The notes beneath the pieces were generated by a model. That model was not told the DNA's origin, did no database searches, and saw nothing but the letters and a program-made list of their open reading frames with translations. 41,173 bases of DNA from an uncultured Anaerolineae bacterium. Its GTDB lineage: Bacteria; Chloroflexota; Anaerolineae; Anaerolineales; Villigracilaceae. Of the stretch, positions 1 to 41,173 are shown one piece after another (positions within the stretch are counted from its first letter, which is position 1; the number at the start of each line of letters is the position of its first letter). The translations under genes were made by a program, and so were the position numbers. Location of the stretch: assembly GCA_903822545.1 (NCBI GenBank), contig CAIJPN010000009.1:1-41173 (forward strand), in the 5' to 3' direction.

Positions 1-179
1 ACTGGCGAGGGGGATGCATTGAGCAGGTCTTTGTCGGAAACAATGCCGACAAGTTTACCGTCTTTGACAACCGGGGCGCGACGAATACGCTCCTTTTTCA
101 TCAGGTTGATGGCATCATTAATGGGCATGTCTTGTGAGACAGTAATAATTGGTTTGGACATTCGTTCGCCGACAAGCAT
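1..179 (-). CDS. CBS-domain protein, N-terminal part (runs off the window)
   Basis: Only the first 59 codons are in the window. The protein starts MLVGERMSKPIITV and continues through a CBS motif pattern: a conserved 'INDAINLMKKERIRRAPVV' stretch, then 'GKLVGIVSDKDLL' near residues 40-55. CBS pairs bind adenosyl nucleotides and regulate attached domains or act alone; the rest of the protein is missing, so its full type (stand-alone CBS pair, or CBS fused to another domain) cannot be told. The ATG at 177-179 has an AAGGAGG-like ribosome binding site at 181-190. It is the first gene downstream of livF on the same strand, separated by about 117 bases and a weak terminator-like hairpin, so it is probably transcribed separately. 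Confidence 0.85.
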   Translation of the reverse strand, partial: MLVGERMSKPIITVSQDMPINDAINLMKKERIRRAPVVKDGKLVGIVSDKDLLNASPSP

Positions 180-241
180 TTAAGCCTCCTTGGGTAAGCA
201 ATCAGATATGCGTTAGGGTGCGCTTATATTTCACTGAATTT

Positions 242-247
242 ATTATA
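242..247 (-). promoter_or_regulatory. Possible -10 element for the CBS-domain gene
   Basis: On the minus strand the gap between livF and the CBS gene holds a perfect TATAAT at 242-247, about 63 bases before the CBS start codon. A good -35 element is not visible at the right distance, so this is a weak promoter call. Confidence 0.3.
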
Positions 248-280
248 TAACGGTGCACAAGGTTAAGACGAGGATGAAAA

Positions 281-296
281 TCATCCTTTTGGATGA
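281..296 (-). terminator. Weak terminator-like hairpin after livF
   Basis: A 6-bp perfect stem (TCATCC/GGATGA, AAAA loop) sits immediately after the livF stop codon and is followed on the minus strand by TTTT. The stem is short and AT-rich for an intrinsic terminator, but its position at the end of the liv operon fits. Confidence 0.35.
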
Positions 297-1007
297 CTAT
301 AAGCCTAAATATGCCGCGCGAATGTGCTCGTTCTTGATTAGCTCGCGAGCGGGGCCTTCCATCTCGGTGCGACCCTCGGCAAAGACATAGCCATAGTCAG
401 CGACCGCCAGGGCCATCTGGACATTTTGTTCGACAAGCAGGATGGTGAGGCCCTGTTTGCGCAGTTCGCGCAAGGTTTGGAAGAGTTGCAGGGTAAGCAC
501 CGGTGCCAGGCCGAGGGAAAGTTCATCGATCATCAGGATGCGCGGATCTGCCATCAGGCCGCGCCCCACAGCCACCATCTGCTGTTCGCCACCCGAGAGA
601 GTGCCCGATTTTTGGGCAGCGCGCTCTTTGAGACGCGGGAACATGACATAGACGCGCTCCAGGTTTTCTTTGAATTTGGCGCGTGCGCGGTTGTTGGTGG
701 CTCCCATCTCCAGGTTTTCATATACCGACATGTCGGTGAAAAGCTGGCGGCCTTCAGGAACAAGCACAATGCCCAGGTCGGCTTTGGCATAGGCGGGGGT
801 GCGGGTGATATCCTTGCCATCAAAAATGATGTGGCCTTTCCAGGCGCGATTCAGCCCCATGATGGTGCGCAGTGTGGTGGTTTTGCCTACGCCGTTACCA
901 CCCACCAGGCAGGTGAGTTTGCCTTCCTGCGGGTTCATGCTGGCCCCCCATAGGATTTGGACTTCGCCGTAGCCGGATTCTACATTATGAATTTCCAGGA
1001 TGCTCAT
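297..1007 (-). CDS. livF: Branched-chain amino acid-type ABC transporter ATPase (LivF)
   Basis: 236-residue cytoplasmic ATPase of the LivF family, one of the two nucleotide-binding subunits of the Liv/HAAT importers. Walker A is GGNGVGKTT near residue 36, the ABC signature is LSGGEQQ, and Walker B is ILMIDELSLGLAP, with the D-loop and a switch His region following (LLVEQNV). Length is normal for LivF. The start ATG follows the livG stop after a single base (TGATATG), with a GAGGAGG ribosome binding site inside the end of livG, so translation is likely coupled. It is the last gene of livK-livH-livM-livG-livF. The transported solute is set by the binding protein and cannot be read from this gene. 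Confidence 0.95.
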   Translation of the reverse strand: MSILEIHNVESGYGEVQILWGASMNPQEGKLTCLVGGNGVGKTTTLRTIMGLNRAWKGHIIFDGKDITRTPAYAKADLGIVLVPEGRQLFTDMSVYENLEMGATNNRARAKFKENLERVYVMFPRLKERAAQKSGTLSGGEQQMVAVGRGLMADPRILMIDELSLGLAPVLTLQLFQTLRELRKQGLTILLVEQNVQMALAVADYGYVFAEGRTEMEGPARELIKNEHIRAAYLGL

Positions 1008-1008
1008 A

Positions 1009-1761
1009 TCAGCCCTCCTCCATCAGTTTTTGGGCCATTTGCGGGTCGCCCAGGTAGGCTTCAATAACTTTGGGGTTGTGGACAACTTCTTCGGGGCCAC
1101 CTTCAGCAATTTGCTGGCCGTAGTCAAGCACGAACAGGCGGTCGGAGACGTTCATGATGGCTTTCATGACGTGTTCGATCATAACAATGCTGACGCCCTG
1201 GTCGCGGATGGAAAGCACGGTTTTGACCATGCCGTCGATTTCGGATGGGGTCAACCCGGCGAGGACTTCATCGAGCAGGAGCAGTTTGGGCCGCGCTGCC
1301 AGCGCCCTGGCCATTTCGAGACGCTTTTTCTGGGCGACGTTCAGACTACCGGCCAGTTGGTCGGCGCGGGCAGAGATGCCGACAAAACTGAGCACTTCAT
1401 CGGCGATTTTGGCGGCGGAGATCAGGTCATGGTTTTCATGGCCGTAACAGGCTCCAACAATCACATTTTCGCGCACAGTCAGTTCTTTGAGCGGGCGCAC
1501 GATCTGGTGAGTGCGAGCCATGCCCATTTTCGCCAGTTCGTAAGATTTTTTGCCAGTGACGTCTTTGCCAAGGAACAAAATGCGGCCTTCTTCGGGGGTG
1601 TAGACGCCATTGATGACGTTGAAAAGGGTGGTTTTACCCGCGCCATTGGGGCCGATCAGGCCAAGCACCTGCCCCTGGGCCAGGTCAAAGGTCACTTTGG
1701 TAAGGGCTTGCAGGCCGCCAAAACGTTTGGTAACTGCCTGTACTTGCAAGATAAGCGTCAT
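1009..1761 (-). CDS. livG: Branched-chain amino acid-type ABC transporter ATPase (LivG)
   Basis: 250-residue ATPase of the LivG family, partner of LivF. Walker A is GPNGAGKTT near residue 38 and Walker B is LLLLDEVLAGLTP. The signature loop is degenerate (SLNVAQKKRLEMARAL instead of LSGGQ). The long insertion after Walker A that is typical of LivG (NVINGVYTPEEGRI and following) is present. The start codon overlaps the livM stop by four bases (ATGA), indicating translational coupling. The protein should sit on the cytoplasmic face of the LivHM channel and power import. Confidence 0.95.
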   Translation of the reverse strand: MTLILQVQAVTKRFGGLQALTKVTFDLAQGQVLGLIGPNGAGKTTLFNVINGVYTPEEGRILFLGKDVTGKKSYELAKMGMARTHQIVRPLKELTVRENVIVGACYGHENHDLISAAKIADEVLSFVGISARADQLAGSLNVAQKKRLEMARALAARPKLLLLDEVLAGLTPSEIDGMVKTVLSIRDQGVSIVMIEHVMKAIMNVSDRLFVLDYGQQIAEGGPEEVVHNPKVIEAYLGDPQMAQKLMEEG

Positions 1762-2747
1762 GCCAGCACCCTCCGCAGTGTTGCGAAACGCTGCCGCAGC
1801 CAGCCCACCAACCCGGAGGGGATGAACAGGATGATGAGCAGCATCAGGAAGCCAGAGATGACCAGTTGGAAATCTTTGAGTGGCAGGCTGCCAATCATCA
1901 GGTCACTGGTCAGCAAGGTTCCGCGTAAACGCTGGTAACCGAGCGCACCCAGTACCGGGCCAAGAACGGTTCCCTGGCCGCCGAGCATGATCATCACCAG
2001 CGACTCGATCGAAAAGCCCAGGCGGAAAGCATCACCAGGTTCGACATTACCATTTTTGAAGAAGAACAGCACGCCAAGCATGCCAGGCAGGATTGCAGAA
2101 AGCACATAGGCCCAGGTTTTGGCGTTGGGAGTGACGATGCCGATTACTTCGGCAGCATCTTCATCTTCGCGGATGGTCATCAACCCCAGACCGAATTTGC
2201 TGGTCTTGATGTAGTAACTGAAGATGACCGAGAAGATGGCGATTCCGACCACCCCATAGTAAACCAGCCACAAGGCTTGCAGCGCCCCGCCATAGGCTTT
2301 GTAGACCGAAAACTGTAATTCTATGCCAGTGGCTGCGCCAAAGGGCTGGAAGTTGGCGACGAATGTGCGCGCGGCTTCGTTAACACCAATGGTTGCCAGG
2401 GCAAAGTAGGCTCCGCGCAGGCGCAAGATGGCTTTCCCAAGCAGGAAGGCCAGCAGGGCAGATGATAATCCGCCGAACAGGACGGCAACCGGAAGCGGCA
2501 GGCCCAGGCTGTCGATAAAGTACATGCCTATATAGCCGCCGATCCCATAAAAAACAACATGCCCAAAGCTGACATACCCTGTGTAGCCCATGACAATGTT
2601 CAGGCTGCTAGCCATGACGATTGCCAGAAGGACGGTGAAGCCCGTTTCGCGGGCGGCGGCATCTTGCTGGAAGATGGGCCAGGCACCCAGGGCGACAACG
2701 ATCGCCAGGACGAGCCAAAATCCGGGGTTGAGCCATATTTTTCTCAT
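1758..2747 (-). CDS. livM: Branched-chain amino acid-type ABC permease (LivM)
   Basis: 329-residue integral membrane protein of the LivM family, with about nine hydrophobic segments beginning with a helix at residues 10-26. The conserved central region GYVSFGHVVFYGIGGYIG (about residues 57-74) matches the LivM 'G..SfGha.f.giGAY' pattern, and the loop EDAAEVIGI near residue 197 fits the coupling region that contacts the ATPase. Its start overlaps the livH stop by four bases and its stop overlaps the livG start by four. It forms the translocation channel together with LivH. Confidence 0.94.
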   Translation of the reverse strand: MRKIWLNPGFWLVLAIVVALGAWPIFQQDAAARETGFTVLLAIVMASSLNIVMGYTGYVSFGHVVFYGIGGYIGMYFIDSLGLPLPVAVLFGGLSSALLAFLLGKAILRLRGAYFALATIGVNEAARTFVANFQPFGAATGIELQFSVYKAYGGALQALWLVYYGVVGIAIFSVIFSYYIKTSKFGLGLMTIREDEDAAEVIGIVTPNAKTWAYVLSAILPGMLGVLFFFKNGNVEPGDAFRLGFSIESLVMIMLGGQGTVLGPVLGALGYQRLRGTLLTSDLMIGSLPLKDFQLVISGFLMLLIILFIPSGLVGWLRQRFATLRRVLA

Positions 2748-3607
2748 TGGCGGCCTCCCAGCAACCCGCTTGGCTTGACAAGCAGGATGATGATGAATAG
2801 CAGGAATTCGATGACTGGAACCCAGGTGTTGGGCATGGCCAGCGGCAGGATGCCTTCCAGCACGCCCAGGATCAGCCCGCCGAGCAGCGCACCGAGGGGA
2901 TTCCCCAGGCCGCCCAACACGCCGATGACGAAGCTCTTTTGCTGGTAAATATCGCCGGAGAGGATGGTGAACGAGAAGAAGGTGGCGATCAGACCGCCGG
3001 CGATGGCGGCCAGCATGGTGCCAATGCCAAAGCTGAGTGCCAGGATTCGGTCAGATGGAATGCCCATCAGTTCAGCAGCGGCGCGATTATTGGCAACCGC
3101 GCGGATGTATTTCCCGGGGCGGGTGCGATAGAGGAAGTAGTATAAAGCCCCGGTAACGAGAATTGTGACCAGGGCGGCCACAAGACGAGTCCCTTGCAGG
3201 GTGAGCGGCCCCAGGTCGACATTCCCCAGTGAAAAGCCACTGTCACGCGGTGTGGTGGTAAAGGCCGCGGTTCCCAGGCCGAGAATAATCATGTTGATGG
3301 AAAACGTCGCCAACAGGGTGGAAAGATAAGGTGCGTTGATGACCCGGGCAATGACGATAAAATAAATCAACACGCCAAGCAATAGTCCAAGGACAGCCAC
3401 AAGCAGAAGTGCCAGGTAAGGGTTCAACCCAAGTGTGGAAAAAAACAGGTAGACACCGAACATCCCCAGGGCAATGATGACGCCGTGCGCCAGGTTGATG
3501 ACTCGCATCACGCCCCAGATCAGGTTCAAACCCATGGCCGCGATCCCATAGACTACGCCGATGAGCAAGCCATCCACCAGGGATGTAAGCAGGTTGCTGA
3601 AGTTCAT
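2744..3607 (-). CDS. livH: Branched-chain amino acid-type ABC permease (LivH)
   Basis: 287-residue membrane protein of the LivH family, the second channel subunit. It carries the family motif MRVINLAHGVIIALGMFGVY (about residues 34-53) and the coupling-loop region NNRAAAELMGIPSDR near residue 173. About eight hydrophobic helices are visible. A ribosome binding site (AAAGGAG) lies just upstream of the ATG at 3607. It is separated from the binding-protein gene by a 124-base gap holding a hairpin with a T-tract, so it probably receives only part of the transcription that starts before livK. Confidence 0.94.
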   Translation of the reverse strand: MNFSNLLTSLVDGLLIGVVYGIAAMGLNLIWGVMRVINLAHGVIIALGMFGVYLFFSTLGLNPYLALLLVAVLGLLLGVLIYFIVIARVINAPYLSTLLATFSINMIILGLGTAAFTTTPRDSGFSLGNVDLGPLTLQGTRLVAALVTILVTGALYYFLYRTRPGKYIRAVANNRAAAELMGIPSDRILALSFGIGTMLAAIAGGLIATFFSFTILSGDIYQQKSFVIGVLGGLGNPLGALLGGLILGVLEGILPLAMPNTWVPVIEFLLFIIILLVKPSGLLGGRQ

Positions 3608-3646
3608 CGGTTCTCCTTTTTGGAGTCAAACGTCTCCAGGTGTATC

Positions 3647-3664
3647 GAAAGTCTGGAGACTTTC
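3647..3664. repeat. Small palindromic repeat, TCTGGAGA core
   Basis: An 18-base perfect palindrome (GAAAGTCT-GG-AGACTTTC) in the livK-livH gap. An alternative pairing of GTCTCCAG (3632-3639) with CTGGAGAC (3653-3660) is also possible. A sequence of the same design (CCAACATCT-CC-AGATGTTGG) lies at 32335-32354; both have TTGGAGTC next to the palindrome, suggesting one dispersed family. Confidence 0.45.
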
Positions 3665-3680
3665 AAAATCCATATAGCCA

Positions 3681-3715
3681 GAAAAAGCCCGGCAGGCGTG
3701 TGTTGCGCCTGCCGG
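3681..3715 (-). terminator. Intrinsic terminator or attenuator between livK and livH
   Basis: A perfect 10-bp GC-rich stem (CCGGCAGGCG at 3689-3698 with CGCCTGCCGG at 3706-3715, 7-base loop) starts 17 bases past the livK stop. On the minus strand it is followed by GGCTTTTTC. Such hairpins between the gene for an abundant binding protein and its channel genes commonly give partial termination; partial rather than full termination is inferred because no separate livH promoter is obvious. Confidence 0.65.
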
Positions 3716-3731
3716 TAATGTGAGCGAGAAG

Positions 3732-5054
3732 TTACTTGGGGTAAACCAGGTCTGCGGTTTTGCCGCCAAGCGGCCAGACAACCTGTTTGATAAGCGCTCC
3801 GGCAGAGTCTTTTTGCCACTGGACGAAAACCATTTCGTGGCCGATTTGCAGGCCGTGGGCTTCGGCGCTGGTATCGAACTTGATACCGCCAAAGAAGGTG
3901 GTCATGTCGATGGCATCCAGCGCAGCTTTGACTTTTTCGGTTTCGAGGGAGCCGGCATCTTCGATGGCTTTTTGCAAGATCAGACCAGCCACGTAGCCAC
4001 CTGCGGCATGGTAGGAGGGTTCTTCGTTGTAGACAGCTTTGTAAGCGGCCACAAAGTCAGCGCCGGTAATGCCATAGGTGGGCGTGAAGGCGGCCAGGGG
4101 TTCCCACTGGCTGGGGCCAACAATGCCATAAGCGGCATCGCCGATTTCAACAAAGGTGGGTTCAGGCGGGGCAACCAGCAGGGCAATGTATTTGGCGGCA
4201 ACACCCTTTTCAAAGAGTGATTTGGCAAACTGTTGTCCATCGGCGAAGTGGCCGCCACCCATGATGGCATCTACGCCAGCCGGGATTTTGTTGATGATGG
4301 GGGCAAAGTCGGTGGTGCCAGTATCATAGCCTTCGTTCATGGCGATGGTGTAACCCTTGCCGGTAGCATAGGCTTCGAGCGCCACGGCAACATCGGTGGA
4401 AAATTTATCATTCTCATGAATAATGGCAATGTTCTTGGCGTTGGGGTCGGCATTGGCGAGGGCATCCAGCGCGCCGGTCAGGTAGCGGCTGGCGGGGGTG
4501 TAGGCCTGGTAGACCAGGGTATAGCCCTTCTTGTATGTGCCATCAGAGGCAGCGCCGGTGGTGATCATGACTTTTCCATACTGCTCGGCGATGACAGCCG
4601 ATGCATCGGCCAGGCCGGAGGAGTAGGGGCTGATGAGGAAGTTGGCGTCGTCTTCGGTGACGAGTTTGGTGTAGAGTTCCTGGACGCGGTCTTTGTTTGA
4701 TTCGTCATCGTAGAATTTGGATTCGAATTTGACAAGGCTGCCATCGGCCAGTTTGATGCCACCCGTATCATTGACCTGTTTCATCCACAAGTTGAAGCCG
4801 TTGTTCTGGCGGGTGGATTCTACGTTGAGTTTACCGGTTAAGGATGCGGTGAAACCGATAACGGCGGTTTGCACTTCGGGGGCAGCAGGAGCCGGGGCAT
4901 CGGTAGCGGCAGGGGCGGCGGGTTCTTCAGATTTGGTGGGGGCTTCTGTCGGTGCCGGGGCGGCAGGGGGTTCGCTTGCAGGGCTACCACAGGCCGTCAA
5001 CAGCAGGCTGGCGAAAACCAGCAGGGTGAAAAAGACAGAAAGGGTTCGTTTCAT
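3732..5054 (-). CDS. ABC transporter substrate-binding lipoprotein (LivK-like)
   Basis: 440-residue extracytoplasmic solute-binding protein of the type I periplasmic-binding fold (Peripla_BP_6, LivJ/LivK family). Residues 1-21 form a lipoprotein signal with the lipobox LLTAC; Cys22 would be lipid-modified. A Pro/Ala-rich linker (about residues 24-60) tethers the ligand-binding lobes, which begin at VIGFTASLTG. It heads the liv operon. The family binds branched-chain amino acids, amides, urea, short-chain carboxylates or aromatics; the ligand cannot be deduced here. The ATG at 5054 has an AAGGAGAAG ribosome binding site at proper distance. Confidence 0.92.
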   Translation of the reverse strand: MKRTLSVFFTLLVFASLLLTACGSPASEPPAAPAPTEAPTKSEEPAAPAATDAPAPAAPEVQTAVIGFTASLTGKLNVESTRQNNGFNLWMKQVNDTGGIKLADGSLVKFESKFYDDESNKDRVQELYTKLVTEDDANFLISPYSSGLADASAVIAEQYGKVMITTGAASDGTYKKGYTLVYQAYTPASRYLTGALDALANADPNAKNIAIIHENDKFSTDVAVALEAYATGKGYTIAMNEGYDTGTTDFAPIINKIPAGVDAIMGGGHFADGQQFAKSLFEKGVAAKYIALLVAPPEPTFVEIGDAAYGIVGPSQWEPLAAFTPTYGITGADFVAAYKAVYNEEPSYHAAGGYVAGLILQKAIEDAGSLETEKVKAALDAIDMTTFFGGIKFDTSAEAHGLQIGHEMVFVQWQKDSAGALIKQVVWPLGGKTADLVYPK

Positions 5055-5192
5055 CAGTTTCTTCTCCTTGCGCGATAAAAGATAGGCTGGCCGATTCTCC
5101 CAAACCGGCCGGAACAGCGTCCGGCTGTTTCAACTTTATTTTAGAAGCTGGATGCAAAAATGCTCTAAAAATCCCGCCAGCAATATAAAAAC

Positions 5193-5220
5193 AATATAAA
5201 TCCTGGGAAAGTTGTGACAA
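5193..5220 (-). promoter_or_regulatory. Sigma70-like promoter for the liv operon
   Basis: Minus-strand TTGTCA (5215-5220), a 16-base spacer and TATATT (5193-5198). Transcription would begin near 5186, leaving a leader of about 130 nt before livK. The leader contains a GC-rich inverted segment (GCCGG repeats, 5105-5130). Confidence 0.5.
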
Positions 5221-5257
5221 ATGTCTTAAGTCGGGGGTGCTTAATTACACGCCTGTA

Positions 5258-5950
5258 TCACCCGTCGAAGCGGTAACCAACCCCTCGTTCGGTTTGGATG
5301 TAGCGTGGGTGTAACGGGTCCTGTTCCACTTTTTGGCGCAGCTTCCCCATGTAGACGCGCAGGTATTCGGCCTCCCCGCCATATTCCGGCCCCCAAACGT
5401 GCTGGAGGATCATGCGATGCGGCAAGACTTTGCCGGTATTTTTCATCAGGTATACCAGCAGGTTGAATTCGGTGGGCGTCAGGTCGATGAGTGCGCCGCG
5501 CACCATTACCTGGTGGCGCACCAGGTCAGCCACAATCTCACCGCGCGCAATCGTTTCCTGGTCTGGCACGGTTTCAGCCCAGCGCGCGCGCCGCAGCACG
5601 GCTTTGATACGCCCCAGCAGTTCGCCAATGCCGAAGGGTTTGGTCAGGTAATCATCTGCGCCCAGGTCAAAGGCCTTGATTTTGTCTTCTTCCTCGCCCA
5701 GCGCCGTCAGGATGATGATGGGCACGGTGGATGTCTGGCGGATGCGGCGGGTGGTTTCCAGCCCATCGAGATGCGGCATCATGATATCGAGGATCACCAG
5801 GTCGATGTGTTGGGTTTCAAATGCGGCCAGCGCTTCCATCCCGTTGGCGGCAGTCAGCGTGTGGAATCCGCGCACATCCAGGTTGCGGCGCACAAAATCG
5901 CGCAGTGGTCTTTCGTCATCAACGACAAGTACGGTGGGAAGGGTATTCAT
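5258..5950 (-). CDS. OmpR/KdpE-type two-component response regulator
   Basis: 230-residue response regulator. The receiver domain (about residues 5-115) has the acidic pocket VVDDE, the phospho-acceptor Asp in LVILDIMMPHLDG, the conserved Thr in IIILTALGE and the Lys in DYLTKPF. The C-terminal winged helix (about residues 130-229) has LTPTEFNLLVYL and ends RGVGYRF, as in the OmpR/PhoB family; overall it looks closest to KdpE-like regulators. I chose the ATG at 5950 because GGAG lies six bases upstream; in-frame ATG and TTG codons slightly upstream would overlap that site. It begins 15 bases after the kinase gene and is surely its partner. The target genes are unknown; the liv operon lies directly downstream. 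Confidence 0.92.
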   Translation of the reverse strand: MNTLPTVLVVDDERPLRDFVRRNLDVRGFHTLTAANGMEALAAFETQHIDLVILDIMMPHLDGLETTRRIRQTSTVPIIILTALGEEEDKIKAFDLGADDYLTKPFGIGELLGRIKAVLRRARWAETVPDQETIARGEIVADLVRHQVMVRGALIDLTPTEFNLLVYLMKNTGKVLPHRMILQHVWGPEYGGEAEYLRVYMGKLRQKVEQDPLHPRYIQTERGVGYRFDG

Positions 5951-5965
5951 GGACATCTCCAAAAA

Positions 5966-8662
5966 TTAGTCTGCTTTGATTGGAATTGAAAAAGCAAAAC
6001 AGGCCCCAGATTCACTTGGTTCAACCCAAATATCGCCGCCATGGGCGCGCACAAAACCCTGGCTGATTGCCAACCCCAACCCGGCGCCACTGGAAGCGCG
6101 CGACAGGCTTTCATCCAGCCGGTGAAAAGGCTGGAAAATCAGCAGGCTTTTTTCGGCGGTAATGCCTGGGCCGTTATCTATCACCCTGAAGACCACATTG
6201 CCGCCAGAACGCACCACCCGCACCCAAATTTTGGCATCATTCCCGGCATATTTGACGGCATTCTCGATCAGGTTGCGCAAAATGGTTTCCATGCGCAGTT
6301 GGTCGGCCCAAATAGTGGCAATGTCTGGCGCAATTTGCATGTTGAACTGGTTGGAGGGTTGCAGGTGCCCGCGCCGGGCGGCATGTGTCACCAATTCGGT
6401 AACGTCACATTCAGTATATTGCAACTTCAGGCTGCCCGCTTCAATGCGAGACAAGTCTAGCAGGTTATTCACCAGTTCACTCAACCGGTCAGACTCGCTG
6501 GAAATAATTTGCAGGAACTCGCGCTGCGAATTGCGATCCCATTCCACATCATCGGCCAGCAGCGTGGTGGCATAGCCTTTAATGGCCGCCAGCGGCGTGC
6601 GCAGTTCATGGCTGACGGTGGAAATCAGGCTGCTCTTCATGCGATCGACTTCGCGATCAGTAGTTACATCCTGCAAAATCAACCCCTGCCCAATAGAAAC
6701 ACCGCGCGTATCATTCACATCAAAAGTTTGCAGGCGCAAGGCAATATTATGACCACCCATGGTAACCACAAACTCCACCTGGGCCGGGTTCTTCTCATAC
6801 AGGGCGCTTTCCACCCTGGCACGGGCGGGGTCATGGTCGCCAGCCCGGCTCAAGATGCGCGCCATCACCCGTGTAACGGGCGTTCCGCGCAATTCACCAG
6901 GAGTCAGGGCAGCCAGCTCGCTGATGCGGCGGTTGGCATAAACCACGTTGCCGCGTAAATCGCCCAAGATCAGCCCATCCTGCATTGACTGGATAAGCGC
7001 CTCGATGCGGCGTGTTTGCTCAGTCAGGCGCATATCTGAGCGGGTAAACAGCGCGGCATTTTCAATTGCCATCGTGGCGTGGTTAGCAAAACTTGCCACC
7101 AGTTTGATCTCATTCTCACTATACTCATGTGGGTCAGGCCGGTACACCAGCAAAGCGGATGGGGGCGTATACTGCGTTTTGAGCGGAACCGCCAGCAGCG
7201 AACGATAATTCTCCGCCCGGGCGCGCGGGCGCTGCGCACTGAAAGTTGGATCCGTTTCAGTATCACTGACCTGCACCGGCTCCCCCACCCGGATGGCGCG
7301 CATCGTTACCGAAAGCGGCTCATCTGGCTGAATGGTCATCTGCCCTGTATAGTTCGATGAAAGACCCCGGCTGGCGCGTACCCGAAAAACCCCCGATTTC
7401 TCATCCAACGCCACCAGCGCCACCTTTTCCACCTTCATCAGGCGTTCAACCTGCTCCAGGATGCGATTCAAAACCACCTGCGAATCGAGTGAAGACACCA
7501 CCGCCTGGCTGGTCTCAAGCAAAACAGCCTGTTCGTGCATCCGCTCTGCAATAGAACGTTCCATGCGCAGCAGGCTGGTAATGAGCTTGCCCATCTGGTC
7601 AAGACGCCGGGAAGCTCTTTCCAGGAATTTTCGGTCAAGCGGCTCGATCGGCTCATTCTCACCAATTTTTCGGCTAATCCCGGCCAGCTTTTCCAGTGGA
7701 TAAATTACCCGCCGAGAAAGCACCAGCCAGAACATCAGCCCGATGACCGTAAACGTACCAATCGCCCCGAGAGAAATGCGATGATACAAAATCTGCTGCG
7801 AAAACGCCGCCTGCTCCGGCCTGCGGATAATAACACTCCACCCCGCGCTGGGAACAGGCGCATAGGTTGCCAGGTACAACTTCCCCGATGGGTCAGCCAT
7901 CGTCTTACTTTCGCTGACACCTCGCAGCGCTGGCTGCGACAATCCCGGCATCATATCTTCCACGTGAATCAACAACCTGGCGGAAACCGGGTGGGCAATC
8001 ACCTGCCCAACATGATCAATAATAAAAATCTCAAAACCTTCTTCCGGCGTATGCTCGGCTAAAATTTCACGCAATGTAGCGCTCAGGCTCTCCAGGCGGA
8101 TATTGGTAGCCACCACCCCATCAAACTTCCCATCCTTGTTCCTGATTGGCATCACAGCGGTGGCGACCGCCTGGTTGGTAGTCGGCGAAATACGTCCTTC
8201 CGAAATCAACGGCGTATTACTATCCTGGGCAGCTGTGAAATAATTGCGGAATGAAAAATCTGTGCCAACCGTGCTGCCCGGCCCCACCGGGTAATGGTAG
8301 AACATAAAACCGCGCACATCCAACCGGTAAACCAGATTAATATCGGCGCGGGTAGTGCTAAAAATCGAAAAAACAGTCTCCATGCCCTGCCTGTCTGCTA
8401 TGCGCACAACCTGGTACTCACTCAAGGCCCGCACCGACTCAAGCGCACTCAAAATACGATAATCGGCCTCCTTGGCAATCGCCCGCGCCAGCGAAAGGTC
8501 ACTGGCTTTCACTTCAAGCTGGATCTGCTGCCCCGCTACCTGGTCAAAGATAAATATCGCGATCAGCACCGGAATAATCAGCAGCAAATACAGCGCGAGT
8601 AGTTGCAAACCCATATCGCGATGCGGCACAAACAGGCTGTAAAAGCGGGTCTTAAACGCCAT
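5966..8662 (-). CDS. Membrane sensor histidine kinase (dCache-HAMP-GAF-PAS-HisKA-HATPase)
   Basis: 898-residue sensor kinase. A transmembrane helix at about 18-40 is followed by an extracytoplasmic double-Cache-like domain (about 45-285; FSFRNYF and PVPSAGWSVI are typical Cache features), a second helix at 295-315, HAMP (316-370), GAF (about 385-540), PAS (about 548-665), the dimerisation domain with the phospho-acceptor His685 in STVSHELRTPL, and the ATPase domain with N-box LIENAVKYA (798-806), G1 box DNGPG (829-833) and G2 box GAGLGL (859-864). All catalytic motifs are intact. The Cache domain suggests sensing of a small external ligand such as an amino or organic acid; GAF and PAS add a possible intracellular signal. 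It is co-transcribed with the regulator downstream. Confidence 0.93.
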   Translation of the reverse strand: MAFKTRFYSLFVPHRDMGLQLLALYLLLIIPVLIAIFIFDQVAGQQIQLEVKASDLSLARAIAKEADYRILSALESVRALSEYQVVRIADRQGMETVFSIFSTTRADINLVYRLDVRGFMFYHYPVGPGSTVGTDFSFRNYFTAAQDSNTPLISEGRISPTTNQAVATAVMPIRNKDGKFDGVVATNIRLESLSATLREILAEHTPEEGFEIFIIDHVGQVIAHPVSARLLIHVEDMMPGLSQPALRGVSESKTMADPSGKLYLATYAPVPSAGWSVIIRRPEQAAFSQQILYHRISLGAIGTFTVIGLMFWLVLSRRVIYPLEKLAGISRKIGENEPIEPLDRKFLERASRRLDQMGKLITSLLRMERSIAERMHEQAVLLETSQAVVSSLDSQVVLNRILEQVERLMKVEKVALVALDEKSGVFRVRASRGLSSNYTGQMTIQPDEPLSVTMRAIRVGEPVQVSDTETDPTFSAQRPRARAENYRSLLAVPLKTQYTPPSALLVYRPDPHEYSENEIKLVASFANHATMAIENAALFTRSDMRLTEQTRRIEALIQSMQDGLILGDLRGNVVYANRRISELAALTPGELRGTPVTRVMARILSRAGDHDPARARVESALYEKNPAQVEFVVTMGGHNIALRLQTFDVNDTRGVSIGQGLILQDVTTDREVDRMKSSLISTVSHELRTPLAAIKGYATTLLADDVEWDRNSQREFLQIISSESDRLSELVNNLLDLSRIEAGSLKLQYTECDVTELVTHAARRGHLQPSNQFNMQIAPDIATIWADQLRMETILRNLIENAVKYAGNDAKIWVRVVRSGGNVVFRVIDNGPGITAEKSLLIFQPFHRLDESLSRASSGAGLGLAISQGFVRAHGGDIWVEPSESGACFAFSIPIKAD

Positions 8663-8689
8663 CTTATTCAGGAATACCTGGGTTATCTC

Positions 8690-8734
8690 CCATCACCCGG
8701 CCCATCTCTTGTTGCACAAAGGACCGGGTGATGG
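8690..8734. other. GC-rich hairpin in the leader of the sensor kinase
   Basis: CCATCACCCGG (8690-8700) pairs perfectly with CCGGGTGATGG (8724-8734). A short T-run follows only on the plus strand, where no gene ends, so it is not a convincing terminator for the minus-strand peptidase gene. A second small stem (CCTGG/CCAGG near 8773-8789), followed on the minus strand by a run of seven T at 8746-8752, may terminate that gene. Confidence 0.35.
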
Positions 8735-8791
8735 CATTTTGTTTCAAAAAAAGGCTTCTCTCACCTGGCATCATTCCAGGAACCAGGCTTC

Positions 8792-10150
8792 TTACTTGCT
8801 AAACTCGACCAGCACGCGCGCCATGTGGCGGGCATGTTTCACATACAGATCAAGCCGGATATTTTCATTGGGGGCATGGGCGCGCGTATCGGGGTAGCCC
8901 AACCCGGCGGTCGCAACCGGCAGATTCAGCTCGTGCACAAACGGGTAGTTCGGGCCGCTGCCACCCACCATCGGAACCAGTTCCATCTTCGACTCAAAAA
9001 CTTCCTCGGCAGTATCCACCACCAGCTTGATGAACGGATCATCCGGGTTGGTTTTGGCTGCCGGGCCGCCGCCCAGGAACTCCATCTGGATGTCGGAAAA
9101 ACCCTCAGCGTCGAGATGCTGGCGCAGCAGCGTCAGGCATTTCTCAATCGTCTGGCCGGGCACAATGCGGAAATCCACCTTAGCCGAGGCTTTGGCGGGC
9201 AGCACCGTTTTGGAGCCAGCACCCTGGTAACCGCTGGTCAGCCCACAAATGGTGCAGGTCGGCTCAAAAACCTCGGTCATATACAGGTCAGTGCCGCCAG
9301 TCAGGCCCTTCAGGAATTCTTTAACACCGTACATTTTCTTATATTCAGGCGCGGCATCGGGCTGAAGGTCGAACAGCGCCCGGTCACGGGCTGTGGGTGG
9401 CACAATATCATCATACCAGCCGGGAATGCGGATTTTTTCATCCTGCCCCTTGAGCGTATTCAGTGCCCAGACCAATCTCCAGGCTGCATTGGGGAAGATA
9501 CTCCCGCCCAGGCCGCTGTGCACATCTATGGCAGCCGTCTCCACTGAAAGTTGAACATAACAAATGCCGCGCAGCCCCAGGTATTGCATCGGAATTTCGC
9601 GGTGATCGACCCCGCCAAATTCCCAGATACAGGCATCTGCGGCCAGTTTTTCCTTGTTGGCGGTGATGAATTTGGGCAGGTGCAGGCTGCCAGTCTCCTC
9701 CTCCCCTTCGATGATGAATTTGACATTGCAGGGTAACTCGCCATCCGCATCCAGCAGCGCATCGACGGCGAACAGGCGGCTGGTAATGTGGCTTTTGTCG
9801 TCGCTCACACCGCGCCCGTAGAGTTTGCCATCGCGCAGGGATGGCTCGAAGGGCGGAGTTTCCCACAGATCCAGCGGTTCGGCGGGCTGCACGTCATAGT
9901 GGCAGTAAAAAAGCAGCGTTTTGGCTGTATTCCTGCCCTTGCGTTCGCCAAAAACAACCGGCGCCCCACCCGTCGGCAGGATTTCGGTGCTGAATCCACG
10001 TTTTTGGAGCATCCCGGCCACCAGGCTGGCGCATTCTTCCATGCCCCAGTTTTGCGCCCCCACCGAAGGCTGGGCCACCAGCTGGCACAGTTCGGCAATA
10101 GATTCATCCAGGTGGGTTTGAAGATAGGTATCGATTTTTGAGTAACTCAT
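8792..10150 (-). CDS. M20 family metallopeptidase (dipeptidase-like)
   Basis: 452-residue cytoplasmic zinc peptidase of family M20 (ArgE/DapE/CNDP group). Metal-binding motifs are visible in order: CHYDVQP (His84, with Asp86 nearby), GRGVSDDKSH (about 112-121), EGEEETGS (148-155, containing the general-base Glu) and a late DTRAHAPNE with the last His. The inserted dimerisation domain lies between about 200 and 330. Length fits carnosinase-like or broad dipeptidases rather than shorter ArgE/DapE enzymes; the exact substrate is not determinable. A GGAG ribosome binding site lies six bases before the ATG. No neighbour suggests a specific pathway. Confidence 0.9.
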   Translation of the reverse strand: MSYSKIDTYLQTHLDESIAELCQLVAQPSVGAQNWGMEECASLVAGMLQKRGFSTEILPTGGAPVVFGERKGRNTAKTLLFYCHYDVQPAEPLDLWETPPFEPSLRDGKLYGRGVSDDKSHITSRLFAVDALLDADGELPCNVKFIIEGEEETGSLHLPKFITANKEKLAADACIWEFGGVDHREIPMQYLGLRGICYVQLSVETAAIDVHSGLGGSIFPNAAWRLVWALNTLKGQDEKIRIPGWYDDIVPPTARDRALFDLQPDAAPEYKKMYGVKEFLKGLTGGTDLYMTEVFEPTCTICGLTSGYQGAGSKTVLPAKASAKVDFRIVPGQTIEKCLTLLRQHLDAEGFSDIQMEFLGGGPAAKTNPDDPFIKLVVDTAEEVFESKMELVPMVGGSGPNYPFVHELNLPVATAGLGYPDTRAHAPNENIRLDLYVKHARHMARVLVEFSK

Positions 10151-10239
10151 AATTTTCTCCGTTCGTTTTATGTTTTTCGATTTTCTCGTTATTCACATCT
10201 TGCTTTCAACTGGATAACTGAAGAACCGAAAAACATGGT

Positions 10240-10809
10240 TTATTGCAAAAGCAAGCCCGCCCCAAACCACCCGGCGTAAGAGAACATCAACATCTTCAGG
10301 ATTTTGCCAATAATGCAGGGAATGAGAAAGCGCCAGATGGGCATTTTGAGCGCCCCGGCAGCCACCCCGGCCATATCGAAAAGCGGGTTGGGGATGAATG
10401 CCAGCACCAGGATGGCAAATTCTGCCCATTTTTCGTGTTCTTCCAGCCATTTTTTGACTTTGTTATAGTAAACGATGTTTTCAATCACCGCCCCGCCGCT
10501 GTATCCCGCCATATAACCGGTCATTTCCCCAAGACCGGCTCCCAACCCCGAAGCCAGGGCAATACCCAAGGGGTTGAACACAGCCCCCATGGCAGATGTA
10601 ATAACGGTGGCAGGAATCGGGACGAGAATGGTCGCGCTGGCGGCAACAGAGATCAGGAAGATTCCCAAATATCCATAGCGTTGCAGTCCCACCAACTGGT
10701 GCCGGAAAATAAACAGGATTCCCACCAGCCCCACCACAAACACAAGCGAAACAATCCGCAGGATGGTGGTGCGACGGTCGGTGGGCTGTTGATCGGCGGT
10801 ATTGCTCAT
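10240..10809 (-). CDS. VTT-domain (SNARE-associated/DedA-like) membrane protein
   Basis: 189-residue integral membrane protein with a VTT/SNARE-associated domain, related to YqaA/DedA proteins, some of which act as lipid scramblases or flippases. Hydrophobic segments occur at about 17-37, 47-68, 72-95, 130-150 and 160-180; the glycine-rich GAGLGEMTGYMAGYSGG and the FIPNPLFDMAGVAAG motif are family hallmarks. The frame stays open upstream to 10938, but that part lies inside the cyclophilin gene and reads as unlikely protein, so I place the start at the ATG at 10809. No clear ribosome binding site precedes it; a perfect palindromic repeat lies directly upstream. Confidence 0.85.
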   Translation of the reverse strand: MSNTADQQPTDRRTTILRIVSLVFVVGLVGILFIFRHQLVGLQRYGYLGIFLISVAASATILVPIPATVITSAMGAVFNPLGIALASGLGAGLGEMTGYMAGYSGGAVIENIVYYNKVKKWLEEHEKWAEFAILVLAFIPNPLFDMAGVAAGALKMPIWRFLIPCIIGKILKMLMFSYAGWFGAGLLLQ

Positions 10810-10818
10810 AATAAAGTT

Positions 10819-10845
10819 GTAGGGCAAGATGCTATCTTGCCCTAC
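10819..10845. repeat. Perfect palindromic repeat (GTAGGGCAAGAT)
   Basis: GTAGGGCAAGAT (10819-10830) and ATCTTGCCCTAC (10834-10845) flank a 3-base loop. It fills almost the whole 40-base gap between cyclophilin and the VTT gene. No T-tract follows on the minus strand. It is similar in design to palindromes at 29911-29929 and 37298-37339 and is best seen as a REP-like dispersed element. Confidence 0.55.
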
Positions 10846-10849
10846 CTGC

Positions 10850-11359
10850 TTACTCTTCCGCAACGGTTGTTTTGTTAATTTTGATACCGGGGTATTCTGG
10901 GCGGCCAGGGTCGCGCGGCGGGATGGACATAACGACATTCATACCAGAAATCACCTCGCCGAAGATGCTGTGCTTGTTATCCAGCCAGGGCGTGGGTACA
11001 TGCGTGATGAAGAATTGCGAGCCGTTGGTGCCGGGGCCGGCATTGGCCATGGAAAGCAGGCCTGGCTTGCTGTGGCGCAGCGAGGGGTGGAACTCATCGG
11101 CAAAGCGGTAGCCAGGACCGCCAGTGCCTTTGCCGGTGGGGTCGCCGCCCTGCACCATGAAGTCTGAGATAACACGATGGAAAATTGTGCCATCATAGAA
11201 GCCTTCGCGGCACAAAAAGACAAAGTTGTTGACCGTTTTTGGGGTTTTGTCGGCAAAAAGTTGAAGGGTGATATCACCTTTATCAGTATGCAGGGTCACT
11301 TTGTACTTTTTCTTGGGGTCGATAACCATCTGCGGGGGGGTGGGCCATTGTTTCGCCAT
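10850..11359 (-). CDS. Cyclophilin-type peptidyl-prolyl cis-trans isomerase
   Basis: 169-residue cytoplasmic cyclophilin. The catalytic core shows [19 protein letters not shown] (with the catalytic Arg), [19 protein letters not shown] and [11 protein letters not shown], all standard active-site segments. There is no signal peptide, so it probably assists folding in the cytoplasm. The frame extends upstream to 11410, but the ATG at 11359 is preferred: GAGG lies just upstream and the protein then starts [10 protein letters not shown], a usual short lead-in. It is downstream of uridine kinase on the same strand with a 69-base gap. Confidence 0.94.
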
Positions 11360-11428
11360 AATTGTCCTCTTTTGATTTGAATTGGAGTGCAAAATCTCAT
11401 AATTTTGCACGGATGAACGGGAAATTAT

Positions 11429-12055
11429 TTACCTGAGCATTGCTTCCATGCGGGCCACGACCATATCCAGCGCGGCGGTGTTGAAACCGCCCTCAGGGAT
11501 AATGACATCAGCATAGCGCTTGGATGGTTCCACAAATTCAAGGTGCATGGGGCGCACGGTTTTCAGGTATTGGTGGACGACTGATTCAGCGGTGCGTCCG
11601 CGTTCGGCGATATCTCGTTGCAGGCGGCGGATGAAGCGCAGATCGGGGTCAGTATCCACAAAGATTTTTACATCAAATAACGGGCGCAGTTGGGGTTCGG
11701 CAAAAATCAAAATCCCTTCCACTAAAATAATGCGGCGAGGGGCGATTTTGATGTGTTGGTTTGTGCGGGTGTGAATGGAAAAATCATACACCGGCAGGTT
11801 GACCGGCTGCCCCTGCCTGAGTTGCTGCACATGCCGGATCATTAACTCGGTTTCGAGCGAGTTGGGGTGGTCAAAGTTGACTTCTGCGCGCTGGACGGGC
11901 GGCAGGCCGCTCAGATCACGGTAGTAGGCATCGTGTGGCAGGTAGGCAATTTTATCGGGGCCAACCCTGTTCAGGATTTCCTGGGCAACAGTGGTTTTGC
12001 CAGAACCGGAGCCTCCGGCAATCCCAACAACAAGTGGGGTAGGATGGTTGGACAT
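11429..12055 (-). CDS. udk: Uridine kinase
   Basis: 208-residue uridine/cytidine kinase, phosphorylating uridine and cytidine with ATP or GTP in pyrimidine salvage. The P-loop is GGSGSGKT at residues 14-21; YYRDLSGLPPVQRAEVNFDHP (two adjoining pieces of the nucleoside-binding site) and the LVEGILIFAE Walker-B-like segment follow. The late motif RRLQRDIAERGR is the lid region. Length is typical. A perfect TATAAT lies six bases before the ATG and there is no ribosome binding site, suggesting a leaderless transcript. Confidence 0.95.
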   Translation of the reverse strand: MSNHPTPLVVGIAGGSGSGKTTVAQEILNRVGPDKIAYLPHDAYYRDLSGLPPVQRAEVNFDHPNSLETELMIRHVQQLRQGQPVNLPVYDFSIHTRTNQHIKIAPRRIILVEGILIFAEPQLRPLFDVKIFVDTDPDLRFIRRLQRDIAERGRTAESVVHQYLKTVRPMHLEFVEPSKRYADVIIPEGGFNTAALDMVVARMEAMLR

Positions 12056-12061
12056 GGTTAA

Positions 12062-12067
12062 ATTATA
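12062..12067 (-). promoter_or_regulatory. -10 element placing the udk start at the transcript 5' end
   Basis: GGGTATAATTTAACCATG: TATAAT at 12062-12067 ends six bases before the udk ATG, so transcription would begin at or next to the start codon. The -35 region is poor (CTGCTT at 17-base spacing). Confidence 0.4.
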
Positions 12068-12083
12068 CCCGTTTCATCTTCTA

Positions 12084-12123
12084 AAAGCAGCCAGCCCCTG
12101 CGATTGCCGCAAGGGGCTGGCTG
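12084..12123 (-). terminator. Intrinsic terminator after the thioredoxin gene
   Basis: A perfect 12-bp stem (CAGCCAGCCCCT at 12088-12099 with AGGGGCTGGCTG at 12112-12123), followed on the minus strand by CTTTTAG. It begins 16 bases past the thioredoxin stop and just before the udk promoter. Confidence 0.65.
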
Positions 12124-12139
12124 AATATAGAGGCCACAT

Positions 12140-12652
12140 TTATTTTTTCTTGCGCTTGCGCAAACGGGCTTCGAGTTGTTTGTAAATAGATACCGGCTCA
12201 AAAAAGGTGGTCAGGAGCAACAACCCACCAGCTGCGGCGATGTAATACAGGCCACCATCCAAGCCATAAAAAGTCATCAGCAGGCCGCCAACGAGCATCA
12301 TGATGCGAATGCCAGGCGCAGGGGGGTCATGCGGCAGCACATCCGATTCCGCCAGTTTTTTGAAAACGTAAGTATAGAACCCGGCAGGCCGCGCCCCAAC
12401 ATAACGTTCCACTTCGCGCCCGCTTTCGAAAACAATCAACGTGGGGATGCTCATCACGCCGTAGGTTCGCATCAAATCCGGGGCATCGTCTGCGTTCACT
12501 TCCCAGACATCCACACGGCCTTTAAATTCGTTCTTCAGGCTGGCAATGATCGGGCGCACCAGGCTGCAGGGGCCGCACCAACTCGCCCAAAAATCCACCA
12601 CCACTGGACGGGGGTTTTGTTTTAGTTTTTCGAGGAAATTCTCAGGGTTCAT
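12140..12652 (-). CDS. Thioredoxin-domain protein with C-terminal membrane segments
   Basis: 170-residue protein. Residues 1-105 are a thioredoxin fold with the redox motif WCGPC (Cys26, Cys29) and the cis-Pro region SIPTLIVF. Residues about 112-152 are hydrophobic and form one or two membrane helices, and the tail is very basic (RLRKRKKK), which suggests a cytoplasmic C-terminus. No N-terminal signal is visible, so the thioredoxin domain is probably cytoplasmic and membrane-tethered. Stand-alone thioredoxins are about 105-110 residues, so the membrane tail is the unusual part. The gene starts nine bases after degV and is likely in the same operon. Confidence 0.88.
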   Translation of the reverse strand: MNPENFLEKLKQNPRPVVVDFWASWCGPCSLVRPIIASLKNEFKGRVDVWEVNADDAPDLMRTYGVMSIPTLIVFESGREVERYVGARPAGFYTYVFKKLAESDVLPHDPPAPGIRIMMLVGGLLMTFYGLDGGLYYIAAAGGLLLLTTFFEPVSIYKQLEARLRKRKKK

Positions 12653-12661
12653 GCCCTTATT

Positions 12662-13513
12662 TTACTCTACCATGTAAGCCAGGCCAACAGTTCCTGGGCC
12701 GGTGTGCGTGCCAACTACCGGGCTAATTTCAGAGAAAATCACTTCCACCGGGCTCATGACTTTTGTGGCTTTCTCCAACAACACTTTGGCATTCTCTTCA
12801 GCGTTGGCGTGCAGGGTTGCCAAATGGATTTTGGATTTTCCCTGGGCCTTATGGGCAACCAGTTCGACAATGCGATCAAGCGTTTTGCCGAGGGTGCGGA
12901 CACGTTCTGAACCGGCAACTTTACCGTCTTCGAGGGTTAAGATTGGCTTCAGGTTAAGCGCCGTACCCAAGAAACGCTGCGCCCCGCCAATCCGTCCGCC
13001 GCGATGCAGGAATTCGAGCGTATCCACGGCAAAATAGAGATTGGTGTTGGGGCGGGTTTTTTCGAGCAGTTTGATGATGTCGGCCATGCTGGCGCCATCC
13101 TTGGCTGCCCGGGCAGCCGTCATAGCCTGGAATCCGAGCGGCATGGCGATGACATGGCTATCAAAAATGGTGATCTTGTCTTTGGCCGCGCCCATTTCTG
13201 CGCGCGCCTGGGTGGCTGATGAAATTGTGCCAGAAAGTTTTTCGGAAATGAAGATGCCCAGCACCTCATAGCCTTCGCCGACCAGCTTTTCAAAAACCTG
13301 GTGCATGTTGATGATGGTGGCCTGCGAAGTGGTCGGCATAACCTTGGCAGTGGCAAGGCGGGTATAGAACTCTTTCGGCTTTATGGTAATGCCATCGATA
13401 AAGGTTTCATTTCCCCAGATCACTACCAGCGGCACAACAGTAATATTCAGTTGTTTGCAGATGTCATCGGGGATGTAGGCGGTGCTGTCTGTAACAATAG
13501 CAATCTTGGACAT
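12662..13513 (-). CDS. DegV family protein (fatty-acid-binding, FakB-like)
   Basis: 283-residue DegV-fold protein. The N-terminal IAIVTDSTAYIPDDI and later FISEKLSGTISSATQAR and DTLEFLHRGGRIGGAQRFLG are family signatures. Known members bind a fatty acid and, as FakB, present it to the kinase FakA for phosphorylation in phospholipid synthesis; no fakA is in the window. A GGGAG ribosome binding site precedes the ATG. A second DegV gene (24299-25135) differs clearly in sequence, so two different acyl chains may be bound, as known for paired FakB proteins. Confidence 0.92.
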   Translation of the reverse strand: MSKIAIVTDSTAYIPDDICKQLNITVVPLVVIWGNETFIDGITIKPKEFYTRLATAKVMPTTSQATIINMHQVFEKLVGEGYEVLGIFISEKLSGTISSATQARAEMGAAKDKITIFDSHVIAMPLGFQAMTAARAAKDGASMADIIKLLEKTRPNTNLYFAVDTLEFLHRGGRIGGAQRFLGTALNLKPILTLEDGKVAGSERVRTLGKTLDRIVELVAHKAQGKSKIHLATLHANAEENAKVLLEKATKVMSPVEVIFSEISPVVGTHTGPGTVGLAYMVE

Positions 13514-13602
13514 GGTTATTCTCCCGTTCTGGATTTATTAGCATTAACCCACAACCAGCCACATAAGTTACACAAACATGGGAAATCGTGGGGGATCTGG
13601 TT

Positions 13603-14943
13603 CTACCGGCTGGATAATCCCAGCGGCAGACCGGCCACCAGGAACAGCGTCTCGGTGGCAGCGGCAGCGAGTTTTTGGTTGGCGCGGCCCAGCGCATCGC
13701 GGTAGATGCGCCCCAGGGGGTAGGGAGGCACCAGCCCCAAACCAACTTCATTCGAGACGATGATCCAGTGGGCGTTGGAGGCCGCCCGGCAGGCCAGCAG
13801 AGACTCTACTTCGGCCAGCAGCGCAGCCGAGGCTTCGCGCTCGGTGGCGGTTTCGGGCAACTGCAAGATGACGTTGGTGGCGAGCAGGGTCATGCAGTCG
13901 AGCAGGATAACATCGGCGGGGGCTTCGGCCAGGGCTTTTTGGATGGCTTCCGCGACATTGAGCGGCGCTTCGAGCGTGCGCCAACCGGAGGGTCTTTCGG
14001 CGCGATGGGCATCGATGCGTGTTTTCATCTCGTCATCCCCGGCGGTGGCGGTGGCAACATAGAGCACGCTGCCGCCATTTTGGGCCGCCAGCGCCTGGGC
14101 GTGGGAGCTTTTTCCGCTGCGCGCGCCGCCCAGGATGAAGGTCAGGGGCGCCTGGGCAGCGGAAATCCGCTCCAGGCTGGATTGGATGGCCGGGAGCGAG
14201 GAGAGAAAATCGGCTTCGGAGAAAATTTCCAGCGTGAGCACGCCGCGATAGTCGGCTACCAGCTTGCGGAGCACGGCATCCAACTCGGCGGGCGGCACGT
14301 GGCTGATGGACGAGTGATCGCGCTCGGCGATGCCGTGCATGTGGATAACGCGTGTGCGCGGCAGGGCCTTCTCCAGATACGGCAACACCGGCACGCCATC
14401 CAGCCACAGGTGACCGACATCCACGCAGCGGCTGACCGGAATCCGGTCGAGCACGGGCTGGTTGAAGTCGGGCGGGTAGCCTTCCAGGTTTTCCACGGCC
14501 AGTTTTTCGGGGCCGCCGGCCCACTCGGCCACCACTTCCAGCGCGCGCACGGCCTGATCCTGCCAGCGGCGCAGCACGTCTGGGTCAGTAGCGTGGCGCA
14601 CTTCGCGGCCATCGAGATGCAGCACGTAGGCCCAGGGGTTTAACTGTCGGGTAGTATCGATCACTCGTTTTGCCTTAATTAGCGAGGCGTCACGGGTGGA
14701 GCCATCTTCAGCCAGTTTCAGGTCGAGGGGCAGGTGAACGGTAAAGGTCAGGTCAAAGACTGAGGCCAGTTTTCCCAATTCATCCAAAACTTCTTGAGAA
14801 GGCAGGTTGTTGGGGCCATCATCGACTTCAAACAGGACGAGTTCGATATCGCGGATTTTGCCCGCCAGGTAGCGGGCGTTGGGCAGGATGTCATCGGGGA
14901 TGATGTAGGAGGACGTGCCGAGGCGGAAGGGAAGGTTTTTCAT
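13603..14943 (-). CDS. CbiR-like cobamide-remodelling domain fused to CobU
   Basis: 446-residue two-domain protein. Residues 1-262 form an AP-endonuclease-2-type TIM barrel with likely metal ligands in strand order: His70 (TVHLP), His109 (LHLDG), Glu151 (VENLEG), Asp175 and His178 ([11 protein letters not shown]), His201 and His203 (IHMHG) and Glu239 (LTLEIF). The opening [17 protein letters not shown] resembles CbiR, which hydrolyses the phosphoribosyl bond in the nucleotide loop of cobamides. Residues 267-446 are a complete CobU (adenosylcobinamide kinase/guanylyltransferase): P-loop GGARSGKSS (272-280), the guanylylated His in HRAERPSGW (313-321), [11 protein letters not shown] and [20 protein letters not shown]. 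Its ATG overlaps the cobS stop (ATGA). It is the last gene of the riboswitch-controlled operon. The CobU call is near certain; CbiR function is inferred. Confidence 0.88.
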
Positions 14944-15662
14944 GTGGTCAGGGTGAGCAGGGTCAGGATTTCGGTGGTTTCAACCAGCAGGCCGAAGACA
15001 TCGCCGGTGACGCCGCCGATGCGGGCGCGGGCGAAGCGCAGCAGGCCGAAAACGCCGGTCAGGGGGATGATGAGGGCCAACAGGCCGCTCATGCCGAGGA
15101 GGGCGGCCAGCGCCAGGGGGAGGATGGCTCCCGTTATGAGGGAGCTTTTCGCCAGCCCGGAGGCAAAATCTGCGCCCAGGCCGCCGGGGCGGGCGAGCGG
15201 CTGGAACCCGGCTGGCAGGATGGCCCAACGCCCCAGGCTGGCCGCCAGCAGGATGGCGGGCGCGGCGCGTTCGGGCGTGAGCGAGGCCAGCGCGGCGAAT
15301 TTGAGCAGCAGCGCCAACCCCAGCCCGATGGCCCCAAATGCGCCGATGTGTGAGTCTTTCATGATTTGCAGGCGTTTTTCGGGGTTGGAGGCGTGCAGCA
15401 GGCCGTCGCAGCAATCCGAGAGACCGTCGAGGTGCAGGCCGCCGGTCAGAGCGACCCAGACGAAGAGCGCCAGCGCGGCAGAAACCATCGGCGGGAAGAT
15501 TTTCCCGGCCAGGGCATGCGCGGCGGCCACCAGCAGCCCGATCACCAGCCCGACCAGTGGATACCAGCCAGCGGCGCGGCCACTATCGCCCGGCAGCCAT
15601 TCGGCGGGCGCGCGAAATGGCAGGGTGGTGAGCAGGGTGAAGGCGATGCGGATGGATTTCAT
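14940..15662 (-). CDS. cobS: Adenosylcobinamide-GDP ribazoletransferase (cobalamin synthase)
   Basis: 240-residue integral membrane enzyme joining adenosylcobinamide-GDP to alpha-ribazole (or its phosphate), the last assembly step of the nucleotide loop. It shows the conserved acidic motif [13 protein letters not shown] (family pattern DGLaDtaDGL), followed by [14 protein letters not shown]. Hydrophobic segments span most of the rest. I chose the ATG at 15662 ([15 protein letters not shown]), which matches usual CobS starts; the frame remains open upstream into a repeat. The stop overlaps the cbiR-cobU start by four bases, so the two products are probably made in equal amounts. Confidence 0.93.
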
Positions 15663-15711
15663 GTGAAAAATCGAGACACACAGTTTTTTCAGGTTGATAA
15701 ACGCCAAAACC

Positions 15712-15792
15712 TGTACACGGATTTCACGGTTTTGCACGGATAAACCTTAAAAAATCCGTGTTTTTCCGTGTCATCTGTGAAATCCGTGTACA
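15712..15792. repeat. Inverted repeat element in the DUF2200-cobS gap
   Basis: TGTACACGGATTTCAC (15712-15727) and its exact complement GTGAAATCCGTGTACA (15777-15792) bound an 81-base element with inner CACGGAT/ATCCGTG copies. Flanking AAAACC and GGTTTT extend the arms with a three-base offset. It contains no gene. It resembles dispersed 'ATCCGTG' palindromes and lengthens an otherwise tight operon junction. Confidence 0.65.
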
Positions 15793-15840
15793 AAAGGTTT
15801 TGCTTCATGATTGAACGCTGAATTCCAGTGATTTCGCGCT

Positions 15841-16191
15841 CTACTGCCGCAGAATCTTGTCCATTGCCTTGCCTTTGGCAAGCTCATCAATCAGTTTATC
15901 CAAAAAGCGGATTTTTTGCATCAACGGCTCTTCGATTTCTTCCACGCGCACGCCGCACACGATGCCTTTGATCAGCGCAGTGTTTGGGTTGATTTCTGGC
16001 GCCTGGGTAAAAAACGTCTCAAAATCGCTGCCCTGTTCGATTTGCTGTTGTAAACCGGCCTGGTCGTAGCCGGTCAACCAGCAGATGACCTGGTCAACTT
16101 CCGCTTTGGTGCGCTTTTTGCGTTCCGCTTTTTGAACGTATAACGGATAGATATCCGCGAATTTCATGGCAAAAACCCGGTGTGTGGGCAT
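15841..16191 (-). CDS. DUF2200 family protein
   Basis: 116-residue cytoplasmic protein of the DUF2200 family, whose function is unknown. Recognisable conserved features are [21 protein letters not shown] at the start (two adjoining pieces), [30 protein letters not shown] and the C-terminal [18 protein letters not shown]. It has two cysteines (in ICWL and in [10 protein letters not shown]). I chose the ATG at 16191 because GGAG lies eight bases upstream; the ATG at 16197 would be only two bases from it. It sits between cobT and cobS, 33 bases after cobT, so it should be under the same riboswitch. Whether it acts in cobamide metabolism is unknown. Confidence 0.88.
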
Positions 16192-16224
16192 AAACATATC
16201 TCCAATGAGAAAACGGATAGATGC

Positions 16225-17280
16225 TCAGTCTTTCTCACTCACCCCGGCCTCGCCGAAGGTTGCCATCTCATCCAGCACCTTGCAGGAGGCTTCGATGATC
16301 GACATCGCCAGGGCCGCGCCGGTGCCTTCGCCCAGGCGCATTTGCAGGTCGAGCAGCGGGGTCAGACCCAGCCATTCGGTCATCAGGCGGTGACCGAGTT
16401 CCTGGGATGTGTGCGCCGCGATCAGGTAGTCTCTCACCTGCGGGTTGAGCGTCACCGCGATGATGGCTGCCGCAGTGGAGATAAAACCGTCTATAACCAC
16501 CGGGCGTCCGTTGGCGGCAGCGCCCAGGATGGCCCCGGCCAGCCCGCCAATCTCGAACCCGCCGATTTTGGCGAGCAGGTCAAGCCCATCCGCCGGGTTG
16601 GGCTGGTTGACTTGCAGGGCGCGCTCGATGGCCGAGATTTTGCGTTCCAGGCCCCGGTCATCCACGCCGGTGCCGCGCCCGGCAATCTCGCGGACGGATT
16701 TGCCAGTAACAGCCGCGGCGATGGCGGCGGACGGGGTGGTGTTGCCGATGCCCATATCGCCGGTGGCGAGCAAGTCCAGGCCGTTGGCAATTTCGGCTTC
16801 GACGATTTCCGCACCAGCCAGGAGGCAGGCTTCGGCCTGTTGGCGCGTCATGGCCGGGCCAACGGCAATATTGGCAGTGCCGGGCGCGATCTTGCGGATG
16901 AGCAGCTGCGGGTGCGGCTCCATCGTGGCGGCCGCGCCCATATCCACAATGACGACGCGCGCGCCAACGTGCCGCGTCAGCACGTTGATGGCTGCGCCAC
17001 CGTACAGGAAGTTCAAAACCATCTGCGGGGTGACTTCCTGCGGGTAGGCGCTGACGCCCTCGGCGACGACTCCGTGGTCGCCCGCCATGACGGTGACAAC
17101 TTTGTGCTGGATCTTTGGCCGCGGCTGGCGGGTAATCCCGGCAATTTGGATGGATAGCGCTTCCAGGCGGCCCAGGCTGCCCTGGGGCTTGGTCAGCACA
17201 TCCTGGCGGGCGCGGGCAGCGGACATCGATTCAGCATCGAGGGGCTGGATGCGGGCGAGCAGGGGGGTAATAGATGGCAT
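16225..17280 (-). CDS. cobT: Nicotinate-nucleotide:base phosphoribosyltransferase
   Basis: 351-residue CobT, which makes alpha-ribazole-5'-phosphate (or analogues) from nicotinate mononucleotide and a lower-ligand base such as dimethylbenzimidazole. Conserved segments include LTKPQGSLGRLE near residue 30, MAGDHGVVAEGVSAYPQEVT, GDMGIGNTTPSAA and the catalytic Glu318 in RLGEGTGAA. Length equals that of enterobacterial CobT (about 356). An AGGA ribosome binding site precedes the ATG. The gap to cobO (119 bases) contains a GC-rich palindrome. Base specificity (benzimidazole, adenine or phenolic) cannot be read reliably. Confidence 0.96.
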   Translation of the reverse strand: MPSITPLLARIQPLDAESMSAARARQDVLTKPQGSLGRLEALSIQIAGITRQPRPKIQHKVVTVMAGDHGVVAEGVSAYPQEVTPQMVLNFLYGGAAINVLTRHVGARVVIVDMGAAATMEPHPQLLIRKIAPGTANIAVGPAMTRQQAEACLLAGAEIVEAEIANGLDLLATGDMGIGNTTPSAAIAAAVTGKSVREIAGRGTGVDDRGLERKISAIERALQVNQPNPADGLDLLAKIGGFEIGGLAGAILGAAANGRPVVIDGFISTAAAIIAVTLNPQVRDYLIAAHTSQELGHRLMTEWLGLTPLLDLQMRLGEGTGAALAMSIIEASCKVLDEMATFGEAGVSEKD

Positions 17281-17361
17281 GGGAAAATCCTATTTGAAAT
17301 AATTCCCTCATCCAGGCCTTTCTACCCTGACGGGCGCACGCTCCAGTGGGAGAAGGGAGTC

Positions 17362-17382
17362 CCCTCCCCCTTCGGGGGAGGG
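17362..17382. repeat. GC-rich palindromic repeat in the cobO-cobT gap
   Basis: CCCTCCCCC (17362-17370) pairs with GGGGGAGGG (17374-17382) around TTC, with GGCGGAGGGTGAGG following and CCCTCATCC before it (17305-17313). It shares the TTCGGG loop and GGGTGAGG flank with the element at 18802-18895. No T-tract follows on the minus strand, so it is not called a terminator. Confidence 0.55.
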
Positions 17383-17399
17383 CGGAGGGTGAGGACGAA

Positions 17400-17930
17400 T
17401 TAAAACTCAATCCCTGGCTGGGCCAGAATGCCCTGATCGTAGGGATGGCGCACCAGGCGCATTTCGGTGACAAGATCGGCTTCGTCGAGCAGTTCGGGCG
17501 TGGCGCCCCGCCCGGTAATGACGAGGTGCAGCCGGGGCGGTTTGTTTTGCTCCAGCCAGGATAAAACTTCGCGGGTGTCGATCCAGCCGAATTGCAGGGG
17601 GTAGGTGAATTCATCCAGCAGGATCAAATCATAAGCATCGCTGGCAATCTTTTGTTGGGCCAGTTCCCAGGCGCGGCGCGATTTTTCGGCGCTTTCATCC
17701 AGGTCTTTGGATGTCCAGGTGAAGCCGTCGCCCAGGCTGTGCCACTCGATGCCGAGCTTTTTGGCGGCTTTGACCTCGCCCCACTGCCCGGTTTCGGCCT
17801 TCATGAACTGCACAACGCACAGCGCCATACCCCGGCCCCAGGCGCGCAGCAACATCCCGAGCGCGGCGGTGGTTTTGCCCTTGCCGTCGCCGGTGTGGAC
17901 GATGAGCAGGCCCTTGCGTTTCTCAGGCAT
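17400..17930 (-). CDS. cobO: Cob(I)yrinic acid a,c-diamide adenosyltransferase (CobA/CobO/BtuR)
   Basis: 176-residue ATP:corrinoid adenosyltransferase of the CobA/BtuR type, adding the upper 5'-deoxyadenosyl ligand to imported corrinoids. The P-loop GDGKGKTTA is at residues 14-22, followed by [14 protein letters not shown], and the [17 protein letters not shown] and [18 protein letters not shown] segments typical of the family. Length is usual for the P-loop class (not PduO or EutT). Its ATG lies inside the end of btuD (8-base overlap), indicating coupling of uptake and adenosylation. Confidence 0.95.
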
Positions 17931-18771
17931 GCAGGCGGAGGGGGGTTTCAGGGGCGGGGGAAATCAGGTAGCCACGTCCCTGCGGCGCGACATCGGCGGA
18001 GGGGCCATCCGGCAGAACCAGCGGGGTGCCATATTCGGGGTGGGCCATCACCCGCAGCCCCACACCGTAGACCGGGGTGAGAATCTCGGGGCTAAAAACC
18101 TGTTCAGGCGTGCCCAGGGCTTCCAGGCGTCCGCGCGAGAGCAGCGCCACCCGGTCGGCGAAGAGCGCGGCCAGGTTCAGGTCGTGCAATGCCACCAGCA
18201 CCGCCAGGCCCTTTTCAACGGCCAGTTTGCGCACCAGGCTGAGGAAGCCGGTCTGGTGGCGCAAGTCGAGGTGGTTGGTGGGTTCATCCAGCAGCAGGAT
18301 GGGCGTGGATTGGGCCAGGGCGCGCGCCAGCAGCACTTTTTGCTGTTCGCCGCCCGAAAGTTCGCCAATCATCCGGCTGGATAATGCGGAGATTCCCGCC
18401 TGTTCGAGCGATTCGGCCACCTTTTCGTGATCGCTGCGCCCGGCCTGACCCAGCCAGCCCAGATAGGGAGTGCGTCCCAGTAAAACGGTCTGGTACACAC
18501 TGAAAGTGGGCGGCAGGTTGTGCGTCTGCGGAACGACGGCCAGCATGCGGGCGCGCCCGTCAGCTGCCAGCGTGGAGATTTCGCGCCCATCCAGCAGCAC
18601 CTGGCCGCTTTGGGCCAGAATCAGCCCGCTGGCCGCGCGCAGCAGGGTCGATTTCCCGGCCCCGTTGGGGCCAATCAGCGCCAGCACTTCCCCGGCGCGC
18701 ACCGAAAGCGTCACGCCGCGCAGCGCCAGGCGCTCACGGTATGAGACGGTAAGGGAAAGAATGTCGAGCAT
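17923..18771 (-). CDS. btuD: Cobalamin/siderophore-type ABC transporter ATPase (BtuD-like)
   Basis: 282-residue ATPase of the FecCD/BtuCD importer group. Walker [10 protein letters not shown] is at residues 34-42, Q-loop [10 protein letters not shown] follows, the signature is [15 protein letters not shown] and Walker B is [12 protein letters not shown], with the switch His in VALHDLNLA. About 40 residues after the ATPase core are an ordinary C-terminal extension. I chose the ATG at 18771 because GGAG lies six bases upstream; the frame remains open further through a repeat, which reads as Pro-rich nonsense. Substrate assignment to corrinoid rests on the cobalamin riboswitch and the downstream cob genes. 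Confidence 0.93.
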
Positions 18772-18801
18772 GAAAATCTCCGAATTCTCCCTCATCCCCG
18801 G

Positions 18802-18895
18802 CCCTTCCCCCGGCGGGGGAAGGGAGTCTGCCCCCCTCTCCCTTCGGGAGAGGGGCTGGGGGTGAGGGCTGGGGTAGAGGGGCTGGGGGTGAGGG
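18802..18895. repeat. Composite GC-rich repeat between btuC and btuD
   Basis: Two perfect hairpins, CCCTTCCCCC/GGGGGAAGGG (18802-18811/18815-18824) and CCCCTCTCCC/GGGAGAGGGG (18833-18842/18846-18855), are followed by a 19-base direct repeat (GAGGGGCTGGGGGTGAGGG at 18850-18868 and 18877-18895, period 27). It occupies nearly the whole 127-base gap, where transporter genes of this kind usually abut. Confidence 0.7.
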
Positions 18896-18898
18896 GAT

Positions 18899-19912
18899 TT
18901 ATCCAAACAACTCATTGCGCGCTTTGCGCAGCAGCCACAGGAAAAACGGCGCGCCCACCAGGGTGGTGATGATGCCCACCGGCAAGACTTGCGGCGCGAG
19001 CACCACCCGCGCCAGCGTGTCGGCGGCCAGCAGCAGGGCAGCGCCGCCCAGCACCGAAAGCGGCAGCAGGTGACGATAATCGCCGCCCCACAGGATGCGC
19101 ACCACATGCGGCACCACCAACCCCAGGAAGCCGATCACGCCCGAGAAAGCCACCGCCGCCGCAGTCGCCAGCGAAGCCGCCAGGATCAGCCACAGCTTGA
19201 CGCGTTCCACGTTCAGGCCCAGGCTGTGGGCCTGTTCATCGCCAAATTGCAGCACATTCAGCACATGGCCGGAGGTCAGCAGCACGCCCAGGCCGAGCGC
19301 AATGTACGGCAGGCTGGCAAAAACCGGGTTCCAGCCGCCCAGTGTGCCGCCGCCCATCAGCCAGGAGAGCGCGCGGTGCAGTTCGGCGGTGGAGCGCAGC
19401 ATCAGGAACGAAGTCAGCGATGAGGCAAAGGAACTGACCGCCACACCCGCCAGGATCATCGTGGTGGCCGGGATGGTCTTTCCAACGCGTGCCAGCTCGT
19501 AAACGGCAAAAACTGTCAGGGCAGAGCCGAGGAAGGCCGCCACCGGGATGGCGTAATATCCCAGCAGTGAATCCGGCCAGTTGGCCGACATCGCAAAGAC
19601 CGCGCCCAGCGCCGCGCCAGAGGCCACGCCAATCAGGTACGGGTCGGCCAGCGGGTTGCGAAAAAGCCCCTGGTAGGCCGCGCCGCTGCCAGCCAGGGCT
19701 GCGCCCGTCAGCAGGATCAAAAAGGCGTGCGGCAGGCGGATTTTGAGCAGAATGGCCGCGAAAGTGGCATTTTCGGCGTCCCCGGCATGGCCCGTCAAAA
19801 CGGCGGCCAGCCGCTCGAGCGGGATATTGACCGCCCCGACAGTGATACTCAACACGAAAGAGGCTGCCAGCAGCAGGAAGACGGTCGAGTAGACATGCCG
19901 GGACGGTTTCAT
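18899..19912 (-). CDS. btuC: Cobalamin/siderophore-type ABC permease (BtuC-like)
   Basis: 337-residue permease of the FecCD family (BtuC, FhuB, FepD), with about ten hydrophobic helices. Conserved positions include RLPHAFLILLTGAALAGSG (adjoining pieces near residues 50-70), NPLADPYLIGVASGAALGA and the coupling-loop region AHSLGLNVERVKL. The C-terminal GVIGFLGLVVPHVVR and VLPVGIITTLVGAPFFLWLL are hallmarks of the family. The start lies nine bases after the btuF stop. It should form a homodimeric channel with two BtuD subunits. Confidence 0.94.
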   Translation of the reverse strand: MKPSRHVYSTVFLLLAASFVLSITVGAVNIPLERLAAVLTGHAGDAENATFAAILLKIRLPHAFLILLTGAALAGSGAAYQGLFRNPLADPYLIGVASGAALGAVFAMSANWPDSLLGYYAIPVAAFLGSALTVFAVYELARVGKTIPATTMILAGVAVSSFASSLTSFLMLRSTAELHRALSWLMGGGTLGGWNPVFASLPYIALGLGVLLTSGHVLNVLQFGDEQAHSLGLNVERVKLWLILAASLATAAAVAFSGVIGFLGLVVPHVVRILWGGDYRHLLPLSVLGGAALLLAADTLARVVLAPQVLPVGIITTLVGAPFFLWLLRKARNELFG

Positions 19913-19921
19913 GGGATGGGT

Positions 19922-20839
19922 TTATTTGAACAGTTCAGGGTGCAGGAGTTTCGCCATCGCTTCCAGGCCGTCGACCATGCGCGGGCCGGGGCGGCTGATC
20001 AGGTTGTCGTCGAAGGTGTAAACCTGGCTGTTTTTGACGGCGCTCAAGGCGTCCCAGCCGGTGCGTTGGGCTACCATCTCGGGCGTGACACCGCCCCAGG
20101 TGTAATCTCCCAGGATGATGATGGCCGGGTCTTTCTGGATGATCGCTTCGATGGACATCTGCGCCCAGGCGCCATCCAACGAGGCGCTGATACTGTCGCC
20201 GCCGGCCTGTTTGATGATGGTATCGACAAATGTGCCGGGGCCAGGAACCCAGGGGGCGTTGGGGTCGGTGCCATCCAGTTCGTAAAGCACCTGCGGGCGT
20301 TCGGTCAGGCCGGCCAGTTTGTCATTGACGGCTTTTTCGCGCGCCTGGAGCGAGGCCACCAGGCTGGCGGTTTCGGCTTCGTGGCCGGTGATTTTGGCCA
20401 TCAGGGTCAGGTTTTCATACATCTCGGTCAGGTTGGCCGGGTTGCGCAGCACAAAAACTTTCAGGCCCAGGTCTTCGAGGGTTTTGATCTGTTCGGCGGG
20501 CGTCAGGTCACCAGCCACGATCAGCTCGGGTTGGGCAGCCACGATCAGTTCGGTGTTCAGCGCGCCAAATCCGCCGCCGATGTCGGCCACGGATTTGGCT
20601 TCTTCGGGGTAGTCAGACAGGCTGTCGCGGCCCACCACCTGCTTCCCGGCGCCGATGGCGAAGATGATCTCGGTGTTGGCCGGGGCGAGCGAGATGATTT
20701 TCTGGACAGGTTGCGAAAAGTCAAAGGCTGTGCCGCGCATATCGGTCACAGAAAAAGGCTGCGGGGCGGGGGCGGCCGGGGCGCAGGCAGTGACCAGCAG
20801 GGCGAGCAGGCTAAAGGCGAGGAAAATTTTCAGGCGCAT
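19922..20839 (-). CDS. btuF: Corrinoid-binding ABC lipoprotein (BtuF-like)
   Basis: 305-residue extracytoplasmic binding protein of the type III (helical-backbone, BtuF/FecB) fold. Residues 1-19 are a lipoprotein signal with lipobox LVTAC; the Cys is the likely anchor. The mature protein starts with a Pro/Ala linker, then PFSVTDMRGTAFDF and KIISLAPANTEIIFAIGAG, the usual opening of the family. The C-terminal lobe contains ILGDYTWGG and SRPGPRMVDGLEAM. I chose the ATG at 20839; the frame is open upstream through the leader, but that part encodes the riboswitch. It is the first gene controlled by the cobalamin riboswitch, which supports a corrinoid ligand. Confidence 0.93.
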   Translation of the reverse strand: MRLKIFLAFSLLALLVTACAPAAPAPQPFSVTDMRGTAFDFSQPVQKIISLAPANTEIIFAIGAGKQVVGRDSLSDYPEEAKSVADIGGGFGALNTELIVAAQPELIVAGDLTPAEQIKTLEDLGLKVFVLRNPANLTEMYENLTLMAKITGHEAETASLVASLQAREKAVNDKLAGLTERPQVLYELDGTDPNAPWVPGPGTFVDTIIKQAGGDSISASLDGAWAQMSIEAIIQKDPAIIILGDYTWGGVTPEMVAQRTGWDALSAVKNSQVYTFDDNLISRPGPRMVDGLEAMAKLLHPELFK

Positions 20840-20869
20840 GGCTGCTATATCCTTGTTTGTAAGTTTATT

Positions 20870-20968
20870 GGGGGCAGGGGCAACCCTGCCTGGCAAAAAG
20901 AGAAGTATTTTTGCCAGACCATCCTTCATAAACGGATGCTTTTTCACGCCTGGCGGGTCGCCCCTACC
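20870..20968. repeat. GTAGGGGCGAC repeat family, copy A
   Basis: On the minus strand the element begins GGTAGGGGCGACCCGCC and ends with TTGCCCCTGCC after internal stems (TGCCAGG/CCTGGCA type and a GGCAAAAA/TTTTTGCC hairpin, 20892-20916). Its first 40 bases align closely with copy B at 22806-22899. It lies between the riboswitch terminator and btuF, so it is transcribed as part of the leader. Confidence 0.65.
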
Positions 20969-20989
20969 AGGGCTGCCAGGGTGAGAATC

Positions 20990-21016
20990 AAAAACCCCTG
21001 TCACATGTGACAGGGG
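20990..21016 (-). terminator. Intrinsic terminator of the cobalamin riboswitch
   Basis: A 22-base perfect palindrome (CCCCTGTCACATGTGACAGGGG, stem CCCCTGTCACA, at 20995-21016 when folded about its centre), followed on the minus strand by TTTTTG. It lies about 68 bases after the aptamer and before btuF, as expected for a transcription-terminating expression platform that shuts the operon off when cobalamin is bound. Confidence 0.8.
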
Positions 21017-21083
21017 AGGGGAAACGGGTGAAAAAATCAGCCGGGTTCCCACCTCCTTCCTGCGAGGAAATGTGGAAAAAATG

Positions 21084-21211
21084 CAATCGGGGTGGGCGTC
21101 CTGACTCGGCCACGTTGTGGCCCTACAGTTGCGCGACAGCGCCGGACTGTGCTTTTCAGCTACCGGCTTCGCCTTTAAACTTCCCATCCGGGGGATTAAG
21201 TGCCCCGATTG
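21084..21211 (-). promoter_or_regulatory. Cobalamin riboswitch
   Basis: The minus-strand RNA has the conserved parts in order: a closing stem P1 formed by CAATCGGGG (21203-21211) and CCCCGATTG (21084-21092); GGGAAGTTTAAAGGCGAAGCCGG in two pieces around 21159-21184; the core CGCAACTG (21126-21133); a variable GGGCCAC/GTGGCC hairpin (21110-21123); and GAGTCAGGA (21099-21107) followed by CGCCCACC. These are the B12-box signatures of the family. It sits upstream of btuF and a terminator, so it should repress corrinoid uptake, adenosylation and remodelling genes when an adenosyl- or methylcobalamin is abundant. Confidence 0.93.
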
Positions 21212-21245
21212 TTGTTTGTTTTGTAATGTGCGGTCTTACGAATAC

Positions 21246-21254
21246 ATCATACCA
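21246..21254 (-). promoter_or_regulatory. Extended -10 promoter of the cobamide operon
   Basis: TGGTATGAT on the minus strand: TATGAT at 21246-21251 with the extended TG motif at 21253-21254. Transcription would start near 21239, about 28 bases before the aptamer. A clear -35 is not seen, which is acceptable for extended -10 promoters. Confidence 0.5.
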
Positions 21255-21310
21255 GCAATTAGATTGTCATCACAGGGATGAAAGTCACAATTTGTGCTGT
21301 ACAACCGCTT

Positions 21311-22165
21311 TTACTCGCCTTTTTCCCCGGCGTGCGGGTCGGGGATGTGAACCGGCTGTTCTTTGCCCAGTTCCACCGAGCGCTGGTAAGCGGCCCACAC
21401 CGCGCGCGAGATGGCCGTGCGGAAACCGGCCTTCTCGAGATAGTACAACGCCTCGGCGCTGGTTCCACCCGGGGATGTGACCTGGTTGCGCAGCGCTGAA
21501 ACGTGCATCTCGTTCGACTTGTAGAAATCCACCGAGCCGCGCAGGGTTTGAACAACCAGCTGCTCGGCGATGCGGCGCGGGAAGCCCATGTGAACGCCCG
21601 CGTCGATCATCGCTTCCATGAACATGAAAACATAGGCAGGGCCGGTGCCAGAAAGTGCCGTCGCCATATCGAGATAATGCTCATCTTCAACAAAAACCTC
21701 ATCACCGAGCGCGCCCAGGATGGCACGAGCGACTTCCTGCTGCTCCAGCGTAACGGCCGGAGACATCGTCCAGACAGTAATACCCTCCCCGATCTGGGCC
21801 GGGGTATTGGGCATGGAACGCACGATGGCGCTGTGCTTCAACCCGCCGCTGAGTTTTTTGATGCCTGCCCCGGCGATGATGGACAGCACCAACGCTTCGG
21901 GTTTGATACCCTTCAAGGCTTTCATCACACCCGTCAGCCGCTGCGGCTTGACCGAGAGCACCACCACATCTGCCAGGGAGGCGGCTGCGGAATTGTCGGT
22001 AAAAGGCTGGACGCCATATTTTTCCTTAAGCAGTTCCACCCGCTGGCTGCGCGGCCCAGAAACCAACAAGTGGGGCGGTTCAGCCAGTTTTTGGCGAATC
22101 AAACCGCCGATCATGGCTTCGGCCATGGCGCCGGGGCCGATAAAAGCAATGGTTTTGTTAAGCAT
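21311..22165 (-). CDS. proC: Pyrroline-5-carboxylate reductase
   Basis: 284-residue NAD(P)H-dependent reductase completing proline synthesis. The dinucleotide-binding motif is FIGPGAMAEAMIGGL at residues 8-22. The substrate region shows RSMPNTPAQIGEGITVW and the late motif ALSGTGPAYVFMFMEAMIDAG, both standard. Length is slightly above the usual 265-275, with a short extra tail. It starts 11 bases after ruvA on the same strand with an AGGAG ribosome binding site, so it is the last gene of a yebC-ruvC-ruvA-proC group. Confidence 0.95.
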   Translation of the reverse strand: MLNKTIAFIGPGAMAEAMIGGLIRQKLAEPPHLLVSGPRSQRVELLKEKYGVQPFTDNSAAASLADVVVLSVKPQRLTGVMKALKGIKPEALVLSIIAGAGIKKLSGGLKHSAIVRSMPNTPAQIGEGITVWTMSPAVTLEQQEVARAILGALGDEVFVEDEHYLDMATALSGTGPAYVFMFMEAMIDAGVHMGFPRRIAEQLVVQTLRGSVDFYKSNEMHVSALRNQVTSPGGTSAEALYYLEKAGFRTAISRAVWAAYQRSVELGKEQPVHIPDPHAGEKGE

Positions 22166-22176
22166 CTGTCACGCTC

Positions 22177-22752
22177 CTATTGAAAATACCCCAACGCCAG
22201 CCGCAGACGTTCTTCCACGTTATCGGGCGAGCCTTTCGGGATGGATTGGATGGCGGTCTGGGCTTCAATAACAGAATAGCCCAACGTGGTCAATGCGGCC
22301 AACACCTCGCTGTCAGTGTCAGACATGGATGCCACTTTTTCCAATCCGCTGACAGGTTTAAGCCGGTCTTTGAGATACAGCATCATCTTTTGGGCGGTCT
22401 TTTTGCCCACGCCGGGCACCCGCGAGAGCAGGTCTGGCTCTTCGGAGAAAACTGCCCGCTGGACGGCATCCAGCGTCATGCTGGAAAGCACCGAAAGCGC
22501 CAGTTTTGGCCCCACACCATCCACCCCCAGCAGGGTCAGGAAAAGCTGCCGGTCACTGGCGGTTTCAAATCCATACAAAGAGAGATCGTTTTCGCGCACA
22601 ACCAGGTGCGTCTGGAGCAGTACTAGTTCACCGGCATTCCAGCGCGTCAGCAGCGGCTTGGGGACAAACACGCGCATCCCCACCCCGCCGACTTCGATAA
22701 TCAGGGCATTGTCTTCGATCTGGGTGATTTCTCCGCGCAGGGTGGCGATCAT
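22177..22752 (-). CDS. ruvA: Holliday junction branch migration protein RuvA
   Basis: 191-residue RuvA. The N-terminal OB-fold starts MIATLRGEITQIEDNALI and includes FLTLLGVDGVGPKLAL; two helix-hairpin-helix motifs are visible (GVDGVGPKLALSVLS and RVPGVGKKTAQKMMLYL). The C-terminal domain that contacts RuvB is present (EVLAALTTLGYSVIEAQTAI). RuvB itself is not in the window. The protein forms tetramers on four-way junctions. Confidence 0.96.
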   Translation of the reverse strand: MIATLRGEITQIEDNALIIEVGGVGMRVFVPKPLLTRWNAGELVLLQTHLVVRENDLSLYGFETASDRQLFLTLLGVDGVGPKLALSVLSSMTLDAVQRAVFSEEPDLLSRVPGVGKKTAQKMMLYLKDRLKPVSGLEKVASMSDTDSEVLAALTTLGYSVIEAQTAIQSIPKGSPDNVEERLRLALGYFQ

Positions 22753-22805
22753 GGGGTTTCTCCGTTATTTGTAATTTTGGTTCTACCGTTTTTGGCGTAA
22801 ACCTT

Positions 22806-22899
22806 GTAGGGGCGACTCGCCAGGGTGTAAGCGGATGCAATTTTGCAGAAAATCCCGGCATAAAGCCATGATTTTTCGCGCCAGGCGAGTCGCCCCTAC
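22806..22899. repeat. GTAGGGGCGAC repeat family, copy B
   Basis: GTAGGGGCGACTCGCC (22806-22821) and GGCGAGTCGCCCCTAC (22884-22899) are a perfect 16-bp inverted pair bounding a 94-base element in the ruvC-ruvA gap. On the minus strand its first 40 bases match copy A (20870-20968): CGCCTGGCG, GAAAAA, CAT and TTTATG blocks are shared. No coding content. Confidence 0.75.
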
Positions 22900-22939
22900 C
22901 CATCACCACATTAAAAACGGGAGAGCCATAATTTTTCCA

Positions 22940-23419
22940 TCAATATCGTCGTGTGTGCAAATGAGTAATCGCAATCGCCAGCGCATCGGCGGCATCGTCA
23001 GGTTTGGGGATATATGGCAGCGATAGCAGCACCCGTACCATTTCCTGCACCTGTTTTTTATCGGCAGATCCGTAACCGGCAACAGCCTGTTTGACTTCGT
23101 TGGGAGTGTATTCAGCGATCCCCAGCCCGGCCTGGGCCAGCGCCAGCAGCGCCACGCCGCGCGCCTGCCCCACCAGGATGGCGGTGCTGATGTTTTTCTG
23201 GAAAAACAGCTTTTCCACGCCGCAAGTTTCGGGGCGATACTCTGCCAGCAGTTTGTTCAATTCCTGGTAGAACAGATCCAGCCGTTCGGGGGCAGAAAGC
23301 TCTTTGGGCGTAATAATTACCCCGTAGGCCACCATTTCCAGCGAGCCATCAGGTAATTCGCGCACAAATCCATAACCGGTGGTGGCAGTGCCGGGGTCAA
23401 TTCCGAGGGCAAGGGTCAT
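22940..23419 (-). CDS. ruvC: Holliday junction endonuclease RuvC
   Basis: 159-residue RuvC nuclease. The acidic catalytic residues are visible: Asp7 in LGIDPGTATTGYG, Glu in GVEKLFFQKN (about residue 67) and the late pair in PKPDDAADALAIAITH. Length is usual. The start ATG at 23419 gives MTLALGIDPG, the standard RuvC opening; the frame runs open to 23458 but that stretch is a GC-rich hairpin. It resolves Holliday junctions together with RuvA and RuvB. Confidence 0.95.
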   Translation of the reverse strand: MTLALGIDPGTATTGYGFVRELPDGSLEMVAYGVIITPKELSAPERLDLFYQELNKLLAEYRPETCGVEKLFFQKNISTAILVGQARGVALLALAQAGLGIAEYTPNEVKQAVAGYGSADKKQVQEMVRVLLSLPYIPKPDDAADALAIAITHLHTRRY

Positions 23420-23429
23420 ATTAATCAAG

Positions 23430-23454
23430 AAGGGGCGGGGTTTCCCCGCCCCTT
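23430..23454. other. GC-rich hairpin between yebC and ruvC
   Basis: AAGGGGCGGGG (23430-23440) pairs perfectly with CCCCGCCCCTT (23444-23454) around TTT. A T-run (TTTTTT, 23460-23465) follows only on the plus strand, where no gene ends; on the minus strand the hairpin is followed by CTTGATT. It may be an attenuator or mRNA-stabilising hairpin between the two genes. Confidence 0.45.
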
Positions 23455-23463
23455 GCATCTTTT

Positions 23464-24219
23464 TTATTCTTCTTCGAGCGCCGCGAAGGCCTCGTCAGAA
23501 ATCTTCAGGTTGTGGAACACATTCTGGACATCATCCATCTCGTCGATGGTTTCCACAAAACGCAGCACCTGCAACGTTTCTTCCACGCCCAGTTCCAGGT
23601 CTTGCTTGGCAATCATGCGCAGCCCCGCCTCTTCCGGGTGGACTTTGGCGGCCACCAGAGCATCGGTGATGGTTTTGAAGGCATCCACCGGCCCGATGAT
23701 TTCCACATTATCGCCATCTTCCTGCACATCATCCGCCCCGGCTTCGATTGCCAGTTCAAAGGCCTTATCATAAGAAAGCTGGCTGGCAGGGAAGGAAAAA
23801 TAGGCTTTGCGTTCAAATTGCCAGGCCACCGCACCCGGTTCGGCCATGTTGCCGCCGTTTTTGCTAAACGCATGACGCATATCAGCCACCGTGCGGTTGC
23901 GATTATCGGTCACACAATCCACAATAAAAGCCGCGCCATGAGGCCCATAACCTTCCATGGTCAACTCTTCGATCGTACCGGCGTCTTTATCTTCGCCAGT
24001 GCCACGCTTGATGGCGCGTTCGATGTTGTCCTTCGGCATATTCCCGGCGCGCGCTTTTTCAACAGCCAGCGCCAGGCGAACGTTCCCACTGATGTCGCCG
24101 CCGCCCAAGCGCGCCGCCATCACAATTTCACGCGCCAGGCGGGTGAACACTGCTCCACGCTTGGCGTCTGCCGCACCTTTTTTGCGGCGAATGGTAGCCC
24201 AATGGCTATGTCCAGACAT
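23464..24219 (-). CDS. yebC: YebC/PmpR family transcriptional regulator or translation factor
   Basis: 251-residue YebC. It begins with the family signature SGHSHWATIRRKKGAADAKR in the first 22 residues, then ARLGGGDISGNVRL and KARAGNMPKDNIERAIKRG. Other members act as DNA-binding regulators, and some relieve ribosome stalling at proline runs. In bacteria it is often encoded next to ruvC, as here. The C-terminal acidic tail (FAALEEE) is normal. An AAGGAG ribosome binding site lies upstream of the ATG. Confidence 0.95.
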   Translation of the reverse strand: MSGHSHWATIRRKKGAADAKRGAVFTRLAREIVMAARLGGGDISGNVRLALAVEKARAGNMPKDNIERAIKRGTGEDKDAGTIEELTMEGYGPHGAAFIVDCVTDNRNRTVADMRHAFSKNGGNMAEPGAVAWQFERKAYFSFPASQLSYDKAFELAIEAGADDVQEDGDNVEIIGPVDAFKTITDALVAAKVHPEEAGLRMIAKQDLELGVEETLQVLRFVETIDEMDDVQNVFHNLKISDEAFAALEEE

Positions 24220-24283
24220 AATACCTGCTCCTTCTTACAGAAAATACCACTTACGAGTGGGGATTTTGAGTTTAAGCCCGCAA

Positions 24284-24292
24284 ATTATACCA
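24284..24292 (-). promoter_or_regulatory. Extended -10 promoter for the yebC-ruvC-ruvA-proC group
   Basis: TGGTATAAT on the minus strand: a perfect TATAAT at 24284-24289 with the extended TG dinucleotide. It lies immediately after the second degV stop and about 65 bases before the yebC ATG. The leader contains a small CCACT/AGTGG hairpin (24247-24260). Confidence 0.55.
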
Positions 24293-24298
24293 TGAGCA

Positions 24299-25135
24299 TC
24301 AGGCGAAGAACCCCGCGCCAAGCGCCTTCGGCCCGGCGTGAACCACAATCGCGGGCGGCAGCAGGTAAATGGGGATATTTTGGATGTTCGTCCGGGCGGA
24401 TAGCTCTATCCGAAGAGCTTTGGCCTCATCCTCGGCATCAATGTGGATCACGCACAAATGCGAATCGGGCCGCCCTGCCGCCTGCTCGCTGACGATTTCA
24501 ATTAATCGCCCCGTAGCGCGCTTCTTCGTGCGCTCCTGGTCAAAGGGCGCCACCTGGCCATCTGCAATTTGCAAAATCGGCTTCACCTGGAGCAGCTCGC
24601 CCAAAATGGCGCGCGCCGCCCCTACCCTGCCTCCGCGCCGCAGGAATTCGAGCGTATCCAGCACAAAAAACAACCTGCCGCGCCCCGCCATCTCGCGGAT
24701 GGTGGCTTCGATTTCGTCGGCGCTTTTTCCGGCTTTGGCAAGGTCGTCGGCCAGCAGCGCCAGCGTGCCCTGGTTGCAGGCCACCGTCTGCGTGTCGAGG
24801 ATGCGAATATCAGCGTTGGGGAATTCCTGTTTGGCGGTTTCGGCTGAACGGACGGTTCCACTCACCTTGGCAGACGGGGCAATGACCAGCACCGTATCGC
24901 CACTTTGGGCAGCCTCCGCAAAAATTGGGTTATACAAAGACGGGGGCGGGGCAGCCGTCTTGGGAGCCTCCTTGCCCGCCCGCAGTTTTTGCAGGAAGGT
25001 GGCCGTATCAATTTCGCTGTCATCGCGGTAAGATGTCTCACCAAAAATGACAATCTGCGGGATGACCGGGATGCCGCGCGCCTTTAGCACATCCAGCGGC
25101 AGCCCGGTGAGCGTGTCTGTGACGATTTTGACCAT
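24299..25135 (-). CDS. DegV family protein, second copy
   Basis: 278-residue DegV-fold protein. It starts MVKIVTDTLTGLPLDVL and keeps the signature DTLEFLRRGGRVGAARAILG, as well as PSAKVSGTVRSAETAKQEF, but is otherwise clearly different from the copy at 12662-13513 (for example IPQIVIFGETSYRDD in place of VPLVVIWGNETFIDG). A fatty-acid carrier role as FakB is the likely function from family knowledge. The upstream gap (25136-25279) holds a repeat element. It is probably a single-gene unit ahead of the yebC promoter. Confidence 0.91.
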   Translation of the reverse strand: MVKIVTDTLTGLPLDVLKARGIPVIPQIVIFGETSYRDDSEIDTATFLQKLRAGKEAPKTAAPPPSLYNPIFAEAAQSGDTVLVIAPSAKVSGTVRSAETAKQEFPNADIRILDTQTVACNQGTLALLADDLAKAGKSADEIEATIREMAGRGRLFFVLDTLEFLRRGGRVGAARAILGELLQVKPILQIADGQVAPFDQERTKKRATGRLIEIVSEQAAGRPDSHLCVIHIDAEDEAKALRIELSARTNIQNIPIYLLPPAIVVHAGPKALGAGFFA

Positions 25136-25151
25136 GTTTTCTCCTCCAAAA

Positions 25152-25246
25152 GTAGGGGCGGCCCATCAAGGCCCGGGATAGTTATAGTTTTGCCCGCTTG
25201 CCCTGCCCGCGACGATGATTTTTAAGCCCAGGCGGGTCGCACTTAC
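25152..25246. repeat. GTAGGGGCGAC repeat family, diverged copy C
   Basis: Begins GTAGGGGCGGCCC and ends GGCGGGTCGCACTTAC, a decayed version of the arms of copies A and B; the minus strand again has CGCCTGG followed by AAAAATCATCG. It fills the gap between the alarmone hydrolase and degV. Confidence 0.55.
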
Positions 25247-25279
25247 GATATCGCGCTTCGCTCCGCTCAGGGCTGAGGG

Positions 25280-25840
25280 TTATGCCAGTCCGTATTTGGC
25301 TTTGCCGCGCTTTAATTCAGCGTCGTAGCAGGCTTCCAGGCCAGGGTTGACCCCGCGCAGCCCGGCGATGACGTTCTCGGTCCAGGTGACGTATTCCTGG
25401 CGGCGTTTGAATGACCAATCGGGCGGGGGGCAGTCTACCAGGTCGCGCAGGTTGCTGATTTTGTCGCCGAGTTTGACCAGCCGGGCGCGCTGCGAAAGTG
25501 TGTGGGCGTGGTCGATTTGCAGTTGTTTGCGCATCTCTTTGGACAGCGATTTGTCGTCGGTGACTTCCAGCACCACCGAGAGCACTTCCTGGCCGAAAAG
25601 CTGGGCCAGTTCTGCGGGCGTGGTGTCGGTGTCTTCGATGGTGTCATGTAAAACTGCCGCCACGAGCGCGACAGAATCACGCACACCGCCCGCTTCCCAC
25701 AACGTTTGCGCCACTGCAACGGGGTGATTGATGTAAGGGGCGTGTCCCTCACCCTTGCGGCGCTGGTCGCGGTGTTTGTCGGCGGCAAAGTGGATGGCTT
25801 TGAGTAAAATCCCGGTCAATTCATCGAAATGACGATCCAT
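25280..25840 (-). CDS. Small alarmone hydrolase (MESH1-like, HD domain)
   Basis: 186-residue HD-domain hydrolase that resembles animal MESH1 and the hydrolase half of SpoT. The residues correspond: His39 (YINHP), His65-Asp66 with Glu69-Asp70 (LHDTIEDTD), and Asp126 (KLGDKISNLRDL), equivalent to MESH1 His35, His61-Asp62, Glu65-Asp66 and Asp122. The RRKGEGHAPYINHP and LEVTDDKSL motifs also match. There is no synthetase, TGS or ACT domain, so this should be a manganese-dependent (p)ppGpp 3'-pyrophosphohydrolase; MESH1 also acts on NADPH, so that is possible too. The ATG at 25840 has GGAGG six bases upstream and lies inside the end of the Nudix gene (20-base overlap). Confidence 0.9.
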   Translation of the reverse strand: MDRHFDELTGILLKAIHFAADKHRDQRRKGEGHAPYINHPVAVAQTLWEAGGVRDSVALVAAVLHDTIEDTDTTPAELAQLFGQEVLSVVLEVTDDKSLSKEMRKQLQIDHAHTLSQRARLVKLGDKISNLRDLVDCPPPDWSFKRRQEYVTWTENVIAGLRGVNPGLEACYDAELKRGKAKYGLA

Positions 25841-26360
25841 GCAGTTCCTCCCTTTGTAATGTTTCCAGGATGAATGTTTCGCGCCTGAGCCAGAAAATCT
25901 CTTTATCTTGCGAGTTTGCCAGCAGGGTTTTGTTTTTCTCGATAGCCTCGGCCACTTCCACCCAAACCGGCTGGAAGCCCAGGTCGGCCTCGTAGTCATC
26001 CAGTTTTTGGGGCTGGAAGGTGGCTTCAATTTCGCACCAGTAGTAATGGGAGGTCATTTTGAATACATCACAGCCGGGCATTTCGGAGAAATCGTATTCG
26101 ATCACTTTGCCGAATCCAGGGCCGAGGCTGGTGGCGGTTGCGCCGCACTCCTCGCGGATTTCGCGGGCCAGCGCGCGGGCATGGGTCTCGCCTTTGTTAA
26201 CGCCGCCGCCGGGGAATTTGTAGTCGCCACGTGTGGCAGAGAAAACCATCAGCAGCCGCTTGCCTTCTCCGGGGATGATTCCACGCACGGCGGAGCGGGA
26301 GGAAACCTTGCCAGCCAGGTTAATGCCGTCGTGACGAAGAATCCGCTTAAGCAGTTTCAT
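25821..26360 (-). CDS. Nudix hydrolase (overlaps the alarmone hydrolase)
   Basis: 179-residue Nudix protein. The Nudix box G-x5-E-x7-RE-x2-EE-x-G is complete at residues 52-74 (GGVNKGE, then REIREECGA). The preceding strand FSATRGDYKFPGGG is ordinary. The C-terminal part has HYYWCEIEATF and QPVWVEVAEAIEKN. Substrate cannot be predicted; overlap with a MESH1-like gene raises the idea of nucleotide clean-up. The ATG at 26360 follows the sugar-symporter stop by nine bases with no good ribosome binding site, so translation may be coupled. Confidence 0.9.
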   Translation of the reverse strand: MKLLKRILRHDGINLAGKVSSRSAVRGIIPGEGKRLLMVFSATRGDYKFPGGGVNKGETHARALAREIREECGATATSLGPGFGKVIEYDFSEMPGCDVFKMTSHYYWCEIEATFQPQKLDDYEADLGFQPVWVEVAEAIEKNKTLLANSQDKEIFWLRRETFILETLQREELHGSSFR

Positions 26361-26369
26361 CGTTCAACG

Positions 26370-27734
26370 TTATTTTGCGTTACGCGCTGCCAGTTGGGCG
26401 CGGATTTCGGCGTGTTTTGCGCGGGTGATTGGATAGACGCGCACCACCAGGAAGCTGAGCAGCAAGATGACCGCCGGGACAAGGCTGATAAAAACTCGCA
26501 GGGTGGTCAGGACAGAATCAGGCTGGGCAGCCAGTTCGGCGTTATAGCCGGCAGCAGCCAGGGCGAAGTTTGAGAAGGCAATACCAATGGAAATCCCCAA
26601 TTTTTGTAGCAATACAAAGAAACCGTAGAATGTTCCCTCGCGGCGCTGACCGGTTTCCAATTCATCGAGTTCGATTACATCGGGGAGCATCGACCAGGGG
26701 ATAAGATACCCAACCGCTACGCCGACACCTGCCAGCGGTGCGATAATATACAAAAGGTTGATGCTTGCCTCGCCCCGTGGGATGAAAAACAGGGCAATTT
26801 CCACCAACACCCAGAACGCCATGCCAACATAATAAACGCCCTGTTTGCCAATTTTTTCGCTGACTTTGGCCCATATGACAATAAAAACAAAAGCTGCCAG
26901 TTGCACACCCATAACCAATATGGAAAACATTTTGGCAGCTTCAGGGCCAATCCAATATTGTACGTAGAGATACAGGTTATTTTGCACAAACTGGATACAC
27001 AGCCAGGAAAGCAGGTAAATAAGCGTTACCATAACGAAAGCCCGGTTCGAGAAGGCTGTCTTTAATCCCTCAATGAATGGAATTTCGTTTTCTTCAGATT
27101 GTTTGAAGTGGGTTTCTTTGGTGAAGGCAAAGGTGATAAAGCTGGGGATAATGATGAAAAACGCCCAAACCCCCGCGCTGATGGCGTTTCCCATTACCGG
27201 GTCGCCGATAGCGCTGACAATTTGCAAGTGCAGCACAGCTGCGATCACAGAGCTAATGATGGAGAATCCAAACCGATAGGTGTTCAAGCTCGTGCGTTCA
27301 TCGTAATCGGGCGTTAATTCAGCAGTCAGGGCAGTGTAGGGCACGTTGACAGCCGTGAATCCGGTATCGAGCAGGATGGCGACCACCAGGTAGTACCAGA
27401 ATTTGCCCACGTCGCCCAGCGGGGGAACCAGCCAGTGCATCCAGAAGGCCAGCCCAAAAGGAATCGCGCCGAAGAGCAGCCAGGGGCGGCGGCGTCCCCA
27501 ACGGGTGGGAGTATGGTCTGTCAGCCAGCCAAAGATGGGGTCGTTGATCGAATCCCAGATTTTGGCTACCAGGAAAATAATGCCAACTGAGACAGGCTCC
27601 AGCCGGGCAACTTGCAAAAGGAAGGCGTTCAGGAAAAAGCCATTGATATTGGTAACAATCGCCGGGCCCATATCGCCTGCGCCAAAAGCGAGTTTGGTGA
27701 TGATCGGCAAACGCTGTCGGGTAGTTTCTGCCAT
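26370..27734 (-). CDS. MFS transporter of the GPH (glycoside-pentoside-hexuronide) cation symporter family
   Basis: 454-residue membrane protein with about twelve hydrophobic helices. Family features are FGAGDMGPAIVTNINGFFL at the start, the loop KIWDSINDPIFGWLTDHT and RWGRRRPWLLFGAIPFG in the first cytoplasmic loop, and VPYTALTAELTPDYDERTSL in the middle. The charged residues of the melibiose-type carrier are thus present. It probably imports a glycoside or oligosaccharide with a cation; no glycosidase or regulator is nearby to name the sugar. The ATG at 27734 is followed by MAETTRQRLP; the open frame upstream has no homology. Confidence 0.9.
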   Translation of the reverse strand: MAETTRQRLPIITKLAFGAGDMGPAIVTNINGFFLNAFLLQVARLEPVSVGIIFLVAKIWDSINDPIFGWLTDHTPTRWGRRRPWLLFGAIPFGLAFWMHWLVPPLGDVGKFWYYLVVAILLDTGFTAVNVPYTALTAELTPDYDERTSLNTYRFGFSIISSVIAAVLHLQIVSAIGDPVMGNAISAGVWAFFIIIPSFITFAFTKETHFKQSEENEIPFIEGLKTAFSNRAFVMVTLIYLLSWLCIQFVQNNLYLYVQYWIGPEAAKMFSILVMGVQLAAFVFIVIWAKVSEKIGKQGVYYVGMAFWVLVEIALFFIPRGEASINLLYIIAPLAGVGVAVGYLIPWSMLPDVIELDELETGQRREGTFYGFFVLLQKLGISIGIAFSNFALAAAGYNAELAAQPDSVLTTLRVFISLVPAVILLLSFLVVRVYPITRAKHAEIRAQLAARNAK

Positions 27735-27800
27735 GTTATGCTCCTGGGGAAAGATTGGGATGAGTGTACAACATTTCGAGGGGATGTCAATAGAATCAAA

Positions 27801-27838
27801 AAAGGCGACAGGGCTGAACCCTGTCACCTTTTTGACTT
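27801..27838 (-). terminator. Intrinsic terminator after fhs
   Basis: A 13-base stem with one mismatch (AAAGGCGACAGGG at 27801-27813 with CCCTGTCACCTTT at 27819-27831) follows the fhs stop by about 20 bases and is followed on the minus strand by TTTTTTG. The AGGTGACAG unit recurs in the hairpin at 33458-33490. Confidence 0.75.
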
Positions 27839-27850
27839 TTTGGAATGGGT

Positions 27851-29755
27851 TTAGAACAGGCCAAGCACTTTGCCGGTTTCGAGGTCGAGATCGACATCGT
27901 AGAAGACCGGGCGGGTGGGCAGGCCGGGCATGGTGCGCATGGTTCCCAGCAGCGGATAGAGGAAGCCAGCGCCAACCGAAGCGCGGATATCGCTGATGGT
28001 GACGCGGAAGCCGCGCGGAGCGCCCTTCTGGTCAGCCTTGTCGGTGAAGGAAAGGTGGGTCTTGGCCATGCAGAGCGGCAGGTCGCCAAAGCCGAGCTTG
28101 GTGAACTGTTCGATCTTGGCTTCGGCTTCGGGGGTGTAATCGACGCCGTCGGCGCGGTAGATTTCGCGGGCGATGGTTTCGATCTTTTCCTTGACCGGGA
28201 TGTTCAGCGGGTAGAGGAACTTGAAGTTGTTGGGCTTCTCGCAGGCCTTGACAACGGCTTCAGCGAGAGCAACTGCGCCCTTGCCGCCTTCCATCCAGTG
28301 ACGGGAGACGACTGCATCCATGGCGCCAGCTTCGATGGCGGCCTTGCGGACAAGTTCGACTTCAGCTTCGGTGTCATTGGCGAAGGAGTTGACCGCCACG
28401 ACGACGTTCACGCCGTACTTGAGCGCGTTCTCGATGTGCTGCACCATGTTGGGCAGACCCTTCTGGAGCAGGTCGAGGTTCTCATCGGTGTATTCAGCGG
28501 CCAGCGGCTTGCCAGCGACAACTTTCGGGCCGCCGCCGTGCATCTTGAGGGCGCGGACGGTGGCAACCAGCACGACCACATTCGGCACCAGGCCAGAGTA
28601 GCGGCACTTGATGTCCATGAACTTTTCCATGCCGATGTCCGCGCCGAAGCCGGATTCAGTCACGACATAATCGGCCATCTTGAGGGCGATTTTGTCGGCA
28701 ATGATGGAGGACTGACCATGAGCGATGTTGGCGAACGGGCCAGCGTGCACGATGGCAGGGGTGCCTTCGAGGGTCTGCATCAGGTTGGGTTTGATGGCGT
28801 CTTTCATCAGGACGGTCAGCGCACCAGCAACGCCGAGGTCTTCAGCGGTGACAGCTTCACCCTTGCGGCTGACGGCCACAACCATGCGGCCCAGGCGATC
28901 GCGCATATCAGCCAGATCGGTGGTCAGGGCCAGGATGGCCATGATTTCGGAGGCAACGGTGATGTCGTAGCCCGAGTCATGCTCGAAACCGACTTCGTCC
29001 TTGCCCAGGCCGATTTTGATCGAGCGCAACATGCTGTCGTTGATGTCAATCACACGCCGCCACTGCACACCGCTGAAATCAATATCCAGGCGGGCAAAGC
29101 GGGAGCGTTCTTCGGGGGTCAATTCGTTCGGGTCAGTCTTGTCAATGCCGAGCTTCTTCAAACGGCGCAGCATGGTCGGGGAGAATTTGCGTTCGCCTTT
29201 TTTGTTGGGCGGGCAGAGCGCATTGAACAACTTCTCATCATCGGGAGTTTTGGCTTCGTGCATAATGCGGGCATCCAGCGCGGCAGAGCACAGGTTGTGC
29301 GCGGCAGTAATGGCGTGGATGTCGCCGGTCAGGTGCAGGTTGAAGTCTTCCATGGGGATGACCTGGCTGTAGCCACCGCCAGCGGCGCCGCCCTTGATAC
29401 CAAAGGTCGGGCCCTGGGAGGGCTGGCGGATAACGGTCATCACATTCTTGCCAAGATGCGCACCGAGAGCCTGGGAAAGACCAACAGTGGTGGTCGTCTT
29501 ACCTTCGCCGAGCGGGGTCGGGGTGATGGCAGTCACGTCGATGTATTTCCCAGACGGGCGATCCTTCAGGCGCTCCAGGATTTCGAGCTTGATCTTGGCC
29601 TTGTAGGGGCCAAACATCTCAAGCTCACTCTCCTCAATGCCGAGTTCTTCGGCAATCACGGTGATGGGCTTGAGCGTACCGGCCTGCGCGATGTCAATAT
29701 CTGACGGCACAGGATTCAAAAGAGTGAGTGGGGTGGGGGAAAATTTACGAGCCAT
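27851..29755 (-). CDS. fhs: Formate-tetrahydrofolate ligase
   Basis: 634-residue ATP-dependent formyl-THF synthetase, which feeds one-carbon units into folate metabolism or the methyl branch of the Wood-Ljungdahl pathway. The ATP-binding loop [10 protein letters not shown] is at residues 80-89; [23 protein letters not shown] follows in two adjoining pieces, and the DLRRSKK-type region appears as [14 protein letters not shown]. It is longer than the common ~556-residue bacterial enzyme; added length lies in the N-terminus and middle and gives a size near that of the synthetase domain of eukaryotic C1-THF synthase. A GGAGAG ribosome binding site precedes the ATG. No folD or other pathway gene is adjacent. 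Confidence 0.96.
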
Positions 29756-29798
29756 TGTTCTCTCCAGATTAGATAGGTGTGAAAAACGCAGCATTCCT

Positions 29799-29826
29799 AT
29801 TATAGGAAAATATTCACAAACTTGAA
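29799..29826 (-). promoter_or_regulatory. Promoter of fhs with palindromic -10 region
   Basis: TTCAAG (29821-29826), a 16-base spacer and a perfect TATAAT (29799-29804) on the minus strand. The -10 sits inside a 15-base palindrome (TTCCTATTATAGGAA, 29794-29808), possibly an operator. Leader about 37 nt. Confidence 0.5.
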
Positions 29827-29880
29827 ATTGATATACATCATGGATTTGTCACTAATTACTGTGACATCCCCCATCTTCGT

Positions 29881-29929
29881 GATGCGGATAGCATCCCGCA
29901 CCACAAAAGACGCGAGATACCATCTCGCG
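29881..29929. repeat. Tandem small palindromes upstream of fhs
   Basis: CGCGAGAT (29911-29918) pairs with ATCTCGCG (29922-29929), and a neighbouring GATGCGGAT/ATCCCGCA imperfect pair lies at 29881-29900. The same words (GCGAGA, ATCTCGC, GGATG, ATCCCG) recur at 37263-37339, marking one dispersed family. Confidence 0.45.
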
Positions 29930-29935
29930 CCACAC

Positions 29936-30793
29936 CTAAAGGCTGATCAATGTTCCCAGATTCCGCCCTGCCAGCGCCAGTTCAACCCCCCCGGCATCTT
30001 CCCCGCTGAAAATTTGCGCCGTCAGCCCGGGGATTTCGGTCACCAGGTCAAGCATCTGCTTTACTTTGGATTCCATCCCGCCGGTCACATCGGCGCCGTG
30101 GGAGGCCCCCACCTTCTGCTTGATCTCGTTAAAAGATGCGGGTGTAATATTTTCCACCCGTACCTGCCTTGCCGGGAAATCGGCCCAGACTGCCCCTTCC
30201 AGTCCGGCCAGCAAAATCCGCTGGGGCTGGAGCTTTTGCGCCAAAAACTCAAACAAATCCTCGGTCGAGAGAATCGTACCGCCTTTGATGGTATCAAAAA
30301 TCACATCGCCATAGATCACCGGCACCAACCCGGCCGAGAGCGCCGCTTTTAACGGTGTCAAATTCCAGCCCGAGACTTTGCCGCCGCCGGAAACTACCGC
30401 CGAAACGGGAGCCAGCGCCAGGGCGGGAATCCCGGCTGAATGCAGGGATTCCATCACAAAGCGGTTCAACGCCGAGGCCTGGTACCAGACTTCGGCAAAT
30501 CCGCGCCAATACTCACCCTCACCCCCCTCGGCGCTGCGCGCCACTCCCCCCAAATGCTCCGCATTTGGGGGGAGCCGGAGGGGGGCCCCATCGCGCGTTT
30601 TATACTGCTTCGCGGCGGTGTGCCCAAAGGAGCCGGAGCCATGCCCGAGCACGAGGCCCAGATCAGGCGCGGATTCTCGCGCCCGGGCGATCTGCGCGGC
30701 CAGGTCGGCCAGTTTTTCCAGCCGGGGGGTATAGGGCAGGGTTTTATCTGTGATCAAAGACCCGCCGAGTTTGAGGAATACGAGTTCTGTCAT
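29936..30793 (-). CDS. Isopentenyl phosphate kinase (with an in-frame insertion)
   Basis: 285-residue amino-acid-kinase-fold enzyme that phosphorylates isopentenyl phosphate to isopentenyl diphosphate in the alternative mevalonate pathway known from archaea and some Chloroflexota. Diagnostic features: FLKLGGSLITDK at residues 6-17, HGSGSFGH at 51-58 with the catalytic His58, NRFVMESLHSAGIPAL, and GDVIFDTIKGGTILSTEDL. Residues about 69-95 form an unusual Gly/Pro/Glu-rich segment encoded by a palindromic repeat (30531-30586); typical family members go from TREG directly to the GFAEVW segment. The ATG at 30793 lies seven bases after a good -10 element, so the mRNA is probably leaderless; an ATG at 30802 would overlap that element. 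Mevalonate-pathway genes are not in this window. Confidence 0.9.
   Translation of the reverse strand: MTELVFLKLGGSLITDKTLPYTPRLEKLADLAAQIARARESAPDLGLVLGHGSGSFGHTAAKQYKTRDGAPLRLPPNAEHLGGVARSAEGGEGEYWRGFAEVWYQASALNRFVMESLHSAGIPALALAPVSAVVSGGGKVSGWNLTPLKAALSAGLVPVIYGDVIFDTIKGGTILSTEDLFEFLAQKLQPQRILLAGLEGAVWADFPARQVRVENITPASFNEIKQKVGASHGADVTGGMESKVKQMLDLVTEIPGLTAQIFSGEDAGGVELALAGRNLGTLISL
30531..30586. repeat. Palindromic repeat inserted inside the isopentenyl phosphate kinase gene
   Basis: A perfect 14-bp stem (CTCCCCCCAAATGC at 30544-30557, GCATTTGGGGGGAG at 30561-30574) is enclosed by a second pair (CCCCCCTCGGC / GCCGGAGGGGGG with one bulge) and a small GGCGC/GCGCC stem. The composition is unlike the flanking coding sequence, the reading frame is kept, and the encoded residues are absent from the family motif pattern. 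It looks like an inserted REP/MITE-like element. Confidence 0.7.
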
Positions 30794-30800
30794 ACGAATC

Positions 30801-30828
30801 ATTTTACACGCTCAATTCGGCGAGTCAA
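30801..30828 (-). promoter_or_regulatory. Promoter giving a leaderless isopentenyl phosphate kinase transcript
   Basis: Minus-strand TTGACT (30823-30828), a 16-base spacer and TAAAAT (30801-30806), seven bases before the ATG at 30793. This is a near-consensus promoter placed so that the transcript would start at the start codon. Confidence 0.6.
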
Positions 30829-30835
30829 TAGCGGG

Positions 30836-30841
30836 TATAAT
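30836..30841 (+). promoter_or_regulatory. -10 element for the plus-strand Thr-Pro protein (possibly leaderless)
   Basis: A perfect TATAAT ends seven bases before the ATG at 30849, in the context GGGTATAATTTTAAGAATG, nearly the same as at udk (GGGTATAATTTAACCATG). No ribosome binding site and no clear -35 are present. Confidence 0.4.
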
Positions 30842-30848
30842 TTTAAGA

Positions 30849-31817
30849 ATGGATATAAAAGCAGGCATCCAAACTGCCATCATCCTGGCAATTTTTGCGG
30901 GCGCGGTTTATCTGTGGGTGGGGATTCAAACGATAGGTGCATCGCGCAGGCTGGTTTATTACCGCTTGCGGCAGCAGCGCGTTTCGCAAGGCTGGCGCAT
31001 GATCATAACGGCGCTGGCGCTGGGCGTAGTGGCCTTCACGCTCGGGCGCTGGGGAGAACCAGTGATCTACAGCTTTTACGACCCATCTCCCACCCCCACC
31101 CTGACGCCAACAATTACCCTGACACCTACCGTCACCCTGACACCGACAATTACCCTGACACCCAGCCTGACCAACACGCCATCCATCACCGATACGCCCA
31201 CGATGACCCCCACGCCATTTGTCCCGGCGCTGGTCGCGACACTTTATACCAGTTCTGTAACGCCCGCACCAAATGCCATTTTCAGCCAGCTGGTATTTGC
31301 GCGCAATTTTAACCCCACCACCTATGAAGCCATCGGCCCGGCAACAGTCTTTATCAACCCCATCACCAGCCTGGTGGCAATTTTTAGTTACGACAAAATG
31401 ACCCCCGGCGCACAGTGGACAGCGATCTGGTATCGCAATGGCGAGCTGGTTTTTTACGAAACCCAACCCTGGGATGGACAGGTTGGCGGCTATGGCTATA
31501 CTGTCTGGGAACCAGAGTCCAAATCAGAATGGCTGGCCGGGGAGTATGAAGTGCAAATTTTTGTGGGGCTAGATTGGGTGGTAGTCGGGCGATTTACGGT
31601 GGAAGGTGACCCGCCAACCAAGGTTCCCACACCCACCGTTACGTTTACACCATCCCCATCCCGCACCCCCGTGCCAACGCTGACTCCCAGCATCACCCTG
31701 ACGCGCGCCCCAACCACCACGCTCACTCCCAGCCGAACACTGGCGCCCAGCCCGACACTACGCCCCAGCAACACGCCGCGCCCCACCGATACACAATGGC
31801 CAACATCAACGCCATAG
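30849..31817 (+). CDS. Membrane-anchored protein with Thr-Pro-rich linkers
   Basis: 322-residue protein not assigned to a known family. Two hydrophobic helices (about 8-27 and 50-67) are separated by a short basic loop (RRLVYYRLRQQR). A low-complexity segment (about 78-123) is built of TPT/LTPT/ITLTPT units. A compact region (about 125-253) ends with GEYEVQIFVGLDWVVVGRFTV, likely a beta-sandwich exposed outside the cell. A second Thr/Pro/Ser-rich tail (259-322) closes the protein. Such TPT linkers are frequent in Anaerolineae surface proteins. It is transcribed divergently from isopentenyl phosphate kinase, and a strong hairpin follows the stop. Confidence 0.85.
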   Translation: MDIKAGIQTAIILAIFAGAVYLWVGIQTIGASRRLVYYRLRQQRVSQGWRMIITALALGVVAFTLGRWGEPVIYSFYDPSPTPTLTPTITLTPTVTLTPTITLTPSLTNTPSITDTPTMTPTPFVPALVATLYTSSVTPAPNAIFSQLVFARNFNPTTYEAIGPATVFINPITSLVAIFSYDKMTPGAQWTAIWYRNGELVFYETQPWDGQVGGYGYTVWEPESKSEWLAGEYEVQIFVGLDWVVVGRFTVEGDPPTKVPTPTVTFTPSPSRTPVPTLTPSITLTRAPTTTLTPSRTLAPSPTLRPSNTPRPTDTQWPTSTP

Positions 31818-31829
31818 CAAACACTCAAA

Positions 31830-31863
31830 ACAAAACGGCGACTGCCCGGCCGGGCAGTCGCCG
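31830..31863 (-). terminator. Terminator of the alkyltransferase-like gene
   Basis: A perfect 28-base palindrome (CGGCGACTGCCCGG and its complement, 31836-31863) lies 25 bases past the minus-strand stop at 31889 and is followed on that strand by TTTTGTTTTG. It also sits 18 bases after the plus-strand stop and may block read-through in both directions, though the T-tract serves only the minus strand. Confidence 0.72.
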
Positions 31864-31888
31864 CTCACGTTCATGCTACTATCTGTAG

Positions 31889-32314
31889 CTAAAATAATCT
31901 CGGCTGGGTTTTTCCCAGCGGCCTGGGGACAAAATACCTGTGTTGTTTACACCATTCCGGGTCTGGCCCATTCCAGCCATACTCGTCGAAGTCAATTTTA
32001 CCCTTTTCGTTAAAAAACACACCTTCATCTTCCAGCAATTGCTTCTGCTTCTCTGCCCCCGGGCGTGGACTGATCTTGCCCTGGCTGTTGATGACGCGCT
32101 GCCACGGAACATCATCCGGGCAGGCCGCCATGGCCCCGCCCGCCCAGCGCGCACCAAAAGCATCGTAATCTTTCAAAGTCATCGCCCCTGGCGGCGGGAT
32201 CATTGATGCGATTTGCCCGTAAGTGGAGACTTTCCCGGCGGGGATCATCCGGGCAATCTCCCAAACTTTGGATTGGAATTCTTTGACATTGGGCGGGGAT
32301 GCAAATGGGGACAT
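31889..32314 (-). CDS. Alkyltransferase-like protein (ATL), catalytic Cys replaced by Trp
   Basis: 141-residue protein with the fold of the O6-methylguanine methyltransferase DNA-binding domain (FQSKVWEIARMIPAGKVSTYGQIA, written in two pieces, residues 13-36). In active enzymes the motif is PCHRV; here it is PWQRVI (residues 70-75), so the acceptor Cys is Trp71. This is the hallmark of ATL proteins, which bind O6-alkylguanine and hand the lesion to nucleotide excision repair. The tail (residues 90-141) is longer than in minimal ATLs and contains EYGWNGPDPEWCKQHRYF. I chose the ATG at 32314, nine bases from AAGGA; the ATG at 32323 abuts that site. Confidence 0.88.
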   Translation of the reverse strand: MSPFASPPNVKEFQSKVWEIARMIPAGKVSTYGQIASMIPPPGAMTLKDYDAFGARWAGGAMAACPDDVPWQRVINSQGKISPRPGAEKQKQLLEDEGVFFNEKGKIDFDEYGWNGPDPEWCKQHRYFVPRPLGKTQPRLF

Positions 32315-32334
32315 ACGTTTCATTCCTTAATTTT

Positions 32335-32354
32335 CCAACATCTCCAGATGTTGG
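32335..32354. repeat. Small palindromic repeat, TCTCCAGA core
   Basis: CCAACATCT-CC-AGATGTTGG, a 20-base perfect inverted repeat just upstream of the ATL gene; partner of the palindrome at 3647-3664. Confidence 0.45.
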
Positions 32355-32383
32355 AGTCTGTTTACCAATAATCTTATCACCAG

Positions 32384-32426
32384 AATAAAAAATCCCGGTG
32401 CCAGTGAAAGCCCCGGGATTTTTTTG
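32384..32426 (-). terminator. Intrinsic terminator after the dihydroorotate-dehydrogenase-like gene
   Basis: AAAAAATCCCGG (32387-32398) pairs with CCGGGATTTTTT (32413-32424), with T-tracts on both strands. It starts 12 bases past the minus-strand stop at 32438. Confidence 0.78.
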
Positions 32427-32437
32427 TATTTGCCAGT

Positions 32438-33439
32438 TTACGGCAGGCTCTTCCACGAACTGAGCATTTTCATGTAGTTCGCGCGCTCAAAAGCCGCCGG
32501 TTCGCGCACAGCCTGTTGGCTCATGGAACCTTGCATCTGCTGGATGGACTCGTATTCATGTTCGGTCATCCAGGCCTGAACGTTCGCCAGGATGTCGGGT
32601 ACGCGGCCATAGCCGTTATGCAGCAGTTCGGAGGCCAGCATGGTGACTTTAGCGCCAGCCATCATCGATTTGATCACGTCGGTAGCGGTGTGTACACCAC
32701 TGGTCAGCGCCAGATCAGCCCGGATTTTGCCGTACAGGATGGACACCCAGCGCAGGGGCAGGCGCAGCTCGTCAGAGTTGCTCAGGGTTACGCTGTGAAC
32801 CACTTCCAGGTTGTCGAGGTCGAAATCGGGCTGGTAAAAGCGGTTGAACAGCACCAGGCCATCGGCGCCGGCTTCGCTCAGGCGTTTGGCAAAGTTCGGG
32901 AGGGCTGTCACGAATGGGCTGAGTTTGACCGCCAGGGGCACGGAAATCACCGATTTGATATCGGAAACCAGTTCAACGTAAGTATCTTCCAATTCCTGCC
33001 CGGTCAAGAATGGGTCAGCGGCGATGTAGTACAGGTTGAGTTCGATGGCATCTGCACCGGCATCTTGCATGGAGCGGGCGTACTTCGTCCAGCCGCCTTT
33101 GGAGACGCCGTTGAGCGAACCAATCACCGGCACGCTGACGGTTTGCTTGACAGCGCTCAGGTGATCGAGATATTTGCCGGGGCCCATGGCATACATGCCG
33201 GTATCTGGCAGGTAGGATAACGCTTCGGCATTGGAATACGTGCCACGGGTCAGGTAATGGTCGAGTTCCAGGCTTTCGTGGATGATCTGCTCTTCGAACA
33301 GGGAATACATCACGATTGCGCCCACGCCCGCATCATCCAGCTTTTTGGCAGAATCAAGCTTTTTGGTGAGCGGGGAAGCCGAAGCAACGACCGGGTTTTT
33401 CAGTTTCAGTCCAAGATAAGTTGTGGTTAAGTCAGTCAT
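32438..33439 (-). CDS. Dihydroorotate dehydrogenase-like flavoprotein
   Basis: 333-residue FMN TIM-barrel protein of the dihydroorotate dehydrogenase superfamily. It starts [21 protein letters not shown], with the FMN-binding region [36 protein letters not shown] and the phosphate-binding area [20 protein letters not shown]. The substrate-side residue pattern differs from pyrimidine-synthesis enzymes ([10 protein letters not shown] replaces the usual N-x-SCPN), so it is probably not a true PyrD. It lies 60 bases downstream of nifJ, an arrangement that suggests use of reduced ferredoxin or flavin electrons. Its real substrate is unknown. AAAGGTG is its ribosome binding site. Confidence 0.88.
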
Positions 33440-33457
33440 GGTTTCACCTTTTAGAGA

Positions 33458-33490
33458 AGGTGACAGTCTCTTTGAAAGTGGCTGTCACCT
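33458..33490 (-). other. Hairpin between nifJ and the dihydroorotate-dehydrogenase-like gene
   Basis: AGGTGACAG (33458-33466) and CTGTCACCT (33482-33490) form a 9-bp stem nine bases past the nifJ stop. On the minus strand it is followed by AGAGTT..CTTCTC, with no T-tract, so it is likelier an mRNA-end or attenuation structure than a terminator. It shares the GGTGACAG unit with the fhs terminator. Confidence 0.45.
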
Positions 33491-33499
33491 GTCAAAAGT

Positions 33500-37051
<3,552 letters not shown>

Positions 37052-37351
37052 AGTTCAAACTCCTTTGAAAAGAGAGGGTAATATTCTGTTTTATGGGGTT
37101 TACTCGTGAAAAAACACGCAAAACCTATACATTATGCCACATTCTTGTTAGTTTAGCCGTTATGAACTGCCTGTGAAAGTCATAAATGTCATGTAAAAAG
37201 GGGAATCTTGTCACGATTTCGGACAATAAAGGGTGGAAATGGATGGACTAAAAAAAGAAGAGCGAGAGAGATATCTCGCCCTTCTTCGCGGAGTGCAGGA
37301 TGTTATCCCGTGCGGCCCCAAAATAGCGGGATAACATCCCGCGCTACAGGG
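37052..37351. other. Intergenic region upstream of nifJ
   Basis: 300 bases without a gene. The nifJ-proximal part is AT-rich and contains a CATAAT at 37129-37134 (minus strand) and a TTATGA/TCATAA inverted pair (37158-37183), which could be promoter or operator parts, but no convincing -35/-10 pair is seen. The distal part is a palindromic repeat. Confidence 0.4.
37263..37347. repeat. Palindromic repeat cluster downstream of the Nudix gene
   Basis: GGATGTTATCCCG (37298-37310) and CGGGATAACATCC (37327-37339) are exact complements; GCGAGA/TCTCGC lies next to them at 37263-37279 and CGCGCTACAGG follows. The words match those at 29881-29929. On the minus strand it may fold after the Nudix-side start of the region but has no T-tract. 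Confidence 0.6.
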
Positions 37352-37879
37352 TTATTTCAGGTATTCCTTTGCCAGCAGCAGGGCTGCCAGTGATTTGGCA
37401 TCCAGCAACGCTGCGGCAGCCGCCATGCGATAGGCTTCAGCCAGCGGGATATGAACAACATCCAGGTATTCATCTGCATCTGCTTCTAGCGGATCATGTT
37501 TCAGGTCTTTGGCCAGGTAGACGTGCATCAGCTCGGTAGAATAGCCAGGAGCCAGGTAAAAACTGCCGATTTCGGTGATACTCGCCGCTGACATGCCAAT
37601 TTCCTCGCGCAATTCGCGGTTGGCGCATTCGGCGGGGTCTTCTCCCACTTCCAGGGTTCCGGCGGGCAGTTCGAGCAGTTCCAGTTGGGCGGCGTGGCGA
37701 TACTGGCGAACGAAGTGCAGGTTGCCATCCACATCCACCGGGACAAGGATAACCGAGCCTACGTGTTCGATGATGTCGTATTTGACCAGGTGTTCGCGGG
37801 GGGTGCGCAAGTGGTCGCGCCGCACGGTAAAAGCGCGGCCTGCATAGACGATTTCCTGCTGGATAAGTTCAAATTTCAT
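37352..37879 (-). CDS. Nudix hydrolase, ADP-ribose pyrophosphatase type
   Basis: 175-residue Nudix protein resembling NudF/ADPRase. The Nudix box is complete at residues 74-96 (GTLEVGE, then RELREEIG), preceded by LLELPAG. About 16 residues later comes LAPGYSTELMHVYLA, whose Pro-Gly is typical of ADP-ribose pyrophosphatases. It begins FELIQQEIVYAGRAFTVRRD, also usual for the group. Predicted reaction: ADP-ribose to AMP and ribose-5-phosphate. A GGAG ribosome binding site precedes the ATG. It stands alone between nifJ and a terminator. Confidence 0.92.
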   Translation of the reverse strand: MKFELIQQEIVYAGRAFTVRRDHLRTPREHLVKYDIIEHVGSVILVPVDVDGNLHFVRQYRHAAQLELLELPAGTLEVGEDPAECANRELREEIGMSAASITEIGSFYLAPGYSTELMHVYLAKDLKHDPLEADADEYLDVVHIPLAEAYRMAAAAALLDAKSLAALLLAKEYLK

Positions 37880-37891
37880 GGGAATGCTCCA

Positions 37892-37928
37892 AAAGAAACA
37901 CCCGGGCGTGGGAGTTGCCCGGGTGTTT
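37892..37928 (-). terminator. Intrinsic terminator after the LysM lipoprotein gene
   Basis: AAACACCCGGGC (37896-37907) pairs with GCCCGGGTGTTT (37917-37928); the minus strand continues TTTCTTTTGG. It starts 17 bases past the LysM gene stop and ends just before the Nudix ribosome binding site. Confidence 0.78.
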
Positions 37929-37944
37929 GGATTTAAGCCATGGC

Positions 37945-38664
37945 TTAGGGGATTGCGATCTGGGCGCCAGCGGTCAGTTTGTAGGGGGCAACCAGGTTAT
38001 TCTTGGCGGCGATGCTCAAGGGGTCGACATCCCCAAACTTGCAGGCGATGCCGTAGATGGTTTCGCCTGCCAGCACGGTGTAAGTAGCCGGATGCGAAAC
38101 AAGCGCGCGCGTGCCAGGGAATGTGCCAGGGTTCTGCGGGATGGTCAGCACGGTTCCAGCCGGGATGCTGTAATCAGGAATGCCCTGGACGGCGGGGTTG
38201 GCAGCCAGCAGGGTATCGGGATTCAGGTTGAAGCGCCGGGCGATGCAGTAGGGGAATTCGCCTAACTGCAAGGTGTAGGTTCCCGGGACAGCCACAGGTG
38301 CAACCGGCAATGCGGCCGCAGGTGTGGGGCTGGGGACTGCGGTGCTGGCGGCGGCACCACTGGTTGCAACCGGGGGCAGGGTAGCCAGGCCAATGAGATC
38401 GACTGTGGCGGTGGCCACACCAGCCTCAGCAGGGGCCTGGGTTGGCGCAGCTGCCAGGGTTTCTGCGGCGCCAGGGGTCATGGCAACAGCAGTTTGGGTA
38501 GCCAGATCTTCGATCAGTCCCATCCCAGGAGTAGCTGCCACTGGCTGTGGAAAATTCTCAATGGTGGGCGTGGCCTGCGGGGCCTGAGATGCTGAACGGG
38601 TACAGGCAGAAAGAAGCAGCGCCAACGCCGCCAGGGCTAAAAATACGATTTTCTTGCTAAACAT
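37945..38664 (-). CDS. Lipoprotein with two LysM-like domains
   Basis: 239-residue secreted lipoprotein. Residues 1-20 are a signal with lipobox LLSAC. A long Ala/Pro/Thr-rich linker spans about 22-125. Two LysM-type modules follow: GTYTLQLGEFPYCIARRFNLN ending in a VLTIPQN strand, and ATYTVLAGETIYGIACKFG ending AQIAIP (each written in short pieces). LysM domains bind peptidoglycan or chitin-like glycans, so the protein probably links cell wall and membrane. The ATG at 38664 is chosen because GGAGGAG lies directly upstream and it begins the signal peptide; an ATG at 38676 is part of that site. Confidence 0.88.
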   Translation of the reverse strand: MFSKKIVFLALAALALLLSACTRSASQAPQATPTIENFPQPVAATPGMGLIEDLATQTAVAMTPGAAETLAAAPTQAPAEAGVATATVDLIGLATLPPVATSGAAASTAVPSPTPAAALPVAPVAVPGTYTLQLGEFPYCIARRFNLNPDTLLAANPAVQGIPDYSIPAGTVLTIPQNPGTFPGTRALVSHPATYTVLAGETIYGIACKFGDVDPLSIAAKNNLVAPYKLTAGAQIAIP

Positions 38665-38720
38665 TTTCTCCTCCATGAACAAAACGGGTAGAATTCGCGG
38701 AAGTGGGTGGGATTGTGCTG

Positions 38721-38749
38721 ATACTAGCATAGGATATAGAAAGCGTCAA
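38721..38749 (-). promoter_or_regulatory. Sigma70-like promoter of the LysM lipoprotein gene
   Basis: Minus-strand TTGACG (38744-38749), a 17-base spacer ending in TGC, and TAGTAT (38721-38726). The TG before the -10 makes it an extended -10 promoter. Leader about 50 nt. Confidence 0.75.
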
Positions 38750-38866
38750 GCGGGGAGTGTGAATGGAATGGGAATTTTCTTGAATTTGTTTACAAAATGT
38801 TTACGTGTCATTAATCGCACAATAACAGGGACAGGATAGTATGTAACAGGAGAAAAGAGAGGATAT

Positions 38867-39166
38867 ATGCTAAATCATTCAACTATCAACCCTGGCTGGG
38901 ACACTCCCAGGCATCTTATTTCAAAGCCCGCCGATTATTCGCTGCTGCTCACTGCGCTGGAAACCGGCTGGGAAATCATCGCGGTGACTTTTATTAAACA
39001 CAATGTTTCGATGAGTTACCAGGTTAAATTATTGCACCCGCACCAAATGGTGATCCAGCAGGTGACGGTCGCAGCCACTCCCCAGACAGATGGCCTGCTC
39101 AAGGATGAAATCACGATGTTTATTGACCGCTACGAACCTTTTCCGGCTGGAAACACTCGTTTTTAG
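38867..39166 (+). CDS. Small uncharacterised protein
   Basis: 99-residue protein I do not recognise. It has no signal peptide or membrane segment. The stretch YSLLLTALETGWEIIAVTFI followed by SYQVKLLHP and the tail LLKDEITMFIDRYEPF suggests a small alpha/beta fold, like other short Chloroflexota proteins with an 'L..AL..GW.I' start, but no function is implied. AGAGG lies at proper distance before the ATG. It stands alone, divergent from the LysM lipoprotein gene. Codon usage is similar to its neighbours, so I regard it as real. Confidence 0.65.
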   Translation: MLNHSTINPGWDTPRHLISKPADYSLLLTALETGWEIIAVTFIKHNVSMSYQVKLLHPHQMVIQQVTVAATPQTDGLLKDEITMFIDRYEPFPAGNTRF

Positions 39167-39305
39167 TCTCGTGTTTTTTCGCAGGGAAAGGCGAGTTAAT
39201 TATTTAGCTCAGGAGGGTTTTCACCTATTCCCGCACTGCTGGTTTGCCAATATGATTGGGCCTTGCGTGTACAACCGTTTTCAAGTTAAAATCTTTTAAT
39301 AACTT

Positions 39306-39458
39306 CACTGCAAAAAGGCTATTTTCACCACAGAGTCATGGAGAACACAGAGTTTTTGAGTTTTTCCTGGCGAAAAATTCGCGTTTTTGATAACAAACTG
39401 GCGTTTTTCTCTCCGTGAACTCTGTGCCTCCGTAATTAATTTTATGCTTTTTGCAGTG
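39306..39458. repeat. Inverted repeat element with CACAGAG sequences
   Basis: CACTGCAAAAAG (39306-39317) and its exact complement CTTTTTGCAGTG (39447-39458) bound a 153-base element containing TTCACCACAGAGTCATGGAG and, in the other arm, CTCCGTGAACTCTGTGCCTC. This composition is typical of dispersed CACAGAG palindromes seen in many environmental genomes. No coding content. Confidence 0.6.
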
Positions 39459-39480
39459 GACTCTTTAAGAAATATTGATA

Positions 39481-39524
39481 ACCTGCTTAATCGCCCAAAG
39501 ATGCGTTGGGGTAATTGAGCAGGT
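39481..39524 (+). other. Stem-loop upstream of the PAS sensor gene
   Basis: ACCTGCTTAAT (39481-39491) pairs with ATTGAGCAGGT (39514-39524) with one G-U pair, enclosing CCCAA/TTGGG. Strand is a guess from the downstream gene. It does not match a riboswitch consensus I know. Confidence 0.3.
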
Positions 39525-39705
39525 ACAACAAAATTAGACTTTTCGGCAACCCGGGAAAATGCCGCTGGTTATCCTGATTTGCCAGATTAAAACTCAAGCA
39601 TTTTTGTTTGCGCAGGCAGGGATTTCCAGCAGTGTTATTGCCCCAAAATTGGATTTTACGCATTTACCAATGCACATGAAACACCAATAAGCCAAGACAC
39701 CCCCA

Positions 39706-41173
39706 ATGAAAAACAAACCAGAAAATAATAACCAGCCCGAAATCCTTGCATCATTGCGCCAGCGCGCCGAGGCGCGTCTGCCGTTGTCTTCGCAATCAGA
39801 TTCAACCCCTGATAACCTGCAAGATGTTCAGAGACTGCTCGCAGAGCTTCATATCCATCAAATCGAGTTGGAATTGCAAAACGACGAGCTGCGCCAATCA
39901 CAGGCGCACCTGGCGCTTGAACGAGAAAAATTCGCAGACTTGTTCAACTTTGCCCCGGTAGCGTATTTCACATTAAATAAAGATGATGTGATTGTGGAGT
40001 TAAACCAGGCTGCGGCTGACCTGCTCAGGCACCAACCCAAGTACTTGATCAACCGCCCCATCGCACCCTACCTGACAGCCGAATCATTGCAACTATTTTA
40101 TTTCACCAGGCTGCGGGCAAAAGAAACCCTGTGCGCTGAAACCTGCGAGCTGTCCATCCGCCACCGGGGAGGCAGCCTGGCGATTGTGGAAGCCCGTACC
40201 CTGTTCCTGGATAAAAAAGATAATGAGCAACTGCTCTGGCGCACCGTCATGACAGACATCACCGAGCGCCGCAAAATTGAAGACGCCCTGCGCGCCAGCG
40301 AAGAAAAATACCGCAAACTGGCCGAGGAGTTGGAAACCCGCGTGTTGGAACGCACTGCCGAAGCGTTGGAGCTGTACGAAAACGCCCCATGTGGCTACAA
40401 CTCGCTGGATAGCTCTGGCCAGATCATGCTGATCAACCAGACTCAGCTAAAGTGGATGGGCTACAGCCGCGAAGAGATGATGGGCAAGCCCATAGCACAG
40501 TTCCTGTCACCGGGCAGCCAGGTTCAATTCAAAAACTCATTCAAGGATTTTATAGCGCGCGGCTGGATGCACGATATGGAGGCCGAACTGATCCGCAAGG
40601 ACGGTTCGATACTGCCAGTGCTGATCAACTCTACCGCGATATATGACCAGGCTGGCAATTACAGCATGAGTCGCGCAACCCTGATCGATAACACTGAGCT
40701 CAAGAAAACCGCAGATGCCCTGCGCGCTTCAGAGATGCGCCTGAACTTCCTGGTTTCAAATTCCCCCGCGCTGCTCTACTCAACCGGGTTATGGCCCGAT
40801 TTCCCCATCACCTTCATCAGCAACTCAGTTGAAAACCTGATGGGCTATCCCCACGAGCAATTCCAGCAGGATCCCCAACTCCACCACCGCCTGATACACC
40901 CCGATGACCTGAAACAGGGGTTGACCATCACCCAAAAACTGATGGAAAGCGGTCAAGCCGCCTGGGAACAGCGCTTACAGCACAGCGATGGCTGTTATTA
41001 CTGGTACTCAGGAGAAATGAACCTGAAATATGATGAGAACGGCCAGCCGCATGAAGTTATCGGATACGCGATCAATGTCGATGCAAAGAAAAAAGCCGAA
41101 CTCGCCCTGGCAGAAAAAGAAGCCAACCTGCGCCTGAGCCGCGACGAACTAATGGCCGCTTACATCGCCCTAG
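39706..41173 (+). CDS. Multi-PAS sensor protein, N-terminal 489 residues (runs off the window)
   Basis: Open from the ATG at 39706 to the window end; an in-frame TAA at 39688 excludes earlier starts. No transmembrane helix is visible, so it is a soluble sensor so far. A charged N-terminal segment with IHQIELELQNDELRQSQAHL (about residues 50-70, coiled-coil-like) leads into PAS 1 (FNFAPVAYFTLNKDDVIVEL onward, about 85-195), PAS 2 (YENAPCGYNSLDSSGQIMLI onward, about 223-340) and PAS 3 of the PAS_3 type (LVSNSPALLYS, ISNSVENLMGYPHEQF, LIHPDDL, about 347-465). Coiled linkers of 'IEDALRASEEKYRKLAEELE' type join them. Histidine kinase, cyclase or phosphodiesterase output would lie beyond the window. 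Confidence 0.88.
   Translation, partial: MKNKPENNNQPEILASLRQRAEARLPLSSQSDSTPDNLQDVQRLLAELHIHQIELELQNDELRQSQAHLALEREKFADLFNFAPVAYFTLNKDDVIVELNQAAADLLRHQPKYLINRPIAPYLTAESLQLFYFTRLRAKETLCAETCELSIRHRGGSLAIVEARTLFLDKKDNEQLLWRTVMTDITERRKIEDALRASEEKYRKLAEELETRVLERTAEALELYENAPCGYNSLDSSGQIMLINQTQLKWMGYSREEMMGKPIAQFLSPGSQVQFKNSFKDFIARGWMHDMEAELIRKDGSILPVLINSTAIYDQAGNYSMSRATLIDNTELKKTADALRASEMRLNFLVSNSPALLYSTGLWPDFPITFISNSVENLMGYPHEQFQQDPQLHHRLIHPDDLKQGLTITQKLMESGQAAWEQRLQHSDGCYYWYSGEMNLKYDENGQPHEVIGYAINVDAKKKAELALAEKEANLRLSRDELMAAYIAL

Follow-up and report, generated by a model that had tools for sequence, protein, structure and literature searches.

The isopentenyl phosphate kinase (IPK) gene in a 41,173-nt stretch of DNA from an uncultured Anaerolineae bacterium (hereafter, the window) carries an in-frame insert that is probably a copy of a dispersed, non-autonomous 66-nt palindromic element, one found in a single Anaerolineales-type family of Chloroflexota, persists inside genes and has copies that move. 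A preliminary description of this DNA had proposed a small mobile palindrome lodged in a loop of the kinase. The dispersed in-frame element was borne out in the genomes of relatives; movement itself we could only infer, no pair of filled and empty sites having been caught among near-identical strains.

The host gene is an open reading frame of 288 amino acids (29936-30802, minus strand) that is open throughout, insert included. It belongs to the AA_kinase family (Pfam PF00696; 79.6 bits, E = 3.9e-22) and matches solved IPKs, the best structural match being 3k4o (E = 2.9e-28) in an alignment that covers residues 7-74 and 100-286, with the insert left unaligned. The 66-nt insert sits between ...HGSGSFGHTAAKQYKTRDG and EGEYWRGFAEVW and translates as APLRLPPNAEHLGGVARSAEGG, at a position that is predicted from the alignment to be a surface loop. 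A single-sequence AlphaFold model of the protein had a mean pLDDT of 39, too low for use. The residues EGEY that follow the insert belong to the host IPK loop and not to the element. The element contributes 22 codons rather than the roughly 26 residues originally counted. In the neighbouring open reading frame at 30750-31817, an 18-bp tandem repeat (31098-31162) codes for a Thr-Pro-rich stretch.

The element occupies 30521-30586 (coding on the minus strand) when its purine and pyrimidine ends are included, and its 64-nt core (30522-30585) is built of three helices. On the plus strand, a left outer arm, CCCCCCTC (30522-30529), pairs with a right outer arm, GAGGGGGG (30578-30585), forming an 8-bp outer stem that amounts to terminal inverted repeats. 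Enclosed by it are a small 5-bp hairpin, GGCGC-TGC-GCGCC (30530-30542), and a large hairpin (30544-30574), whose perfect 14-bp stem (arms at 30544-30557 and 30561-30574) closes on a 3-nt loop. The preliminary description was thus right about a perfect 14-bp stem in frame within IPK, and its limits of 30531-30586 cut off one outer arm. The minus strand from 30500 to 30610 folds at -64.7 kcal/mol (z = -4.87), a value that none of 200 dinucleotide shuffles equalled.

Ten 64-nt copies, from genes for IPK, xanthine dehydrogenase (XDH), an ABC ATPase, alanyl-tRNA synthetase (AlaRS) and an NTP-transferase, align without gaps. Across them, 7 of the 27 base pairs are altered on both sides, with the clearest compensatory changes in the small hairpin, and 98.5% of cells are paired, compared with 44-67% when the partners are slid. 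As these copies were chosen partly by their hairpins, the paired percentage is biased upward, and stronger evidence comes from the pairs altered on both sides. A covariance model (R1), built from eight copies of a subtype termed C6 and two of a subtype termed C5, matches the window copy at 89.4 bits. No Rfam family matched the element at gathering score.

In the best 66 R1 matches among family genomes (see below), a purine precedes and a pyrimidine follows 42 of the 50 genic elements and 12 of the 13 intergenic ones. Because these ends are also found outside genes, they belong to the element or to its target, and the unit is 66 nt, or 22 codons. This purine and pyrimidine are the only conserved flank: the same 66 copies revealed no conserved tetranucleotide before the element and, at three offsets, no target-site duplication, direct repeats of 2-5 nt being near chance.

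The preliminary description had tied its reading to further copies in the same genome, and on this point the outcome was mixed. In the 5.53-Mb genome (a draft of 237 contigs), the exact 14-mer occurs in both arms of the window copy and nowhere else. A search of the window for the 14-mer at up to two mismatches gives just these two arms, a count that 22 of 100 shuffles also reach, and a word this short therefore carries no weight by itself. R1 returned 17 rows from this genome at E ≤ 0.01. Two of them are the window copy itself, which is also picked up through its large hairpin on the opposite strand; elsewhere the score peaks at 59 bits versus 89 for the window copy, leaving one full-strength copy only. 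BLASTN with the element gave one partial match (E = 5e-7) and others that were weaker, and the loose pattern CTCCCCC-gap-GGGGGAG was found at 19 places versus 7 for a reversed control, mostly in other hairpins with longer loops. On this genome by itself, the preliminary reading would come close to being refuted; the evidence for dispersal comes instead from relatives.

In a protein search with IPK of 101 genomes (the window's own and 100 relatives), the insert peptide was also matched in non-IPK proteins. The large-hairpin pattern is present in 65 of 100 family genomes, and the reversed control in none. At E ≤ 1e-3, R1 finds matches in at least 115 of 140 family genomes and at least 36 matches in the richest genome, these counts being lower bounds since the scan scored 37 candidates per genome. 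In a phylum-wide sample of 301 genomes, 15 of 18 family members carried R1 matches at E ≤ 1e-6, compared with 4 of 283 other Chloroflexota, and none of these four exceeded 51 bits. An exact-pattern scan of 84,980 species genomes, narrow enough to miss most variants, yielded 14 stretches, of which 13 came from Chloroflexi/Anaerolineae assemblies; the remaining one, from a Desulfobulbaceae genome, has no outer arms, looks like a chance match and was rejected as a true copy. Dispersed palindromes of a possibly similar layout, with a short hairpin followed by CTCCCCC..GGGGGAG, are known in gut Firmicutes.

The genes that carry copies were identified from the best 66 R1 matches of the family scan, taken in rank order, by reading the long open reading frames across them and scanning 39 of these with Pfam; in place of a gene caller, "intergenic" here means the absence of a convincing open reading frame. 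By this measure, 50 copies are genic and in frame, 13 are intergenic and 3 are unclear. Pfam domains were matched in 37 of the 39 proteins, and in 25 of the 37 the domain alignment spans the insert: UvrD (two), MeaB, AlaRS (two), a DEAD-box helicase, NTP_transf_3 (four), HemD, IPK, cytochrome c, glycosyltransferases (three), TlyA/FtsJ, Ham1, QueG (two), ValRS, HAD, RimO, CinA and CofD. In the other 12, the insert lies between or after domains: XDH (four), ABC ATPase (two), RlmN (two), an ABC exporter, a methyltransferase-glycosyltransferase, a mevalonate kinase and an FAD oxidase, whose copy near the C-terminus is the weakest genic case. Thirteen more copies, including locus L194 and the window itself, were called genic because they share a site with an identified gene. 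Tallied without L194, the 49 genic copies occupy 25 distinct gene sites, spread over 23 genomes and 12 genera. The mevalonate kinase-like copy, at 2594-2657 of locus L209 in genome G057, stands before the GHMP domain of its gene, which presumably encodes a step in the pathway to which IPK belongs.

Subtypes C6 (CCCCCCTC...CTCCCCCC) and C5 differ by one base of register, and they differ in where they reside. C6 copies are genic in 43 of 44 cases, whereas only 7 of 22 C5 copies are genic, with 12 intergenic and 3 unclear (p = 2e-7, Fisher's exact test, unclear cases omitted); this comparison catches too few of the weaker C5 copies, because C6 outnumbers C5 by eight to two among the sequences from which the ranking model R1 was made.

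Several gene sites are filled in more than one genome. A copy between TIEGL and LHPLQ of XDH is found in 7 genomes of 5 genera, and other recurrent sites lie in the ABC ATPase (5 genomes), NTP transferase (5), TlyA (4), RlmN (2), UvrD (2) and HAD (2) genes. Such recurrence could also reflect old inheritance, with a single entry into each gene in an ancestor of the family, followed by loss or erosion in most lineages and no movement now. Sequence comparison lends this some weight: between genera, C6 copies that share a site differ at a mean of 8.7 of 64 positions (36 pairs), which none of 1000 label shuffles matched, compared with 11.0 for different sites between genera and 10.8 for different sites within one genome. 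Likewise, near-identical pairs exist, with 3 of 64 differences between the AlaRS copies of genomes G036 and G017 and a single difference between the QueG copies of G113 and G059. The 8.7 versus 11.0 figure speaks for some inheritance and against fully independent insertion. Yet both orientations occur at one XDH site within genus g12, and again within genus g3, and the two UvrD copies are of different subtypes with 14 differences. Moreover, stems are still paired at the level given above for the ten aligned copies, and filled and empty IPK loops are interspersed on a tree, as described below. We therefore consider inheritance without present movement unlikely as the whole account, and we read the resemblance of copies at the same site as the joint outcome of fresh insertion and of inheritance, the latter perhaps accompanied by inversion in place.

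The IPK loop illustrates this interspersion. On a quick tree of 57 IPKs computed with the loop excluded, 28 have a bare loop of exactly 19 residues, compared with 39 in the window, and at least 10 changes between empty and longer loops are required (at least 12 if "longer" is taken as loops of 26 or more). These bare loops supply the uninserted allele that had been sought in relatives, and, together with the 3k4o alignment, from which the inserted residues are absent, they show that those residues are not shared by distant IPKs. R1 elements lie in the longer loops of G000, G059, G119, G040 and G050, with weaker R1-like sequences in G060, G024 and G031. The window copy is opposite in orientation to those of G059 and G119, from which it differs at 7 and 5 positions, respectively, and this fits either inversion in place or the arrival of a copy of the same subtype. 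Some other longer loops hold CCCCTCTCCC-type palindromes and many have no clear palindrome; as a group, longer IPK loops showed no significant excess of palindromicity over empty ones (p = 0.40). Nor does the term "domesticated", applied to the insert in the preliminary description, hold up: in sister genera the loop is empty, differently filled or palindrome-free, and there is no sign of selection keeping the insert. In the IPK gene of G031 (locus L024, approximately 1709-1866), the loop looks like a series of palindromes in frame, first R1-like and then of CCCTCTCCC types.

Turnover is equally visible in AlaRS, where the loop between GYI and WEIE was compared across 18 genomes of one genus. 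Two genomes carry a full R1 element, three a half element, four a CCCTCTC/GGGAGAGGG palindrome and five a GCAGTTCAACTGC palindrome, which is also found in a second AlaRS loop of some of these genomes; of the remainder, three have filler of no assigned type and one has almost nothing. Among the plus-strand loci of TlyA and QueG, the TlyA loop is similarly mixed and the QueG loop less clearly so. In the TlyA gene of G036 (locus L297), an apparent deletion remnant lacks the large hairpin and retains the outer arms with some of the small hairpin. Several unrelated palindrome types in one loop within a genus, along with half elements, are what might be seen if template switching at replication forks created palindromes in situ, with no transposition involved. 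However, template switching does not account for a single 64-nt consensus whose ends are fixed across 25 distinct gene sites, and we regard this origin as very improbable; template switching may instead reshape copies after they arrive.

The reading of copies by their hosts bears on a further alternative. The 49 genic copies are read in all six frames and in both orientations, with no stop in these open reading frames: antisense copies in phases 1, 2 and 0 number 21, 2 and 1, and sense copies in phases 1, 0 and 2 number 14, 10 and 1, the two phase-1 frames together taking 35 of the 49. A conserved encoded peptide is absent, as what copies across genes have in common is DNA and not peptide. If the insert were a natural Pro/Gly-rich loop under protein-level selection, its palindrome would be a by-product of GC-rich codons. 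Such loops do vary in length in many proteins, and base composition accounts for much of the coding capacity: 26 of the 49 genic copies have no stop in any of the six frames (mean 5.4 open frames), compared with 31% of dinucleotide shuffles (mean 5.0), while 2 of 10 intergenic copies are likewise fully open (mean 4.3; shuffles 4.2). Nevertheless, the same DNA read in six frames at 25 distinct gene sites, the 13 of 66 copies that lie between genes and the compensatory changes leave this explanation scarcely credible. Finally, an assembly artefact can be dismissed almost entirely, for although the window comes from a 237-contig draft, covarying copies occur in many separate assemblies, including the single-contig G057 and G102 and the two-contig G171.

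The preferred reading is a dispersed mobile palindrome whose copies lie in both orientations and in all frames; the survivors would sit where 22 mostly Pro, Gly, Arg, Glu and Ser residues are harmless, selection sparing only tolerant loops. Copies would survive in genes because their length is divisible by three and they are mostly stop-free. They may move as single-stranded hairpins, an idea suggested by the conserved fold and the absence of a duplication, and perhaps be mobilised in trans by a Y1 (HUH) transposase. Y1 transposases are encoded in 136 of 140 family genomes; beside the 30 best Y1 loci, a minority of the Y1 genes found, only two weak R1 matches were seen, which makes a Y1 enzyme acting in trans a matter of conjecture. 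Hairpin-driven errors that invert a copy where it lies, delete half of it or replace it with another palindrome could then produce turnover at the same loops. A bolder version, in which C6 is a coding-adapted mobile element that is almost only genic, is indifferent to frame and orientation and takes turns with unrelated palindromes at shared loops of housekeeping enzymes, making the loops of essential proteins a turnover zone for selfish DNA, seems to us evenly balanced between right and wrong.

Three known systems invite comparison. Rickettsia palindromic elements (RPEs) are small palindromic repeats of approximately 150 bp, each with a conserved peptide, many of which lie in frame in unrelated conserved genes and are apparently tolerated (PMC10969869). 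The RPE-like character suggested in the preliminary description is upheld, in that the present element, judged by its copies in relatives, is a dispersed palindromic repeat in frame in unrelated conserved genes. Unlike RPEs, which were compared by description only, it measures 64-66 nt, is frame-neutral across six frames, sits in loops that are reused across genera and comes from another phylum. Repetitive extragenic palindromes (REPs) are sequences of 20-40 bp that lie outside genes and are tagged with GTAG or CGTC (PMC3733652). The element resembles the REP/RAYT system in being a short hairpin repeat in a family where Y1 transposases are common, but it is 64 nt long, genic in 50 of 66 cases and flanked by no conserved GTAG or CGTC tag; beside the 30 best Y1 loci R1 gave the two weak matches noted above. 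MITEs are non-autonomous, have terminal inverted repeats and in some cases form in-frame fusions with host open reading frames, as ERIC and Coxiella MITEs do (PMC10969869; PMC5896051; PMC2759123). The element shares all three features, its inverted repeats being the 8-bp outer stem, and differs in having no target-site duplication and, in a search restricted to Y1, no autonomous partner.

As RPEs already exist, we rejected the notion of a categorically new class. A review treats frequent in-frame insertion as a peculiarity of Rickettsia and regards a shaping of proteins by similar elements as conceivable in other prokaryotes (PMC10969869). Among titles and the openings of abstracts, most subscription papers being out of reach, no relevant literature on coding palindromes in Anaerolineae or Chloroflexi was found. 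The present copies offer a replicated natural experiment in Chloroflexota, with approximately two dozen genes, including those for tRNA synthetases and rRNA methylases, in which a 22-residue insert is present, absent or different in sister genomes. This opens to test the way in which such elements move and the idea that new protein loops are seeded by selfish DNA, and it explains the odd PLRLPPN...EGG-type segments of these proteins as translated repeats. Small repeated DNA, it seems, keeps entering protein loops in this lineage.

The window holds further palindromes outside the IPK gene. Between two ABC transporter genes, a GC-rich intergenic array (18787-18896) consists of CTTCCCCCGGCGGGGGAAG and CCCCTCTCCCTTCGGGAGAGGGG with GGGGCTGGGGGTGAGGG repeats, and it is of the same palindrome type as fills the IPK and AlaRS loops of relatives. 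Beside a gene start, a perfect 16-bp inverted repeat (TGTACACGGATTTCAC...; 15712-15792) with 49 nt between its arms looks like a member of another palindrome family.
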